A stretch of 64,000 nucleotides of DNA. Origin: Gracilimonas sediminicola (GTDB lineage Bacteria > Bacteroidota > Rhodothermia > Balneolales > Balneolaceae). Under the pieces are notes generated by a model that did not search any database, was not told the DNA's origin, and was given only the letters and a program-made list of their open reading frames with translations. Below, piece by piece: positions 1-64,000 of the stretch. Made by a program: the position numbers and the translations under genes. The first letter of the stretch is position 1; every line of letters begins with the position of its first letter. The stretch covers positions 248,001 to 312,000 of the forward strand of contig NZ_JANDBC010000003.1 in the NCBI RefSeq assembly GCF_024320785.1, written 5' to 3'.

Positions 1-2
1 TG

Positions 3-470
3 TTCTACCTCATAGAGAAAGAGGAATTATCTCTTGCAAATGTTCACGCATTGCTAAATAAACATAGCGGGCTTTTAGGGCTCAGCGGTTATGCAGCCGA
101 CATGCGGGATTTGCTGGATGAGGCAGAAAGCGGTGACCGAAGAAGTAACGAAGCCATTGATGTGTTTTGTTATCGGGTCAAAAAATATATCGGTTCGTAT
201 ATTGCAGCACTGAATGGGGTGGATGCCATTATTTTTACCGGGGGAATTGGTGAAAATGCAGCCCCGATTCGGGAAAAAATATTGGGCGACATGCAGTATG
301 CCGGCATCGAAATTGACGGTGAAAAGAATGGAAACCTGAATGGTGATACCAAGATCAGTTCGGATACTTCCCAGGTTGACGTTCACGTTATCCCAACAAA
401 CGAAGAACTTGTGATAGCCATTGACTCGGCTAAGATTGCCACGGCTTCAAAACAAACTCCATGGGCTTAA
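3..470 (+). CDS. ackA: Acetate kinase, C-terminal part (5' end outside window)
   Basis: The reading frame is open from position 3, so the gene starts upstream of the window and only about 155 C-terminal residues are seen. The visible part carries the acetate kinase hallmarks HSGLLGLSG and FTGGIGENA, the nucleotide- and phosphate-binding segments of the acetokinase fold. The enzyme interconverts acetyl phosphate plus ADP with acetate plus ATP. Its partner phosphotransacetylase lies three genes downstream on the same strand, so this is an ackA-pta operon with two extra genes inside. The 3' end overlaps the next start codon (461) by 10 bases, which suggests translational coupling. Confidence 0.93.
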   Translation, partial: FYLIEKEELSLANVHALLNKHSGLLGLSGYAADMRDLLDEAESGDRRSNEAIDVFCYRVKKYIGSYIAALNGVDAIIFTGGIGENAAPIREKILGDMQYAGIEIDGEKNGNLNGDTKISSDTSQVDVHVIPTNEELVIAIDSAKIATASKQTPWA

Positions 471-2194
471 AACAACCTTTTATTCTCTTTATGGCCTTGA
501 TTTCAGCGTTGCTGTTTCAGGGATGTTCCAGTACCAGCTGGGTAGTGGTAGATGATCAGGCTTTGGATATCAATGACTATGAACTCATCTCGTCCCGGTA
601 CTACCTGGAAAGCACCAATGGTATCACCCCAAACCAACCACTCATTCATTTTGACCTGAAATCGATTAACACCTATGAGTATGCGGAAAGGGTTAAAACG
701 GAGCGCTACATTCAGCGGTACAGGCCAAGGATTGGATATGTGTTGTTGGGGGCGGCAGGAGCCGGGCTTTCGTATTACGCAGCTTTTTCTGACCAACTGC
801 TGGACCGACCGACCGATGAACAGCGGTATGCCCTTATGGGAGCCGGGACGCTACTCACTGGCTTATCTTTTTTGAATATGAAACCAGTTGGTGAGCCTAC
901 AAGGACAGGGGAGAGCCGGCTTTTACGACAAACCGGAACTGCTACCGAAATTGATACCACGAATGCCCGACCCTATAACACCGACAATCCGGGCATCCGA
1001 ATATCGTACAATAACCGGGTGTTGGTTGAGAATAAGGAATGGGATTTTAACGGCGGACGGATTTCCATAAATCTTGCCGAAGAAATAGATGCCGGGATAT
1101 TTGGGGAAAACCCCGCTCACAATATTGTGGTTGAGGCTTTTTATGATTCACTTTCACAAAGAAAAGAAGTCCCTGTTCCATCCGTATTTGAACAGTTTGT
1201 GGTGGTGGATGTTCAGATAACCGCCCTCAGAAATGAGGCGGAATCGAATCCGGGAAATATTTTAACCGACCTTGCCGAAGGTAGTCAGCTTAAACTGGTT
1301 TCTGAAGAAGGAGATTGGTACAAAGTGTTGTATGGTATTTCTGAGACTTGGGTGTCTGCCAACGACGTACGCATGATTTGGCGCCCTTCTGAATTTGCAT
1401 CCGATCTTTCGGTGATCGCTATTCCAAATGTTCCTTTCGGTTCGGTTGATGTGGAACGGAACATTCCGGTATTGGGGAGAAGCTCACTCAACTCCGGTGC
1501 TTTTATATTGTCCAACAACCAGTACGAAGGGGAGCTGTCGGAGCGGATTTATGGACAGCGTGATGCCAAGTTGATGGAAGAGTATTTTATCCAGGGATTT
1601 GGGGTTCGCAGTACCCGGGTTATAAAAGCTATGAACGCCACCAGTGATCTTATGGTAGAAAGAGCCTATTCCAGGCTGGCTGCCACCCTGAGCGATTCCC
1701 GCCACAACCTGAATGTGTATATAAATGGATATGCAGAAATCAGGGACGGACAGGTTTACTTATTGGGAAGTGAATTAAATGAAGATGGTGAAATTCAGCT
1801 GATAGATCTTCAAAAACTGTTTCGGGCATTTAATAATCTGGACCTGAATTCCATAAAGGTTTTTGCCGACCTGGATATTCTTAACGATGACGGTTCAACA
1901 CAGGCTCTTGAAGACCTGGCATCTATTATAACAGACCGAAATTTTGCCTCTGCAGTGTTTTTTGCCTCCCGTCCCGATCAGCGTTCCGGTATTTACTCCT
2001 CAACCAATGGCGAGCAAAACCGCCACAGCATATTTACCTACTACTTAGCTGAGGCGATTAAGCAACGAAATATGTCGATGAATGCCATTTTCGGCCACCT
2101 TGAGCGGAATGTGCCCTTCACTTCACGAAGTTTGTACGAGCAGCCGCAGAATCCATTGTTTTTTGGGAACAGAGAGCTTGAGCTTCTGAACTGA
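461..2194 (+). CDS. Lipoprotein with SH3-like and inactive caspase-like (C14) domains
   Basis: The 577-residue protein begins with a hydrophobic signal ending in the lipobox LLFQGC (Cys22), so it should be a membrane lipoprotein. Residues about 246-306 look like a bacterial SH3 domain (GDWYKV, then ETWVSANDV). From about residue 345 the pattern follows the caspase/metacaspase fold: an opening strand AFILSNNQYEG, a strand ending in NVYINGYAE, a strand VFADLD, and an ending with HSIFTYYLAEAI. The catalytic His of the usual SGHG motif is replaced by Tyr424 (NGYA), and the Cys of the usual DxC motif by Asp472 (DLD). It therefore looks like a pseudo-protease, perhaps a binding or scaffolding protein. 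It sits between ackA and a permease gene with overlapping ends. The domain call comes from pattern recognition only. Confidence 0.75.
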   Translation: MGLKQPFILFMALISALLFQGCSSTSWVVVDDQALDINDYELISSRYYLESTNGITPNQPLIHFDLKSINTYEYAERVKTERYIQRYRPRIGYVLLGAAGAGLSYYAAFSDQLLDRPTDEQRYALMGAGTLLTGLSFLNMKPVGEPTRTGESRLLRQTGTATEIDTTNARPYNTDNPGIRISYNNRVLVENKEWDFNGGRISINLAEEIDAGIFGENPAHNIVVEAFYDSLSQRKEVPVPSVFEQFVVVDVQITALRNEAESNPGNILTDLAEGSQLKLVSEEGDWYKVLYGISETWVSANDVRMIWRPSEFASDLSVIAIPNVPFGSVDVERNIPVLGRSSLNSGAFILSNNQYEGELSERIYGQRDAKLMEEYFIQGFGVRSTRVIKAMNATSDLMVERAYSRLAATLSDSRHNLNVYINGYAEIRDGQVYLLGSELNEDGEIQLIDLQKLFRAFNNLDLNSIKVFADLDILNDDGSTQALEDLASIITDRNFASAVFFASRPDQRSGIYSSTNGEQNRHSIFTYYLAEAIKQRNMSMNAIFGHLERNVPFTSRSLYEQPQNPLFFGNRELELLN

Positions 2195-3057
2195 TGGGAC
2201 TTGTTTACATCTTTCTGAGTATTTCTTGTTCGCTGACTATTGCTCAGATCCTTAAGCTTGCCGAAAACAGAAAGCTGAATGTGCTCAAAATCCTGGTGTG
2301 TAATTACCTTGCGGGATTTCTGATTAGCCTGTTCAACTCGGCTGAATTTGAGGTATTCCCTGAAGTTTCACCGGAACCGGGCATCTGGCTTGTATCACTG
2401 GCCATGGTTCTGGGTATTGTTTTTATCGCAAACATGGTGGTTTACAGTCGCTCCATAGACCGGGTAGGAATGGGGGTAAGTATAGCTGCCATGCGGATGT
2501 CGCTTATATTCCCGATTGCCGTTAGCCTTTTCGTTTTTGGGGAAGCCATTGGAGGACTAAAGTATTTCGGCATTATTCTGGCCTTGGGTTCTTTGTTGTT
2601 GATGGTGCCTCGTATCAAAACGAAAAGTATCTCTGGTTTTTCTGATGCCTGGCTTCCGGTTTTGATTTTTATAATGACCGGGATGGCCGATACCGGACTG
2701 AAAGTATATGAACAAGTGTTTTCTGAACAAATATCGGAAGATCTTTTTGTATCAGGAATCTTCTTTTTTTCCTTTTTGGTGGGGGTTGGAATCCTTTTAA
2801 AAAGAAAAGAGATTCATTTTACCTTCACAGAAATCGTGTATGGTATAGCCACCGGAGTGGTAAATCTCTATTCATCCATATTTTTGATTTACGCATTAAA
2901 GCTGATGCCGGGATCTATTGTGTTCCCGTTGGTGAATGTGAGCCTGGTTGTTTTGGGAACCTTGATAGGCATCGGAATTTGGAAGGATAGACCCTCCGTT
3001 AAACAGTGGTCAGGTTTGGCCATAGCGGTAATTTCAATCATTTTATTAGTAGGATAA
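2194..3057 (+). CDS. DMT/EamA-type inner-membrane transporter
   Basis: The 287-residue protein is almost entirely hydrophobic, with roughly ten predicted transmembrane helices arranged as two halves, as in the drug/metabolite transporter superfamily. The second half includes a typical late helix region with the segment PGSIVFPLVNVSLVVLGT. The substrate cannot be read from the sequence. Its ATG shares one base with the stop codon of the caspase-like lipoprotein (TGATG), and its stop shares one base with the start of pta (TAATG), so it should be translated in a coupled operon with both. Export of an overflow metabolite would suit the acetate-metabolism context, but that is inference. Confidence 0.8.
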   Translation: MGLVYIFLSISCSLTIAQILKLAENRKLNVLKILVCNYLAGFLISLFNSAEFEVFPEVSPEPGIWLVSLAMVLGIVFIANMVVYSRSIDRVGMGVSIAAMRMSLIFPIAVSLFVFGEAIGGLKYFGIILALGSLLLMVPRIKTKSISGFSDAWLPVLIFIMTGMADTGLKVYEQVFSEQISEDLFVSGIFFFSFLVGVGILLKRKEIHFTFTEIVYGIATGVVNLYSSIFLIYALKLMPGSIVFPLVNVSLVVLGTLIGIGIWKDRPSVKQWSGLAIAVISIILLVG

Positions 3058-4010
3058 TGGACATAATCGAAGACATACGCAGTCGATCTAAATCATCATT
3101 GAGGACAATCGTTTTCCCCCGTTCTTCGGACAAGCGAATAATTAAAGCGGCGGAATACCTAAAGGAAAACAAACTCGCAAAACCGATTCTTATTCAAAAT
3201 GAGGGAGCCGGGATTCCGGAAGGACTTGATTTCATAGATCCTGTTTCGGATGAAAATCTAAAAAAATATGCCCGCGCATTTTACGAACGAAGAAAGCACA
3301 AAGGCTTAACCGAAGCGGAAGCTATCGATGTGATCAAGGATCCGCTGTTTTTTGCTGCGGCCATGGTTGCCGCCGGAGATGCTGATGGATGCGTTGCCGG
3401 TTCCGTTTCCACAACCGGAGATGTATTGCGGGCAGCTATACAAACCATTGGTCTCAAGCCGGGCTCCAACGTTGTATCCAGTGTATTTCTCATGAGTTTT
3501 GATGATGGACGGGTGTTTACCTACGGAGACTGTGCTGTGGTTCCTTACCCTAATGCGGAACAGTTGGCCACTATTGCAATGGATTCGGCTCAAACTCACA
3601 AAAAAGTAACCGGTCAGGCGCCTCGGGTGTCCATGCTTTCCTTTTCAACAAAGGGCAGTGCCCAACATGAGCGCATTGACCTGGTTCGGGAAGCCCTGGA
3701 AATCGTGAAGTCTCACAATCTCGATTTTCCCATTGATGGCGAGCTACAATTTGACGCTTCCATCATCCCTGACATCGCTAAGCGAAAAGCCCCCGACTCT
3801 GAAGTAGCTGGAAAAGCGAATGTGTTCATCTTCCCAAACCTGGATGCCGGGAATATTTCCTATAAAATCACCGAACGATTGGCCGGTGCCACCGCTACTG
3901 GCCCTATTATTCAGGGACTGGCAAAACCCATGATGGATTTGTCGAGAGGATGCTCCTGGGAAGACATTGTGAATACTGCCTGTGTTTGTTCTTTGATGGG
4001 CAGTAATTAA
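3057..4010 (+). CDS. pta: Phosphate acetyltransferase (short form)
   Basis: The 317-residue protein has the compact single-domain length of phosphotransacetylase without the N-terminal regulatory domain. Recognisable segments are TIVFPRSSDKRI near the N-terminus, AAGDADGCVAGSVSTTGDVLRAA in the middle and VFIFPNLDAGNISYK near the C-terminus. It converts acetyl-CoA plus phosphate to acetyl phosphate, working with the acetate kinase encoded at the window start. An upstream in-frame ATG exists at 3006, but the start at 3057 gives the family N-terminus (MDIIEDIRSRS) and overlaps the permease stop by one base. The gene ends the operon; a repeat-rich spacer follows. Confidence 0.94.
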   Translation: MDIIEDIRSRSKSSLRTIVFPRSSDKRIIKAAEYLKENKLAKPILIQNEGAGIPEGLDFIDPVSDENLKKYARAFYERRKHKGLTEAEAIDVIKDPLFFAAAMVAAGDADGCVAGSVSTTGDVLRAAIQTIGLKPGSNVVSSVFLMSFDDGRVFTYGDCAVVPYPNAEQLATIAMDSAQTHKKVTGQAPRVSMLSFSTKGSAQHERIDLVREALEIVKSHNLDFPIDGELQFDASIIPDIAKRKAPDSEVAGKANVFIFPNLDAGNISYKITERLAGATATGPIIQGLAKPMMDLSRGCSWEDIVNTACVCSLMGSN

Positions 4011-4021
4011 TCGAGGCACTA

Positions 4022-4277
4022 TTTTTGAACCTTGATTTAAAGGATGGTTGGATTACCTTGATTACAAACTAACTGAGTCATCCTGAGCGTAAGAAAGTAG
4101 AAGTAGGTTTAGGATGCTTACCGCGAAGGATCTTTCAGTGAACAGGTTAGGAGTTATTTCGAGATTAATTTCATGACTTCGCCCTCAATGACAATCATGG
4201 TAATCCGAAAATCAAGCCAATCAAGGTTCCATATTTTTGAACCTTGAGGTATGGGATGTGAGGATTTTCTTGATTAA
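4022..4277 (+). repeat. Intergenic inverted-repeat element with a third repeated arm
   Basis: This 567-base spacer between pta and sufB has no credible gene. An arm at 4022-4063 (TTTTTGAACCTTGATT, then GGATTACCTTGATT) is repeated in inverted orientation at 4193-4238 (AATCATGGTAATCC, then AATCAAGGTTCC). It appears again in direct orientation at 4234-4277. The interior begins GTCATCCTGAGCG near 4078, a dispersed non-coding repeat motif seen in many genomes. The AATCAAGGTTC arm also occurs near 31688 and 32576. It resembles a miniature inverted-repeat or REP-type element. No terminator was identified for pta. Confidence 0.65.
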
Positions 4278-4447
4278 TTGGGTCATTACATCATGGCAAA
4301 GGTTCATCATTTGCTTTGAAGGACTTTGTGGACAAGAAGCGATCAATTTCTATGGCTAAACATGCCCTTCACTTTTCAACGTTTGGCTCGCAATTACTTA
4401 CCGTTTCAAACCTATTCATTCAATAGAGATTCTCAATCATTTCAGAT

Positions 4448-4478
4448 TTAGTTAAGAAAGGGAGATTTCGTATATTTG
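4448..4478 (+). promoter_or_regulatory. Candidate Bacteroidota-type promoter for the suf operon
   Basis: The sequence TATATTTG at 4471-4478 matches the TANNTTTG minus-7 consensus used by the primary sigma factor in Bacteroidetes. A weak match to the TTTG minus-33 element (TTAG) lies about 19 bases upstream. It sits about 100 bases before the sufB start, with no other gene in between. A promoter here is inference from the motif. Confidence 0.4.
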
Positions 4479-4577
4479 TACTCAATCTAAATAGGCCTGC
4501 AAAACAGCGAACTTAAACTTGAAAAAGGTTGTTTTTCAGGCGGAATCAAGAAGCAAAATTTTAAGACCAAATAACTA

Positions 4578-6020
4578 ATGAGCGAAACGCAAGCGTTAGA
4601 GTCAATGATTGGGGAAGAGTACAAGTATGGCTTTTCCACCGATGTTGAATACGAAGATTTTCCAAAGGGACTTAACGAAGATATCATCCGCGAACTCTCT
4701 GCTCGAAAAGAAGAGCCGGAGTGGATGCTTGAGTTCCGTTTGAAGGCTTACCGGGCATGGACTGAAATGGAAGAACCGGATTGGTTCAATGCAACCTATG
4801 AAAAGCCTAAATTCGATTCTCTTCAATATTATTCTGCTCCAAAGAATAAGCCCAAATTGGACAGTCTTGACGAAGTAGATCCAAAAATCCGCGAGACATA
4901 TGATAAATTGGGAATTCCGCTGGAAGAACAGAAACAACTGGCCGGTGTAGCCGTTGACGCTGTGTTTGACAGTGTTTCCGTTTTCACCAGTTTCAAAGAA
5001 AAATTAGCCGAAGCCGGTGTAATTTTCTGCTCTATTTCAGAGGCCATCAAAGAATATCCTGAGTTGGTCAAAAAATACATGGCTTCTGTAGTGCCAATTC
5101 GAGATAATTTTTATTCAGCATTGAACTCAGCGGTATTTTCAGATGGATCTTTCTGCTATGTGCCGAAAGACACCGTGTGCCCAATGGAGCTTTCTACTTA
5201 TTTTCGGATTAATAATATGAATTCCGGACAGTTCGAAAGAACCCTGATTATTTGTGAAGACAATAGTCATGTTAGTTACCTCGAAGGCTGTACAGCCCCT
5301 ATGTTTGATGAGCATCAGCTACACGCAGCGGTTGTTGAATTGGTCGCAATGGAAAACGCTGAAATCAAGTATTCCACTATTCAAAACTGGTATGCCGGAG
5401 ATGAAGATGGAAAAGGCGGTATTTATAATTTTGTGACTAAGCGAGGTGCTTGCCGCGGTGACAACTCCAAGATCAGCTGGACTCAGCTTGAAACCGGTTC
5501 AGCTGTAACGCTGAAATACCCAAGTGTGATTCTTCAGGGTGATAACTCCATCGGTGAATTTTACTCAGTAGCTGTAACCAACAAACGTCAGCAAGCTGAT
5601 ACCGGTACGAAAATGATTCACCTGGGTAAGAACACCAAGAGTACAATTATTTCGAAAGGTATTTCTGCCGGACATTCACAAAACAGCTACCGTGGGGAAG
5701 TTAAGATCTCCAAGAAAGCAGATGGTGCGCGTAATTATTCAGTGTGTGACTCGATGTTGATCGGGCAGACATGCGGTGCGCATACATTCCCGTATATCTC
5801 TTCTCAGAATCCTACTGCAAGTGTGGAGCACGAAGCTTCAACTTCTCGGGTAGGAGAAGAGCAGATTTTCTACCTGATGCAACGAGGTATTAGTGAGCAG
5901 GATGCCATTTCCATGATTATTAATGGATTTGTGAAAGAAGTACTGAAAGAACTCCCGCTTGAATTTGCTACCGAAGCAAACGCTTTGTTAGATGTTAAAT
6001 TGGAAGGAAGTGTAGGGTAA
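4578..6020 (+). CDS. sufB: Fe-S cluster assembly scaffold SufB
   Basis: At 480 residues this is full family length. The C-terminal half carries the conserved SufB stretch with [13 protein letters not shown] followed by [13 protein letters not shown] and [13 protein letters not shown], which includes the conserved Cys thought to receive sulfur. SufB forms the SufBC2D scaffold on which iron-sulfur clusters are built from SufS-derived sulfur. It is first in a suf gene series (sufB, sufC, sufD, sufS, nfu, sufA-like), all on the plus strand. A TANNTTTG-type promoter lies about 100 bases upstream. Confidence 0.96.
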
Positions 6021-6034
6021 AACCAGTCGGCCTG

Positions 6035-6125
6035 GCTACGCACGCTCTGCGTTGTAGCGTTTGGTGACGACGCAGAGCGCCATCACCAGTGGCGAAGTCA
6101 TTCAGAGCGATAGCGATGAATCTTC
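6035..6125 (+). repeat. Paired-hairpin intergenic repeat between sufB and sufC
   Basis: The 176-base gap holds two hairpins. GCTAC...GTAGC at 6035-6058 has CGCTCTGCG in its centre, and GGTGACGACGC...CATCACC spans 6063-6087. The second is related to the hairpin at 8351-8375 between sufD and sufS; both contain GCAGAGCG. A GTCATTCAGAGCGATAGCG motif at 6098-6116 belongs to the dispersed repeat class also seen at 4078, 12993 and 13093. The hairpins may affect mRNA processing or stability inside the operon; that is inference. Confidence 0.6.
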
Positions 6126-6196
6126 ACAAGTCCGGCATGATAAGGATGATCAAAACGACAAAGAACTTAAATCAAAAAAAAGAAAAGAACGATAAC

Positions 6197-6970
6197 GTGT
6201 TAGAGATTAAAAATTTACATGCCTCAGTAGAAGGCGAAGAAGAACAGATTCTGAAGGGTGTGAACCTGAAGATTAACAAAGGTGAAATCCATGCTATTAT
6301 GGGACCGAACGGCAGCGGGAAGAGTACGCTGGCCAAAGTTGTTTCAGGTCACCCGGAGTATGAAGTAACCGAAGGTGAAATCCTATTTGAAGGAGAAGAC
6401 ATCACCGAAATGGATGCCGACGAACGAGCTCACCTTGGGCTGTTCTTAGCATTTCAGTATCCGGTTGAAGTTCCCGGGATCACCAACAAAACCCTTCTTC
6501 GTGAATCCTACAACACGATAGCCCGTGAAAACGGCCGTGAAGAACTTGACCCGATTGAATTTGAGGATTACCTGAAAAGTCGCCTCGAAGTCATCGATAT
6601 GAAAGATGAATTCCTCGAGCGAAGCATCAACACCGGATTTTCTGGTGGAGAGAAGAAGAAGAATGAGGTATTCCAGATGGCCGTGCTGAATCCAAAGCTG
6701 GCTTTTATGGACGAAACCGATTCAGGTCTTGACATTGATGCGCTGAAAATCGTTTCTGACGGCATCAACAAAATTGCCGGACCGGAAAACGGAATTGTGC
6801 TGATTACTCACTACCAGCGTCTGCTGAATTACATCACCCCGGATTACGTCCATGTAATGATGGGTGGTAAAATCGTCAAATCAGGCGACAAGAATCTTGC
6901 TCTCGAGCTTGAAGACCAAGGTTACGACTGGTTAGAAAAAGAATTTTCCCTAAACGGAGAGGCTCAGTAA
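6197..6970 (+). CDS. sufC: Fe-S assembly ATPase SufC
   Basis: This ABC-type ATPase of 257 residues has the Walker A motif GPNGSGKST, the signature SGGEKKKNE and Walker [13 protein letters not shown], all typical of SufC. It powers the SufBC2D scaffold. I place the start at the GTG at 6197 because the protein then begins [13 protein letters not shown], the standard SufC N-terminus, behind an AG-rich stretch. Longer in-frame starts from 6089 would translate the intergenic hairpin repeat and have no family support. Its stop overlaps the sufD start by one base. Confidence 0.93.
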
Positions 6971-8307
6971 TGAGTGTAGCAGTAAAAGAAAAAGAAACCA
7001 TTTTAGACTTTCTGGACGGTAATTTTGAAACAGTATCCAATGTTTCAGCCATTGCCGGATTGAATGAGAAAGGAGCAGGGAATATTTCTGAATTCCCATT
7101 TCCAACCAAGAAGGACGAAGACTGGCGATTCACGGATCTGAAATCAATCAGCCGAAGTCATTTTGTACCGGTTTCAGAAGCCGGAGTAGTTTCCCCGGGC
7201 GATATCAGTGAGTACTACCTGCCGGAAGCCACCAACAGCCGACTGGTGTTTGTAAACGGTGTATTTGATGCCGATTTATCTTCAACTTCAGATATCCCTG
7301 AAAATGTAGTTGTTGGCACACTGGCTGAAAACGGTGACTCTGAAATTATTGAAAAACATTTAGGTGCGTATACTACCTACGATGATGATCAGGATGTTTT
7401 TTCGGCATTGAATGACGCCAATTTCAAAGACGGTGCTTTCATTTACGTTCCTAAGGAAACGAAAGTAGAAGCTCCGATTCATATACTGAATGTATTTACA
7501 GACGCTGAGAAAGCTTTTTATGCTACTCCACGCGTATTGTTTGTGGGAGAAGCTTATTCCAAATCAACGATTGTTGAAGAGCACGTGGCGCTGGTTCAGA
7601 ATGAATACCTGAACGTGACCGTGAATGAGTTTAAACTGTTTGAAGGAGCGCATGTTCACCATGCACGTATTCAGCGCGACAGTAAGAAGGCGAATCATAT
7701 TTCCCGCCCGATTGCTCACCTGGATAAGTACGCTGAGTATCACTCATACACTATTTGTTTGGGTGCTAAATTGTTCAGAAATGATCCGCGTGTTGTTCAG
7801 AACGATGAAGAAGTCGATTTCACAATCGATGGCCTGGTGCTGATTGATGGCGAGCAAATTGCCGATACGCATTCAGCAATCGATCACAGACACTGGCATG
7901 CGAAAAGCCACCAGCTGCATAAAGTAGTAGTGAACGACAAAGCGCATTCCATCTTTAACGGTAAGATTTTTGTTCGGGAAGATTCTCAAAAAATCGATTC
8001 TTTCCAGGAAAACCGAAACTTGCTGTTATCTGTTGATGGTACGGTTCACACCAAACCTCAGCTTGAGATTTTTTCTGATGATGTGTTGTGTTCTCACGGT
8101 GCGACTATTGGTCACCTGAATGAAGACGAGGTATTTTACCTCCATAGTCGCGGGCTCACAAAGAAGAAGGCACGCGAATTACTGGTTTACGCTTTCACCC
8201 TCGAAAGTATCGAGAATATGGAAGTGGAATCGGTGCATAAATTATTATTAGACGAAGTAGTCAAATTCACCAGCCGCGACGAGGAATTTGTTTCGGTGGG
8301 TGAGTAA
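6970..8307 (+). CDS. sufD: Fe-S cluster assembly protein SufD
   Basis: The 445-residue protein belongs to the SufB/SufD family, with a variable N-terminal half and a conserved beta-helix C-terminal half. The C-terminal features include DTHSAIDHRHWHAKSHQLHK, KAHSIFNGKIFVRE and CSHGATIGHLNEDEVFYLHSRG, with the conserved Cys and His of SufD. It partners SufB in the SufBC2D scaffold and contributes to iron acquisition. It starts on the TAATG that ends sufC, so translation is likely coupled. A hairpin repeat separates it from sufS. Confidence 0.95.
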   Translation: MSVAVKEKETILDFLDGNFETVSNVSAIAGLNEKGAGNISEFPFPTKKDEDWRFTDLKSISRSHFVPVSEAGVVSPGDISEYYLPEATNSRLVFVNGVFDADLSSTSDIPENVVVGTLAENGDSEIIEKHLGAYTTYDDDQDVFSALNDANFKDGAFIYVPKETKVEAPIHILNVFTDAEKAFYATPRVLFVGEAYSKSTIVEEHVALVQNEYLNVTVNEFKLFEGAHVHHARIQRDSKKANHISRPIAHLDKYAEYHSYTICLGAKLFRNDPRVVQNDEEVDFTIDGLVLIDGEQIADTHSAIDHRHWHAKSHQLHKVVVNDKAHSIFNGKIFVREDSQKIDSFQENRNLLLSVDGTVHTKPQLEIFSDDVLCSHGATIGHLNEDEVFYLHSRGLTKKKARELLVYAFTLESIENMEVESVHKLLLDEVVKFTSRDEEFVSVGE

Positions 8308-8321
8308 GTATTACACACCCT

Positions 8322-8375
8322 GCTCTGATGCTCAGCATCGGAGCTTAATTGGTGTCGATGCAGAGCGTCGCCACC
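8322..8375 (+). repeat. Paired-hairpin intergenic repeat between sufD and sufS
   Basis: GCTCTGATGCTCAGCATCGGAGC at 8322-8344 folds as a near-perfect hairpin. GGTGTCGATGC at 8351 and GCGTCGCCACC ending at 8375 form a second stem around AGA. The second hairpin is a relative of the one at 6063-6087 in the sufB-sufC gap. The unit ends 16 bases before the sufS ATG, so it lies inside the operon and could act as an attenuator or mRNA stabiliser. There is no U-run after the stems. Confidence 0.6.
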
Positions 8376-8391
8376 AGTAGATTATTTGGAA

Positions 8392-9642
8392 ATGGAAGAA
8401 GCACTGAAACAAGATACCGCCACATTAACTACGGATTGGGAAGCCATTCGTAATCAATTTCCTGTGCTTAAACGGGAAATAAAGGGGAATCCTTTGGTGT
8501 ATCTTGACAACGGTGCTTCCAGCCAGATGCCACAGCGTGTGATTGATCGTATCAACGATTATCATTCCAATGAACATGCAAATGTTCACCGCGGAATACA
8601 CACCTTGAGTCAGGAGGGAACGGATGCTTTTGAAGCAGCCCGGACCAAAGTAAAAGATTTCATCAATGCCCGGCACCTGGAAGAAATCATTTACACTACC
8701 GGAACTACCGACTCCATCAATCTGGTAGCCAACAGCTACGGGCGAAAGCATTTTCGGGAAGGAGATGAAATCATCCTTTCCGCCATGGAACATCATGCTA
8801 ACATTGTGCCCTGGCAAATGGTGGCAGAGGAAACGGGAGCCAAGATCAAAGTCATTCCAATGACTGACGAAGGCGAGTTGGTGATGGAAGAATTTCACAA
8901 CCTGCTTTCAGACCGAACCAAGATGGTTGGGGTTCTTCATGTATCGAATGCGTTAGGAACCGTCAACCCGGTAGAGGAGATTATCGAAGCGGCTCATGCC
9001 AAAGATATTCCTGTTTTAATTGACGGAGCGCAAGCCGTTCCTCACGCCGTAGTTGATGTTCAGAAACTGGACGCTGACTTCTACGCTTTTTCAGCCCATA
9101 AAATGTGCGGTCCAACCGGATTTGGCATTCTATATGGCAAGAAAGAACTGCTGGAAGATATGCCACCATATCGAGGAGGTGGCGACATGATTGATAAGGT
9201 GACCTTTGAGAAAACCACCTGGAATGATCTGCCACATAAGTTTGAAGCCGGAACTCCCCCTATTGCAGCCGGAGTTGGTTTTGCCGAAACTATTGATTTC
9301 CTGAATGAGGTCGGGATGGAGAACATCGCCGCCCGTGAACAGGAATTACTTGATTACGCCACGGAAGAACTGCGTAAGATAGACGGTCTTAAAATCGTCG
9401 GTACAGCAAAGAATAAGGCGTCTGTGATTTCGTTTTTACTGGAGGGCATTCACCCAACTGATGCAGGTACCATTCTGGATCAAAAAGGCATTGCCGTACG
9501 AACCGGACATCATTGCGCTCAGCCCATTATGGATCATTTTAACATTCCGGGCACTGCACGGGCATCTATTTCCTTCTACAATAATAAAGAGGATATTGAC
9601 CGGTTAGTGGAAGGAATCAAATACGTAAAAGAATTTTTTTAA
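8392..9642 (+). CDS. sufS: Cysteine desulfurase SufS
   Basis: The protein (416 residues from the ATG at 8392) is a class-V aminotransferase-fold cysteine desulfurase. The PLP lysine is Lys237 in SAHKMCGPTG, and the catalytic persulfide cysteine is Cys375 in RTGHHCAQPIM, in the short-loop arrangement of group II (SufS) enzymes. It releases sulfur from L-cysteine for the SufBCD scaffold. A TTG two codons upstream (8386) is also possible, but the ATG is the simpler choice. No SufE or SufU gene was recognised beside it, so the sulfur relay partner must be elsewhere or absent. Confidence 0.95.
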   Translation: MEEALKQDTATLTTDWEAIRNQFPVLKREIKGNPLVYLDNGASSQMPQRVIDRINDYHSNEHANVHRGIHTLSQEGTDAFEAARTKVKDFINARHLEEIIYTTGTTDSINLVANSYGRKHFREGDEIILSAMEHHANIVPWQMVAEETGAKIKVIPMTDEGELVMEEFHNLLSDRTKMVGVLHVSNALGTVNPVEEIIEAAHAKDIPVLIDGAQAVPHAVVDVQKLDADFYAFSAHKMCGPTGFGILYGKKELLEDMPPYRGGGDMIDKVTFEKTTWNDLPHKFEAGTPPIAAGVGFAETIDFLNEVGMENIAAREQELLDYATEELRKIDGLKIVGTAKNKASVISFLLEGIHPTDAGTILDQKGIAVRTGHHCAQPIMDHFNIPGTARASISFYNNKEDIDRLVEGIKYVKEFF

Positions 9643-9660
9643 AAACAAACGAGAATCGAG

Positions 9661-10212
9661 ATGGCAAAAATTAAAGAAATAGAACGCACACCGAATCCTG
9701 ATGCCATGCGCTTTGTATTGGCTGAACCGCTGACCAACGGCACCACCCGCTCGTTCGAGAACGCGGCTGAAGCTGAAGGCGATGAACTGGCGTCGGCACT
9801 GTTTGCAATCGATAATGTGATTAACGTGTATTATGTAGATAAGTACGTAACCGTTACGCAGGATGGAAAAGCGGTTTGGTCTGAATTGCTTCGAAAGCTT
9901 GCACCTCCGATTCGGGAGGCTGAGCCTGACAATCATGAAGAAGATGATTCTGAAGTACACGTAAGTAAAGAAGCTCAGGAATCTGATGATCCACGCCTGC
10001 AGGAAATCAACCGCATGCTGGATGAACAGGTTCGTCCTTATTTGCTGGCTGACGGTGGCGGACTTAAAGTATTGGGTCTGGAATCAAACCGGCTTAAGGT
10101 ACACTATCAGGGAGCTTGCGGAACGTGCCCAACAGCTACAACCGGAACGCTGTATGCCATCGAAAGTATGGTGAAGCGTATTGATCCGGAAATTCAAGTT
10201 GTTTCAGTCTAA
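9661..10212 (+). CDS. NfuA/NifU-like Fe-S carrier protein
   Basis: The 183-residue protein has an N-terminal Nfu_N-type domain (ERTPNPDAMRFVL at the start), a short acidic linker (NHEEDDSEVH) and a C-terminal NifU domain. The cluster-binding CGTC motif is at Cys153 and Cys156, and DGGGLKVLGLE precedes it. Proteins of this kind bind a 4Fe-4S cluster between two subunits and deliver it to target enzymes. It follows sufS by 18 bases and precedes the A-type carrier by 21 bases, in line with a carrier role in the same operon. Confidence 0.92.
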   Translation: MAKIKEIERTPNPDAMRFVLAEPLTNGTTRSFENAAEAEGDELASALFAIDNVINVYYVDKYVTVTQDGKAVWSELLRKLAPPIREAEPDNHEEDDSEVHVSKEAQESDDPRLQEINRMLDEQVRPYLLADGGGLKVLGLESNRLKVHYQGACGTCPTATTGTLYAIESMVKRIDPEIQVVSV

Positions 10213-10233
10213 AAAAAGAAAGGAAGCATTATT

Positions 10234-10572
10234 ATGGAAGAGCTTTCCATTACAGATCGAGCTACTGAGCGGATTAACCTGATCCGAAAGGAGCAAAACG
10301 TACCGGACGATGCCTATCTTCGGGTAGGTGTGGTAAGCGGTGGCTGCTCGGGGCTAACCTACGATCTGGAATTCAATTCTGATGTTCAGCCGGAGGAAAA
10401 CGATAAAATCTTTGATGTTGACGGCCTTAAAGTGCTGGTCGACATGCGCAGTTTTCTTTACCTGGCGGGAACCGAATTGGACTATACCGAAGGATTAAAC
10501 GGACAGGGTTTCCATTTCAAAAATCCAAATGCTTCGCGTACCTGTTCCTGCGGAGAGTCTTTCTCTATTTAG
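10234..10572 (+). CDS. A-type Fe-S carrier (SufA/ErpA/IscA-like)
   Basis: The 112-residue protein has the three conserved cysteines of A-type carriers: Cys38 in VSGGCSGL, and Cys104 and Cys106 in the C-terminal TCSCGESF. These bind iron or a cluster and pass it to apoproteins. Length and motif spacing are normal for the HesB/IscA family. SufA and ErpA cannot be separated from sequence alone; the position at the end of a suf operon favours a SufA role. A palindromic repeat follows directly after the stop codon. Confidence 0.93.
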   Translation: MEELSITDRATERINLIRKEQNVPDDAYLRVGVVSGGCSGLTYDLEFNSDVQPEENDKIFDVDGLKVLVDMRSFLYLAGTELDYTEGLNGQGFHFKNPNASRTCSCGESFSI

Positions 10573-10649
10573 TGAATCGTTAATCGTTAATGGTTATTCG
10601 TTGGATAGAATCCCGATTAACCATTAACGAAAAAACTAATAACGAAACC
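10573..10649 (+). repeat. Palindromic repeat (AACGAATAAC family), copy 1
   Basis: The gap contains GTTAATGGTTATTCGTT, then GGATAGAATCCCGAT, then TAACCATTAACGAA and AATAACGAAAC, which form a long AT-rich inverted repeat. A second member with the same core (ATTATCCCGATTAA) and ATAACGAATAACG arms lies at 23966-24045. The element fills the space between the A-type carrier and DUF2480 genes without a U-run, so it looks like a dispersed palindrome and not a plain terminator. Confidence 0.65.
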
Positions 10650-11159
10650 ATGTCAGAAGAAACCATTGTAAACCGGGTTCAGCAAAATACCAAGCTGGTT
10701 ACGCTGGATTTGCAGAAATTCCACGATGACACCCCCATCGAAGAGCTGGATATCAAACAGTTTCTGTTTCAGGAATTGATGCTGAAGGAAAAAGACTTCC
10801 GGGAGCAGATTAAGGAATTCGACTGGTCGCAATATGAGGGAAAATACCTGACCGTTTATTGCAGCACCGATGCCATTATTGCTCCATGGGCCTGGATGCT
10901 TATAACTTCTTATGCTTCTGAATTTGCCAAAGAAGTATTCAAGGGGAGAAAAGAAGCTTTTCAACACCAGTTATATCAGAGAGAGCTGGACAAGTACGAC
11001 TGGGATCAATACGAAGACAAGTTTGTATTACTGAAAGGATGCGGAAAAGTACACGTACCTGATTCCATTTATATGCTCGCTACCAATAAGCTTATGAAGA
11101 GAGCTAAAAAAATTATGTACGGGGAAGCCTGCTCGAACGTGCCGGTTTGGAGAGGGTGA
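10650..11159 (+). CDS. DUF2480 family protein
   Basis: The 169-residue soluble protein matches what I know of DUF2480, a family found mainly in Bacteroidota. Its centre has the recognisable stretches YCSTDAIIAPWAWML and FVLLKGCGKVHVPDSIYM. No function is established. It follows the suf genes and may be co-expressed with them, although the palindromic repeat lies between. I chose the ATG at 10650 because the longer in-frame start at 10590 would translate that repeat. A conserved Cys (LKGCGK) and a C-terminal Cys (GEACSN) could hint at metal or cluster binding; that is speculation. Confidence 0.85.
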   Translation: MSEETIVNRVQQNTKLVTLDLQKFHDDTPIEELDIKQFLFQELMLKEKDFREQIKEFDWSQYEGKYLTVYCSTDAIIAPWAWMLITSYASEFAKEVFKGRKEAFQHQLYQRELDKYDWDQYEDKFVLLKGCGKVHVPDSIYMLATNKLMKRAKKIMYGEACSNVPVWRG

Positions 11160-11182
11160 AAACCGATAACTTGGGTACTCGT

Positions 11183-11455
11183 TTAATCTTCTTTGCTCAT
11201 TAAAGGGAATTTTTCGGGATGTTTAATGGACTCCAAATGCAGGTCAACATCCAAATCGGGCCAGTAAAAATGTTCTTCGGAGGGGGTTTCAATATTTACT
11301 ACTTCACCAATTTTGGCATTCTTGAACCAAGGGAATTTATCGTAATCAAGGAAATACTCTTTTCCAATATGATAGATCCATATGCCATGTGATGAGACAT
11401 TGGTGACTTCAGTTCTATTTTCCGAAGTGACTATTCCAGCTTTCTCTGATTTCAT
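11183..11455 (-). CDS. DUF2442 family protein (possible antitoxin)
   Basis: The 90-residue protein shows the DUF2442 pattern: VTNVSSHGIWIYHIGKEYFLDYDKFPWF, then a C-terminal PSEEHFYWPDLDVDLHLESIKHPEKFPL. DUF2442 proteins are often encoded directly after DUF4160 proteins, and the pair is regarded as a possible toxin-antitoxin module. Here the reading frame overlaps the upstream DUF4160 gene by 41 bases on the minus strand, so the two should be translated together. The pair stands opposite in strand to the suf genes. Confidence 0.82.
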   Translation of the reverse strand: MKSEKAGIVTSENRTEVTNVSSHGIWIYHIGKEYFLDYDKFPWFKNAKIGEVVNIETPSEEHFYWPDLDVDLHLESIKHPEKFPLMSKED

Positions 11456-11654
11456 CTTCGTGTTTGATTATTTGTTCAAGTATCTCTTTGATTTGTTTGG
11501 AACTAAGACCGTATGAAGATTGAAGTTCAATATCTGGTTCTAACCAAACTTTTGCTTCACCTTCAGCATGAATTACGTGAATATGTATCCTATCTTCTTC
11601 CCGTGAAAAGAAAAAGAAACGGTATCCTTTAAATCTGAATACTGTTGGACTCAT
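11415..11654 (-). CDS. DUF4160 family protein (possible toxin)
   Basis: The 79-residue protein has the DUF4160 features: an N-terminal MSPTVFRFKGYRFFFFSREE, then a His-rich HIHVIHAEGEAKVWLEPDIEL segment and a C-terminal helix (IKHEDEIRESWNSHF). It is the first gene of a two-gene minus-strand unit with DUF2442. Toxicity has not been shown as far as I know; the toxin-antitoxin idea rests on the pairing and overlap. The 155-base gap upstream to 11809 is shared with the next, divergent pair. Confidence 0.8.
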   Translation of the reverse strand: MSPTVFRFKGYRFFFFSREEDRIHIHVIHAEGEAKVWLEPDIELQSSYGLSSKQIKEILEQIIKHEDEIRESWNSHFGK

Positions 11655-11809
11655 ATATTAATCTAACTTCATTAACCTAACGAATCAAGCATGCAGATAT
11701 TAGTCATTATCACTTCCTTATCAGCTATTCATTTCTGAGCCCAAAGCTGATTGATTTCAAGTTTTTCCAAAAAATCATGTAGATTTATGACACATTGAAA
11801 TAAATTCTA

Positions 11810-12052
11810 ATGACTCAATACAAATACACTGCATATTTTGAGAATGAAGTTCTAAGGAAAAGACCTTATTTGAAAAAAGAGTGGTGTATTGAAGTTGTTA
11901 ATAATCCTGAGAAAGTTGAAAAACAGGAGGATAACAGGTTCAGGTTCTGGGCTAAAATTTCAGAATTGGATAATCGTTATCTTAGAGTTATTACATTGGA
12001 AGACAAGAAGACCATTCATAATGCATTTCCAGACAGGAGATTTGAGCCATGA
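11810..12052 (+). CDS. Small DUF4258/BrnT-like protein, putative partner of DUF2283
   Basis: The 80-residue protein has a compact beta-rich pattern (KEWCIEVVNNPEK, RFRFWAKISELDNRYLRVITLED, IHNAFPDRRFEP) of a kind usually encoded directly before DUF2283 genes. It may belong to the RelE/BrnT-like toxin fold, but no catalytic residues can be assigned. Its stop codon overlaps the following DUF2283 gene by 4 bases (ATGA), typical of a bicistronic module. It diverges from the DUF4160-DUF2442 pair. Confidence 0.7.
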   Translation: MTQYKYTAYFENEVLRKRPYLKKEWCIEVVNNPEKVEKQEDNRFRFWAKISELDNRYLRVITLEDKKTIHNAFPDRRFEP

Positions 12053-12261
12053 AACTTAATTATTATCCGGAGACAGATTCTCTTTACATCGACCTTTCCT
12101 CAAAGCTTAGTTCATATACTGAAGAAGTTTCGGAAGGTATCCATATAGATTATGATGATGAGAATAATATAGTTGGAATTGACATCGATAATGCCAGTAA
12201 AAAACTGGATATGAATGAAATTTCAGTTTCAAAGCTTCCTAATTTAGAAAGGGCTAAATGA
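12049..12261 (+). CDS. DUF2283 family protein
   Basis: This 70-residue protein shows the DUF2283 signature: an N-terminal YYPETDSLYIDLS followed by EGIHIDYDDENNIVGIDIDNASKKLD. These small proteins commonly follow a DUF4258-type gene and are thought to be the antitoxin-like partner. The gene overlaps its upstream neighbour by 4 bases. Its stop codon also overlaps the start of the SDR gene (ATGA at 12258-12261), so three genes are coupled. Confidence 0.82.
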   Translation: MKLNYYPETDSLYIDLSSKLSSYTEEVSEGIHIDYDDENNIVGIDIDNASKKLDMNEISVSKLPNLERAK

Positions 12262-12980
12262 TAGTTTTAATAACCGGTACCTCTCGTGGAATAGGAAAAT
12301 CCATCGCTCAAAAATTACTTAATGAAGGGCATGAAGTGATTGGAACCTCCCGATCAACGAATCACGAATTCCCGAATGACGAAAACTACCGGCACATCGC
12401 CTGTGATTTATCCAAGCCCAATGAATTTGAAAAGCTTAAGTCGGTATTTCAGGAAGACGAAATCCCAGAAGTACTCATCAACAATGCCGGGATGTTTGCA
12501 GAAGCTGATTTTGATATTTCCGATGAAGAATGGCTGGCAAACTGGGATTTGACGCTACAGGTAAACCTACGTTCAGCAGCTTTGATCTCCAAATGGGCAC
12601 TTAACGCCTGGAAGAAAGCCGGGGTTGAAGGGAGGCTTATCAATATCTCATCCCGGGCCGGAACACGTGGAGACACCCAGGAATACGCCAGTTATGCAGC
12701 CAGTAAAGGAGGAATGACCGCATTCACCAAAAGTATCGGCCGCAGTTTTGGGAAGCATGGAATCACCGCTTATACCATCGCCCCCGGTTTTGTAAACACC
12801 GATATGGCTCAGGGCTCCATCGAAGTGTATGGAGAGGATTATCTCACTAAAGATTTAGCTCTGGATTCCATCGCTCCGCCGGAGCAGATAGCGGAAATCA
12901 GTTATTTACTTGCCTCAGGAAAACTCAAGCACGCCACCGGGCAAACTTTTCACATTAACTCGGGAAGTTACCTGGTTTAA
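12258..12980 (+). CDS. Short-chain dehydrogenase/reductase (SDR)
   Basis: The 240-residue protein is a classical SDR. It has the NAD(P)-binding TGTSRGIG near the N-terminus, NNAG after the fourth strand, a catalytic Ser in LINISSRAG and the Tyr-x3-Lys pair in YASYAASKGG. The later IAPGFVNTDMA segment is typical of FabG-like members. The substrate cannot be told; a 3-oxoacyl reductase or general carbonyl reductase is possible. It overlaps the small DUF2283 gene by 4 bases, which could place it in the same transcript by chance of insertion. Confidence 0.88.
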   Translation: MIVLITGTSRGIGKSIAQKLLNEGHEVIGTSRSTNHEFPNDENYRHIACDLSKPNEFEKLKSVFQEDEIPEVLINNAGMFAEADFDISDEEWLANWDLTLQVNLRSAALISKWALNAWKKAGVEGRLINISSRAGTRGDTQEYASYAASKGGMTAFTKSIGRSFGKHGITAYTIAPGFVNTDMAQGSIEVYGEDYLTKDLALDSIAPPEQIAEISYLLASGKLKHATGQTFHINSGSYLV

Positions 12981-12992
12981 CAGACGTTTTTG

Positions 12993-13241
12993 TCATGCTG
13001 AACTTGATTCAGCATCTGAATAACCAAATGCTGCACCTACGCCTCTTCAGATTCCGCATCAGGTGCGCAAGGACGACCTACTTTATAAAAACGTCATTGC
13101 GAGGAGTATAGATCTTTGATTCTATTTAGTAAGTATTACGACGAAGCAATCTCCTAATAAAGTACACCAAGCAGATTAAGGAGATCGCGACGTCGAGAGC
13201 CTTAATCAGTCTTTACTAGTTAGGAGGCTCCTCGCGATGAC
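12993..13241 (+). repeat. Dispersed non-coding repeats with inverted ends
   Basis: The 311-base space between the SDR and fni genes holds no gene. GTCATGCTGAACTTGATTCA begins at 12993. GTCATTGCGAGGAG at 13093-13106 is matched in inverted orientation by CTCCTCGCGATGAC at 13228-13241, with GCAATCTCC and GGAGATCGC forming an inner second pair. The unit of about 149 bases looks like a miniature inverted-repeat element of the widely dispersed GTCATTGCGAGGAG type. No promoter was identified. Confidence 0.7.
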
Positions 13242-13291
13242 AATCAAAAATAACTATTGGGATTTGGTGCTTGTTTTTTGGAATTTCTGCC

Positions 13292-14317
13292 ATGACCGAC
13301 ATCAGAGACCGAAAAAAAGACCACGTTGAGCTTACCGTAACAGAAGGCACCCAATACGATCAGCCCTCCGGATTTGAACGCTACCGCTTTATTCATAATG
13401 CACTTCCGGAAGTCAATTTTAATGAAGTGACTACCGAAGCAACGTTGTTGGGACGAACCTTCAGTATGCCTCTTTTCATTTCTTCTATGACGGGTGGTTA
13501 TTCTGAAGCAGGTCCGGTTAATGCTATCATTGCCGAGTTTTGTGAAGCGGAAAATCTACCCTTTGGGGTAGGGAGTCAACGAGCTATGTTGGAAGATGAA
13601 TCCCTGACAGATACGTTTTCTGTAGTCCGGGACAAAGCCCCGAATGCTTTTATATGTTCAAACATCGGAGGCGCACAACTCATTGGCGGGCTTGATACTA
13701 AAAGGCTTACCCAACTTATGGATTCGATTCAAGCTAATGCCATAATTGTCCACCTGAATCCACTGCAGGAACTAATGCAGCCGGAAGGCGATCGTGACTT
13801 TAAAGGAATCCTTGATGGTATTGAACAGTTGGTTAAAGACACTCAGTTACCGGTGATTGTGAAAGAAACGGGTGCGGGAATTTCTGAACATACTGCCCGC
13901 AGATTATTAAATGTTGGGGTGAATGTAATTGATGTAGCGGGTGCCGGAGGAACAAGCTGGGCAAAAGTCGAGAACTTCCGTTCGTCCAATCAATCCGCCA
14001 ACCATGGCTTTGATGAGTGGGGAATCCCAACCGTAGAATGTATTCAGCAGCTGAGCAAACTGGAATGGGAACAAAGTTTTGAAATCATAGCATCTGGTGG
14101 TATCCGTTCAGCTTTTGATATCGCGAAGTCGTTGTGTTTGGGGGCGCATTTTGCGGCTACGGCACAACCGGTTATCAAAGCAATAAAGAACGATGAATAC
14201 ACCGGGCTTGAAAAGCTTTTGAACCAATGGAAAAAGGATTTAAAAACCATCTTAACGCTACTTGGATGCACAAGTGTACAGGAATTATCCGCTTCTCATC
14301 TTCAGGAAATGAAATAG
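13292..14317 (+). CDS. fni: Type 2 isopentenyl-diphosphate delta-isomerase
   Basis: The 341-residue protein belongs to the FMN-dependent type 2 IPP isomerases. Signs are the N-terminal RKKDHVEL, then FISSMTGG, GVGSQRAML, HLNPLQELMQPEGD with catalytic and substrate-binding residues, VKETGAGIS and the FMN-phosphate segment IASGGIRSAFDIAKSL. It interconverts isopentenyl and dimethylallyl diphosphate. The downstream gene is a prenyl diphosphate synthase, so the two supply isoprenoids together. The ATG at 13292 fits the family N-terminus better than an in-frame ATG at 13271. Confidence 0.94.
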   Translation: MTDIRDRKKDHVELTVTEGTQYDQPSGFERYRFIHNALPEVNFNEVTTEATLLGRTFSMPLFISSMTGGYSEAGPVNAIIAEFCEAENLPFGVGSQRAMLEDESLTDTFSVVRDKAPNAFICSNIGGAQLIGGLDTKRLTQLMDSIQANAIIVHLNPLQELMQPEGDRDFKGILDGIEQLVKDTQLPVIVKETGAGISEHTARRLLNVGVNVIDVAGAGGTSWAKVENFRSSNQSANHGFDEWGIPTVECIQQLSKLEWEQSFEIIASGGIRSAFDIAKSLCLGAHFAATAQPVIKAIKNDEYTGLEKLLNQWKKDLKTILTLLGCTSVQELSASHLQEMK

Positions 14318-14391
14318 AGATCCGGGCGATTGAGAACTAACATCGTCCCTTAATTTCCTTATATTCAGTTTATTCATCTACAAAAAGAGCA

Positions 14392-15387
14392 TTGAGTAAC
14401 AAGAATCTCCAACAACAATTACTGGAAAGGATTGAAACCGGGCTAAAGGACCTTCACTTTCCGGATCATCCCCAAACTCTTTACGAGCCTTACCGGTATG
14501 TCTTATCGGTTGGAGGGAAGCGGATTCGACCTATGCTCACGCTGCTTGCTAACGGATTATGTGGCGGTGATTTGAATGATGCTTTACCTGCTGCTCTTTC
14601 TGTAGAAATACTTCATAATTTCACCCTTGTTCACGATGATATCATGGACAGCGCAGATACCCGACGCGGTGAACCCAGCGTATTCAAGAAATGGAATGAA
14701 AATATTGCCATCCTTTCCGGAGATGTGATGTTTGCCGATGCCTACAGGCAGCTCAGTTACTACGGTACTAATGAAAGTTACTCTAAAGAAGAGTTTGCGG
14801 CTGTACACTCGGTTTTTTCCAAAGCTATTGTTACGGTTTGTGAAGGTCAGGCCCTGGATATGGAATTCGTTGATCGAACTGACGTAAACCATAATGAGTA
14901 CCTGGAAATGATAGCCGGGAAAACAGCGGCTTTGCTGAGCGGGGCCCTGGAACTTGGGGCAATCTCAGCTCATGCTTCTTCCGAAAAGAGAAAAGAGCTG
15001 GCTGAATTGGGTTATGAGATGGGCATTGCCTTCCAGATACAGGACGACTTGCTGGATGCTACCGCCGATCCGGAAAAGTTCGGAAAACGTCCGGGTGGCG
15101 ATATTTTTGAAGGAAAGAAAACATATCTTACCATCCTTGCGTTAGAACGGGCGAATGCTGAGCAGTCATCTCTCATTCAGGAAACGCTGAATGCAGAAAA
15201 TCCGGCCCCGGAACATGTTGATGAAGTTCTGGGAATAATGTCGGACCTGGATGTACTGGATGATGTTGCCGCCGAAATTGATCAGCATTACAAAAAAGCG
15301 TTTCAGTTATTAAATAAATTTGAATCTTCTGATTACAAACAAGAGCTTGAAAAACTTCTTATCTTCTTACAGAATCGTGACCATTAA
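14392..15387 (+). CDS. Polyprenyl (geranylgeranyl/farnesyl-type) diphosphate synthase
   Basis: The 331-residue protein has both aspartate-rich motifs of trans-prenyltransferases: HDDIMDSADTRRG (first DDxxD) and QDDLLDATADPEKFGK (second). GGKRIRPML lies near the N-terminus. It condenses IPP with allylic diphosphates; chain length cannot be fixed from sequence. The start is a TTG at 14392 behind AAAAAGAG, since no ATG gives the family N-terminus. It lies 74 bases after fni and 19 bases before bamD. TATATTCA around 14360 is a weak minus-7-like sequence. Confidence 0.92.
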   Translation: MSNKNLQQQLLERIETGLKDLHFPDHPQTLYEPYRYVLSVGGKRIRPMLTLLANGLCGGDLNDALPAALSVEILHNFTLVHDDIMDSADTRRGEPSVFKKWNENIAILSGDVMFADAYRQLSYYGTNESYSKEEFAAVHSVFSKAIVTVCEGQALDMEFVDRTDVNHNEYLEMIAGKTAALLSGALELGAISAHASSEKRKELAELGYEMGIAFQIQDDLLDATADPEKFGKRPGGDIFEGKKTYLTILALERANAEQSSLIQETLNAENPAPEHVDEVLGIMSDLDVLDDVAAEIDQHYKKAFQLLNKFESSDYKQELEKLLIFLQNRDH

Positions 15388-15406
15388 ATCACAAAAATTA
15401 TACTCA

Positions 15407-16246
15407 ATGCGCAGTAAACTACTTGCAGTTTTAGCTTTCTTATTCATCTTCTCGGCCTGTAAAAACGACCGGCTTATCAAAAGGGGAGACTCTGTTGAAG
15501 TGGCCTATCAAAAAGCGATGGCTTTCTATGAAGAAGAAAATTACAGCGAGGCCGCCAACGCCTTTGATACCGTTACAAGGGTAGCCAGAGGCACCGAATA
15601 CGGGCAGGATGCTCAATACTATCTTGCCGAAAGTTATTACAAAGATAAGCAGTTTTTACTGGCTGCCAGTGAGTATGATCGGTACATCAGTTATTACCCA
15701 CAGGACGAACGTCGACCACAGATCGAATTTAGAGCGGCGATGTGTTACTACGAACTCAGTCCGCGTTATAAACTGGATCAGAACCAGACCCGAAAAGCCA
15801 TTGAGCGATTCCGCCTGTTCAATAATCGCTACCCGGACCATGAAAAAGTGCAGGAAGCTGCAGCTCGTATTGATGAACTCAGAGAAAAGCTGGCTCATAA
15901 ATCCTATGAAGCAGCACGGTTTTATGTACGCACCGAACAGTATAAAGCAGCCACTATTTACCTGGATAAAACCATTGATCAGTATCCGGAATCAAAGTGG
16001 GCAGAACGAGCATTGGTTGACCAAATTCAAACCTACATCAATTACGCCGATAACAGTGTCATAAACCGACAGGCTGAGCGTTACGGTAAAGCCATTGAAA
16101 ACTACGAGAAGTTTCTGCAGCTGTTCCCTGAAAGTAAGTTCCGCGAAGAAGTCGAAAACTATCATGATGAAGCGGTAAGAAAACTGGCTGATGTTCGAAG
16201 CGGTGGAAGCAGCCAAAGCGAGGTTGCTGACTCAGGACAGGATTAA
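15407..16246 (+). CDS. bamD: Outer-membrane assembly lipoprotein BamD
   Basis: The 279-residue protein has a signal peptide ending in FIFSAC (lipid-attached Cys18) and then TPR-like helical repeats rich in YY/Y motifs, such as AAMCYYELSPRY and FRLFNNRYPDHE. This is the pattern of BamD/YfiO, a periplasmic lipoprotein of the BAM complex that inserts beta-barrel proteins into the outer membrane. I use the ATG at 15407; an earlier in-frame start at 15320 would overlap the upstream gene and spoil the signal peptide. Its stop overlaps the nadD start by one base. Confidence 0.92.
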   Translation: MRSKLLAVLAFLFIFSACKNDRLIKRGDSVEVAYQKAMAFYEEENYSEAANAFDTVTRVARGTEYGQDAQYYLAESYYKDKQFLLAASEYDRYISYYPQDERRPQIEFRAAMCYYELSPRYKLDQNQTRKAIERFRLFNNRYPDHEKVQEAAARIDELREKLAHKSYEAARFYVRTEQYKAATIYLDKTIDQYPESKWAERALVDQIQTYINYADNSVINRQAERYGKAIENYEKFLQLFPESKFREEVENYHDEAVRKLADVRSGGSSQSEVADSGQD

Positions 16247-16830
16247 TGTCTGGGCGGATTGGTTTATTTGGAGGTACTTTCGATCCGGTTCATAACGGAC
16301 ATATTTCCATTGCGCAATCCTTCCTCCAATCAGACTTAATAGATGAGCTTTGGGTATTGCTGACTCCATACCCACCACACAAAACCCGGGAGTTCCAGAC
16401 GCCTTACGAGATCCGCCTGGAGATGCTGGAAAAAGCTTTTTCGGGGATAAGCAACTTGTCCATTAAGACTATTGAAAACGAACTGCCTAAGCCTTCCTAT
16501 AGCGTTCAGACCATTCGATACTTAAAGGAACACCTGCCCGATAACACTTACTTTTATTGTATGGGAGAAGACAGCCTGGCTAAGTTTCATACCTGGAAGT
16601 ATTATGAGGAAATCCTGGAAGAATGTGAGCTGTTGGTTGCCCAGCGTCCCGGTGAGACACACAAAGACGTTGAAGATAAGATTTTACAGCGCACCCACTT
16701 TGTGGATCATACGCCCCTCGATGTATCTTCATCCGGAATCAGAGAGAAAGTAGCAGCCGGAATTTCTATCACCGATCGGGTGCCGGAAGAAGTCGTAAAA
16801 GTAATTGAAAAAGAGCAGTTATATAGCTAA
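16246..16830 (+). CDS. nadD: Nicotinate-nucleotide adenylyltransferase
   Basis: The 194-residue protein shows the nucleotidyltransferase motif GLFGGTFDPVHNGHISIA at its N-terminus and the C-terminal VSSSGIREKV, a form of the ISxTxIR signature. It adenylates nicotinic acid mononucleotide in NAD biosynthesis. The start overlaps the bamD stop by one base (TAATG), so the two are co-translated even though they serve unrelated functions. A 28-base gap separates it from the following exported carboxypeptidase. Confidence 0.94.
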   Translation: MSGRIGLFGGTFDPVHNGHISIAQSFLQSDLIDELWVLLTPYPPHKTREFQTPYEIRLEMLEKAFSGISNLSIKTIENELPKPSYSVQTIRYLKEHLPDNTYFYCMGEDSLAKFHTWKYYEEILEECELLVAQRPGETHKDVEDKILQRTHFVDHTPLDVSSSGIREKVAAGISITDRVPEEVVKVIEKEQLYS

Positions 16831-16858
16831 CTACTGCCATTCATAAAATCTGTTTATA

Positions 16859-17884
16859 ATGGCATTTACCCGAAAAGACTTTCTCAAGACAACCGCACTC
16901 GCTTCATTTACAGGAGCAGCAATTGGGCTTGCAGGCTGTGAAACAAAAGCCGCTCCCGGTTCAACCCAAAAAATTAAACCGAAAGCATTAAAAGCCGGTG
17001 ATACTTTGGGGCTTGTAGCTCCCGCAAGCCCCATTTACGAATCCTCCGTATTTGATGAGATGCTGGCCAACCTTCGGGGCCTGGGCTTTAAACTTAAACT
17101 GGGTGAGTATGTGCGAAACCAAAGAGGATATTTGGCCGGGACCGATCAGCAGCGAGCTAATGATTTGATGAATATGTTTCGGGATCCACAGGTGGATGGA
17201 GTTATGTGTATTCGCGGGGGGTGGGGATGTAACCGTATTTTGCCTTTGCTGGATTACGATGTATTCAAAAATAATCCCAAAGCATTCTGCGGGTTTAGTG
17301 ATATCACTTCGCTGCATATGGCTATGTATCAAAAAAGTGACCTTATTACTTTTCATGGGCCGGTGGGGAAGTCTAACTGGAATCGGTTCACAACCAACGC
17401 TTTTAAAGAGATAATCTTTGATGGAGAAACACCCACTTTTGAAATCCCCGCTGACGATGAACGAAATTTTGTTATAAATCCGGGTACCATTGAAGGTAAA
17501 TTGCTTGGAGGCAACCTTTCGGTATTGGTTTCAATGATTGGATCTGATTATTTGCCGTCCTTTGAACATGCTATTCTGTATCTGGAAGATGTGGGAGAGA
17601 GCGTGTACCGAATCGACCGGATGCTGACTCAACTTAAACTGGCAGGTATTCTTGACCAGATTTCAGGATTTGTGTTCGGGAAATGTACCGATTGCGATGC
17701 CGGGGATAACAGCCTTACGTTACAGCAGGTTTTTGATGACCACATCAAACCACTCGATATCCCGGCTTTTTACGGGGCTATGATCAGCCACGAGGACGAC
17801 AATATTACCCTGCCGGTTGGTTTGAATGCCGGGATTGATGCAACAAAGAAAACAATTCACGTATCAGAACCGGCTGTTGTTTGA
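16859..17884 (+). CDS. Exported LD-carboxypeptidase (peptidase family S66)
   Basis: The 341-residue protein begins with a Tat-like leader (TRKDFLK before a hydrophobic stretch) that ends in a lipobox-like GLAGC, so it is probably exported and possibly lipid-anchored. The mature part follows family S66: LGLVAPASP, RGGWGCNRILPLLD, the nucleophile segment CGFSDIT, and a C-terminal GAMISHEDDNITLPVG with the catalytic His. S66 enzymes cleave L-D bonds in murein tetrapeptides or related peptides such as microcin C. The twin-arginine pair is RK rather than RR, so Tat use is uncertain. Confidence 0.88.
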   Translation: MAFTRKDFLKTTALASFTGAAIGLAGCETKAAPGSTQKIKPKALKAGDTLGLVAPASPIYESSVFDEMLANLRGLGFKLKLGEYVRNQRGYLAGTDQQRANDLMNMFRDPQVDGVMCIRGGWGCNRILPLLDYDVFKNNPKAFCGFSDITSLHMAMYQKSDLITFHGPVGKSNWNRFTTNAFKEIIFDGETPTFEIPADDERNFVINPGTIEGKLLGGNLSVLVSMIGSDYLPSFEHAILYLEDVGESVYRIDRMLTQLKLAGILDQISGFVFGKCTDCDAGDNSLTLQQVFDDHIKPLDIPAFYGAMISHEDDNITLPVGLNAGIDATKKTIHVSEPAVV

Positions 17885-17925
17885 TCGAATAAAAATTTCA
17901 ATTTGTATGCAATCTGGTACAGATA

Positions 17926-20367
17926 ATGAGATGTAAATCCTGCTTTTCCGGATTGATTGTGTTCCTGTTACTTTTGATTCCGGGAATGAATGTACTTGCA
18001 CAATCCGGAACGTTATCAGGCTTTGTGTACGATGCTGAAACAAGGGAATCTCTTCCGTATGCAAACATCATTGTGGAGGGGACAAGCAAAGGAACCTATA
18101 CGGCAAGTGACGGCTCTTATACCATCAAGCTGGATACCGGCACTGTCAGCATTCGCTACCGGTTTATCTCATTTCGCGATACCGTAATTCAGTTTCAAAT
18201 TCAGCCCGGCAGGGAGATTGAACAGGATGTGTACTTAAGGCCTGATCTCACATCCATGGAAGTTACAGTAAGTGCCGACCGGGTGGCCCGAAAGGTTCAG
18301 GAACTGGCCCGCCTGCGTGATCAGCAGAATTCGAACCTGAACTCCTATAAAGCCGAAGTGTATAAGCTGGCCATTCTCAGCAATGTTGATAAGAGCTTTA
18401 AATATGAAGAAGCCGGGGAGGACGATTTGGAACCTATCGCATTCTCAGAACGAAAGTCAGAGATTAGGTACACCTCTGATCCTGAGCGATATTCTGAGAC
18501 GCTGGAAGCAAACAGGGCAAGCGATAACTTTTTTAGTGAATATGATTTTTTTTCGACCGGAGGGGCTCCGCTAAATCTGAATTCGGATGAGGTGGTTCTG
18601 AGTATTCTTTCTGAAGGCATGTCCGTGGTTGGTCCGATTTCCGATAAGGCCGGGCGATTCTATGAGCTATACGACGAAGAAGCAGACAGCAGCTGGCCGG
18701 AAGGAACCATAGAGATTTATTTCGAACCAAAAACCGATAACCGCCCGCTTTTTGAAGGCCAGGTTTGGTATGATGAAGAACAATCGGTGATTCTGGGGAT
18801 TGATGTAACGCTCAACGAATATGCCGAAACCAATTCCGGAACCTTTAAGATTTCTGACCTGAGATATCAGCAGAGCTATAAAAAAGTAGGGGATTTCTGG
18901 CTGCCTGAGAAAACCGAGCTTTCGGCCATGTTGCAGTTTATCACCTCCAAAGACCGCATTTACTATCACGATGAATGGACGTGGGACAATTACGAGCTTA
19001 ACGCCCGAAGCATAGATCCCCAGCAGATAGAACTCAATACAACCAACATTTTGCAAGATGCTCACAAACGGCAACAGGCTTATTGGGATACGCTGTCAAC
19101 CCGTGAGAAGAATGAAAATGCCCGGCTGCTGGATGAAGCGAAAGAATACGAAGAAGACCGGGCAATGGTAAAGGTCGGGATGTCGGCTATGCGTACATTT
19201 TTTCGACTTCCTTATCAGCTGGAGCGTTTTTACATGACCAACATCAGTGATATTTACCATTACAACCGGGTGGAAGGGAATTACCTTGGGCTGGGCGTAA
19301 GAACTCCGGTCCATCCTGATTATGAATACCGGGCAATAGGTGGTTATGGATTTGGCAATCAATCCTGGAGCTATGAACTGAGTGGGTATCATTTCTTTGG
19401 GAATTCATTTGTAGCCCCTGAAGGCAGCTATCACAAACAGACCCTGCCTCAGTATCAGGATTACGAATATAACCGGACTCCACTGGATTTCTTCGAAGCC
19501 CGGCAGACTATGTATGCCTTAACAACCGGAACTTCAGGCAATAACTATTTTGAGCGGGAGGGATACGAAGCCGGATTCAGATTCCGATTTGGAACAGAAT
19601 CTTTCCTGCGAACGCTCTATCTGGATGAAACACATCGCTCGCTCACTGCTACCAGTAGTTTCAGTTTGTTTGGGGATGGACTTATACCGGAGGAATTTGC
19701 CAATAATGACCCGATATTTCCTGCTCAGGAGGGCACGATCAAAGGGTTATACCTTCACCTTCATCATGATACCCGTCAGTACCTGAGAACACAGTTCCTC
19801 AGAGATTATAACATTCGTGCGTTTGGGTGGTTGACCGATGCCGTACTTGAAAAAGGCATCAGCAGTTGGGGGAGTGACTTTGACTACAATCGATATCGGG
19901 TAGGCTTGAAATTTTATTGGCCGGTATTTTCATCCCACTTCTTTCAAACCGATATCATAGTTGGTGCTTCCGATGCTGGAGTTCCCAATCAGCGATTGTT
20001 TACTTACAACGGATATGTACTGGACGATTATGTGAGATATAAGCCCTTTAACACCATCGATTACAGGGAACCGCTGGGGAATCGCATTTCTCAAATTAAA
20101 GTCCGGTATAAATTCGGTAGTTCGCTCACCCGCAGTATCCCCGTCAATTTTATTCAGAAGAGTGGGATTAAAATTTCCACTGTGCTGACAGCTGGTGTTA
20201 TTGATCAAACTTCCAGCCTGGAGCCTCTGCTGCCGTATTCAGGATCTAAAGCCCAGGCAGAGATCGGTATTGCTGCTTCCAAAATATTCGGGATTTTATA
20301 CGCTGAAGTGAGTAAGAAACTGTACGGCAAATATGGAAATTCCATTGGCTTTTTGATTCTGTTTTAA
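17926..20367 (+). CDS. DUF5686/carboxypeptidase-regulatory-like outer-membrane protein
   Basis: The 813-residue protein has a signal peptide ending ...NVLAQ, then a carboxypeptidase-regulatory-like beta domain (LSGFVYDAETRESLPYANI, residues about 30-110). A long region follows the DUF5686 pattern and ends in a beta-rich portion with many aromatic residues that resembles an outer-membrane barrel. Proteins of this type are common in Bacteroidota and lack a TonB-dependent plug. The function is not established; a role in surface or envelope maintenance is possible. It stands alone between the S66 peptidase and the amidohydrolase gene. Confidence 0.8.
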   Translation: MRCKSCFSGLIVFLLLLIPGMNVLAQSGTLSGFVYDAETRESLPYANIIVEGTSKGTYTASDGSYTIKLDTGTVSIRYRFISFRDTVIQFQIQPGREIEQDVYLRPDLTSMEVTVSADRVARKVQELARLRDQQNSNLNSYKAEVYKLAILSNVDKSFKYEEAGEDDLEPIAFSERKSEIRYTSDPERYSETLEANRASDNFFSEYDFFSTGGAPLNLNSDEVVLSILSEGMSVVGPISDKAGRFYELYDEEADSSWPEGTIEIYFEPKTDNRPLFEGQVWYDEEQSVILGIDVTLNEYAETNSGTFKISDLRYQQSYKKVGDFWLPEKTELSAMLQFITSKDRIYYHDEWTWDNYELNARSIDPQQIELNTTNILQDAHKRQQAYWDTLSTREKNENARLLDEAKEYEEDRAMVKVGMSAMRTFFRLPYQLERFYMTNISDIYHYNRVEGNYLGLGVRTPVHPDYEYRAIGGYGFGNQSWSYELSGYHFFGNSFVAPEGSYHKQTLPQYQDYEYNRTPLDFFEARQTMYALTTGTSGNNYFEREGYEAGFRFRFGTESFLRTLYLDETHRSLTATSSFSLFGDGLIPEEFANNDPIFPAQEGTIKGLYLHLHHDTRQYLRTQFLRDYNIRAFGWLTDAVLEKGISSWGSDFDYNRYRVGLKFYWPVFSSHFFQTDIIVGASDAGVPNQRLFTYNGYVLDDYVRYKPFNTIDYREPLGNRISQIKVRYKFGSSLTRSIPVNFIQKSGIKISTVLTAGVIDQTSSLEPLLPYSGSKAQAEIGIAASKIFGILYAEVSKKLYGKYGNSIGFLILF

Positions 20368-20467
20368 AGCGCTTTGTCACAAAAACAAAATTTTACGGGA
20401 TAAGCAGCAACTAATTGCTTTAATTCCGTAGGTAAGCATTTCTAACTACAATAAATCCCTTATACCT

Positions 20468-23400
20468 ATGAATACGATTAAATCCATAAGATGGACACAG
20501 ATTCCATTTTTCCTGTTTTTGGGGCTTTTCTCGGTTCAGAGTGTGCATGCTTCTATTTTCGAGGTACGGCAAGACACTACTGAAGCGGATACGACAGTAA
20601 TCCCCAAAGCTGACAACGAACTCCCGATGAAACCCGGGCGCATTATTGAATTTAACACCAACGAAGGCACCTGGATGTCGCTGGACATCAGCCCGGACGG
20701 TCAACATATCGTTTTTGATTTAATGGGGGATATTTATCGTATTCCTGCATCCGGAGGGGAGGCTGAACAACTTACCGATGGTATGGCTTTTGATACCCAT
20801 CCGCGGTACAGCCCCGACGGCAAGCACGTTTTGTTTACCTCGGATGCTTCCGGTGAAGAGGATTTATACTACGTGGAAGTCGCTGACACTTCTGAAATTA
20901 CCCAGATTACCAAAGGCGGAAACACCCGATACACCAATGCCGACTGGACCCCCGATGGTGAATATGTGATTGCCTCAAAAGGTGGATTAACACCTAAGTT
21001 GTGGCTGATTCATAAAGAAGGCGGAAGTGGTACCGCTCTTATTGGTGAACCAAATGGTCTTAAAATTATTGACCCGGCTATTTCACCGGATGGGCGTTAT
21101 GTGTATTTCTCTCAGCGCAACGGTGCCTGGAACTACAATGCGCAGCTGCCACAGTATCAAATTGCTCGATACGACCGGGAAGATGGCTCACGCCGAACTA
21201 TTACTTCCAGATACGGATCCGCATTCACACCCACGCTTTCTTCAGATGGGAAATGGATGGTATTCGGTTCCCGGTATGAGGATAAAACCGGTCTGGTAAT
21301 CCGGGACCTTGAAACCGGCGATGAAAGATGGCTGGCTTACCCGGTTCAAAGAGATGAGCAAGAGTCTATTGCTACGATGGGTGTATTGCCCGGCATGAGC
21401 TTCAATCCGGATAATAAGAACCTGCTAACTTCCTATGCTGGAAAGATATATAGCATCAATATTGAAAGCGGCGAATCTAAAGAAATTCCGTTTGAAGTAA
21501 ATGCTCATCTTGAAATGGGGCCGGAAGTGTTCTTTAAATACCCGGTGGATGACAGTAAGGAAATGCTTGCTACTCAAATTCGAGATGCCGTTCCCTCGCC
21601 CAATGGTGAGCAGCTCGCTTTTACCGTTCTTGATAAACTCTACATTCAGGATTTACCCGATGGCGAACCTAAGAGACTAACCAATTCCAATCTTATTGAA
21701 GCGCAGCCAACCTGGTCGCCTGATGGAAAATGGATTGTTTATGCCACTTACGATATGGAAGACGGCGGTGCTTTATATAAAGTGAACCCGAATGCACGGC
21801 GAATTCGACCTGTGAAGATTACCGAAGAGCCGGGTATCTACAGTGAACCCACTTGGTCACGATCCAGCAACCGAATTGTAGCTCTTAGAGGTGATAACAG
21901 AAGCTACGACCGTTCCACCGGTCCTTTTGCCTTTGGTTCTACCGAAGATCTTGTTTGGGTTTCTGCAGATGGCAGTTCCAACAACTTTATTGCCAAGAGC
22001 AGCGGACGTTCAAACCCTCATTTTGTGAAATCCGATGACCGTATTTATCTGAATCGCGGCAATGGTACGTTGCTTTCTATTCGTTGGGACGGAACCGATG
22101 AAAAAGAGCATGTTCGAATCACCGGGATCACCACAGCCGGATTTGGAAATATGGGCGTGAATTACCCAACTCCCGACATGCTTCATCCCGAAGAAGCCGC
22201 CAAAGAGAATAACCCGCCCTCCAACGCCAGCTTTATTGCGATGGCTCCGGAAGGAGATCAGGCAATGGCACTCATCAACAATGATATTTATGTAGTTACC
22301 GTACCTAAAGTGGGCGGCGATACTCCGAGAATATCTGTAGCCAGAGCGGCAAGTGCGGCTTTTCCTGCCAAGAAGTTGACTACCATTGGCGGGCAGTTTC
22401 CTCATTGGTCGGATGATGCCGGTAAAGTGCATTGGTCGATAGGTAAAGGCCATTTCATTTATGATCTGAAAGCAGCTGAAGCCTACGAAGACAGCGTGGA
22501 AGCAGCCAAGAAGGCCGAAGCCGAGAAGAAGAAAGAGGAGGAGAAGATGAAGAAAGATGACGACTCCGATGATGGCGATGATTCCGGCGATGCTGATGAA
22601 GAAGCAGAAGAGGAAGAAACCGATGAAGAGAAAGAAGAGAAGAAGGAGGACGAAGGGTATAAACCGGAAGAACTCAGCATTGAGGTTTCCATTACCCGCG
22701 ATATTCCTGAAGGAACCATCCTGCTTCAAAATGCCCGTATTATTACTATGAATGGCGATGAAGTAATTGAGAACGGCGATGTACTGATTGAAAACAATCG
22801 CATTGTGGAAGTGGGAACCAATCTTACCGCACCAAACGGAGCAGAAACCCGCGATCTCAGCGGAAAGACCATTGTACCCGGTTTTGTAGATACTCATGCT
22901 CACTTATGGGCTTCATGGGGCATCCACAAACAACGGTTTTGGGGCTATGCCGCTAACCTTGCGTATGGTGTAACCACTACCCGTGATCCCCAAACCGCCA
23001 CCACCGATGTACTCACCTATTCAGATATGGTGGAAACCGGAATGATGGAAGGTCCACGTGTGTATTCAACCGGACCGGGACTTGGATTCTGGGCGTACAA
23101 CATTCAAAGCCTGGAGCACGCCCAAAACGTGATGAAGCAGTACAGCAAGTACTACAACACCAAAACCATCAAGATGTATTTGGCAGGGAACCGGCAGCAG
23201 CGGCAATGGATTCTGATGGCAGCTAAGGAGCAGAGCATTATGCCAACCACCGAAGGTGCCCTCGACTGGAAACTGAATATGACACAACTTATTGACGGTT
23301 ACCCGGGGCATGAACATTCATTCCCGGTGTACCCGATTTACAAGGATGTGATCACCACTACAGCCGAAGCCCAAATGGCGGTTACCCCAACATTGCTGGT

Positions 23401-23965
23401 AGCCTATGGCGGTCCGTGGGCCGAAAATTACTTCTACTCCCGCGAGAATCCGTTCTTTGACGAGAAGCTGCGCACCTTTACCCCGTACGAAGAGCTGGCT
23501 TCCAAGTCACGCCGTCGTCCGGGCTGGTTCCATGACGATGAGCATGTCTTCCAGAAGCATGCCGAGTTTCAGAAAGACCTGAAAGAAGCCGGCGGACTTT
23601 CCGGTGTGGGAAGCCACGGTCAGTTACAAGGACTTGGTTTCCACTGGGAGCTGTGGGCCATGGCAGCAGGAGGGATGAATAACCACGACGCCCTTCAGGT
23701 AGCTACCATTGACGGTGCCACCGCTATTGGCCTGGATGGTGATTTAGGGTCTATAGAAGCCGGCAAACTGGCAGATCTGATCATTCTGAATGCAAACCCG
23801 CTGGATGACCTCAGAAACACCAATTCCATAGAGTGGGTCATGAAAAACGGCCGCCTGTATGACGGCGATACACTGGACCAGCTCTACCCAATGCAGGTTA
23901 AAGCAACTCCCTATGAGTGGGAATTCCCAAATCCAACGCAGATGATGCTCCCGGGAAAAGAATAA
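20468..23965 (+). CDS. Exported TolB-propeller / amidohydrolase fusion protein
   Basis: The 1165-residue protein starts with a signal peptide, followed by repeated WD40/TolB-like propeller motifs (SPDGQHIVF, SPDGKHVLF, TPDGEYVIA, SPDGRYVYF, SPDGKWIVY) over residues about 60-670. A very acidic and lysine-rich linker lies near residues 680-735. The C-terminal part is an amidohydrolase: GKTIVPGFVDTHAHLWAS with the metal-binding HxH, GYPGHEHSFP, GVGSHGQLQG and a final GSIEAGKLADLIILNANPL. It probably cleaves cyclic amides or dipeptide bonds outside the cytoplasm. The combination is known in Bacteroidota but the substrate is unknown. Confidence 0.88.
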   Translation: MNTIKSIRWTQIPFFLFLGLFSVQSVHASIFEVRQDTTEADTTVIPKADNELPMKPGRIIEFNTNEGTWMSLDISPDGQHIVFDLMGDIYRIPASGGEAEQLTDGMAFDTHPRYSPDGKHVLFTSDASGEEDLYYVEVADTSEITQITKGGNTRYTNADWTPDGEYVIASKGGLTPKLWLIHKEGGSGTALIGEPNGLKIIDPAISPDGRYVYFSQRNGAWNYNAQLPQYQIARYDREDGSRRTITSRYGSAFTPTLSSDGKWMVFGSRYEDKTGLVIRDLETGDERWLAYPVQRDEQESIATMGVLPGMSFNPDNKNLLTSYAGKIYSINIESGESKEIPFEVNAHLEMGPEVFFKYPVDDSKEMLATQIRDAVPSPNGEQLAFTVLDKLYIQDLPDGEPKRLTNSNLIEAQPTWSPDGKWIVYATYDMEDGGALYKVNPNARRIRPVKITEEPGIYSEPTWSRSSNRIVALRGDNRSYDRSTGPFAFGSTEDLVWVSADGSSNNFIAKSSGRSNPHFVKSDDRIYLNRGNGTLLSIRWDGTDEKEHVRITGITTAGFGNMGVNYPTPDMLHPEEAAKENNPPSNASFIAMAPEGDQAMALINNDIYVVTVPKVGGDTPRISVARAASAAFPAKKLTTIGGQFPHWSDDAGKVHWSIGKGHFIYDLKAAEAYEDSVEAAKKAEAEKKKEEEKMKKDDDSDDGDDSGDADEEAEEEETDEEKEEKKEDEGYKPEELSIEVSITRDIPEGTILLQNARIITMNGDEVIENGDVLIENNRIVEVGTNLTAPNGAETRDLSGKTIVPGFVDTHAHLWASWGIHKQRFWGYAANLAYGVTTTRDPQTATTDVLTYSDMVETGMMEGPRVYSTGPGLGFWAYNIQSLEHAQNVMKQYSKYYNTKTIKMYLAGNRQQRQWILMAAKEQSIMPTTEGALDWKLNMTQLIDGYPGHEHSFPVYPIYKDVITTTAEAQMAVTPTLLVAYGGPWAENYFYSRENPFFDEKLRTFTPYEELASKSRRRPGWFHDDEHVFQKHAEFQKDLKEAGGLSGVGSHGQLQGLGFHWELWAMAAGGMNNHDALQVATIDGATAIGLDGDLGSIEAGKLADLIILNANPLDDLRNTNSIEWVMKNGRLYDGDTLDQLYPMQVKATPYEWEFPNPTQMMLPGKE

Positions 23966-24045
23966 TTGTTCGTTAATAGGAAATCGTTATTCGTTATTGA
24001 ATAACAGATTATCCCGATTAAACGAATAACGAATAACGAAACACG
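23966..24045 (+). repeat. Palindromic repeat (AACGAATAAC family), copy 2
   Basis: After the amidohydrolase stop the sequence runs GTTCGTTAATAGG, TCGTTATTCGTTATT, a core ATTATCCCGATTAA and then ACGAATAACGAATAACGAA, which pairs with the first arm. It is related in arms and core to the palindrome at 10573-10649. A separate rho-independent terminator follows at 24055. Confidence 0.7.
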
Positions 24046-24054
24046 ATCAACGAC

Positions 24055-24081
24055 AAAAGGCTCCTTCGGGAGCCTTTTTTG
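24055..24081 (+). terminator. Rho-independent terminator
   Basis: AAAAGGCTCC, loop TTCG, GGAGCC and TTTTTT form a perfect short stem with a stable UUCG-type loop and a U-run. It ends the amidohydrolase transcript. The rest of the 23966-24399 spacer holds a GTCATTCCTGCGAAGGC dispersed repeat at 24120 and AT-rich DNA leading into the cassette array. Confidence 0.9.
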
Positions 24082-24276
24082 TTTACCTCATCATTAATCC
24101 AAAAACCATTTCCGGATAAGTCATTCCTGCGAAGGCTGGAATCTGCTTGCTTTAAATAAGCTCAGTGTTTTTACTGTGACGTCTCTGCTGAAAAAAGAGT
24201 TATCATCAGTAGTAGTTTAGAGTAGGGGATATCACTCGAAGATGTTATCTGTAATTATTTTTCACTGAAATTCTTG

Positions 24277-24378
24277 ATAACATATCTGAATGGATATCAT
24301 AGGCTTGTCAATAATTGATTTGTACTTTTATATAGAATTTTCACACCTTCGTACATTCTAAATAATTATATGTTATAC
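24277..24378 (+). other. Degenerate attC-like hairpin at the array start
   Basis: ATAACATAT at 24277-24285 is matched by ATATGTTAT at 24368-24376, followed by AC to give GTTATAC. Inside, TGAATG and CATTCT form a second partial pair. Length (102 bases) and end motif resemble attC, but the inner arms are AT-rich and weak. It precedes the first cassette gene by 21 bases. Confidence 0.35.
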
Positions 24379-24399
24379 GGTTATTAAATCTAAACCCTT

Positions 24400-25299
24400 A
24401 TGAGAAAATCTGTCAGAAGTCAGTTGGCATCAAAAATATTATATGAAGAAAGATGGTTTAACAGGTCAGATCAAACTCAATATGAAAGAGATATTTTTGC
24501 TGATTTAATGCTGAGATTGAATTTGAAAAACATAGAATTCGAATCTCCATCTCCGCCACAGCCCGATATAATACTCTCTCTTTATAATTCTGATTCAAAA
24601 GTACGAAAAATCGGTTGTGAATTAACAGATTTGTATTGGGATAACACTGATCAGGGATCTTTACAAAAACAGAAAATTGCCAAATGGAAAAATTTTTCCA
24701 CAAAGCTTCAGGATAACTTGCGTGGCTTAAAAAAGGGATATGAATACATATATGGTGTTTTAAGTCTTAAGAATTTTAACGAATGTCTTAAATCAGATAA
24801 TGACTTAATTGATGAGCTAATAAATATTTTAACTTCTCATAAATTTCCGTTCAAAACTAAAATAGAAGATTTTAAATCATCTTCTTATTTAAAAAAACAT
24901 TGCAATTCTTTAAGTCTTACTACCTATCCAGAGTCTGATTTGCTATGGTGGGAATCCTCTTTACTTTCGGGAAAATTAGAATATGAACCTAGTGTTTTGA
25001 ATAAACCAATTATCAAAAAACATAAAAAAGATCATGATTTTAGTGGCTGTGAAGAAAAATGGTTATTGATTTACGCAGGTGGAAATAATTTGGGAAATAC
25101 AATCACATTTTTTGAAGAAGAACTAAAGAATGTCAAATATTCAAAAAATAAATTTGATAGAATAATTTATTGGGACTGTTTTCTAGAAAACATATTTCAA
25201 TTATATCCAAAGTTTAAAATCCTAATAAAGACTACTAACAATAATTCTATCATACAGAAAAATAATTTACCTGAAATAATCACTAAAAATATAAATTGA
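24400..25299 (+). CDS. Cassette gene: hypothetical protein with nuclease-fold-like motifs
   Basis: The 299-residue protein is AT-rich in codon use, unlike the genes before it. Residues 54-77 read QPDIIL then IGCELTD: a proline-aspartate pair (Asp56) followed by a strand with Glu74-x-Thr76. With Glu29 upstream this resembles the PD-(D/E)xK nuclease core, but Thr stands where the catalytic Lys is usual, so it may be inactive or use another residue. No closer family is recognised. It sits 21 bases after a possible attC end and 8 bases before a degenerate attC, as a cassette gene would. Confidence 0.6.
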   Translation: MRKSVRSQLASKILYEERWFNRSDQTQYERDIFADLMLRLNLKNIEFESPSPPQPDIILSLYNSDSKVRKIGCELTDLYWDNTDQGSLQKQKIAKWKNFSTKLQDNLRGLKKGYEYIYGVLSLKNFNECLKSDNDLIDELINILTSHKFPFKTKIEDFKSSSYLKKHCNSLSLTTYPESDLLWWESSLLSGKLEYEPSVLNKPIIKKHKKDHDFSGCEEKWLLIYAGGNNLGNTITFFEEELKNVKYSKNKFDRIIYWDCFLENIFQLYPKFKILIKTTNNNSIIQKNNLPEIITKNIN

Positions 25300-25307
25300 A
25301 AATAGCC

Positions 25308-25434
25308 ACATAACCCGTACTTCAACTCGGACAGGTCTATCCATTTTTGCTACTTTTACTTTTTATAGTTAGTCTTTCATTCTTGTAACAAATTAGCACG
25401 TTGGCGCCTACTGGTGAAGCTCAATATCATTATC
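25308..25434 (+). other. Degenerate attC site
   Basis: The left side has ACATAAC (one base off RYYYAAC) and the arm CTTCAACTCGGACAGG with the typical GGaC unpaired base. The right side has only partial complement (CCTACTGGTGAAG) and ends near CATTATC. The 127-base length matches the intact sites at 26081, 27633 and 29018. I read it as a decayed attC. Confidence 0.45.
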
Positions 25435-25457
25435 TGGTAAACTTTAATGTATTATTT

Positions 25458-25805
25458 ATGAAAAAAGTTGAAATTAATAAGGCCAATTATTCATGGGAAA
25501 ATGGAACTATTGTCTTCTACGAGGCGGATAACAAATTTCAACTTTATGATTCCGGCAAATATGGAATAAGTAAATCTAATGAAATTGGATTGTTTAAATT
25601 AGAAAAAGTAGCTTCATATCCAAAGCAAGAATGGGTTGTAAAGAAAATGGTTTCTGGAGAGTGGACAAAAACCGATATAACCGGTCATACATACTATTCA
25701 AATTCTTGGTTCGAAAGCTCTAAGTGCAAGACCCGTAAAGATGGCCGTGGCCCAATTTATGCTGCTGCTAAAGTTTTATTTTGGGAGCATAGATATAATA
25801 AGTAG
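25458..25805 (+). CDS. Cassette gene: small hypothetical protein
   Basis: The 115-residue soluble protein (KKVEINKANYSWENGTIV at its start, rich in Trp, Tyr and Lys) is not recognised. It lacks a signal peptide or membrane segment. Its start is taken at the ATG at 25458 because an earlier in-frame ATG at 25401 lies within the attC-like site. Composition is AT-rich like its cassette neighbours. It is followed by a short frameshifted gene and then an intact attC, so it belongs to a cassette. No function can be proposed. Confidence 0.6.
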   Translation: MKKVEINKANYSWENGTIVFYEADNKFQLYDSGKYGISKSNEIGLFKLEKVASYPKQEWVVKKMVSGEWTKTDITGHTYYSNSWFESSKCKTRKDGRGPIYAAAKVLFWEHRYNK

Positions 25806-25884
25806 TTAATAAAATACTCGCTATTTAAAAGCTAAGTTGTCAGACTGATACAAAATAATGTGAAGTCTAACTCAATTTAAAACT

Positions 25885-26069
25885 ATGGAACCATTAGGTG
25901 GATTTTCGCAAGAAGAATTTGGCAATCACTTCATTCAGAAGAACCTGAACCTTCAGCTAAGATAATCGTTGATGATGAAGTTGAACATGTTATGACAATA
26001 AACACTGAAGGAGGTCAAGTGTCTGTTTCTTGTTCTCTTAATGGGCAATGGAGTGATACTCAAGGTTGA
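25885..26069 (+). pseudogene. Frameshifted small cassette gene
   Basis: An ATG at 25885 opens a frame (MEPLGGFSQEEFG) that stops after 26 codons. A protein-like frame shifted by one base runs on from about 25920 to a TGA at 26067-26069 (SEEPEPSAKIIVDDEVEH, then a C-terminal GQWSDTQG). The two would join into a protein of about 61 residues if one base were gained or lost near 25920. It ends 11 bases before an attC site. A sequencing error cannot be excluded. No family is recognised. Confidence 0.45.
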
Positions 26070-26080
26070 CTAAAATTAAC

Positions 26081-26202
26081 GTATAACACACGCATCAACT
26101 GGGACGCGGACGTGCCGTTGGTTTCCAAAGTTGCTTGTTTTGAAATTTTAACTGTTTATTAACTCATAATATCCGCGCCCGTTATGCGCTGAGCCGTTAT
26201 AC
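26081..26202 (+). other. attC site (integron cassette recombination site)
   Basis: The site runs from GTATAAC (26081-26087) to GTTATAC (26196-26202). The left arm CGCATCAACTGGGaCGCGGA pairs with the right arm TCCGCGCCCGTTATGCG, leaving an extra A, as in attC. The arms are imperfect but long, and the central spacer is AT-rich. It separates the frameshifted gene from the channel gene. Confidence 0.8.
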
Positions 26203-26212
26203 TGCTTTAACA

Positions 26213-26761
26213 ATGAAAAAATTTGCGAAATACTTTTCTGAACACATTGAAGCGATTGTTGCATTAGGGTTCGTAGTATGGGGGTTCTCGTATATACTAG
26301 GTCAAGAAGTTGAACTACAAGATTGGTATTCTTTCGTGTTACCAATCTTGATACTTATGTTCTGTATTTATAAATCATTTTATTACGTATTGTATCTAAA
26401 AGAACGGATTGGATTACACTATGTGTCTGAGAAAAATTTTCCAAAAACAGTTTTCGCTACTGTCTTAACTCTTCTCTCGATTTCAGTCTCTTTTGCAGTG
26501 GATTATTTATTGATCGATCACTTCGGTGAAAATTCTTTTACAGGGTACACTGGAACCTCAATATTTTCTAAAATTTTTGATTTTGTTTATTTCTCAGTAA
26601 TGACCCTTACCACATTAGGATATTCTGGAGTTGAGCCTACAAGTTACTGGGCAAAATCAATTGCAGGCATTCAAGTCCTAACTTCTTTCTCAATTGTAGT
26701 TTTCCTTTTAGCTAACATGGGCGAGATAAAGCCTTTTAAAGAGGAAATCGACGAAGACTAA
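26213..26761 (+). CDS. Cassette gene: K+-channel-like membrane protein
   Basis: The 182-residue protein has about four hydrophobic segments. A pore-loop motif TLTTLGYSG lies at residues 131-139 between the last two helices, matching the Ion_trans_2 pore of potassium channels (consensus TVGYGD). The filter here is TLGYSG, so selectivity may differ. It starts 11 bases after an attC end, and the next gene follows 13 bases behind on the same strand within the same cassette. A role in membrane potential or stress response is inference. Ion-channel effectors also occur in anti-phage systems. Confidence 0.75.
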   Translation: MKKFAKYFSEHIEAIVALGFVVWGFSYILGQEVELQDWYSFVLPILILMFCIYKSFYYVLYLKERIGLHYVSEKNFPKTVFATVLTLLSISVSFAVDYLLIDHFGENSFTGYTGTSIFSKIFDFVYFSVMTLTTLGYSGVEPTSYWAKSIAGIQVLTSFSIVVFLLANMGEIKPFKEEIDED

Positions 26762-26774
26762 ATCGATTTTTTGC

Positions 26775-27626
26775 ATGTTTAAATTTCATTTTGAAAATGA
26801 TCCCTTTAAAAAGTTAAGAGAAGCAGCTCAAAAAATGGCTGCACAATCGATAAATATTAGTAATGCTTTCACACCAATACATGAACAACTGCAGGAAATT
26901 CAGAGAAATCTTGCCTCTATTTCATTTGATTTTAATCTTGAGAAATATAATGCTCTATTCGAAGCATTAGCTGAAGAAGCTAAGAATATTCCCGATAGAG
27001 TCGATACCATTTACGCCTATTTAGCCAAGCGCGGATGGTTTGTACCATTTCACTTTGCAGATTTTGGTGTCTTTAAAAGATATGAAGCACTCATAAATAA
27101 TGGTGAGCATGAAGTTATTGAGAATGATGTTCAGCAATACATTAAAGATCACCTTTCAGTTTTTAAGCATCAATGTCAGAAATTTTATCCTGAACGTAAT
27201 AAAATTATAAGCTCTGCATTTGAAGCCCATGTGGAAGGAAAGTACGAATTAAGTATTCCTGTATTTTTAGCACAAGGAGATGGAATATTTGAAGAGCTTA
27301 TTGGAACAACTTTTTATTCAAATGATGAAAAAAAGCTAAAGAAAATTAAACGAAATCTATTGGCAAGGCTTGCAGAAAATGGGCATCCAACAAGTACAAC
27401 TTCCTTAAGTTATTTACTTTTAAAACAACTTGAGGAAGAAAGCCTATTACATGAAAACTTCTCTGAAATTGAAAAGAGAAAAAATCATGATCCAAATTTA
27501 AATCCACTTAACAGACATACAATTTTACATGGCCGAGATGTTGATTATGCAAGTGAGGCTAACAGCTTAAGAACAATTGCATTAATTGGTCTACTCTGTA
27601 GTTGTAAAGATTCATTCGATATGTAG
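26775..27626 (+). CDS. Cassette gene: soluble protein with Rx4H motif, possible HEPN-type effector
   Basis: The 283-residue protein starts with a helical region (about residues 1-75, coiled-coil-like) and has a conserved-looking C-terminal helical domain. Residues 246-260 read NRHTILHGRDVDYAS, with Arg247-x4-His252. The Rx4-6H motif is typical of HEPN ribonuclease or abortive-infection domains, and the surrounding pattern (IPVFLAQGDGI, then the NRH...HG block and a final NSLRTIALIGLL) is known from uncharacterised HEPN-like proteins. HEPN membership is inference. It forms a two-gene cassette with the channel-like protein upstream and ends 7 bases before an attC site. Confidence 0.6.
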   Translation: MFKFHFENDPFKKLREAAQKMAAQSINISNAFTPIHEQLQEIQRNLASISFDFNLEKYNALFEALAEEAKNIPDRVDTIYAYLAKRGWFVPFHFADFGVFKRYEALINNGEHEVIENDVQQYIKDHLSVFKHQCQKFYPERNKIISSAFEAHVEGKYELSIPVFLAQGDGIFEELIGTTFYSNDEKKLKKIKRNLLARLAENGHPTSTTSLSYLLLKQLEEESLLHENFSEIEKRKNHDPNLNPLNRHTILHGRDVDYASEANSLRTIALIGLLCSCKDSFDM

Positions 27627-27632
27627 GTAGCA

Positions 27633-27766
27633 GTATAACAATGCAAATTAAGCGGACTTGTACACTGTTTGCGCATTAGTTTATTGTTCGTTTGTTGTTA
27701 AAATCATAGTAATTAACTAACTCCTAAGTGGTAAGTACAAGCCGCTTATTTGCCAAACCGTTATAC
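27633..27766 (+). other. attC site (best example)
   Basis: GTATAAC at 27633-27639 and GTTATAC at 27760-27766 bound the site. The left arm GCAAATTAAGCGGaCTTGTAC pairs almost perfectly with the right arm GTACAAGCCGCTTATTTGC, leaving the extrahelical A expected of an attC bottom strand. This is the clearest evidence that the region is an integron-type cassette array. Confidence 0.88.
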
Positions 27767-27873
27767 ATCTTTGACGCGATTATGACATTTTATTGTCATC
27801 TAGATGACGTATCAAATCAGCTGATAAATCATGATATTTACATAAAGTTATAACCAAATAAATAAAAGAGATC

Positions 27874-28212
27874 ATGCAACTGGATAATGCCAAACTAAAA
27901 CAGCTTAGAGAATCAAATGCCTGGAGTCAGTCCCACCTTGCTGAAGTAAGTGGAGTTAGTATGAGAACCATTCAAAGAATTGAAAAAACAGGGGCTGTAT
28001 CACCAGAATCAGCTAAATGTATTTGTGCTGCTTTTGATATTCAATTTGATGAGCTTTCCGTAAATGATAATTATCAGAAATCAGAGCCTTCACTTGCAGA
28101 TTTACTGAAATTTAAAGTCATGGATATAGATAAAAAAGCAGCTCTTGTATCATTTATAGTTGCGTTCATTATAGCTTATGGTATTGCAATTTCTATGGGT
28201 GTTGAGATATAG
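27874..28212 (+). CDS. Cassette gene: XRE-family regulator with C-terminal membrane helix
   Basis: Residues about 5-60 form an XRE/Cro-type helix-turn-helix (LRESNAWSQSHLAEVSGVSMRTIQRIE). After a linker, residues about 89-108 (ALVSFIVAFIIAYGIAISMG) make one membrane helix, so this is a membrane-anchored DNA-binding protein of 112 residues. Target genes are unknown. It begins about 108 bases after an attC end. No convincing attC follows it directly, only a lone GTTAGGC at 28333. Similar HTH-plus-transmembrane cassette genes occur in environmental integrons. Confidence 0.78.
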   Translation: MQLDNAKLKQLRESNAWSQSHLAEVSGVSMRTIQRIEKTGAVSPESAKCICAAFDIQFDELSVNDNYQKSEPSLADLLKFKVMDIDKKAALVSFIVAFIIAYGIAISMGVEI

Positions 28213-28423
28213 GTGTATAATATCTTTAAAAAGGACATTGTCAAGAGCACATAGTTTTCCCACTGTAGATAGTACGTTCTTGTGATATCCATCAAAGGTC
28301 GTGTATTTGTTCCACCACTAATGGCATGGTCGGTTAGGCGGCTCAATAAATCGATTCTTCTTTAGTTGTATTGTAAGTACATTGTAATTATCTTCGTGTA
28401 GATATTTACAAATAATCAAAGCT

Positions 28424-28681
28424 ATGAAAACCAAGATAATTCGTATCGGTAATTCCCAGGGAGTTCGAATTCCCAAACCCCTGATCGAAGAAAGTGGGAT
28501 TACTAAAGAAATTGAAATGATTCTCAGAGACAATGAAATTATTCTTCGGCCTGCTGATATGACTCGAAAGGATTGGGAAGCGTCTTTCCAAAAAATGGCG
28601 GAACAAGGTGATGATGTTTTATTAGATCAAAAAGAGATTGAAAAACCTTCAGACTGGGATGAAACTGAGTGGACATGGTAA
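28424..28681 (+). CDS. mazE: MazE-type antitoxin (AbrB fold)
   Basis: The 85-residue protein has the SpoVT/AbrB-type beta domain typical of MazE: IIRIGNSQGVRIPKPLIEE and then a strand EIILRP. An acidic C-terminal tail (PSDWDETEW) is expected to occupy the toxin's active site. It overlaps the MazF toxin gene by 7 bases. Such autorepressed pairs are a frequent cargo in chromosomal integrons, where they help keep the array. AT-rich sequence with a TTG...TATTTACA arrangement lies 14-45 bases upstream of the start and might be its promoter. Confidence 0.88.
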   Translation: MKTKIIRIGNSQGVRIPKPLIEESGITKEIEMILRDNEIILRPADMTRKDWEASFQKMAEQGDDVLLDQKEIEKPSDWDETEWTW

Positions 28682-29010
28682 AAGTAAAGCCAGTTAAAAG
28701 GTTTGAAGTTCATCTGATTTCACTTGATCCCACCAAAGGATCTGAAATTAAAAAAACTCGTCCCTGTTTGATTATATCTCCTGATGAAATGAACAAGCAT
28801 ATCAGAACAGTGATCATTGCTCCAATGACATCTACCATTAAAAATTACCCAACGCGAGTCACTACTACATTTCAAGGCAAGAAAGGACAAATTGTATTAG
28901 ATCAGATTCGAACAGTCGATAAAACCAGATTGATTAAAAGCCTTGGGACAATTAGTTCTTCGGCCGAAGAAAAAGTATTGAGTACATTACAAGAGATGTT
29001 TGCCCCATAA
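28675..29010 (+). CDS. mazF: MazF/PemK-family endoribonuclease toxin
   Basis: The 111-residue protein has the MazF fold signatures: an N-terminal KRFEVHLISLDPTKGSEIKKTRPCLIISPDE and TVIIAPMT, followed by GQIVLDQIRTVDKTRL. Members cut mRNA at short specific sequences unless bound by MazE. I use the ATG at 28675; a GTG two codons upstream (28669) is also in frame. It overlaps mazE by 7 bases and ends 7 bases before an attC site, so mazEF forms one cassette. Confidence 0.9.
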   Translation: MVKVKPVKRFEVHLISLDPTKGSEIKKTRPCLIISPDEMNKHIRTVIIAPMTSTIKNYPTRVTTTFQGKKGQIVLDQIRTVDKTRLIKSLGTISSSAEEKVLSTLQEMFAP

Positions 29011-29017
29011 ATTCCCC

Positions 29018-29140
29018 ACCTAACAAGGCTTTTTAAATCGGCCAAGGACGGAATTCGATGGAGCTTGATTGCCAGAAATTAATTTCGCTACTTCAACCAA
29101 ATCATAATCCCTGCGCCGGTTATGCGGCAGGTCGTTACAC
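29018..29140 (+). other. attC site, last clear site of the array
   Basis: The site begins ACCTAAC (29018-29024) and ends GTTACAC (29134-29140), one base off GTTRRRY. The left arm TCGGCCAAGGACGGAATT pairs partly with the right arm AATCCCTGCGCCGG. Its right half closely resembles that of the site at 26081. It lies between mazF and the VOC gene. Confidence 0.72.
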
Positions 29141-29183
29141 CCCAATTTTAAATCTTGCCAACTCTAAACCAAATGAGGTAGTC

Positions 29184-29933
29184 ATGCGAAATCCATTCTT
29201 ACACGGTGTTGGGGGAGTACTAAGCGCAGATATTGCAGTACCGGAGCATGAGCGGGAACTCCGTTTCTACTCCAAGGTTTTAACGATGGGTGCGACTCCG
29301 CTGTGGCAAGACGATTTAACCAACAACCAGGGTACACCGGTGATAGGATTGGGAGCTCGTTCACCTGAGTATGAAGCCCTGCCACTGCAATGGATGCCGC
29401 ACATACAGGTTTCCGATGTAGCTGCAAGTGTGGATCGTACGCTCGAACTCGGAGGGCAGGAGCTGATTCATGCCAAAGGCGATGACGGGCAGAGTCAGTG
29501 GGCCGTCTTGGTTGACCCCGCTGGTGCTGCATTCGGGGTAATCCCAGCTGCTGACGAAGATACGGACAGTACAAGTCATTCCGACCGTATCGGTTGCATA
29601 GCCTGGCTTTCACTTGTGGTCTCAGACGTTTCGTCGATATGTGAATTCTACGAGCAGGTCGTTGGTTGGTCAGCGGCCCCGGCCGACAAAGAAGGTGGAT
29701 TTGAAATGCGGCGGCCGGATGGTATTGCCGCGGCAGAAATCTGTCCTAAGAATGACGACAACGGGAGCATTCCTTCCGTCTGGATACTTAGTTTGCCGGT
29801 CGGTGACTTCGACGAGAGCCTTCGTCATGTTCGTGAGGGCGGCGGTGAGATCGTAAAGGAAGAGACTGAGGCCGGACACGCCGTAATCAGGGATCCCGTT
29901 GGTGTATATATAGCCTTGCAGGACGGGAATTGA
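29184..29933 (+). CDS. VOC family (glyoxalase-fold) protein
   Basis: The 249-residue protein has two vicinal-oxygen-chelate modules in tandem: one begins LSADIAVPEHERELRFYSKVL and the other LSLVVSDVSSICEFYEQVVGW. Each has the bab-bbb pattern that may bind a metal at the module interface. Each module ends in a DPAGAAFG or DPVGVYIAL strand. Substrate and activity cannot be told. The ATG at 29184 is preferred to 29058, which lies in the attC site. GC and codon use are closer to the chromosome than to the cassettes. No attC was seen after it, so it may be the first core gene or the last cassette. Confidence 0.85.
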   Translation: MRNPFLHGVGGVLSADIAVPEHERELRFYSKVLTMGATPLWQDDLTNNQGTPVIGLGARSPEYEALPLQWMPHIQVSDVAASVDRTLELGGQELIHAKGDDGQSQWAVLVDPAGAAFGVIPAADEDTDSTSHSDRIGCIAWLSLVVSDVSSICEFYEQVVGWSAAPADKEGGFEMRRPDGIAAAEICPKNDDNGSIPSVWILSLPVGDFDESLRHVREGGGEIVKEETEAGHAVIRDPVGVYIALQDGN

Positions 29934-30030
29934 TGTAGCCCATCTTTGCTTTTGTAAATCATTCCTGAATTAATTAAGATTCGGAATAATCCCTTCTAAC
30001 ATGCTTTTCTAAAGGGAAACTAAAAATATA

Positions 30031-30720
30031 ATGGGGATAAATATGCATCTCAATAAAACTACCGGTGTTTTAATCACCACTCTTTTCCTGTTAATGCCGG
30101 GTTCATATTTCGTACAGGCCCAGAATTCGATTAACTCAATTGAAAATGAAAGTGTAGCAGCTGTCATTCAGAATGCATTTGATAAGAATGCTGAAATGGC
30201 TGAAAAACTTATAGAAGTATATCACGCTACTAAACGTTTTCAGGATGTGGAAGTAGCGCTGAAAGAAGGATATGTAAGAGATCCGTTTAATATTTGTGAC
30301 ACAGGCCCGATGATGGGATGGCCTGAATTTACCGGAGCAATGGGGGTTCACTACGTTCGACCTGATTTACTGGGGCTTGTGCCCGGAACCGAACGTGTCG
30401 ATGGAAATGGCCTGCATACGGACTTCAACAATCCGGCTATTTTGATTTATGAACCTATGGAGAACGGCTCTATGAAGTTAGTAGCCATTGAGAACCTGGT
30501 TTTCCAAAAAGGATGGCATGATGCGGGTAATGAAGCACGTCCCGACTTTATGGGTATCGACTATTTTGCAATGGTCGACAATCCCGAAACTGAACCCGAT
30601 GAAGCCCATAAATTTGAACCCCATTATGACCTCCATATGTGGTTGTACAAAGAAAATGAGCACGGTCTCTTTATGCCGTTTAATCCATCGGTAAGTTGTG
30701 AATATCATGTTGAAGATTAA
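30031..30720 (+). CDS. Secreted protein of unknown function
   Basis: The 229-residue protein has a signal peptide ending ...YFVQAQ. The mature part has a conserved-looking core: GAMGVHYVRPDLLG, AILIYEPMENGSMKLVAIENLVF, and HYDLHMWLYKENEHGLFMPFNPSVSCEYH. I have seen similar secreted proteins annotated as hypothetical. The repeated His/Tyr/Asp positions could bind a metal, but this is not shown. An alternative ATG at 30043 would shorten the signal by four residues. It stands alone, with a 76-base gap to the next gene. Confidence 0.7.
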   Translation: MGINMHLNKTTGVLITTLFLLMPGSYFVQAQNSINSIENESVAAVIQNAFDKNAEMAEKLIEVYHATKRFQDVEVALKEGYVRDPFNICDTGPMMGWPEFTGAMGVHYVRPDLLGLVPGTERVDGNGLHTDFNNPAILIYEPMENGSMKLVAIENLVFQKGWHDAGNEARPDFMGIDYFAMVDNPETEPDEAHKFEPHYDLHMWLYKENEHGLFMPFNPSVSCEYHVED

Positions 30721-30796
30721 TAGTAGTGGCGGAGGTGGTTAAACCTTTTCGAGGTTCCTGCGTAGGCAGCCGTTTCTATCATCACAAAAGAAAGAC

Positions 30797-31528
30797 ATGA
30801 ATAAAGCATTAGTATTAGGCGCCAGCGGTGCCACCGGTCGTTTATTGGTGAAATTGTTGCTGAACAAAGGGGTACAGGTAATCGCTTTAGTCCGGAAAGA
30901 GGGATCTCTCGCTAACATCATAGATTCCAATGGGCGATTAGATATTGTGGAAGCGGAAATATCAACCATGCAGGATCAGGAGTTAGCGCAATTACTTGCC
31001 GGATGCACTTCTGTATTTTCGTGCCTTGGCCATAATGTAAGCTTCAAGGGCATATATGGGCATCCCAGGCGGTTAGTGACCGATGCGGTTGCTAAAGTGG
31101 CCAGGGCTATGGAGCTGGTTCAGTCAGATCACCCAATCAAAATGGTTTTGATGAATACCACCGGCAACAGCAATCGGGATATACCGGAAAAGCCACCGTT
31201 TTCTCAAAGATTGGTTGTTGCCTTATTGCGGCTCATTCTGCCACCTCATGTGGATAATGAGCAGGCAGCAGATTTCCTTCGAGTCCAGGTTGGTCAGGAT
31301 CACCATAAGCTGGAGTGGGTGGCTGTGCGACCCGATGGCCTGATTGATGAGGAGCAAGTCAGTGACTATGAAATTCATACTTCCCCGATCAGAAATCCCA
31401 TTTTTGATGCAGGACAAACCAGCCGAATCAATGTAGCCAATTTCATGTCGGAGTTAAGCCTTGATACAGACTTATGGAATACCTGGAAAGGGCAGATGCC
31501 GGTTATTTATAATCGCACGCAGGTGTAG
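30797..31528 (+). CDS. NAD(P)-binding (NmrA/SDR-like) oxidoreductase
   Basis: The 243-residue protein starts with an extended-SDR/NmrA nucleotide-binding motif LVLGASGATGRLLV and continues with the usual strand pattern (VIALVRKE, SVFSCLGHN, KMVLMNTTG). It should be a soluble NAD(P)H-binding reductase or regulator; substrate unknown. Its last codons (GCACGCAGGTGTAG) are also present at 32383 as part of a direct duplication. It faces the alanine-racemase-fold gene in convergent orientation, with the duplication and an inserted gene between them. Confidence 0.82.
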   Translation: MNKALVLGASGATGRLLVKLLLNKGVQVIALVRKEGSLANIIDSNGRLDIVEAEISTMQDQELAQLLAGCTSVFSCLGHNVSFKGIYGHPRRLVTDAVAKVARAMELVQSDHPIKMVLMNTTGNSNRDIPEKPPFSQRLVVALLRLILPPHVDNEQAADFLRVQVGQDHHKLEWVAVRPDGLIDEEQVSDYEIHTSPIRNPIFDAGQTSRINVANFMSELSLDTDLWNTWKGQMPVIYNRTQV

Positions 31529-31770
31529 TATGATATGAATTGCGATTGATCGATGGACCGAATGATCGATTTGCGATCTGTATGACTGGAAGCTTGAGCT
31601 TTGGGACTTGGAAGGAGATTTTATACAAGTAAATAGTAGTAATCGTCTCAAAAAGCCAATCCTGAACATCCTTAAATACCATAAATCAAGGTTCACAACC
31701 GCATGCATGAATAGGATAATATAGTCTAATTACCGCCCATTTTCCCATTCATATGATCCATTACCTGGCC
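31511..31770 (+). repeat. Direct duplication, copy A (flanks a secreted-protein gene)
   Basis: This 260-base segment is repeated at 32380-32660 in the same orientation. Both copies hold the last codons of the NAD(P)-binding gene, a shared spacer (ATCGATGGACCGAATGATCG) and the last codons of the racemase-fold gene (CCCATTTTCCCATTCATATG). Copy A therefore ends in a truncated fragment of the minus-strand gene. Copy B has about 21 extra bases in its middle. The rest of the 300-base gene-free stretch 31529-31828 holds a terminator. Confidence 0.88.
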
Positions 31771-31804
31771 AAAAAATAAGCCCCGGCAATTATCCGGGGC
31801 TTTT
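31771..31804 (-). terminator. Rho-independent terminator for the secreted-protein gene
   Basis: GCCCCGG (31780-31786), loop CAATTAT and CCGGGGC (31794-31800) form a perfect stem. Reading on the minus strand it is followed by TTATTTTTT. It serves the minus-strand gene at 31829-32218. Confidence 0.88.
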
Positions 31805-31828
31805 ACCTTTTTAGAATTAGGATTGTAC

Positions 31829-32218
31829 TTAGCTCATAGGTACAGTACCCGGAGCAATTTGACTTCGGAAAATGGCTTTTCCATTTGGAGTGGTTACAAG
31901 GGTCCCTGGTTTTGAAAAGTAGATCACACCCTCTATTAGAACAGGAACAACATAGGTTCTTACAGCCGTAGCTTTTTTGTTATTACCACCCAGGCAAGAA
32001 GTATCAACCCCGGTAAATTTTACAGCTACGACTCCGCCTCCATTACTGGCGATCGTTATATGAGTGTCGAACGTAACATAAGTGACCCCATTACAGGTAA
32101 ATTGATACCCATTTACATCATGCAATACCAGAGCTTGTGCAATCACATTACCAGATATGCTATGCAGGAAAATGATACAACCTGCGATGATTGCCAGCTT
32201 TTTTAGATTAGCTTTCAT
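31829..32218 (-). CDS. Small secreted protein of unknown function
   Basis: The 129-residue protein has a signal peptide (KLAIIAGCIIFLHSISGNVIAQ) and a short beta-rich mature part with two cysteines (FTCNG and TSCLGG) that could form a disulfide. No family is recognised. It lies between two copies of a 260-280-base direct repeat and has its own terminator, so it may have arrived with, or survived, a duplication event. The gene-free stretch 32219-32615 upstream holds its promoter region (not identified) and repeat copy B. Confidence 0.65.
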   Translation of the reverse strand: MKANLKKLAIIAGCIIFLHSISGNVIAQALVLHDVNGYQFTCNGVTYVTFDTHITIASNGGGVVAVKFTGVDTSCLGGNNKKATAVRTYVVPVLIEGVIYFSKPGTLVTTPNGKAIFRSQIAPGTVPMS

Positions 32219-32379
32219 GTTTTGTGGATTTAGTTATTGTTATCCTAAACATCTCACAATTGCTTTATCTTTTTAAAACAATAGACTGCTATAAACCCAC
32301 TTTAGTCAAATTAAGGTTTAATGTCTATGCCGGTACCCAATTTTAATATTTACCGGTATCTGAGAGTCAAAACAAGGCC

Positions 32380-32660
32380 AACCGCACGCAGGTGTAGTGT
32401 GATATGAATTGCGATAGATCGATGGACCGAATGATCGATTTGCGATCTGTATGACTGGAAGCTGGAGCTTGGTGACTATGAGTAGGTAAGGGGATAAGAA
32501 TAAAATCCTGCTCATCCAACAAATAGTAGTAATCGTCTCAAAAAGCCAATCCTGAACATCCTTAAATCCCATAAATCAAGGTTCACAACCGAATGCATGA
32601 ACAGGATAATAAAGTCTAACTACCGCCCATTTTCCCATTCATATGATCCAATACCTGACC
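32380..32660 (+). repeat. Direct duplication, copy B
   Basis: This is the second copy of the segment at 31511-31770. It begins with the last codons of the NAD(P)-binding gene (CGCACGCAGGTGTAG), now detached from any reading frame. It runs into the intact 3' end of the racemase-fold gene. An AATCAAGGTTCA arm near 32576 also matches the inverted-repeat element at 4022-4238. Confidence 0.88.
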
Positions 32661-33689
32661 ATCTTTAGTGTAGTACTCTCTCATTAAATCAGCAGTAAGG
32701 CAGGAATGAATAGGGAAGATTTGAATGGTTTCACCGACTTTGAGTTTACTAAATACATCGGGGCTACATTGAATGATGCCGTGTTCCTGAGAAAGGCTTT
32801 TCACGTAGGTTTCTTCCGATAAATATTTAAGCATGGGTTCACCATAACTCAGGTAATCATCAACCTGAACTGAGTCTTTAGAGAAATGCACGGCTCCGCC
32901 ATGAATAAGCACCTGATTTCGGTCGCTGAACGTTTCAATAACGGGGCACTGCATATACACCGCAATTTCATTGGGAGAGCAGGAGCCTATCTGAACCTGC
33001 ATCCAATCGTAAAACACAAAGTTACCGGGACTTATCTGGGTGGCCGGACCAAAATCATCGAGCACGCTGCAGGAGGGGGTATCTCCAAAGCAAATGGGAA
33101 GATCGGGGAAATGCTCCCTGAGCGCCTCCAGTTTCTGAAGGGCTTCCCTGCTTATTTTCTCAACTTCATCTTTAGAGCATGCCTTGTAGGTATGCCCGGC
33201 ATGACAATAGAACCCCGCCGGGTAGCAATGATCAGAACCTTCGATAGCATTAAGCAGTGACTTAATCCTTTCCAATTCTGAAACCGGGACACCGCTTCGT
33301 CCATAATCCGGATCAATTTCAATATAGAGCCCGAGTTCATTATCCAGTTTATTGTCGAGTTTTTGAACTACTTCCTCAGAAATAACAAGTGTCTTTACTG
33401 AAGCCGTCTTGCTGATATTATTATAGTAATCATGAGCTAAGACATTGGCAGGGAATGCAATAGTGATATCACCCCATCCATCATTCAGAAAGTATTCAGC
33501 CATTTTGATCGAGGAAACCGTGATTCCACTTACCCCATATTCCCGAAATATTTTTCCGATAGCTTTGGATTGATGCGTCTTAAAATGAGGACGAAATTCG
33601 ACTCCGGCTTTTTCAGCTTTTGAAGCCATGCGGGCAATATTCGACCGAACGATATCGAGGTCAACGTAGAGAGTAGGAAAAGGCTGCAT
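32616..33689 (-). CDS. Alanine racemase-fold enzyme (D-serine dehydratase / D-threonine aldolase family)
   Basis: From the ATG at 33689 the protein has 357 residues. The N-terminal domain is the PLP-binding alanine racemase barrel (YVDLDIVRSNIARM, then RPHFKTHQSKAIG with the likely PLP Lys). The C-terminal domain has IFPIHSCLTADLM, the His-x-Cys pair that binds zinc in D-serine dehydratase (DSD1-like) enzymes. D-threonine aldolase is the alternative. A longer in-frame start at 33752 would overlap the phosphatase gene upstream, so I prefer 33689, 11 bases after that gene's stop. Its 3' end is duplicated at 31726-31770. Confidence 0.88.
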   Translation of the reverse strand: MQPFPTLYVDLDIVRSNIARMASKAEKAGVEFRPHFKTHQSKAIGKIFREYGVSGITVSSIKMAEYFLNDGWGDITIAFPANVLAHDYYNNISKTASVKTLVISEEVVQKLDNKLDNELGLYIEIDPDYGRSGVPVSELERIKSLLNAIEGSDHCYPAGFYCHAGHTYKACSKDEVEKISREALQKLEALREHFPDLPICFGDTPSCSVLDDFGPATQISPGNFVFYDWMQVQIGSCSPNEIAVYMQCPVIETFSDRNQVLIHGGAVHFSKDSVQVDDYLSYGEPMLKYLSEETYVKSLSQEHGIIQCSPDVFSKLKVGETIQIFPIHSCLTADLMREYYTKDGQVLDHMNGKMGGS

Positions 33690-33699
33690 CAGTGATATG

Positions 33700-34542
33700 C
33701 TAATTTTTTGAGTTGAGTCTTTTTTGGAGGATAGTTTTTCTTTCCGACTCACTCAAACCATCCTCAAAATCAAAAAGAGCCTGTTCCCAGGAACCATAAA
33801 CAGGGTTTGGGAGGATAAACCAGCGTCGGCCAAACCAATCGCTGTTTTCCTGTACCAGGCCGGCTCGCTTTTTCTGTGTAATACCTTTTGCAGGGAGGAA
33901 ATCATTTAAATCATCTCCTATAACCATTACCACACGGTAATTTTCTTCTACTTGCTGGCGGCGTTCGGTTTTAGAGGAGTTCCAGCCGGGTTCCTCACCG
34001 TTTGTCATGATGTTATCTATGGAATTAGAAACGGGGAATCCTTCTTCAATCAGGTTTTTGCGCGTTGCTTCTTCTACTTCATAATCACGGTTGGTGATAT
34101 AGAAAATGGTTACGCCACGGTCGGCTGCATAATTGGCAAATTCCACCGCTCCGGGCACGGCCTCGGCTTTGGCTTCCTTACACCAGGCGTTCCAGTCTTC
34201 GATGTTGAAATCTTTTTCCTGCTTTATCATCCGCGCCTGAAATGGGGAGTTGTCGAGTACTGTTTCATCCACATCCATGATTATAGCGGGAGGCAGCGAC
34301 ATAAAATTGTCGTCCTCTTCCTGATTCAAAGAAGCCGTCCAGAATGAATCTTCAAGTGGAAGGGGAAGGGTTCGCATGGCCGTGGCGTACGTCTGCATAG
34401 CAATGGCATCATACTCAGCTGCATTTTGAACCCACAATGTGGCTTGAGTGGTGGGATCATCATTAATCGTACTTTGTTGAACGGTACTGCAGGAAGCAAG
34501 GAAAAAGGCAGAAAGGATCAGTGCGTGTTTCAGGTAGTGCAT
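33700..34542 (-). CDS. Acid phosphatase lipoprotein, e(P4)/class C family
   Basis: The 280-residue protein has a lipoprotein signal (LSAFFLASC, Cys18) and the HAD-type motif IMDVDETVLDN with the nucleophile and acid Asp pair. Later IFYITNRDYE and VMVIGDDLNDF complete the class C (e(P4)) acid phosphatase pattern. Such enzymes dephosphorylate nucleotides such as NMN at the outer membrane or in the periplasm and aid NAD or nucleoside salvage. It shares a strand with the racemase-fold gene, with an 10-base gap, so both may be co-transcribed. Confidence 0.9.
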   Translation of the reverse strand: MHYLKHALILSAFFLASCSTVQQSTINDDPTTQATLWVQNAAEYDAIAMQTYATAMRTLPLPLEDSFWTASLNQEEDDNFMSLPPAIIMDVDETVLDNSPFQARMIKQEKDFNIEDWNAWCKEAKAEAVPGAVEFANYAADRGVTIFYITNRDYEVEEATRKNLIEEGFPVSNSIDNIMTNGEEPGWNSSKTERRQQVEENYRVVMVIGDDLNDFLPAKGITQKKRAGLVQENSDWFGRRWFILPNPVYGSWEQALFDFEDGLSESERKTILQKRLNSKN

Positions 34543-34614
34543 AAAGGATGTTTCTTTGAACTTTTTGCCAAAGATAGGAAATCGAAACCAGAGCTAAACA
34601 ATTTTAAATGGAAA

Positions 34615-34645
34615 TGTGATAAGGGGAATAAAACCTGTATTTTTG
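34615..34645 (+). promoter_or_regulatory. Candidate promoter for the rimB-rimK operon
   Basis: TATTTTTG at 34638-34645 matches TANNTTTG, and TGTG lies 19 bases upstream at 34615-34618. It sits 8 bases before the ATG at 34654, which would give a very short leader. The gap to the divergent phosphatase gene starts at 34543. Confidence 0.35.
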
Positions 34646-34653
34646 GGGATCCT

Positions 34654-35109
34654 ATGAACACATCCAACCAACAAATTATTGGCCGTATTGAACTGGTGAA
34701 TTTACCGGAGTGGAATTTTACCGATTTGGAAGCCAAAATTGATACAGGTGCTTTCACATCGAGTCTGCACTGTCATCATTTGGAGCCTTTTGAAAAAGAG
34801 GGGGAGTCCTGGATTCGATTTTATATGCTGGATCCGGACCATGAGGCCTATAACGAGCAGATGCTGGAAATGCCGGTCTTTGATAAGCGGGAAGTTAAAA
34901 GTTCGAACGGGGATATCGAACTCCGGTATTTCATCCGAACCCAGATTGAGTTTTTTAGCTCTCTTTATACCATCGAATTTTCGCTCACCGATCGTTCAGC
35001 TATGAAATACCCATTATTAATCGGTAGAAAATTTTTGAGAAAAGGCCCCTTTATGGTAGATGTTACAAGTAAAAATCTTTCAAAGAATATAAAGACCGAG
35101 GAGTCTTAA
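34654..35109 (+). CDS. RimB-like retropepsin-fold protease (PF05618)
   Basis: The 151-residue protein has the retropepsin-like signature LEAKIDTGAFTSSLHC, with the aspartyl DTGA motif, and a later YPLLIGRKFL strand. It belongs to the family often called ATP-dependent zinc protease, now better known as RimB-type. In Pseudomonas, RimB removes glutamates that RimK adds to ribosomal protein S6. Here it is directly followed by a RimK-like ligase (gap 3 bases), which supports that role. I chose the ATG at 34654 (MNTSNQQIIGRIE) because upstream sequence overlaps the divergent phosphatase gene. Confidence 0.82.
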   Translation: MNTSNQQIIGRIELVNLPEWNFTDLEAKIDTGAFTSSLHCHHLEPFEKEGESWIRFYMLDPDHEAYNEQMLEMPVFDKREVKSSNGDIELRYFIRTQIEFFSSLYTIEFSLTDRSAMKYPLLIGRKFLRKGPFMVDVTSKNLSKNIKTEES

Positions 35110-35112
35110 ATA

Positions 35113-36036
35113 ATGAAATTAGGAATTCTTTCCAGAAACAAATCTCTTTATTCAACCTCACGATTGGTTGAGGCTGCCGAGGAAAAAGGGCACGATGTAG
35201 AGGTGATTGACCACCTGAAGTGCGATATTGTTATAGAACAGGACAATCCCAAGATTTATTTCAGAGGCGAAAGAATTGATTATCTGGATGCCATCATTCC
35301 TCGAATTGGTGCATCGGTTACTTTTTACGGAGCAGCGGTGGTTCGCCAGTTTGAAATGATGGAAGTCTTCAGCGCGGTACATTCACAGGCGCTGGTTCGA
35401 TCAAGAGATAAGCTGCGAAGCCTGCAGCTGTTGGCGAGTTCAGGGGTAGGGCTTCCGAAAACCGTATTTACCAATTACTCCAAAGAGGTGAAAAAACTTA
35501 TTGAGTCGGTAGGCGGTGCGCCTCTTATCGTGAAGTTACTGGAAGGCACACAGGGACACGGTGTGGTTCTGGGGCCGACCAAAAAAGCCGCCGAATCTAT
35601 TATTGAAGCTTTTCATGCGATGAAAGCCCGTGTGATTGTTCAGGAATTTATTTCGGAATCAAAGGGCGCTGATATCCGGGCATTTGTGGTAGATGGCAAA
35701 GTAGTTGGCGCCATGAAACGACAGGGTAAAGAGGGGGAATTCCGGTCCAACCTTCACCAGGGTGGAAGCGGATCCCTAATTAAGCTCTCTAAAATTGAAA
35801 AAGATGCAGCCCTTACTGCCGCAAGAGCGATGGACCTTCAAATTGCCGGAGTTGATATGCTGCAATCGGACCGCGGACCTTTGATTTTGGAAGTGAATTC
35901 ATCCCCGGGATTAGAAGGCATCGAAAAAACCACCAAGAAAGATATTGCGGCAACCATCATCAGCTATATTGAGAAGGCCGTTGAAGAGCGTAAGAAGAAC
36001 CCGGCCCGCAAGAAAAAAGCGAAGAAGCATGCCTGA
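35113..36036 (+). CDS. rimK: RimK-family ATP-grasp glutamate ligase
   Basis: The 307-residue protein is an ATP-grasp enzyme with the RimK pattern: an N-terminal [21 protein letters not shown], the pre-grasp [23 protein letters not shown], the ATP-binding [15 protein letters not shown] and the metal-binding [14 protein letters not shown]. RimK adds glutamate residues to the C-terminus of ribosomal protein S6 and can make poly-glutamate. A lysine-rich tail ([15 protein letters not shown]) follows the family core. It overlaps the aspartoacylase-type gene by 8 bases. Confidence 0.92.
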
Positions 36037-36973
36037 GTTTATTACCATCAATAAGCAGAGAATCGGGCTTGGGGAACAAAAGATTGTGAATCTAAACATC
36101 GCCCGGCTGCCAACTTACACCAGCATCGATTTACCCGTGTTGGTTTATCGCGCGCCCAAAGACGGACCGGTTTTGTTACTTACCGGGGGTCTTCACGGTG
36201 ACGAAGTAAACGGGGTTGAAATTGTTCGGCGCATGATTGAACGCGAGATCGTTATTCCCGAAAAAGGAACGGTTATCGCCATCCCGATTGTGAACATTTA
36301 TGGCTTTATTCAGAATTCTCGTGGCTTGCCGGACGGGAAAGATATCAATAGAAGTTTTCCCGGAGCAAAAGGCGGTTCACTGGCTAAATTACTGGCTCAT
36401 ACCTTAATGAAAGAAATTATTCCGGAAGTGGACTGCGGCATTGATTTCCATACCGGAGGTGCTGCGAGGGCCAATTATCCTCAAATACGCTGTTCATTCA
36501 AAATAAAAAGAGCCAAAGAGCTGGCCACAGCGATGGGTGCTCCGGTTATGATGCATTCCTCGCTGATCTCCAAATCATTCCGGAGTGCGGCTCATAAAAA
36601 AGGGAAAGAAATTCTGGTTTATGAAACCGGGGAATCGCTTCGCTACGACGAAACCGGTATTGAAGAAGGCATTGAGGGCACTCAAAGACTCATGAAATAT
36701 CTGGGTATGATTACGAGTGCTCCGGAGCCAAATAAAACGAAAGTATTTAACAATTCTACATGGATACGAACCAAAAATGCCGGGTTGTTTATCACCAAAG
36801 CTGAACTTGGGGAAGAGTTCAACAAACGACAAGTCCTGGGATCAATTAAAGATCCGTACGGGGAATTGAACTCCCGCGTTGTGGCACCTCATGACGGCAT
36901 GGTAATCGGTCTAAATAACTGTCCTGTAGTAAATAAGGGTGATGCCCTCATTCATTTTGCATATAACAAATAA
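36029..36973 (+). CDS. Succinylglutamate desuccinylase/aspartoacylase family protein
   Basis: The 314-residue protein has the zinc carboxypeptidase (M14-like) core of the AstE/AspA family: [19 protein letters not shown] with the His and Glu zinc ligands, NRSFPG and [16 protein letters not shown] with a third His. A C-terminal beta domain includes [12 protein letters not shown]. It probably hydrolyses an acylated amino acid or a glutamyl product. The ATG at 36029 lies inside the end of rimK (8-base overlap); a longer start is not supported. Such genes often accompany rimK. Confidence 0.88.
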
Positions 36974-36985
36974 CGAACAAATACT

Positions 36986-37333
36986 GTGGAAATAGATTTA
37001 TTATTTACCGCCATTAAGCCTTCCGATTGGAAGAATGTATCCGATAACGGCAGCTTTAGTCCCGATTCCATTGAAGAAGCCGGGTACGTGAGATCTTTTA
37101 CCGGAGAACATGCCGAAAAAGTAATCAATCACTACTTTGAAGGAGAAGAGAAACTACTGTTGATCGTATTGGATCCGCTTCGAATACAGACGCCCATTAA
37201 GCACATCGAAGAAGACGGGTTCAGCTTTACAGCTATACAGGGAGCGGTTTCTATTGATGCCATTATTGACAAAATAAAGCTGAGTTCTGATAAAAAAGGA
37301 AAGTTCTCGCTTAACGTTAAACACTTCGATTGA
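36986..37333 (+). CDS. DUF952 family protein
   Basis: The 115-residue protein resembles DUF952: an N-terminal IDLLFTAIKPSDW, a centre AGYVRSFTGEHAEKV and EKLLLIVLDPLRI, and a C-terminal FTAIQGAVSIDAI. The usual PHIYG pair near the end is changed here to FTAIQGAV. Function is unknown. The start is a GTG at 36986, 12 bases after the aspartoacylase-type gene. The stop overlaps the start of the next gene (TTGA). Confidence 0.75.
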   Translation: MEIDLLFTAIKPSDWKNVSDNGSFSPDSIEEAGYVRSFTGEHAEKVINHYFEGEEKLLLIVLDPLRIQTPIKHIEEDGFSFTAIQGAVSIDAIIDKIKLSSDKKGKFSLNVKHFD

Positions 37334-38223
37334 GCAACGATCCGTCATATTGCTTCATCATTAATTGTGCATCCAATGCTTTTCGGGCTGAGGCTTTTTT
37401 CAGAAGCAAAGAAGCGGAGCTTGAGGATAAATTTCCCGGGACTTCTTTCATTTACGTAAGGAAAGATGATTCCATTGCTGAAATTGCCCGGCAAAAGTCC
37501 GCGGAACATTCCCATGTCATTGCTTGCGGTGGAGATGGTACCGTTAACCGGGTGGCTAACGGTCTGATTGGTCGTGACAGTAAACTTGGGGTAATACCAA
37601 TTGGTAGTGGAAATGATTTTGCTCAAAGTATTGGCCTGAGTAAAGATTTCGATAAAAATATTCAGGTATTGATACAGCAGGAAACTAAACAGGTGGATGC
37701 AATCAAGAGTGAGTGGGGATATTTCATCAACACCACCGGAATTGGCGTTGATGGGCTAACCAACTACTATGCTTCAAAATCCGGCTTTAAGAGTGGTTTT
37801 TTACGTTACTTTTTGGGTGGACTGAAGGCTTTATCAATGTCTGAGCCCTTTAAAGCCAAAATTTCAATTTCTGGTCTTAATGATGCCATCGAACAACAGG
37901 TATGGATGGTGGCCGTAGCCAATGGGAAATCTGAAGGAGGGAAGTATCAAATTTCTCCGTCTTCTATAAATTCTGACGGAAAAGTTGAACTTATTGTGGT
38001 GAAGGCGGTTTCCAGAATGCGATTAATTTTGGAGTTCCTGAAACTTTCCTTCGGTTTTTCCTTCAACAAAAAGATAGTGGATGAATATTTATTTGCGGAT
38101 ACCGTAACCATAAGCACAGATCGTGTGCTTAAGTCTCATGCAGATGGTGAACAAGTACCGAAAACCGATCACTTCGTGTTCGAAGTTTTACCGGGTGCGT
38201 TAGAAGTGATAGTTGCTTCATAA
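37330..38223 (+). CDS. Diacylglycerol kinase-family lipid kinase
   Basis: The 297-residue protein has the DAG/sphingosine kinase catalytic pattern: the nucleotide-binding ACGGDGTVNRVANGL and IPIGSGNDFAQSIG, then FINTTGIGVDGL in the beta domain. It should phosphorylate a lipid such as diacylglycerol or a related membrane lipid. The start is a TTG that overlaps the DUF952 stop (TTGA), so it is translated with it. YegS/DgkB-like membership is likely; a specific substrate cannot be told. Confidence 0.88.
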   Translation: MSNDPSYCFIINCASNAFRAEAFFRSKEAELEDKFPGTSFIYVRKDDSIAEIARQKSAEHSHVIACGGDGTVNRVANGLIGRDSKLGVIPIGSGNDFAQSIGLSKDFDKNIQVLIQQETKQVDAIKSEWGYFINTTGIGVDGLTNYYASKSGFKSGFLRYFLGGLKALSMSEPFKAKISISGLNDAIEQQVWMVAVANGKSEGGKYQISPSSINSDGKVELIVVKAVSRMRLILEFLKLSFGFSFNKKIVDEYLFADTVTISTDRVLKSHADGEQVPKTDHFVFEVLPGALEVIVAS

Positions 38224-38304
38224 AAATTCAGAAAAGCGCTTCATTAAATCTTCACTATTCCTGGGTACTCTTAGGTAACTTCTAAACAAAAGGAGGATAA
38301 CACT

Positions 38305-38988
38305 ATGAGAGGTCCGGTTAAAATAATCGATCGCAAAAATGATCTGAAACAAGGCTATTTACTCCGTCTGGAAATTGGCTTCATACTTTCACTGCTGATT
38401 TTTATATCTGCTTCCAAGCTCACCATCAAACCTTCTGAGAAAGGTGATCAAATTGTAGTGGACAGACAGGAAGAAGTTTTTGTTGAAGAGATCGTTCAAA
38501 CAAAACAAGAAGTTAAGGCACCGCCGCCACCACGCCCAATGATTCCCGTCGAAGTTCCCAATGATGAAATCATAGAAGATGAACTCATTGATCTTGATGC
38601 GGAACTGGATATGGATGCGGCCATCATGGAATTACCACCGCCACCGCCAAGAATGATTGAACAAGAGGAAGAAGAGGAAATCTTCGTGGTAGTAGAGCAG
38701 ATGCCGGAACTGATCGGAGGACTTGCCGCAGTTCAAAAGCATATAACCTATCCTGAAATGGCCCTTAAGGCCGGTATAGAAGGACGGGTTGTAGTTCAAT
38801 TCCTTATCGACAAAGAGGGCAATGTGCTTGATCCGATTGTGGTGCGCGGAATTGGAGGTGGCTGCGATGAAGAAGCTTTGAAAGCAGTGCAGAAAGTAAA
38901 ATTCAAACCAGGTAAACAACGCGGACAACCAGTTATAGTACGCTACAGCTTACCGGTTGCTTTCAGACTTCAGGAAACAAACAGCTGA
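38305..38988 (+). CDS. TonB-family energy transducer
   Basis: The 227-residue protein has an N-terminal membrane anchor (LEIGFILSLLIFISASKL), a proline-rich and acidic periplasmic linker (APPPPRPMIPVEVP, LPPPPPRM) and a C-terminal TonB domain (YPEMALKAGIEGRVVVQFLIDKEGNV, ALKAVQKVKFKPGKQRG). It transmits proton-motive force to outer-membrane receptors. It has its own gap of 81 bases upstream with AAAAGGAGGAT close to the start, a strong Shine-Dalgarno for this genome. No exbB/exbD genes are in the window. Confidence 0.92.
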   Translation: MRGPVKIIDRKNDLKQGYLLRLEIGFILSLLIFISASKLTIKPSEKGDQIVVDRQEEVFVEEIVQTKQEVKAPPPPRPMIPVEVPNDEIIEDELIDLDAELDMDAAIMELPPPPPRMIEQEEEEEIFVVVEQMPELIGGLAAVQKHITYPEMALKAGIEGRVVVQFLIDKEGNVLDPIVVRGIGGGCDEEALKAVQKVKFKPGKQRGQPVIVRYSLPVAFRLQETNS

Positions 38989-39026
38989 TATTCCATCAAA
39001 ACGAGTAACTAAGATTGTAAGTGGGT

Positions 39027-39064
39027 AAAAGGAGTCTTGGGCAGAAATGTTCAGGACTCTTTTT
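39027..39064. terminator. Probable bidirectional terminator between tonB and response regulator
   Basis: AAAAGGAGTC and GACTCTTTTT form a stem around an 18-base loop with A- and T-runs on either side. It overlaps the last codons of the minus-strand response regulator (stop at 39051). It serves the tonB gene, and possibly the regulator. Confidence 0.55.
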
Positions 39065-39419
39065 CTGCGAGTCGGTTGATAGTACTTTTTAGTTCGTCAA
39101 AACTAACGGGCTTGATCAGGTAATCAATGAAATCGGTGGTTTTAGCTCTCTCACGATTCAGAGGATCAGAGTTCCCGGTGATATAAATAACAGGTACGTC
39201 GTTTGCTTTTTCACGAAGGGCAGTCATTGCATCAATTCCATCAACATCATCCTCAAGCATAATGTCCATTAAAACCAGATCGGGATTGAGAGCATCGATC
39301 TTTTCAATAGCTTCGTGACCTTTGGTAATTATTTCTATAACCTCATAGTTCAGCCGCTCGATCATTTTTGAAAGAAGCAGTGAAAGAACTTTATCGTCTT
39401 CAACAATAATAATTTTCAT
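39051..39419 (-). CDS. Single-domain response regulator (CheY-like)
   Basis: The 122-residue protein is a receiver domain without an output domain. The acidic pocket is Glu7, Asp8, Asp9, the phosphorylation site Asp52 is in LVLMDIM, the Thr is in YITGNSD and the conserved Lys is in YLIKPVSF. It should be phosphorylated by a histidine kinase encoded elsewhere and act by protein contact. No kinase gene is adjacent. AT-rich sequence from 39420 to 39636 separates it from the peroxiredoxin gene and holds no gene that I see. Confidence 0.92.
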   Translation of the reverse strand: MKIIIVEDDKVLSLLLSKMIERLNYEVIEIITKGHEAIEKIDALNPDLVLMDIMLEDDVDGIDAMTALREKANDVPVIYITGNSDPLNRERAKTTDFIDYLIKPVSFDELKSTINRLAEKES

Positions 39420-39636
39420 ACCGCGAAAGATAGTTGATTTATATTAACTCAGCCAGCGTTGTTAACAACAAAGTAAGAAGATTTTATAAGGGCATCGTAA
39501 TTATAATATCGTAATAATATAGAATGTGTCGTATAATTTATATTATGTAAAGTAAGGTTGATTCACTAATATAGTCTTCTTCCCTCATACACAAAATTGT
39601 CTTCTAAGAATTCAGATAGAATTGAATAGAATGCGA

Positions 39637-40092
39637 TTAGTTTAGTCCGGCCAGTACTTCCTGAACTTTGGAGAGGTTCGGTATTTTGCCTGAGTCTTCC
39701 AGTATTTCCTGGTGCACTACTCTTCCCTCTTTATCTATTACAAATACCGACCGCTTGGATACGCCTTTCATTCCGAAGTAATCATCATACAAAGAGTCGT
39801 ACTTTGCACTTACTTCTTTATTGAAGTCGCTTAGAAGCGAAAAATTCAAATTGTTTGCTTCTTTGAAAGCCTTTAGAGTAAAAAAACTGTCAATGCTTAT
39901 GGCCAGTACTTCCGCATCCAAAGAATTGTAGATTTTAAGATTATCTCTTGTTGAACAGAGTTCTTTGGTGCAAACCCCGCTAAAAGCTAACGGGAAAAAA
40001 AGCAGAACTACGTTTTTCTCTCCTTTAAAATCAGATAGAGATACGTCTTCGTTGCTTGTGTTTTTCAGGGTAAAATCCGGGGCTGTTTTCAT
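39637..40092 (-). CDS. Peroxiredoxin (AhpE/AhpC-TSA family)
   Basis: The 151-residue protein has the thioredoxin fold and the peroxidatic cysteine Cys41 in [11 protein letters not shown] second Cys46 lies five residues on, as in 2-Cys AhpE- or BCP-type enzymes, but its role as resolving cysteine is inference. It reduces hydroperoxides. It lies 12 bases after the membrane-protein gene at 40105-40710 in the same minus-strand unit, so it is probably the last gene of the run from nuoI. Confidence 0.9.
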
Positions 40093-40104
40093 GCACTTAT
40101 ATAG

Positions 40105-40710
40105 TTACTGGTTATTGAAATCTTCGCTCTTGATAAATCGATAAGTCATGAAAAGAATTCCCACTGAAAGTAAGATTTCGGTAATCCAGATCAATTCAGG
40201 AGCCGTTCTGTTAAATACGAGCCAATATCCAAGGTATGCTATTCCAATACAGCTCAACCCGATAATGTAGTACCTTCTGCGGCGTTTACGTGCCTGATTT
40301 ATGGTAAAAACAAGAACGGTTACCGTTAGCGCCCCGCCCTGGTAAATGGCATTAATGAGGTCTTTTATAACCGTAAAATCGATGATGAGCGGAAAGAAAA
40401 GGAAACTCACAAAGGGTAACGCAGTCAGGTACATCGGAAAGCGGGCAAATATGGGCTTAGACTCCCTGATGAGCACCAGCAGTCCGCTTATATAAAAGGT
40501 AACTGCTACCAATTTCCCCCATTGAAAAAGGTTAATTGGTGCTTCAACTTGGAATAGATCAAGCAGATACGGAATGGATATGAATAAAGCAGCCAGGCTA
40601 AAATAAAGGTCCAGCATGGTTCTGCGCTGAATAAATCGCTTCAACAACAGGAAGCTAACTGTTCCGAAGGAAAACGAGACAACTAAATCAATCCATTTAG
40701 CCGGTTCCAT
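40105..40710 (-). CDS. Multi-pass membrane protein of unknown function
   Basis: The 201-residue protein has about seven hydrophobic helices (for example WIDLVVSFSFGTVSFLLL, PMYLTALPFVSFLFFPLII, YYIIGLSCIGIAYLGYWLVF) with a basic loop RKRRRRYY. No family is recognised; the layout resembles 7TM sensor membrane domains without the cytoplasmic part. It overlaps the DinB-like gene by one base on the minus strand and is followed by peroxiredoxin, so it is part of that unit. Confidence 0.65.
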   Translation of the reverse strand: MEPAKWIDLVVSFSFGTVSFLLLKRFIQRRTMLDLYFSLAALFISIPYLLDLFQVEAPINLFQWGKLVAVTFYISGLLVLIRESKPIFARFPMYLTALPFVSFLFFPLIIDFTVIKDLINAIYQGGALTVTVLVFTINQARKRRRRYYIIGLSCIGIAYLGYWLVFNRTAPELIWITEILLSVGILFMTYRFIKSEDFNNQ

Positions 40711-41240
40711 CAGCTTTCGGGATTTCTGCTTTCCAGCTCACGCTGCATCTGCTTACTGTTTTGATAGGTAAGTACGAGGTCCGCTATTTCTTTCAGTGTA
40801 GCCCGTTCTTTGCGCACCATTTGATTGGTAAACTCATACAAAGAAATGGTTTGCCTGCCTTTGGTAATCTCTCTCTCCCAATCAATTAGGTTGATGTTCT
40901 TGATGAGGTTTAAGATGGCAACCCGGTGCTTCGAAATCTTATAAAGCAGTTTCTGAATATCTTTAGCCAGCTCCTCATCTTTCTCAAAAGTCTCTTCCGG
41001 GTCGGTGTAAGCATTCAGGTTAATGGGCCTTACGCTTTTAAATGCATCCTCAATCACTTCCCGATAATAATTTTGCTGAGCGTGATCCAGGAACATCAGA
41101 ATCTCGGCGATGGAACGTCTTCCGGGGGAAGTTTCATCATAAGGAACAGAATCAATTACATATTTGAGTGCTTCGGCCTCATGTTCAAGGTAAGCTACAT
41201 CATCAATAAGGGAATCAATCTGGCTCTGTTTTATATCCAT
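40710..41240 (-). CDS. DinB-superfamily-like protein
   Basis: The 176-residue protein (from ATG at 41240) is mainly helical, with SIAEILMFLDHAQQNYYREVIED near its start. That resembles the four-helix bundle of DinB/YfiT metal-dependent proteins, with His and acidic residues, though the full set of metal ligands is not evident. A longer in-frame start at 41309 would overlap nuoI and is less likely. The function is unknown. It lies 13 bases downstream of nuoI. Confidence 0.6.
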   Translation of the reverse strand: MDIKQSQIDSLIDDVAYLEHEAEALKYVIDSVPYDETSPGRRSIAEILMFLDHAQQNYYREVIEDAFKSVRPINLNAYTDPEETFEKDEELAKDIQKLLYKISKHRVAILNLIKNINLIDWEREITKGRQTISLYEFTNQMVRKERATLKEIADLVLTYQNSKQMQRELESRNPES

Positions 41241-41253
41241 CTTGTAAGAGTAA

Positions 41254-41943
41254 TTAGGTATTCCAGCTGGAAGATGCCGGGGTTGAATCATTTTTTTCTT
41301 GCTGCTCAATCATATCAACCAAAGACAATCCCGTGTTCCAGTCTTTGTCTCTATCTCTTACGGAGTGAATGTTATTTTCTTCCTGGAAATCCCAGAATGA
41401 ACCAAACTGGCGGTTCCTATAATTCTTCAGATACTCAAGACGATCGGCTACGTCTTCTTTAGGTACAAGTAAACGCTCTTTATCATAGATGGCATCTTCC
41501 CTTGACTCAAATACAATATCGTAATCCTTACTCATCACGATAGCTTCTTCGGGGCAAACTTCTTCACAATATCCGCAATAAATGCATCGCAGCATATTAA
41601 TTTCGAAAAAGTCAGGATATCTTTCCTTCTCATCTTCGGTCTCTTTGGCTTGCATGCTAATGGCAAGCGGTGGACAAGCCCGGGCGCACAGCCCACAAGC
41701 TACACAACGCTCTTTGTTATGGTCTTCAACCAAAACCGGCCGACCCCGGAAAATTGCCGGTGGATCCCATTTCTCTTCCGGATAATTGAGCGTAAATGAG
41801 GGCTGAAACATTTGTTTAAAGGAATACCACATTCCCTTCAATATCTCAGGCAGATACAGTTTCTCAAGAAAATTGAGCTTCCGCTCATTCTTATAATTAT
41901 CGCTTAGTGCGTTTACTGTAGGTTTTTCGAGATTCTTAGCCAT
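41254..41943 (-). CDS. nuoI: NuoI-like 4Fe-4S ferredoxin subunit
   Basis: The 229-residue protein has two 4Fe-4S motifs, [12 protein letters not shown] and [12 protein letters not shown], in the tandem arrangement of NADH-quinone oxidoreductase subunit I (NuoI/TYKY). The N-terminal membrane-contacting helix ([16 protein letters not shown]) supports NuoI. A C-terminal extension follows the second motif. No other nuo genes are in the window, so this subunit gene stands apart from the usual operon. Der is next upstream on the same strand. Confidence 0.88.
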
Positions 41944-42032
41944 TCAATTCGAATCGTTTTCGTGTCTGTATTAGCACTCAAAAATAAACCATTGTTGGGT
42001 TAGCATCAAAGTTATTTATGAGCTTTTCTATT

Positions 42033-43343
42033 TTATTTTTGGCGGAAAACCATGGTAATCGGAACGCCGAGGAACCCAAATCGTTCCCGGATTTTATTTT
42101 CAATGTACTTGCGGTAATTCGGGGGCAGTTCGTGTGGACTGTTCATGAAAAACTTAAACACCGGTGGATTGCTTTTAACCTGAGTAGCATAAGTAATTTT
42201 TAACTGCTGTCCCCTTTTCATAGGCAGGGGCTTCTCTCCCAGCATTTGCTCCAGGAAGTCGTTGAAGTCTGGTGTGGAAATTTCTTTTCTGCGTTCGGCT
42301 ATTACTTCATCAGCTACATCCAAAACGCGGTGAATCCGGGTTTTGTTCAACGCGGAAATAGTCACGATTGGAACATAATAAAGCTGAGGAACCGAGGTGT
42401 AAATATAATCCTCAAACTCGCGTACGGTATTTGTGTCTTTTTCAGGAACCAAATCCCATTTATTAAGGACGATAACCAGGCCTTTATTAAATTTCTCTGC
42501 TTCGCGGATTACCCGTTTATCCTGAGCATCAAAGCCTTGCATCGCATCCACAATAAGAATGGCTATATCACACTCGCGTATGGCCCGATCGGTGCGGATG
42601 GTGCTGTAGAACTCAATGTTCTCCTTTACTTTGGTGCGTTTACGCAGTCCGGCTGTATCTACAAGCAGGTATTCTTTGTCGTCATATTCCAGGTTACTGT
42701 TGATGGAATCGCGGGTAGTTCCGGCAATGTCGGTAACAATAGCCCTTTCGTCATTGAGTAAAGCATTAAACAAACTGCTTTTTCCTACATTCGGGCGACC
42801 GATAAAAGCCAGTTTTGGAATATCATTCTCCTCTTCCGGCTCTTCTTCCTCCGGCAGCAATTCCACAACCCGGTCCAATAAATTACCGGTTCCCGTTCCA
42901 TTGATAGAGCTCACAGGAAACAGATCTTCAATGCCAAGTTCATAAAACTCGGTGGAGTTCATGCGTCGTTCTTCGTTATCAGCTTTATTACTAACCAACA
43001 ATACGGGTTTATCCTGCTGGCGCAATAGATTAGCAACGGCTTTATCGAGGGTATTGATGCCATCCTTTACATCCACCACAAATAATATCACATCCGACTC
43101 TTCGAGCGCAATGTGTACCTGTTCGCGGATTCCCACAACCATGACATTCATTTCATCAGGCAGATATCCTCCGGTGTCAATTACGGTGAAGTCGCGACCG
43201 TTCCAGAACGATTCTCCGTAGTGTCGATCCCGGGTTACACCGTACTCATCGTGAACAATTGCTTTACGGGTTCCTATGAGTCTGTTAAATAATGTGGATT
43301 TACCAACGTTGGGGCGTCCTACAATGGAAACTACTGGGAGCAT
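42033..43343 (-). CDS. der: Ribosome-assembly GTPase Der (EngA)
   Basis: The 436-residue protein has two tandem GTPase domains, each with a P-loop (GRPNVGKSTLFN and GRPNVGKSSLFN), a switch (VTRDRHYG and GTTRDSINS), and NKAD and NKWD motifs. A C-terminal KH-like domain follows (RGQQLKITYATQ). This is the signature of Der, which helps mature the large ribosomal subunit. It lies 89 bases upstream of nuoI on the minus strand. A small membrane protein gene starts divergently at 43410. Confidence 0.96.
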   Translation of the reverse strand: MLPVVSIVGRPNVGKSTLFNRLIGTRKAIVHDEYGVTRDRHYGESFWNGRDFTVIDTGGYLPDEMNVMVVGIREQVHIALEESDVILFVVDVKDGINTLDKAVANLLRQQDKPVLLVSNKADNEERRMNSTEFYELGIEDLFPVSSINGTGTGNLLDRVVELLPEEEEPEEENDIPKLAFIGRPNVGKSSLFNALLNDERAIVTDIAGTTRDSINSNLEYDDKEYLLVDTAGLRKRTKVKENIEFYSTIRTDRAIRECDIAILIVDAMQGFDAQDKRVIREAEKFNKGLVIVLNKWDLVPEKDTNTVREFEDYIYTSVPQLYYVPIVTISALNKTRIHRVLDVADEVIAERRKEISTPDFNDFLEQMLGEKPLPMKRGQQLKITYATQVKSNPPVFKFFMNSPHELPPNYRKYIENKIRERFGFLGVPITMVFRQK

Positions 43344-43409
43344 TTTAAGTCTTAGATTCTTAGATTAAACAAGCAATAAAGGTACGCATTATTCAGCACT
43401 ATATTAACT

Positions 43410-43655
43410 ATGCTTCAAAGCTTTTATGACAATCTCGGCTTCTTCGGCGCGCTCATTACCGCGTTCTCTCTGTTTATCTTTTTCATTTTGTGGATAGCGG
43501 GAATCGCAGGCATCTCTCTACCCTATGACGGCGGCCAAAAGAAAGGCAAAGACTGGCAGATTATATTGGCCGTTTTATTCCCACCCTATCCGGTTATATG
43601 GTTAATCGTGGACATGTACCTGCAACGAAAATATATGCGTGAAGAGGATAATTAA
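43410..43655 (+). CDS. Small two-helix membrane protein
   Basis: The 81-residue protein has two hydrophobic segments (ALITAFSLFIFFILWIAGIAG and IILAVLFPPYPVIWLIVDMYL) around a basic loop. No family is recognised. It is convergent with the outer-membrane gene that ends at 43668. Its start is 66 bases from the der start in divergent orientation. Confidence 0.6.
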   Translation: MLQSFYDNLGFFGALITAFSLFIFFILWIAGIAGISLPYDGGQKKGKDWQIILAVLFPPYPVIWLIVDMYLQRKYMREEDN

Positions 43656-43667
43656 GCTGAGCTCTGA

Positions 43668-43934
43668 TTAAAAAGGAACCACGGCTTGTACTCTATAGTA
43701 CATATCCGATTTAGCATCGGTGAATAATTGGTGAGCCGGTTGAGCGACCCCAAAAGCGTGAGAAATGGATAACCCGGCTATGGAAATTTCATTTTTCAGT
43801 TCTGCTCCTGCTCCCCATCGTTGAATGGTTCCGGTTTCACCGGATTCTGACCGGGCGTCCCAAACAATCCCGCCGTCTGTGAACAGTGAAATGCTTACTC
43901 CTCCCAATCTAACGAATCCCAATATCTGCGTCTG
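43668..43934 (-). pseudogene. C-terminal barrel end separated by an in-frame TGA
   Basis: Directly after the TGA at 43935-43937 the same reading frame continues for 88 codons. It opens QTQILGFVRLGGVSISLFTDGG and ends VQAVVPF. It reads as the last strands of the beta-barrel of the upstream protein, and its final Phe is the usual C-terminal signal for barrel insertion. It has no start signal of its own, so I consider it a fragment of the gene at 43935-46598 rather than a separate gene. The TGA may be a mutation, a read-through site or a sequencing error. Confidence 0.7.
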
Positions 43935-46598
43935 TCACGATGGTATAAATGGGATTCGGTATTCAACACTACCAAAAGCTACCTGCTTGCCGGTTACAAA
44001 TTTCCGATATCCCCTGATTCGCTCATTATCACCAAAAAACTGAAGTGGAATATCATTAGGCAGACTGATATCAACATTGTCGTACCGGGAAAATCCGATA
44101 TAATTTTGAGGCAGATTATTGCCCCATTGAGATTGGAATCTTCCTTCCAAAAAAATCCTGTTCAATCCAAGAAAAGGCTGAACGGTATAGCCATGAATAT
44201 CAGAAGTTAGCGTTCGGGTGTCCGATCCAATAATTTTCTCGGAAGCTTTAACGCTCAATTGAAGTCCGGTTCCATCCAGCGGGTGGTAGCTGTTATTCTT
44301 CCAGGGACGCTGTTTCTTGATTTGCCAGCTTAGCTGAAGATCTGTAACCGTTGCATTTTGCGGAGTAGCGAGATTCGGGTTTGATGTGAACCGGTTTTCT
44401 CCCATCGGATCAGTTGAATAATGCCGGAACCTGGCCGACCAGCTACTGTTTTGATAGGAAGAAGAAAATACATCCAACGGCCAGTTTATGGCAATATCTG
44501 CTCCGATGTACTCCTCAAACAGGAATTCTTCTCCGTAATACTGTCCATTCTCCGGTATTTGATATACCGAAAAGGTCAGTGTTGGGTAAAGCTGGTTATT
44601 GATATAGGATAGCGCCCCGTAGGACTTATTCAGTGGATCGGGAATGGAAAGCCACCCTCCTCCTGAAATAGTATGTTTAGCCAGCGGTTCCGTCCAGTTA
44701 GAGGTGGCAAATACCCCCCAGTCGTTTGCATCGGAATAATAGGGAAAGCCAAAAGAAGCAATGTGTGTCAGATTCTGAAATGCATTGTAGGAATACCGGT
44801 CGGTAATTAATGCAGGATTTGGTTTAATGTTTGATGGAATTTCATTTTCAGGAGACTGATGCCTCCAGCTGGCATAGGTTTCCGGAAGATTCAATTCCGG
44901 CTGATAGACTTCCCGTCCGGCAGAAACAAAGTGCAGTTTATCCTGTGTGCGGGTTTCTGAAGCTCCTATAACCAAATGCTCTTCACCGGTTGAGTCAAAA
45001 TCGGAAACCCATCCAAATACTTCCCCTCCTGTAAACAGATTGGTAAACCGGGATTCTACACCGGATTCGAAATCATAAATAAAAACATTGGGGACTTCAT
45101 CTCTCAAGGAAATGTAAGCTATTTTGCTGCCGTCCGGACTTAGAATGGCCTTTCTATTATCAACTTGTTCCGGGTCTATGGTTTTCTCCGATCCGGTTTC
45201 GGGGTCAATGAGAACCAAATTTCGATCTCCATTTTCAGCAAACCTGTGAAGCAGCCAGACATTTTCACCCTCAACCCAAAGCGGCCACAAGAGCTGAATA
45301 TCCCCAGAGTAATCAGTCAGCTTTTCCTCTTTTCGAGTTTCCAGGTTCATTACAAACAGGTTTCCGGTCCCTCCCTCATTTACGATATACCCAATTTGAT
45401 TTTGGGATGAACCTGCAGCCGGGAATTTGGCTTTTCGGTTAACGGTAAGCCGGGTTTCTTTCTCTTTTTCTAAATCATACAAAAATATATCGTTGATCAG
45501 TGAAGAATGCTTCCCTCTTACCATTCTTGAATAAAGAAGGTGTTGAGGGTCCAGCCAGTTCAAATCAGAATTAATGGCTCCTTCCCCAATCAGTGTGTTC
45601 TGCCTGGATGAATCAGTTGAAGTGACGTACAACCTGCGTACCGGTCGGGACATGGACGTGAGAGACAGAACAGCCAGCAGGCTATCATCGGGGCTTACAG
45701 AGGCATCAAAATAAAACTGACCTGGAAAGCTGAATTCATCTGCATGTAGGGAATCGGTACGCTCCATTTGGGATGCCACCGTATTGTAATACACATTTAC
45801 ATGCTTTCGCCATCTGTCATAAAATCCACTATAACCCCCATCTATTGTTTCTTCAAAGGCATTGCCAAAATCATGATACCTGATCAACCCAAACAACTTT
45901 TTTCGATGCTGCAACAGGTTTGCAAGAGAAGTATCTCTATATTGCTCAGCAAAGTAACGCAGTTGTGAATTTCCCATAGCATAGAGCAAACGCCCGTCTT
46001 CAAGGGACTGCCCGGAGCTGTAGTTCAGGTCGTCATCAAAAATTGCTTTACGCAACCAACGGTCGCCCCGTTGAGAATCCCACTTTTCCGTTTCATATTG
46101 AGCCAGGCCTTCAGTCCAAAAACCGGGCAGTGGATTTGCAAAGGTATATTGAAGCAGGCCAAGTGGTGATTTCACCGCCTCAAAATGAAAAATATGAGCC
46201 AATTCATGCGCTATTACCTTCCGAAGCCACTTCTCCTGCCCCGTCCAGATTTCGCTGTAATCGTTTAAATTCACCCAAATATTGGTGTACGGCCGGCTGA
46301 ATGGAACAGCGAAGCCATTATTGACTTCATCTTCGTCTGAAAGATAAATGCGTATTTTTTGATCGAAAGTAACTTCAAGATTTTTGGAAAGAGCTTCATA
46401 AGTTTGCTCAGCAATAGCAGCAGCCTCACCCTCAATTCCGGCAATCCTCTCCGGATACATAATGAGGAAATGCTCCGTTTCAGCTACCTGCCAATTCAGT
46501 TCGGGGTGATTTCGTCCACTGGTAGAATTAAAGCCCTGTGCAAATAGCAGCTGAACTGAAAATGATAAAGCGATGAATAGTATTGACTTCTTGAACAA
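43935..46598 (-). CDS. Exported metalloprotease/propeller/beta-barrel protein, interrupted at the end by TGA
   Basis: The 887-residue protein has a signal peptide (LSFSVQLLFAQ) and an N-terminal gluzincin-like domain with VIAHELAHIFHFE (HExxH) and GFWTEGLAQYE, the likely third ligand helix. A TolB/WD40-type propeller occupies the middle (SPDGSKIAYIS). The C-terminal part, after about residue 580, is aromatic- and beta-rich, like an outer-membrane barrel. It ends FGSVEYRIPFIPS at a TGA, yet the frame continues sensibly to 43668. Full length would be about 976 residues. Confidence 0.82.
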   Translation of the reverse strand: MFKKSILFIALSFSVQLLFAQGFNSTSGRNHPELNWQVAETEHFLIMYPERIAGIEGEAAAIAEQTYEALSKNLEVTFDQKIRIYLSDEDEVNNGFAVPFSRPYTNIWVNLNDYSEIWTGQEKWLRKVIAHELAHIFHFEAVKSPLGLLQYTFANPLPGFWTEGLAQYETEKWDSQRGDRWLRKAIFDDDLNYSSGQSLEDGRLLYAMGNSQLRYFAEQYRDTSLANLLQHRKKLFGLIRYHDFGNAFEETIDGGYSGFYDRWRKHVNVYYNTVASQMERTDSLHADEFSFPGQFYFDASVSPDDSLLAVLSLTSMSRPVRRLYVTSTDSSRQNTLIGEGAINSDLNWLDPQHLLYSRMVRGKHSSLINDIFLYDLEKEKETRLTVNRKAKFPAAGSSQNQIGYIVNEGGTGNLFVMNLETRKEEKLTDYSGDIQLLWPLWVEGENVWLLHRFAENGDRNLVLIDPETGSEKTIDPEQVDNRKAILSPDGSKIAYISLRDEVPNVFIYDFESGVESRFTNLFTGGEVFGWVSDFDSTGEEHLVIGASETRTQDKLHFVSAGREVYQPELNLPETYASWRHQSPENEIPSNIKPNPALITDRYSYNAFQNLTHIASFGFPYYSDANDWGVFATSNWTEPLAKHTISGGGWLSIPDPLNKSYGALSYINNQLYPTLTFSVYQIPENGQYYGEEFLFEEYIGADIAINWPLDVFSSSYQNSSWSARFRHYSTDPMGENRFTSNPNLATPQNATVTDLQLSWQIKKQRPWKNNSYHPLDGTGLQLSVKASEKIIGSDTRTLTSDIHGYTVQPFLGLNRIFLEGRFQSQWGNNLPQNYIGFSRYDNVDISLPNDIPLQFFGDNERIRGYRKFVTGKQVAFGSVEYRIPFIPS

Positions 46599-46645
46599 CG
46601 ATCAGTGGTTGAGTTCCGGTTCTAATTCAGGATGAAATAATGAAA

Positions 46646-48667
46646 TTAATCCGTCAATTGCTGTTGGTTTCCTTCCTCAATTTGCTGTTGTTGTTCCTCT
46701 TCCACGAGCTTCCATTCTTCAACCAAATCGTTGTTCATATCTTTTAGAAAGCGGGATGGTTGCGTGAAATAATCGCCATAGGCTGATTGTGCCAGCACCG
46801 GATAACTGAAGTATAGCATGTCTTTGGCGCGGGTTGCGGCTACATATAACAGTCGCAGTTCCTCGTCAAGCTGTTCCTCATCCTCAACTGAATATGCTGA
46901 AGGTATAATACCATCCAGGCACTGAATGATGAAAACGTGCTTCCATTCAAGTCCTTTTGCAGAATGAATAGTACTCAGGATCAGTGGGGCTTCCTCCTTG
47001 GTTTTCTGCTCGGTATCAACGGCTGTTGCAGTAATGGGATCAAGAGCCAGTTCTTCCAGCATTTTTGGAAGCGATGTAAAGCTTTCCGAAACGTTAACAA
47101 AAGCCTCTAAGTCTTTAAGGCGCTTTGGATAGTCGTCGTATCGATCTTTGCAAAAATCACGGTAATAATCCACAACCAACTCAACAACTTTAGCCACCGA
47201 ATGATCATTTTCTTTCAGAGCAACCAGAAGTTTACTGAGCACTTTAAGCTGATCGATATATGATTGACTTGTGGTGTCAGACAGATCCAGTCGGTACGGG
47301 TTTTTGGCAAGGCGAATCCATTCAAATAAATCCTGGGCCGTTTTTGGGCCAATTCCATCCAGTAGCATCAAAACCCGGTTCCAGGCAATGGTATCCATAG
47401 GATTGACCAGCACCCGGATATGAGCCAGCACATCTTTAATATGCGCAGCCTCGGTGAATTTTTGACCACCGTATTTCACAAACGGAATATTCTTGCGGTT
47501 CAGCTCCACTTCCAGATCAAATGAATCGCGGCCATTACGGAACAACACGGCCATTTCATTCAGCTCCATCTCCTGTTCTCTGAGCTGCAACACCGCCTGG
47601 GTTATAAAACGGCTTTGATCGTGCTCGCTGGAAGATTGTACCAATGCAGGCAGCTCACCGTCCTTAATCTCTGAATAAAGCTGTTTATCAAATTTGAAGC
47701 TGGCTTGTTTAAGCAGGTTGTTGGCTACATTCAGAATTTGTGGGGTTGAACGGTAATTTTCTTCCAGTTTAATCAGTTTAGTGCCTTCAAATCGCTCAGG
47801 GAAATCCATGATGTTTTGGTGATCTGCTCCCCGAAACGAATAAATGCTCTGAGCATCATCCCCAACGGCCATCACGTTGCCATGTACACTGGAAAACAGC
47901 TCAGTTAACTCCGCCTGTAGTTTATTGGTATCCTGGAACTCATCCACCATTACAAACTGATTCTGAGAAGCTACTTTAATCCGTATATCTTCATGCTGTG
48001 TAAGTAATTGGCGTGTTTTTATAAGAAGATCGTCAAAGTCCATTACATAATTCTTCTCCTTATACTCCTGGTATGCCAACCCCACCTGCTGGATCTTTTC
48101 TTCCTGTTCCAAAAACTGAGGATATTGCTCCTGTAAAACGACCCTCAAATCGAGATGCTTATTGATGCAGGTACTGATAATATTCAGCAGCGTATTTTTG
48201 TTTGGAAACCTTTTCTTCTTTTTGTTCAGCTTCAACTCGGTCCGTACAAACTGAATGACCTCCAGTGCATCGGCAGTATCTATAATCGTGAAATTGGAAG
48301 GATAACCGATGATCTCTGCGTGCCGGTGCAACAGCAGGCTGCAGTAGAAATGAAATGTCCCACCCTGCACCTGCTTGCAACGCTCGTCAAGTATATTGCT
48401 TGCCCGGTTCAGCATTTCTTTTGCGGCCCTTCGGGTGAAGGTAAGAAGCAGAATATTGGATGGCTTTACGCCACTTTCCACTAATCGAGCTACCCGGTGG
48501 ACTAATGTCCGGGTTTTTCCTGTGCCTGCACCCGCTACAACTAAAGCTGGCCCCTTTTCATGGAAAACAGCATCCAGCTGCTGTTTATTCAGTAAATCAG
48601 CATACGGAATGGAATAGTCTTCAGGTCGTTTTCGGGGCTCTTCTTTTTTGAGAACGAATTTTTTCAT
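46646..48667 (-). CDS. UvrD/Rep-family ATP-dependent DNA helicase
   Basis: The 673-residue protein has the superfamily 1A helicase motifs: Walker A AGAGTGKT, DEFQDTN, VGDDAQSIYSFRGA, ENYRST, and the C-terminal STIHSAKGLEW and LYVAATRAKD. It unwinds DNA in repair or recombination. PcrA, UvrD and Rep cannot be separated, so no symbol is given. A low-complexity glutamine-rich end (EEEQQQQIEEGNQQQ) is present. It starts next to the divergent 2H phosphoesterase gene (109-base gap) and ends 48 bases before the metalloprotease start. Confidence 0.93.
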   Translation of the reverse strand: MKKFVLKKEEPRKRPEDYSIPYADLLNKQQLDAVFHEKGPALVVAGAGTGKTRTLVHRVARLVESGVKPSNILLLTFTRRAAKEMLNRASNILDERCKQVQGGTFHFYCSLLLHRHAEIIGYPSNFTIIDTADALEVIQFVRTELKLNKKKKRFPNKNTLLNIISTCINKHLDLRVVLQEQYPQFLEQEEKIQQVGLAYQEYKEKNYVMDFDDLLIKTRQLLTQHEDIRIKVASQNQFVMVDEFQDTNKLQAELTELFSSVHGNVMAVGDDAQSIYSFRGADHQNIMDFPERFEGTKLIKLEENYRSTPQILNVANNLLKQASFKFDKQLYSEIKDGELPALVQSSSEHDQSRFITQAVLQLREQEMELNEMAVLFRNGRDSFDLEVELNRKNIPFVKYGGQKFTEAAHIKDVLAHIRVLVNPMDTIAWNRVLMLLDGIGPKTAQDLFEWIRLAKNPYRLDLSDTTSQSYIDQLKVLSKLLVALKENDHSVAKVVELVVDYYRDFCKDRYDDYPKRLKDLEAFVNVSESFTSLPKMLEELALDPITATAVDTEQKTKEEAPLILSTIHSAKGLEWKHVFIIQCLDGIIPSAYSVEDEEQLDEELRLLYVAATRAKDMLYFSYPVLAQSAYGDYFTQPSRFLKDMNNDLVEEWKLVEEEQQQQIEEGNQQQLTD

Positions 48668-48776
48668 ACTTCAAAGATAGCAATCTGAAGGTATATGTAA
48701 AAATTATGTATTAACTATTGACTGCTTTCTAAATTATATGTAAATAATATGTGTAATTAATTAACGGAGAGTCATT

Positions 48777-49358
48777 ATGTCAAAATCAATCCAGTTACCC
48801 CTCTTTACGGAAGATATTAGAGTTAATGAGTTTCTCATTCTTATCGAGCCCCCTAAAAATGTGACCGATTATGTGTCCATTTTAAAGAAAGAGCTTAAAG
48901 AGGAGTTTGGTTCGTTTAAATCCGGAAAGTCGAAAGCACATATCACCGTCAGTAATTTTTTGGTAACTCAAAAACGAATGGATGATGTGCTTGCTAAAGT
49001 TCAAAGAAGAGTTTCTCTGTTCTCAACATTTGAGATGAGATTGCAAGACTTTAGAGTTTTTGAGTCCGGGAATACCTTTTATATAGGTGTTCAGCCCTCA
49101 CATACATTCAATTCCCTGATCAGTGAGTTTAAATCCATAAAGAAAGAAGTGGTTAAAACCACCAAATTTTACAGCAGTGAAACCCCACATCTGACTATCG
49201 GTCGTAACTTTAATACCAAGGTGTTCAGACAAATAAAAGACAGATACCTGGAAAAGCCGTTTTTCTATACTTTTGATGTTAGAAAGCTGACGGTACTCAC
49301 ACGAAGCAACTCTAAAGAAAACTATGAGCTCTATTCTCACATAAACCTCCAAAATTAG
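48777..49358 (+). CDS. 2H phosphoesterase / 2'-5' RNA ligase-like protein
   Basis: The 193-residue protein has the two HxTx motifs of 2H phosphoesterases, HITVSNF and HLTIGRNF, about 130 residues apart, consistent with a bilobal fold. These proteins act on 2',3'-cyclic phosphates or 2'-5' bonds. A good Shine-Dalgarno (GGAG) precedes the ATG by 6 bases. It stands between the helicase and the RAYT element. Confidence 0.85.
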   Translation: MSKSIQLPLFTEDIRVNEFLILIEPPKNVTDYVSILKKELKEEFGSFKSGKSKAHITVSNFLVTQKRMDDVLAKVQRRVSLFSTFEMRLQDFRVFESGNTFYIGVQPSHTFNSLISEFKSIKKEVVKTTKFYSSETPHLTIGRNFNTKVFRQIKDRYLEKPFFYTFDVRKLTVLTRSNSKENYELYSHINLQN

Positions 49359-49405
49359 TTTCTGAAGGGTTTAAAAATGAAATCATTGGCCAAGCCAGGT
49401 TATTT

Positions 49406-49540
49406 CCATCACCCCGTTTCTTTCCTAAAATATATATGCACCCTACAATTGGAAACGGAATGATGGAAGAAACGGCAATCCATCATTTGGCTCAGTTTGA
49501 ACAAAGCTATACTTATTACCATTGAGAGCCGGGTGATGGA
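49406..49540 (+). repeat. REP/BIME-type repeat, copy 1
   Basis: The unit begins TCCATCACCCCGTTTC and ends GAGAGCCGGGTGATGGA. Its inside holds GGAAACGGAATGATGGAA and a second CCATCATTTGG. The CCATCA and TGATGG ends pair, giving two hairpins. It is about 90% identical to the unit at 50361-50497. Confidence 0.85.
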
Positions 49541-49563
49541 TGAACTAATGGCGGATAGATTGA

Positions 49564-50172
49564 TTAAAAAATATTTTTATAAGAATCTTCAGGAATTGTC
49601 TTGTAAGATAGCTCGTAAAATCCCTCAACTGTTTTAGGTAATTCCAGCAGTTTAAGTGCAAGATTGATGTTGCATAGATTTCCATTTCTAATCTCACAGT
49701 AGTCAGGGAATGAAGAAAATTCCCAATGTTCAATTCTTTCAACTAACCCGGCTTTGTGTGGGTTTTGATGTATATAAAAAAAGCAGTTCGCCAAATAATT
49801 ATCATGCAAAAATCTTTGTTCGTTTAACGATTTAGCCTTTGTTCTTTTTCTAAATAAAGAGCCTGATCGGCCATATTTTCTGTTTATTGACTGAGTGTAA
49901 GAGCTAAGTAGAGAAGCTATCTTTTTGTTTAGTGGGTTTAATTTTTTGGTACGCTCGGTTGTATGATAATCTATATTGTAATCATCATTTATAATTAGAA
50001 GCCAGTGGAAATGGTTGGGCATTAAACACCAGGCGAGTAAGGAACAATCAGATCTAAAAGCCTTTCTCATCTTTTTCAAGAACAAGAAATAATCTTCTTT
50101 CTCAAAGAATATTCTATCTCTGTTATTTCCTTGATTATAAACGTGATATACGTGCCCCGGAAGAAAATTCAT
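49564..50172 (-). CDS. REP-associated tyrosine transposase (IS200/Y1-like)
   Basis: The 202-residue protein begins NFLPGHVYHVYNQGNNRD and has the HUH-type motif MPNHFHWLL with the metal-binding His pair. YTQSINRKYGRSGSLFRKR and YIHQNPHKAGLVERIEHWEFSSF further on are typical of the RAYT family. Such proteins cut and rejoin single-stranded REP hairpins; this copy appears intact. It lies between two direct palindromic repeats, which are its likely substrates. Confidence 0.92.
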   Translation of the reverse strand: MNFLPGHVYHVYNQGNNRDRIFFEKEDYFLFLKKMRKAFRSDCSLLAWCLMPNHFHWLLIINDDYNIDYHTTERTKKLNPLNKKIASLLSSYTQSINRKYGRSGSLFRKRTKAKSLNEQRFLHDNYLANCFFYIHQNPHKAGLVERIEHWEFSSFPDYCEIRNGNLCNINLALKLLELPKTVEGFYELSYKTIPEDSYKNIF

Positions 50173-50360
50173 AAACAGAAATAAATTGATGCATATATCA
50201 AATGCAATTAATCATCTCATTTCTTATCAGAAACACTAACATTTAATTATCCGAATAAGCTGCAATCTATCTTTTTGCTTGGCACGAATATTGGTAAATA
50301 TGAGAAATCCGAGAGCATGGTTATGGAATAGATTCCACTTACGGTCTTTTATCTGGCATA

Positions 50361-50497
50361 TCCATCACCCCGTTTCTTTCTTAAACTAAATATGTACCAT
50401 ACAGTGGGAAACGGAATGATGGAATAAACGGCACTCCATCATTCGGGTCAGTTTGAATAAAGCTAAATGCATTATATATATGAGAGCCGGGTGATGG
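50361..50497 (+). repeat. REP/BIME-type repeat, copy 2
   Basis: The unit runs from TCCATCACCCCGTTTC to GAGAGCCGGGTGATGG, with GGAAACGGAATGATGGAA and CCATCATTCGGG inside, in the same orientation as copy 1 at 49406. The gene-free stretch 50173-50625 contains little else: AT-rich DNA and a short spacer to tdk. Confidence 0.85.
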
Positions 50498-50625
50498 TTG
50501 ATATAGATTTATATAATTAACAGAATTGATCTCATTTCCACCATTTTAGTCTTTCCTTTTCTGCCTGTCGCCTGATATATTCCGTCCTCAAAATTATAGG
50601 GTTCAATTAATAAGTAAAGCATTAG

Positions 50626-51300
50626 ATGATAAACGAACCTTCGTTAGCACCGCGGGAATTTGGATGGATTGAAGTCGTTTGTGGCGGCATGTTTAGCGGA
50701 AAAACCGAGGAACTGATTCGCCGGGCAAAACGAGCTCATATTGCAGGACAAAAAGTAGTGGTGGTCAAACCCGCTCTCGACAAACGCTACAGTGAGAACG
50801 AGGTAGTATCTCATAATGAAACCGCCCTTCCCAGCATTTTAGTAGATACGGCCGATCAAATTGTACTGCTTACCGGAGATGCACGTGTTGTGTGCATTGA
50901 TGAAGCCCAGTTTTTTGACGACCGGGTTGTGGATGTGGCAAATACGTTGGCTAACGATGGTAAACGTGTTATAGTAGCCGGGTTGGATATGGATTTCAAA
51001 GGGCAGCCATTCGGCCCTATGCCCTATCTGCTGGCTATTGCGGAATATGTTACCAAATTGCATGCTGTATGTGCCGAGAGCGGAACCATGGCCCACTACT
51101 CCCAGCGGGTAGTTGAAAAAGAAGGCCAGGTGCTGGTTGGGGAATACGATGCTTATGAACCCCGGGCCCGTCACTGCTTCCGCCCTCCCGTTGATCGGCG
51201 CCGTGGCCGACCGATTAAGCCATTTATGAATCCGGCTTTAAAAGAAACTGAAGAAGAACCTACCGACGAAACAGAAGAAATAAACTCAGAGCACACCTAA
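50626..51300 (+). CDS. tdk: Thymidine kinase (zinc site partly lost)
   Basis: The 224-residue protein has the type II thymidine kinase P-loop [12 protein letters not shown] and the DEAQFF motif. It phosphorylates thymidine in salvage. The zinc-finger half near the C-terminus is altered: the usual CxxC is CAES and the usual CRxC is RARHC, so only two of four cysteines remain. An acidic tail follows ([12 protein letters not shown]). It overlaps the nucleoside transporter gene by one base (TAATG), so uptake and phosphorylation are coupled. Confidence 0.92.
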
Positions 51301-52628
51301 TGGATATTATACGCGGTATCATTGGAATTGTAAGCCTGCTTGGGCTTGCGTTCGTTTTTAGCAACAGTAAAAAAAATATAAACTGGAAACTGGTTGGAAT
51401 AGGCATCGGAATACAGTTTATCCTTGCCATTTTTATTCTGAAGGCGGATGTATTGGCCGGATTTTGGGCACCTTTAGGATGGCCTATGATTCTGTTTCAA
51501 AAGGTAGCCAGTTTTTTTGTGGTCGTCCTTAATTACACCACCGAGGGTGCCTCTTTCATTTTCGGAAGGTTAGGTCATGGCCCTGAACACGAAGACAGCC
51601 TGGGTGTGTTTTTCGCCTTCCAGGTACTCCCCACCATTGTCTTTTTTGCCTCATTGACCGCCATCCTCTACCACTACGGGATTTTGCAGTTCATTGTAAG
51701 GATGGTGTCTAAGGGGATGCAGAAACTGCTTGGTACTTCCGGAGCGGAGACCTTATCGGTGGTATCCAACATATTTGTGGGGCAAACAGAGGCACCCCTG
51801 GTTGTTGAACCTTTCATCAAGAAAATGACCAAGTCTGAGCTCTTCGTGGTGATGACAGGTGGGATGGCTACCATTGCCGGTGGCGTAATGGCCGCTTATG
51901 TAGCCATGCTGGGTGCTCCCTTTGCTGAAGCCAATGGTTTAGAAATACAAGTTGCTCAGCAGCTTTTTGCCGAGCGACTTCTGGGGGCAAGTTTAATGGC
52001 CGCTCCTGCTGCACTTGTCATTGCTAAGATCCTGTTTCCGGAAGATGGCGAACCCGTTACCAAAGGTGATGTTTCCATGAATGTTGAGAAGACAGATGCC
52101 AATGGAATTGATGCTGCAGCATCAGGGGCCGGAACCGGACTTCAGCTTGCATTGAATGTAGGTGCCATGTTATTAGCGTTTATCGCTCTGCTTGCCATGT
52201 TCAACGGTATTTTAGGCTGGGGAAGTGATATTACCGGCATTACCGGTTTGCTGGGAGAAAGCCTCACCATCGAAATGATGCTGGGCTGGGTTTTTGCTCC
52301 CATTGCCTGGCTGATTGGTGTACCCTGGTCTGATGCCGTGAATATGGGTTCACTGTTGGGTACCAAGATTGTATTGAATGAGTTTGTAGCTTACCTGAAA
52401 TTAGCTGAAGGCGTAAGTGCCGCACAGTTATCCCCCAAAACAATAGCGATGGCTACTTTCGCGTTGTGTGGTTTTGCCAATTTCTCTTCTATAGCCATAC
52501 AAATTGGAGGAATTGGAGGTTTAGCCCCCAGTAGAAAATCTGAACTGGCAAAATTTGGAATTAAGGCTGTTTTTGCCGGAACTTTGGCTAACTTAATGAC
52601 CGCTACATTCGCGGGAATGCTCTTTTAA
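51300..52628 (+). CDS. Concentrative nucleoside transporter (CNT/NupC)
   Basis: The 442-residue membrane protein has the CNT pattern: [12 protein letters not shown] with the conserved Gln/Glu substrate residues, [15 protein letters not shown] and the C-terminal [18 protein letters not shown]. It imports nucleosides with H+ or Na+. Its start shares one base with the tdk stop codon, which fits nucleoside salvage. The next gene follows 42 bases on and belongs to a different function. Confidence 0.93.
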
Positions 52629-52670
52629 TCAGAACAACTAACCATCAAGAAAACTAAATTACTATTCGCA

Positions 52671-54611
52671 ATGGCGAACCAAACGTATCGATTATTCTTA
52701 AGTCTGTTTCTACTATGTGTTGTCCCCTCTTTGATATATGGACAATCAAAAAATGATAAAACCGTCGTTGGAAAAGTCGGTAATCAGGAAGTGACCTATG
52801 CTGAACTGAAAAAAAACTACAGCAGTGGTTCATCCGAAGAGCCAACACTGGACGATCTTGAAAGCTTCCTCCCTATCTACCTCGATTATAAAGCCAAATT
52901 ACTGGCTGCCAAAGATCAGGGATATTTCGAGGATTCAGCTTTGGTAGCTGAGCATGAGTCGTATGTGAAGCAGGCGGCCTATGCTTTCTGGCTGGAAAAT
53001 GAAATTAAGCCCGCTGCTTTTGATGAGTTCAAAAAACGGGCAGAAATGGAACTCAAAACTTACCACATCCTGGTTGCTGTAGGTCCTGATGCCCCTCAAC
53101 AGCAAGTTGACGAGGCGTTATCTAAACTGAAACAAGCCCGGCAAGAAATCACAGACGGAGTTCCTCTGGACGAAGTAAACGGAAAATATTCTACCGTTAG
53201 AGGCGGCCGCAGCATGGGTGGAGATATTCCCTGGATCTCAGTTGGCCGAACGGTTCAGGAGTTTGAAGATGTGGTCTATGGACTTGAAGTCGGTGAAATA
53301 TCAGAGCCCTTCAAAACTCAGTTCGGATACCATATTGTATTATTGCAGGATAAAAGAGAACGAACACCGGCCCGACTCGTTAACCATATTTTTGTTCGTG
53401 GAACCGGAGACTCAACCGCTTACGATAAGATCCATAACGCATATAATGCTTTGGAAGACGGACAGCCCTGGAACCTGGTGCTTAACCAGTTTACTGAAGA
53501 CGGTGCCTCCAAAAGAAGCAATGGACGAATCGGTTGGGTGAGTTACCGCCAGAATTTTGCTATGGATTTTGTTGAGGCTGTTGTCAGTCAGGACCCTTCA
53601 GAACCTTATTCTGAGCCGGTTAAAACCAACTACGGTTACCATATCTTTAAGATAGATTCAGTTGAAACTTATGCCTCAGAAGAAGAGCGAAACCAAGCTT
53701 TGATGGAGCAGCTGGGTGATACCCCCTACTTCGAAGAGAGTAACCAGTTTGTTGTGGAATTTCTCCAGAAGAAATTTGACGATCAAAAGCACTTTGAAGC
53801 CGAAGACTTGTACAAAGAATGGATCATGGCTTTTGACAGCTCTGAGATTTCCTCCCTTCCGGAGCAACCTGCAGGTCTCGGAGATGAAACGGTGTACACG
53901 TTCAACGGGGAAGATTACTCACTCGATGATTATCATGCATTCATTCAAAATACATATGGCGCCAGAACGGCCAATGCTTACAGAAGCAACCTGCTGAATG
54001 AATATACCTTGAAGGTTGTGGACAATAACATCATTGATCTGACTCTTGAAAAATATCCTAAGTTCAGTAAACAGTCGGAAAGCTATCTGAACGGATTGGT
54101 GGTTTATAACATCAATGAGGAAAATATATGGAGTCCTGCCACAGTAGATACCTCCCGCCTTCATTCAATCTATGAAGAGAACATTAGTAAATATCAGTAC
54201 CCGGAGCGGCCCTTCTACTATTTGATGACGGCCCGCCACGATTCAACCCTGATGAAAGCCAAAGACTTTGTCAATAATGGCGGTTCTCCCGACAGTGTGA
54301 AGGTTAGAATTGACAGAATCGGAGTTTCAGCAGATTCTACCACTAACTTCACACAGGAGCCTTTTGACCGGCTCAGTGAAATGGAGATCGACAGCTTTTC
54401 CGAAACCTTTGAGTACAACAAAATACGCGGGATATTTTGGCTCGAAGATCGCCTGCAGGCCCGGAACATGACTTTTGATGAAGCCTTCAATCGTATTCTG
54501 GCGGAATTCCAACCGCAGCGTGAAAAGGAATGGCTGCAACAACTGCGTGACAAATATAATGTGAAGGTTCACGTTAAAAAGCTTCGCAAAGCTTTCGATA
54601 AAGACGCATAA
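52671..54611 (+). CDS. Periplasmic PpiC-type peptidyl-prolyl isomerase
   Basis: The 646-residue protein has a signal peptide ending IYGQ and two parvulin-type PpiC domains in its N-terminal half: LKTYHILVAVGPDA with GGDIPWIS, and ARLVNHIFVRG with GRIGWVSY. Each is followed by a FGYHIV or YGYHIF strand. The long C-terminal region has further chaperone-like helices. It is the first of three PpiC/SurA-like genes, probably outer-membrane protein folding factors. The next gene is 3 bases downstream. Confidence 0.88.
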   Translation: MANQTYRLFLSLFLLCVVPSLIYGQSKNDKTVVGKVGNQEVTYAELKKNYSSGSSEEPTLDDLESFLPIYLDYKAKLLAAKDQGYFEDSALVAEHESYVKQAAYAFWLENEIKPAAFDEFKKRAEMELKTYHILVAVGPDAPQQQVDEALSKLKQARQEITDGVPLDEVNGKYSTVRGGRSMGGDIPWISVGRTVQEFEDVVYGLEVGEISEPFKTQFGYHIVLLQDKRERTPARLVNHIFVRGTGDSTAYDKIHNAYNALEDGQPWNLVLNQFTEDGASKRSNGRIGWVSYRQNFAMDFVEAVVSQDPSEPYSEPVKTNYGYHIFKIDSVETYASEEERNQALMEQLGDTPYFEESNQFVVEFLQKKFDDQKHFEAEDLYKEWIMAFDSSEISSLPEQPAGLGDETVYTFNGEDYSLDDYHAFIQNTYGARTANAYRSNLLNEYTLKVVDNNIIDLTLEKYPKFSKQSESYLNGLVVYNINEENIWSPATVDTSRLHSIYEENISKYQYPERPFYYLMTARHDSTLMKAKDFVNNGGSPDSVKVRIDRIGVSADSTTNFTQEPFDRLSEMEIDSFSETFEYNKIRGIFWLEDRLQARNMTFDEAFNRILAEFQPQREKEWLQQLRDKYNVKVHVKKLRKAFDKDA

Positions 54612-54614
54612 CAC

Positions 54615-55526
54615 ATGGTAAACATCCGCTCTATTTTTCTTTTTACTTCCCTTCTGCTGTTGGTATCGGCATGTAAGCAAGATACCGGCTCAGAGCCGGT
54701 TGTACTTGCAGAAGTTGGAACTCAGCAGCTTACCAAAGAAGCGGCAAAAGCGGAGATCCCTTCTCACATTTTTGAGTCGGATAGTATTTCGGCTTATCTG
54801 AATTACAGGGATGAGTGGGTCCGCCGACAGGTTATTTTACAAGAAGCTGAACGCCTGAATTTCACCCAGCGAAAGGGTGTGCAGGAGAAGTTGCAGCGTA
54901 TTCGGGAAGAGTACATTCTCCAGGCTGTTCAGGATTACATCATTACCGAGTTTGAAGGTGATACAGATGTAAGCGAACAGGAAGCTCGAAACTACTATCA
55001 GCAGAACAAAGATAAGTTCACCCTTGATGAACGTTATGTGCGTTACCGGCACCTTATAGCCCGCAGTAATTCGGATGCCGAACGGGCCAAGCGAGATCTT
55101 ATGCGAGGTATTGAGTGGGAAACAGTGGCCCAGGAATATTCAAAATATCCCGATCTTAAAATAAGGGAATCGGAACGCTTCTGGCCTATTTCCATTGCCG
55201 GCGGCGATATCTCTATGCTGAACCGGTATTTGAATATCATCGGCCCTTCTGAAATCTCTCCCACGTACCGTTCGGGCAATGAATATCACTTTGTTCAGTT
55301 ATTGGATGAGCGGCCGCAAGGAGATCACCCGGACTTGGACTGGCTGATCGGCCAAATTGAAGAATGGCTGACCCTGGAAAAGCGTAAAAGAGCATTCAAC
55401 ACATACGTAAAGAATCTTTATCTTCAGGGGCAGGCTAATAATGAAATTAAAATTCACAACGTTATAAACGAAACGAATACAGCAGTGGACGACTCTACTG
55501 TTTCACTGAACCAAATTAATCAATGA
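54615..55526 (+). CDS. SurA/PpiC-like lipoprotein folding factor
   Basis: The 303-residue protein has a lipoprotein signal ending LLLLVSAC (Cys20). It then has a SurA-like N-terminal helical region (EWVRRQVILQEAERLNF) and a diverged parvulin-like domain. The parvulin-like part (RYRHLIARSNSDAERAKRDL) seems to lack the full catalytic pattern, so it may act as a chaperone only. It sits between the two larger PPIases: 3 bases after the first, and overlapping the third by 4 bases. Confidence 0.75.
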   Translation: MVNIRSIFLFTSLLLLVSACKQDTGSEPVVLAEVGTQQLTKEAAKAEIPSHIFESDSISAYLNYRDEWVRRQVILQEAERLNFTQRKGVQEKLQRIREEYILQAVQDYIITEFEGDTDVSEQEARNYYQQNKDKFTLDERYVRYRHLIARSNSDAERAKRDLMRGIEWETVAQEYSKYPDLKIRESERFWPISIAGGDISMLNRYLNIIGPSEISPTYRSGNEYHFVQLLDERPQGDHPDLDWLIGQIEEWLTLEKRKRAFNTYVKNLYLQGQANNEIKIHNVINETNTAVDDSTVSLNQINQ

Positions 55527-56890
55527 AGAATAAATACGTTTTTTTACCCCTCCTTTTTCTATCTCAAATTCTCACACTTAATACTCAGGCTCAACAGCAA
55601 CAATTAGCTGACCAGATTGTAGCTCACGTTAACGACAATATCATTTTAAAATCTGAAATTGACCAAAGCGTAGCTGATTATATGCGTCAGGCACAGGTTC
55701 AAGGCCAGCAGGTTCAGTTCAGTGAAGGACTTTGGTTCGACTTTCTTGAATCTGCCATAGATAATTACCTGCTGCTGGAAAAAGCCCAGATTGACTCCAT
55801 TACTGTTTCTGATGAGGAAGTTGAACTAAGAATGGACCAGCGTATTCAGCAGTTGATCCGGCAGGCCGGTAGTGAGCAAGCACTTGAACAGGCTTTTGGG
55901 AAATCTTTGCTACAACTCCGGGCCGATTTCCGCTCAGATTTCCGCGAGCAGATGATTGCCAGCAAAGTTCAACAACAGAAAATGCAGTCCATTACGATCA
56001 CCCGGCCTGAGGTGAATGAGTTTTTTGAAAGCATACCTACGGATTCCCTTCCTACCATTCCCGAACAAGTTGCATTATCACAGATCGTGATCATCCCACC
56101 TGCCAGAGGTGATGCCGAACAACGGGCCTTTGAATTTGCCCAGCAGCTTCGTGACTCTATTGTAACGCATGGGAAATCGATTGAGGAATTAGCCCGCCGG
56201 CACAGCGATGATCAGGGTTCAGGCAGCAGAGGTGGTTTGCTACCTTTAATGGGACTTGATGAATTGGTTTCGGAATACTCGGCTGCGGCCTCTGCTCTTA
56301 AACCGGGCGGAATCTCCAAAGTGGTGGAAACTCAATTTGGTTATCACGTGATCCGGCTAAACCGCAGGGTTGGCGACCAGATTGAAACCAATCACATTCT
56401 AATTTCAGTCGATTCTGAAGAACTGGATGAAGACTATGCGATTGAGCGACTGAATGCTATCCGCGACAGTATCATGTCTAATCCTGATGTGAAATTCGCA
56501 GATGTGGCTCGCAAGCTGAGTGAAGATCCATCAACTTCGAATCTTGGTGGTAAAATATTTGATCCACAAAGCGGTGAACGGCTTATCCCCCTCAACCGTT
56601 TGGATCCTGCAATGTACAGAGTTGTATTGCTGATGGACGAAGAAGGATATATCTCTGAGCCAAAGTCTTTTAATCTGCAAAGTCAGAATAAAAAGGCTTA
56701 TCGAATTGTGCGATTAGACCGCCAGATTCCCGAGCATATTGCGAATCTGAAGCAAGATTATGAGCGCATTAAAAGTATCGCCTTACAGCAGAAACAGTAT
56801 CGCATCATGCAAAAATGGATGCAGGAATTACGGGATGATATTTACGTAGAGTATAAAATCGACGTACCGGAAATGGAGAATAGTTTATGA
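55523..56890 (+). CDS. SurA-type periplasmic chaperone/PPIase
   Basis: The 455-residue protein follows the SurA layout: a signal peptide ending NTQAQ, an N-terminal chaperone region (ADQIVAHVNDNIILKSEID), two parvulin domains (the first with GGLLPLMGLDELV and FGYHVIRL) and a C-terminal helix. It helps beta-barrel precursors reach the BAM complex. It is third in a series of three folding genes and overlaps the moxR gene by 4 bases. Confidence 0.9.
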   Translation: MKNKYVFLPLLFLSQILTLNTQAQQQQLADQIVAHVNDNIILKSEIDQSVADYMRQAQVQGQQVQFSEGLWFDFLESAIDNYLLLEKAQIDSITVSDEEVELRMDQRIQQLIRQAGSEQALEQAFGKSLLQLRADFRSDFREQMIASKVQQQKMQSITITRPEVNEFFESIPTDSLPTIPEQVALSQIVIIPPARGDAEQRAFEFAQQLRDSIVTHGKSIEELARRHSDDQGSGSRGGLLPLMGLDELVSEYSAAASALKPGGISKVVETQFGYHVIRLNRRVGDQIETNHILISVDSEELDEDYAIERLNAIRDSIMSNPDVKFADVARKLSEDPSTSNLGGKIFDPQSGERLIPLNRLDPAMYRVVLLMDEEGYISEPKSFNLQSQNKKAYRIVRLDRQIPEHIANLKQDYERIKSIALQQKQYRIMQKWMQELRDDIYVEYKIDVPEMENSL

Positions 56891-57879
56891 GCACCGATGT
56901 AAAAGATCCGGTTAAGTTAGCGGATGAATTCCATGCGGTTTTTCATCAGATAAAGAAGGAAATACACAAGGCTGTTATTGGTCAGGAAGATATTATTGAT
57001 CTTCTTTTAATCAGCCTTTTTTCAAGAGGTCATTGTGTACTTATTGGTGTTCCGGGATTGGCTAAAACATTGCTTATCAGGACTTTAGCAGAATCACTAA
57101 ATCTTTCCTTCAACCGAATTCAGTTTACCCCGGATCTTATGCCCGGTGATATAACCGGTACCGAAGTAATCGAGGAGAATAAGGACTCAGGCCGTAAGGA
57201 GTTTACCTTCATTAAAGGACCTGTGTTTGCCAATATTGTACTGGCTGACGAGATCAACCGGACCCCTCCTAAAACCCAAGCTGCCTTACTTGAGGGGATG
57301 CAGGAATACCACGTTACCACCGGTGGTAAAACCTATGATTTGGATACGCCTTTCTTCGTATTGGCCACCCAAAACCCGATTGAGCAGGAAGGAACCTACC
57401 CTCTTCCCGAAGCACAGCTCGACCGTTTTATGTTCAATATCTGGGTTGATTATCCTTCTCTCGAAGAGGAAAAAGAAATTGTAAGCAAAACGACGGCATA
57501 CCAGGATATCAACATAGAAGCGCTGGTTACCAAAGAGAAGATCAAGGAACTTCAGGCGTTGGTGCGTGAAGTTCCTGTACCGGACAACGTGCTTGATTAT
57601 GCGGTGGAATTGGTATCTAAAACCCGCCCCGGTACCGATATGGCGCCTGATTTTGTAAATAAGTACATGAGCTGGGGTGCCGGTCCGCGAGCCTCTCAGT
57701 TCCTGATTTTAGGCGGCAAAGCAAGAGCGCTGTCACAAGGCCGCTATCATGTTACCGAAGATGATATCAAGACGCTGGCCATTCCCGTTTTACGACATCG
57801 CATAGTAAATAATTATGCTGCTGAAGCCGAAGGTTACACGACCGTTAAGCTGATTGAAATGCTTAAAGAGGAATCCTGA
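56887..57879 (+). CDS. MoxR-family AAA+ ATPase
   Basis: The 330-residue protein has Walker A GVPGLAKT, Walker B ILADEINR and the MoxR signature RTPPKTQAALLEGMQE; a C-terminal ARHRI-like segment LRHRIVNNY is present. MoxR proteins act as chaperones that activate VWA-containing partner proteins. The next gene encodes a VWA protein 21 bases downstream, a usual pairing. It overlaps the SurA-like gene by 4 bases. Confidence 0.93.
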   Translation: MSTDVKDPVKLADEFHAVFHQIKKEIHKAVIGQEDIIDLLLISLFSRGHCVLIGVPGLAKTLLIRTLAESLNLSFNRIQFTPDLMPGDITGTEVIEENKDSGRKEFTFIKGPVFANIVLADEINRTPPKTQAALLEGMQEYHVTTGGKTYDLDTPFFVLATQNPIEQEGTYPLPEAQLDRFMFNIWVDYPSLEEEKEIVSKTTAYQDINIEALVTKEKIKELQALVREVPVPDNVLDYAVELVSKTRPGTDMAPDFVNKYMSWGAGPRASQFLILGGKARALSQGRYHVTEDDIKTLAIPVLRHRIVNNYAAEAEGYTTVKLIEMLKEES

Positions 57880-57900
57880 ACATCATAATGAGGGATTAAT

Positions 57901-59997
57901 GTGGACTTTCAGGGTTTCCAACATATACTTCCACCGGCTGTAATTATACTTCTTTCCATTGCCTTGGTGGTTCTTGCATGGGCTTCTTACCGAAAGTTCA
58001 GTAGTATTCCTTCCATCGGGCGTTGGGCGCTCATCTGCCTGAGAGGTTCTGCCCTGCTTATTGTTCTGTTGCTGTTGCTTAACCCCTATTTCTACTCTTC
58101 CCGGCAGGTTGATGTAAAACCATCCATTGCTGTATTTTTGGATAATTCGGAAAGCATAGGGATTACCAAAGGGGAATACGAAGGGCTCAGTTCCTATGAT
58201 CAGCTCCTGAATACTCTTAATTTTGACGCCATTCCTGATGTAGAGTTTAGATTCTTTGCGATCGGAGATCAGGTTTCTGAATTTGATCCCGATTCGCTGA
58301 ACGCTTCCAAAACCCAAACCAATCTTGCTGAGCCCATAAAGTCTATCCTCGAAATGGAAGAGCAGGTTCAGGCCGCACTTATTATTTCTGATGGGATTAT
58401 TACTTTTGGCCGGAATCCGTCCATAAATGCAGCCAATTCCTCTATCCCCCTCTACACTATTGCGGTTGGTGATACTTCGAGCGTTCGGGATGTCTCGATT
58501 TCCAATGTCCTTACCAATACCACCGGATATACGAACACCAATCATATCATTGAAGCAGAAATCTCACAGTCCGGTTTTGCTAATAACACGCTTATTGTTT
58601 CCCTCTTGTCGGGTGATGAAGTGCTGAATGAGCAGCAGGTTAGCTTTGATACCGACAATCAGGTAAAACAGGTTCAGTTTGAGCTGGAACTCACCGAAGA
58701 AGGTCTTAAGCAGTATGAAATCAGCGCCACCCCTTTGCCTGATGAATGGACGGAATCAAATAACTCCCGTTTGTTCACTATCGATGTTTTGGACAGCAAA
58801 GTGAAGATTTTGCATGCTGCTTTTCAAATCCATCCCGATGTAAAAGCCATTCGGTCTGTCATCAACGAAGATGAAAACAATGATTTATTAACTCTTACCT
58901 GGCTTGGTGGCAATCGATACGTAGAGGATATGCCTGAAGAGGATGAGTTTAACCTGATCATCGTGCATGGAACCCCTCCTTCAGGACTTAATCTTTCTTT
59001 TCTGAATACGATTACTGATACTCCGACCATTTTCTTTGAACTGAACAGCCGGTCAGATCTCGGATACGAGGACATTGAAACTCTCAGGCTTTTAGATCCT
59101 CAAAATAACCGGGTTGCCCAGGTTCGGTTAAATCAGATATTAGATCAGGATGAACAACCTATTTTAGAACTGCCGGAGATCAATTTAAACGATACCCCTT
59201 CTCTTTATTCTGTTTTAAGAAGTGAAACTTCTGACCTGCAAAGCACGGCATTATATTCTATCAATTTTGATGGTATTAACACAGAGTCACCTGCTATTGC
59301 AGTTTTAGAACAAGGTAATATCCGTCGGTCTCACGTACTTCCGTGGGGATGGTATAAATGGATTCAAAGTACCAATTCAATGGAGCGGGAATATGCATCT
59401 ACACTTATTGCGAACCTGGTATCATGGACATCCAGTGATCCCGATAACAGAAAGCTTCGCATAGCTCCCGCCAAAAAGACCTTCAGTACGGCTGAAGCTC
59501 CTGTAATTAACGCAAGCCTCAGAAATGAAAGAGGTGACCCCGAAGCGGAAGGTATTATCGAAGTCCAGTTGAATTCAGAAGCCGGAACCGCCCGATCTTT
59601 TAATATGGAAAGCCTTGGAAATGGAAATTACAGCCTTACCCTGCCCCGGCTTTCAGAAGGATTATACAGTTATCAGGCAACGGCCCGAAAAGGTGAGCGG
59701 GAAATTGAGTCTCAATCCGGTGAGTTCCTTGTTTCAAATTCGAGCTCAGAGCTTACCAATACCCTTCGTGATGATGCATTATTGAAAACCATTGCAGCCA
59801 ATTCAGGCGGTCGCTTTTTCACATATAAGGAAGCTTCAGCGGTGTGGGACAGCCTTCGTGCGGCTAATGTTCTGCAAACCCGAACACAAACGGTTGAAAA
59901 TTATACCTTCCCCGTGCGTTCCTTTTACTGGTTTGCCATTGTTTTACTGCTGTTAGGTAGCGAGTGGCTGCTTAGAAAGTACTATTCGCTTCCTTAG
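57901..59997 (+). CDS. VWA-domain membrane protein
   Basis: The 698-residue protein has two N-terminal membrane helices (ILLSIALVVLAWAS and SALLIVLLLLLNPYF), then a VWA domain with the MIDAS motif LDNSES and LIISDG. Long beta-rich modules and a final membrane helix (FYWFAIVLLLLGSEWLL) complete it. Its partner MoxR lies upstream. It may be a membrane protein of a MoxR-VWA folding or activation system. The start is a GTG at 57901 behind GAGGG. It overlaps the convergent histidine-phosphatase gene by 4 bases. Confidence 0.86.
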   Translation: MDFQGFQHILPPAVIILLSIALVVLAWASYRKFSSIPSIGRWALICLRGSALLIVLLLLLNPYFYSSRQVDVKPSIAVFLDNSESIGITKGEYEGLSSYDQLLNTLNFDAIPDVEFRFFAIGDQVSEFDPDSLNASKTQTNLAEPIKSILEMEEQVQAALIISDGIITFGRNPSINAANSSIPLYTIAVGDTSSVRDVSISNVLTNTTGYTNTNHIIEAEISQSGFANNTLIVSLLSGDEVLNEQQVSFDTDNQVKQVQFELELTEEGLKQYEISATPLPDEWTESNNSRLFTIDVLDSKVKILHAAFQIHPDVKAIRSVINEDENNDLLTLTWLGGNRYVEDMPEEDEFNLIIVHGTPPSGLNLSFLNTITDTPTIFFELNSRSDLGYEDIETLRLLDPQNNRVAQVRLNQILDQDEQPILELPEINLNDTPSLYSVLRSETSDLQSTALYSINFDGINTESPAIAVLEQGNIRRSHVLPWGWYKWIQSTNSMEREYASTLIANLVSWTSSDPDNRKLRIAPAKKTFSTAEAPVINASLRNERGDPEAEGIIEVQLNSEAGTARSFNMESLGNGNYSLTLPRLSEGLYSYQATARKGEREIESQSGEFLVSNSSSELTNTLRDDALLKTIAANSGGRFFTYKEASAVWDSLRAANVLQTRTQTVENYTFPVRSFYWFAIVLLLLGSEWLLRKYYSLP

Positions 59998-60509
59998 TAG
60001 GATATTCTCTCTACAACGGGGTCTTCCCCATCCGCAATAGTTACGATAAAAATATCTCCGTAGGCTTTTTCATCAAGCTGCTCGAACCGTTGTTCGCCTA
60101 TCGATAAGTTTACTAATAAAGGCGTAGTGTTCGAATGGCCTACAATCAAAGCAGTACTCCCTTTGTAAGTGTCGATGATTGACTGAACAAGTGCCTTTGG
60201 ATCATCTAAACCATATTCCTGAATATCCAGGCCCAAACTGTCTGCGATGGGAGAAGCCGTCTCTTTGGTTCTATAGTACGGAGTACTGTAAACGGCTGAG
60301 ACATTATGTTCTTTAAGTAAGATGTCTGCAAGTCGCACCGCTCTTGCTTTTCCCTCTTCACTTAAATGGGGATTACGTGTTCCATCGTCCATTTTCTCTG
60401 CATGGCGGACGAAAATAAGGGTGGTTTCTGTGGCCAGGTTCTCTCCAGATTGAGCAAAAACGTTTAATGTAATCAGTAAAATGCCGGCTATAAGGAGGAG
60501 CTTTTTCAT
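59994..60509 (-). CDS. Exported histidine phosphatase family protein
   Basis: The 171-residue protein has a signal peptide (LLLIAGILLITLNVFAQ) and the histidine phosphatase motif IFVRHAEKMDDG with the phosphorylated His, and LIVGHSNTTPLL with the second His. The family includes SixA and phytase-type enzymes; the signal implies a periplasmic place. It is convergent with the VWA gene. The terminator at 60577-60608 lies just beyond its start. Confidence 0.88.
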   Translation of the reverse strand: MKKLLLIAGILLITLNVFAQSGENLATETTLIFVRHAEKMDDGTRNPHLSEEGKARAVRLADILLKEHNVSAVYSTPYYRTKETASPIADSLGLDIQEYGLDDPKALVQSIIDTYKGSTALIVGHSNTTPLLVNLSIGEQRFEQLDEKAYGDIFIVTIADGEDPVVERISY

Positions 60510-60576
60510 CAGGTCAGTTAGGTTAAAAGTTGAGTTAACCTACGGAAGTCTTTTTAATTATGTTTCTACAGAACAT

Positions 60577-60608
60577 AAAAAAGGCCGACCTCCCGGCCGA
60601 CCTTTTTT
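60577..60608. terminator. Hairpin terminator between divergent neighbours
   Basis: AAAAAAGGCCG, loop ACCTCC and CGGCC followed by GACCTTTTTT give a stem with A- and T-runs at both ends. It lies downstream of the minus-strand gene 60632-61858 and is likely its terminator. Confidence 0.7.
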
Positions 60609-60631
60609 GACAGTTAGTAATATTTGGGGTA

Positions 60632-61858
60632 TTACTTTCTTGCTAATACAATGATAAGACCTACGATGGTTAACAGGCTCAATCCAAATAAAATTGGAAT
60701 GAGAAACGACTTGGGCTTGGCTTCATCTCTCCAGGTCATAATTTCCGTATCAATGGTTGAAATCTGATTCATGGTGAGTACTTCACCTTCCTGAACAAAT
60801 TTGCCCCAGTCTTTTTTGATTTTACCATTCCAGAAGTCATAAAAAGCCTGGAAGTCAGCGTAGTTTTCATCTGTAATTACTTTCTCGCGACTGGCATCGG
60901 TGGCCTTGCTTACGAATTGCTCAATAGACTTATAGAAGCTCTCATTGCTATCAAAAGCACCGAGGTCTACATTATTCTTCTCCAGATAGCTATCCATGGA
61001 AGCCCACATGTTTTTAGATGCACTTGCTTTCCAATCGCCCAGCTTATCCTCTATGTTGTTTTCCCATTGGCTGGCTTTGTTACCGGCATAAATGCGGGTC
61101 AGGTCATCACCTATTTGGTTCCATACCTCTGAAAAGCGATTCTGAACCACGTACATTCTCAGATAGTCTTCGGTTTGCAGGGCGCCGTTATCAGCTTTCA
61201 GAATCTGAATATTTTCTTCTATTACAGATTCGATAACATGTAGTGGATTATCTTCTTCCTGTAAAGCTCTCGGACCATTTTCTTCGGTGAATTCAGCCAG
61301 TGCTTTACCCTGCATGTCTTTGTATGTAATGAACAGAGAATCGATCATATTGAGTACGAATTCATCCCGCTCCTCCATACTTTTGCGATAACGCTCAACA
61401 AGTTGGGAAAGATCACTTTCACTCTCTTCAGAAGCCAGGATTGCGTTTCTGAGGGAATCGGTCCGCTCATTTAAATTGGCAATCTCTGATTTGTAGGTAG
61501 ATAACTCATTGGAAAGCTGCGTAAGCTTCTCGTTTTGATTTTCAATAATCAAAAGCTTGTGTTCTGCTGCACGGGCTCTTTGCTTAAGCTCTTCAATCGT
61601 GCTTTCATACGTTTCCGGGTAAAGAGCGTTATCTAACAGTTGCTCGTGGTCTTCGTTGTAGTAAGCGAAGTCTTTAATCTCGCTGCGTAAACTGTCAATC
61701 TCCTTCACTGTCATTGCTTCCGTTATGGAAGACTTCAGTTCAGCATATCTTTCTTCAAAGTTGTTTTTAACCTGGTAGTCTGATGTCTGTGCTGATATGG
61801 AAACACTTCCTACAGCAAGCGCAATCAATACTAAAGTAGCTGTATAAAACCGTCTCAT
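60632..61858 (-). CDS. Coiled-coil membrane protein of unknown function
   Basis: The 408-residue protein has a signal sequence ending VSISAQ, a long coiled-coil (about residues 90-150, ELKQRARAAEHKLLIIENQ) and a C-terminal membrane helix (FLIPILFGLSLLTIVGLIIVL). So it faces the periplasm with both ends near the membrane, or spans it. No family is recognised. It overlaps the upstream lipoprotein gene by 4 bases, so both are co-translated and may form a complex. Confidence 0.65.
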   Translation of the reverse strand: MRRFYTATLVLIALAVGSVSISAQTSDYQVKNNFEERYAELKSSITEAMTVKEIDSLRSEIKDFAYYNEDHEQLLDNALYPETYESTIEELKQRARAAEHKLLIIENQNEKLTQLSNELSTYKSEIANLNERTDSLRNAILASEESESDLSQLVERYRKSMEERDEFVLNMIDSLFITYKDMQGKALAEFTEENGPRALQEEDNPLHVIESVIEENIQILKADNGALQTEDYLRMYVVQNRFSEVWNQIGDDLTRIYAGNKASQWENNIEDKLGDWKASASKNMWASMDSYLEKNNVDLGAFDSNESFYKSIEQFVSKATDASREKVITDENYADFQAFYDFWNGKIKKDWGKFVQEGEVLTMNQISTIDTEIMTWRDEAKPKSFLIPILFGLSLLTIVGLIIVLARK

Positions 61859-62343
61859 GATTGTTCCTCCTCTTTATCGTTCTTTTTAATGCCATTCTCA
61901 TTTAAGCTTACAATCTCATTGGTTTCAATTTTTACCAACTGAACAACGCCATCTCTCATATTGAAAGCCGGTTCAGAGATTCTTTCTTCTGAAACCTTAA
62001 TTTTTTTCTTCAGCTTTAGCGATCCGTTCCCGGGTTCCATCACATATACATTCTTAAACTGATTAGCGGTGATGAAGTAAAAGCCTTCCGCATTTCTGAT
62101 CAGGCGGACTTCCTTTATTTGATGGGTACTGTCATTCTCTCCAAACTCTTTTTTATGGAATGGAGCCACATTAAAGGTAATGCCATGACGGACGTCAGTT
62201 ACCGTTCCATCTTCATCCGGGGTCAGTACGGATTCGATTTGGTGGGCATAGTTCACATTTTCGACCACAAACGTCTTGCAGGCTGTGCCTAACATCACGA
62301 TTGAAGCCAACAAAATAATCGGAATAAGTTTTTGGGGTCTCAT
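61855..62343 (-). CDS. Small lipoprotein paired with the coiled-coil protein
   Basis: From the ATG at 62343 the protein has 162 residues with a lipobox VMLGTAC (Cys22) and a mostly beta mature region (VTDVRHGITFNVAPFH, FYFITANQFKNVYVME). No family is recognised. The upstream in-frame ATG at 62379 would break the signal; 62343 has GAGGA 8 bases before. It overlaps the coiled-coil gene by 4 bases. Confidence 0.65.
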   Translation of the reverse strand: MRPQKLIPIILLASIVMLGTACKTFVVENVNYAHQIESVLTPDEDGTVTDVRHGITFNVAPFHKKEFGENDSTHQIKEVRLIRNAEGFYFITANQFKNVYVMEPGNGSLKLKKKIKVSEERISEPAFNMRDGVVQLVKIETNEIVSLNENGIKKNDKEEEQS

Positions 62344-62409
62344 TTTCGTGTCCTCAATTACTATTAGTTGTTCAAGCAATTGTAGTCACGAAATCGAATA
62401 TTGTTCCGG

Positions 62410-62952
62410 CTACTCGATAAGAATACTTTCTACCGGTACATTTTGGGTGAGTTGATCCCGTCCGTTCAGAAATGAAAGCTCGATTATAAAGGAATAGCCT
62501 ACTATTACACCGCCAAGCCGTTCAATCAATTTAGAAGCCGCCGAGGCCGTCCCTCCTGTAGCAATCAGATCATCATGAATGATCACTTTGGCTCCTTCAA
62601 AAATGGCATCCTCATGAATTTCGACCTGATCTTCACCGTATTCCAGGGCGTAGGTTTCCGAAAGAGTTTTGGCCGGAAGCTTTCCGGGTTTGCGAACGGG
62701 CACAAAACCGGCGTTCAAATCCTGGGCAAGATTGGTTCCGAACAAAAAACCTCGGGATTCCAGCCCCACCACATAATCCACCGATTTATGGCGAAATGGC
62801 TGAGCAAGCATATAGGAAGTAAGTTCAAGCGCCCGTTTGTCCTGCAATAGCGTGGTGATATCCTTAAACTGAATTCCTTCTTTGGGAAAATCCGGGATGG
62901 TTCGGATGGTTTCGGATATAAAATCTTTTATGCTTTGCTCTACTTTTTTCAT
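62410..62952 (-). CDS. apt: Adenine phosphoribosyltransferase
   Basis: The 180-residue protein has the PRPP-binding motif VIIHDDLIATGGTASAA and the family start FPKEGIQFKDITTLLQ, both typical of APRT. It converts adenine plus PRPP to AMP in purine salvage. Length is normal. It is followed by a 66-base gap to the lipoprotein gene and is divergent from tadA. Confidence 0.95.
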   Translation of the reverse strand: MKKVEQSIKDFISETIRTIPDFPKEGIQFKDITTLLQDKRALELTSYMLAQPFRHKSVDYVVGLESRGFLFGTNLAQDLNAGFVPVRKPGKLPAKTLSETYALEYGEDQVEIHEDAIFEGAKVIIHDDLIATGGTASAASKLIERLGGVIVGYSFIIELSFLNGRDQLTQNVPVESILIE

Positions 62953-63010
62953 TCAAATAGGATTAAGTTCGCGCCAAGGTAGTTAATTCGAAGGATAGCA
63001 ATCAAGTTTT

Positions 63011-63487
63011 ATGAGTGAAATTGAAGGACAAGTTTGGCAGAAACATCATCGATTTATGGCACGAGCTTTTATGCTGGCCGAACAGGCTTTTGATGAAGGC
63101 GAAGTACCCGTTGGAGCTATCGTTGTTCGGAATGAGCAAATCATTGGGAAAGGCTATAATCAGGTTCAGCGATTAAACGATCCGACAGCACATGCTGAAA
63201 TGATTGCGATCTCAGCCGCCTGCGAAACCATGGATGAGAAATACCTCAGCGAATGCACTTTGTACGTGACCCTTGAGCCCTGCCCTATGTGTGCCGGAGC
63301 GGCGGTATGGAGTAAGCTTGGTGGAATTGTATTTGGCGCAACAGATGCCAAAGCCGGAGGCTGCGGCAGTGTTTTCAATATCTCATCGAATAAAAAACTC
63401 AATCACCAGGCAGAAGTGATACAAGGCGTGATGGAAGCTGAATGCGAGCATCTGATGAAGGCTTTTTTTAAGGACCGGCGTGACTAA
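63011..63487 (+). CDS. tadA: tRNA adenosine deaminase TadA-like
   Basis: The 158-residue protein has the CDA-fold zinc motifs HAEMIAI (His and catalytic Glu) and PCPMCAGA, with EVPVGAIVV upstream. These fit TadA, which converts adenosine-34 to inosine in tRNA-Arg. Guanine deaminase-like paralogues are similar, so the symbol is by likely function. The gap to apt is 58 bases in divergent orientation. Confidence 0.88.
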   Translation: MSEIEGQVWQKHHRFMARAFMLAEQAFDEGEVPVGAIVVRNEQIIGKGYNQVQRLNDPTAHAEMIAISAACETMDEKYLSECTLYVTLEPCPMCAGAAVWSKLGGIVFGATDAKAGGCGSVFNISSNKKLNHQAEVIQGVMEAECEHLMKAFFKDRRD

Positions 63488-63572
63488 TAAAATTCCTGTT
63501 TTTAACTAAAAATTAGTACTATCCGCTGACTAATCAATATCAGGAGAGCCACTTTAACCTAATCAAGTTGAC

Positions 63573-64000
63573 ATGGCTGACGAACAAGAAAAAAACGGAA
63601 TAACTACCTGGTTTTGGGTGGTTGGATGGGGTGCTCTTCTCTGGAATTTACTGGGTGTAATGTCTTACATCATGACGGTAACAATGAGTCCTGAAGTAAT
63701 GGCTGAACTGCCTTCTGCACAACGAGAACTAATGGCTAATACACCGGCTTGGGCTACTGGGGCTTTTGCTTTCGCCGTATTTGGGGGAGCATTAGGCTCA
63801 TTATCCCTCTTACTGAAAAGAAAAGTAGCTCTTCCCCTCTTCATTGTTTCCTTTATCGGAATTGTGGTGCAGCTATATCACTCGTTATTTATGAGTAATT
63901 CCATCGAAGTATATGGACCGGGTGGCGCTGTTATGCCAATCATGGTTTTGTTATTTGGGATAGGCCTGATTTGGATAGCCAGAAATGCAATATCAAAAGG
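63573..64000 (+). CDS. Multi-pass membrane protein (3' end outside window)
   Basis: An ATG at 63573 opens a frame that runs off the window after 142 codons. It encodes a soluble start (ADEQEKNGITT) and four hydrophobic segments (WFWVVGWGALLWNLLGVMSYI, AFAFAVFGGALGSLSLLL, ALPLFIVSFIGIVVQLY, VMPIMVLLFGIGLIWIAR). No family is recognised. It is too incomplete for a firm call. Confidence 0.65.
   Translation, partial: MADEQEKNGITTWFWVVGWGALLWNLLGVMSYIMTVTMSPEVMAELPSAQRELMANTPAWATGAFAFAVFGGALGSLSLLLKRKVALPLFIVSFIGIVVQLYHSLFMSNSIEVYGPGGAVMPIMVLLFGIGLIWIARNAISK

Follow-up and report, generated by a model that had tools for sequence, protein, structure and literature searches.

An in-frame TGA codon in a gene for an Omp85-type barrel protein of Gracilimonas sediminicola: probable incipient loss of an apparently dispensable gene

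Introduction

A long reading frame on the minus strand of the Gracilimonas sediminicola genome is split near its 3′ end by a single TGA codon. The question raised by this locus is whether the codon marks a gene that has recently been broken, a stop that is read through during translation, or an error in the assembled sequence. The frame was analysed within a window of 64,000 nucleotides (the whole stretch of DNA considered here), and in comparison with nine congeners and more distant relatives.

Results

The interrupted reading frame

Translation of 46598..43668 on the minus strand yielded two segments, each closed by a stop: one of 887 residues and one of 88 that ends in VQAVVPF. The first segment comprises 887 sense codons from a TTG start (43938..46598), the in-frame TGA occupies 43937-43935, and the 88 codons that stay open past it are closed by a TAA that ends at 43668 (tail and TAA, 43668..43934). 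In the five of the nine congeners that carry the gene, the tail aligns along its full 88 residues and immediately follows the upstream part (94, 68, 52, 51 and 51% identity), and it is therefore homologous coding sequence and not a chance open frame. An ORF that starts with a TTG inside the tail appeared in the list of ORFs of at least 80 codons; it would hold only barrel strands, and the tail was rejected as an independent gene on that basis. The locus is best annotated as one interrupted gene, rather than as two genes or as the gene for a complete shorter protein.

Predicted architecture of the product

The 5′ part opens with a signal-peptide-like start, as judged by eye, and continues with an HExxH peptidase-like domain, a TolB-like β-propeller and approximately the first 12 strands of an Omp85-type barrel. 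These assignments derive from the translation and from weak matches to Pfam and NCBIfam models, among them Peptidase_M48 and DPPIV_N/PD40; the TolB matches were below the cut-off. A profile constructed from eight relatives (one sequence being cut by its contig end) matched TolB structures with an E value of 3.4e-17. PD40 was found in seven of these eight relatives, Omp85 (PF01103) in five (best E value 7.6e-9) and Peptidase_MA_2 in two, and all eight share without exception the residues H131, E132, H135 and E163, the first three from HExxH and the last a downstream Glu. The 88-residue tail alone matched Omp85 weakly, with an E value of 2e-4 and a score of 21.4 bits that is below the Pfam cut-off of 24. 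Judged from these sequence matches, the gene is predicted to encode a protein with peptidase-like, TolB-type propeller and Omp85-type barrel domains.

The location of the stop within the barrel was estimated from two models of the Gracilimonas mengyeensis orthologue, both of which served for rough strand counting only. Sixteen main strands were counted in the low-confidence model of the barrel alone (mean pLDDT 54.9); the full-length model had a mean pLDDT of 56.9, with the barrel mostly below 50. In the former, the conserved VRGYR stretch sits just before strand 12 and the interruption site (Leu 300 of the barrel fragment) falls after that strand, so that truncation would cost the product about four strands together with the terminal Phe. 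The homologous tail would, on this low-confidence strand layout, supply those last four or so strands. Foldseek placed BamA chains at the top of its list with low TM-scores, whereas VIA-align ranked the porin CymA first and returned mostly porins, with BamA, FhaC and CdiB among the rows. Because the two fold comparisons differ, the family was assigned from Pfam and not from the fold.

The same domain order is found in proteins of the Balneolaceae and relatives that combine a Peptidase MA/M48-like domain, a TolB-type (PD40) propeller and an Omp85-superfamily barrel. These proteins share with the broken gene the HExxH motif, the propeller, a V/I-RGYR stretch before the last strands and the terminal Phe; the present copy differs from them in being interrupted. 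The family and PDB searches named no characterised member of the same architecture. The likeness to BamA and TamA, members of the Omp85 superfamily, lies in the barrel family assigned by Pfam in the relatives and in the BamA chains that head the Foldseek list. Unlike BamA and TamA, the relatives have no POTRA domain among the families listed for them, and their N-terminus consists of peptidase-like and propeller domains. An assembly function such as that of BamA and TamA is not implied by the Omp85-type barrel found here.

A preliminary description of this locus had given the coordinates, the 88 open codons and the terminal Phe, all of which proved right on translation. Its proposal that a large outer-membrane protein is split by the TGA agrees with the frame and the homologous tail, and its expectation that truncation would remove the last strands and the insertion signal fits an Omp85-type barrel, as far as a barrel model of low confidence allows.

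The stop codon is absent from relatives

A total of 39 loci, 29 from one search and ten from another, was scanned for the codon corresponding to the TGA; three had no match at the site. It is apparent that the TGA (43935..43937) is unseen in any relative examined, with a sense codon present at all 36 covering loci. The encoded residue is Leu in 34, while Ser and Thr were found once each, in L030 and L032, which are distant matches at 30 and 31% identity and perhaps paralogues. Two pairs (L009/L034 and L013/L039) are probably duplicate records, which leaves approximately 34 distinct sequences among the 36. Twenty of the 29 loci from the first search were taken as full-length single-frame copies; all 20 read through the site and end in PF, and thus in the terminal Phe. 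The alignment of orthologues that the preliminary description had proposed as a check accordingly revealed a stop in none of the 36, and its guess that a Leu codon lies one base away matches the residue that predominates in this column.

The nearest species, G007, shares 95% protein identity with the broken gene; 176 of the 2931 bases differ, one of them within the TGA codon. The species of the broken gene is represented by one assembly.

Selection on either side of the stop

In comparison with G007, dN/dS was 0.107 before the stop (888 codons, one codon ahead of the TTG included) and 0.165 after it (88 codons), and the corresponding dS values were 0.22 and 0.15. Purifying selection is thus evident on both sides, which suggests that the break is very young and that decay has not visibly begun. 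A gene free of constraint for much of its own branch would be expected to show a much higher dN/dS. The tail differs from that of G007 by nine synonymous and five nonsynonymous changes, numbers that afford little power and do not distinguish decay from constraint. No clear relaxation was observed in this downstream part, at that low power, and a base error or efficient read-through would give the same result.

Distribution of the gene in the genus

Two genes flank the broken gene and served as synteny anchors: 42033..43343 (minus strand), which we take from sequence resemblance to encode a Der-type GTPase, and 46646..48667 (minus strand), presumably, on the same grounds, a gene for a UvrD/Rep-type helicase. 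The gene is situated between these neighbours in G004, G005, G007 and G008, and the G002 copy comes after the helicase gene, with the GTPase gene elsewhere. In the remaining four of the nine congeners (G001, G003, G006 and G009) the interval between the anchors gave no match to either gene part at E values up to 1. The gap in these four, measured between tblastn ends, ranges from 323 to 397 bases, and their best gene matches anywhere are only of paralogue strength. The G009 assembly is 83% complete, and its GTPase–helicase locus is contiguous. Two diverged paralogues are also present in the source genome itself; their frames are open over 1126 and 982 codons.

A tree of the two flanking proteins, midpoint-rooted without an outgroup, places G003 inside the gene-bearing group (support 88), unites G001 and G009 in one clade and pairs G006 weakly with G008 (63). 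If only losses occurred, this tree implies at least two of them, and probably three; transfer between lineages could contribute to the patchy presence. The gene copies of two more distant relatives, G022 (L020) and G052 (L024), are split between two frames and are either broken or misassembled. Because the gene is missing from the same spot in four of the nine congeners, and is split in G022 and G052, it looks dispensable.

A small gene of 81 codons (43410..43655, plus strand) separates the broken gene from the GTPase gene. A Pfam search gave no match for it and, by eye, congeners without the broken gene retain it in the stretch between the two anchors. An IS200-like (Y1) transposase-type ORF, judged by eye to be of the REP-associated kind, was observed at 49564-50172 of the window (minus strand), with a score of 20.9 bits against a cut-off of 23. 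Promoter-like and terminator-like sites around the broken gene were about equal in number to those in shuffled sequences.

Assembly quality

An error of base calling or assembly, with the gene intact in the living organism, would account for the single base of the codon that differs from G007 and for the purifying selection on both sides of the stop. The assembly looks good (3.57 Mb in six contigs, the window lying in contig 3), however, and the TGA lies outside any homopolymer. The error explanation is considered unlikely, although it is the most probable of the alternatives. It is further disfavoured by a second gene of the same genome, for a Rieske-type oxygenase, whose two early stops are hard to explain as one error.

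That gene emerged from a comparison of 316 orthologous ORFs with G007, made in both directions; one direction flagged 20 ORFs, the other 14. Among these ORFs, clear early in-frame stops were found in this genome only in the broken gene and in the Rieske-type ring-hydroxylating oxygenase gene (L110; G000:C3:54806-55912, minus strand), which is outside the window and carries stops at codons 333 and 366 of 368. The latter is intact in G005, G006, G007 and G008, and no match was detected in the other five of the nine congeners. Stops at codons 2, 4, 7 and 15 of four source-genome ORFs were set aside for uncertain starts. Also set aside were stops in the last eight and the last one codons of two ORFs, in a repeat-rich ORF and in one ORF that carries a large in-frame insertion. 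Two stops of G007, at codon 2 of one ORF and at codon 21 of a 131-codon ORF, were treated in the same way. One G007 gene (G007:C1:984177-986201), histidine-kinase-like by eye, has one in-frame TAA at codon 637 of 674 and is open over 674 codons in the source genome.

Indels were inspected in 15 of the 20 ORFs flagged in the one direction, the broken gene being among the five left out, and in four of the 14 flagged in the other; the flagged ORFs left out include one of 1900 codons whose alignment has 14 frame-changing gaps (net frame 0). Uncompensated single-base indels in the inspected ORFs were confined to the uncertain ends (the first 138 or the last 17 bases), with two exceptions, a repeat-rich ORF and an ORF that carries a net in-frame insertion. 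In the 138-base case the frame is intact from a later Met. Overall, the pattern resembles normal gene turnover in an assembly that is clean.

Recoding and read-through

Read-through of the UGA at some rate, giving a little full-length protein and a low-level function, is regarded as improbable, and as a weaker candidate than an error in the assembly. A UGA followed by C, as found here, is a leaky stop context, and the frame beyond the stop is both intact and conserved. Belinky et al. 2021 (PMC7918605) report dN/dS below 1 for many bacterial genes that carry in-frame stops, and suggest read-through. Against it stands the absence of a stop from all covering loci; no relative examined stops at this site, which argues that there is no conserved recoding.

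Specific routes of recoding found no support. TGA ends 85 of 298 stop-to-stop frames of at least 200 codons in a 464 kb sample, eight of them as TGAC (the present site is included in both counts); it is an ordinary stop in this genome, and reassignment of UGA is not supported. A search of the genome, which is 97% complete, with the tRNA-Sec model (RF01852) gave nothing over the cut-off, the best of seven weak matches scoring 45.7 bits against 47. Calling of tRNAs at these seven loci placed every match on an ordinary tRNA, the best on a tRNA-Ser. For SelB (TIGR00475), the best score in the same genome was 189 bits against a cut-off of 242 and covered only the first 263 of 581 positions, a partial match that would be expected from other translation GTPases. 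Control genomes passed the cut-offs in the same searches (five of 14 for tRNA-Sec and two of 14 for SelB). Selenocysteine incorporation finds no support in these results, nor in the orthologues, none of the 36 covering loci having the stop. Anticodon stems of 4 bp in tRNA-Trp have been linked to UGA read-through (PMC13092985); the one tRNA-Trp examined here has a 5-bp stem, unlike the 4-bp forms described in that source, and this route found no support either. The RNA after the stop folded no better than shuffled sequences (z −0.79).

Read-through is thus a residual possibility that finds no positive support beyond the intact frame. Still more speculative, and slightly less probable, is the proposal that the stop is genuine and that this lineage tolerates it and reads through it, so that little of a costly surface protein is made, under a short-lived and revertible throttle on expression; read-through of this kind is suggested for some bacterial in-frame stops in the account of Belinky et al. 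(PMC7918605).

Discussion

Taken together, the data make it likely that an outer-membrane protein gene, apparently a dispensable one, has been cut short by a very recent nonsense mutation and is now an incipient pseudogene. The disabling change is absent from the orthologues, all 36 covering loci having a sense codon. Of the options raised in the preliminary description, the recent nonsense mutation is the best supported, read-through drew no positive support beyond the intact frame, and a base error is possible though unlikely.

If the nonsense mutation is real, release factor 2 would be expected to terminate translation at the UGA, and the resulting 887-residue product would carry the peptidase-like and propeller domains and approximately 12 of 16 barrel strands. 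Lacking the last four strands and the C-terminal Phe signal, this product would presumably not be inserted by BAM and would be degraded in the periplasm. In time the gene may decay as did the copies that related species have already lost. A retained function of the truncated protein, for instance in the periplasm as a barrel-less peptidase/propeller protein, is scarcely credible, since the stop, while leaving the peptidase-like and propeller domains upstream of it, would fall inside the barrel and not before it on the low-confidence model, giving an aggregation-prone partial barrel, and no relative examined stops at this site.

The in-frame nonsense mutations described by Belinky et al. 2021 (PMC7918605) resemble the present one in the single stop and in the purifying selection on the flanking coding sequence. 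In-frame stops with retained purifying selection are reported there to be widespread in bacteria, so the present case is of a known kind. It differs from the cases treated in that account in that the stop was found in one genome only, and the test based on stops shared by several genomes is therefore inapplicable. A literature search for pseudogenes together with Gracilimonas gave the Niabella soli genome paper as its match.

The case resembles gene loss of the ordinary sort and not a novel mode of decoding. The locus provides a clean example of a gene that is apparently taking its first step towards loss, with no decay visible yet, and that several members of the genus lack.
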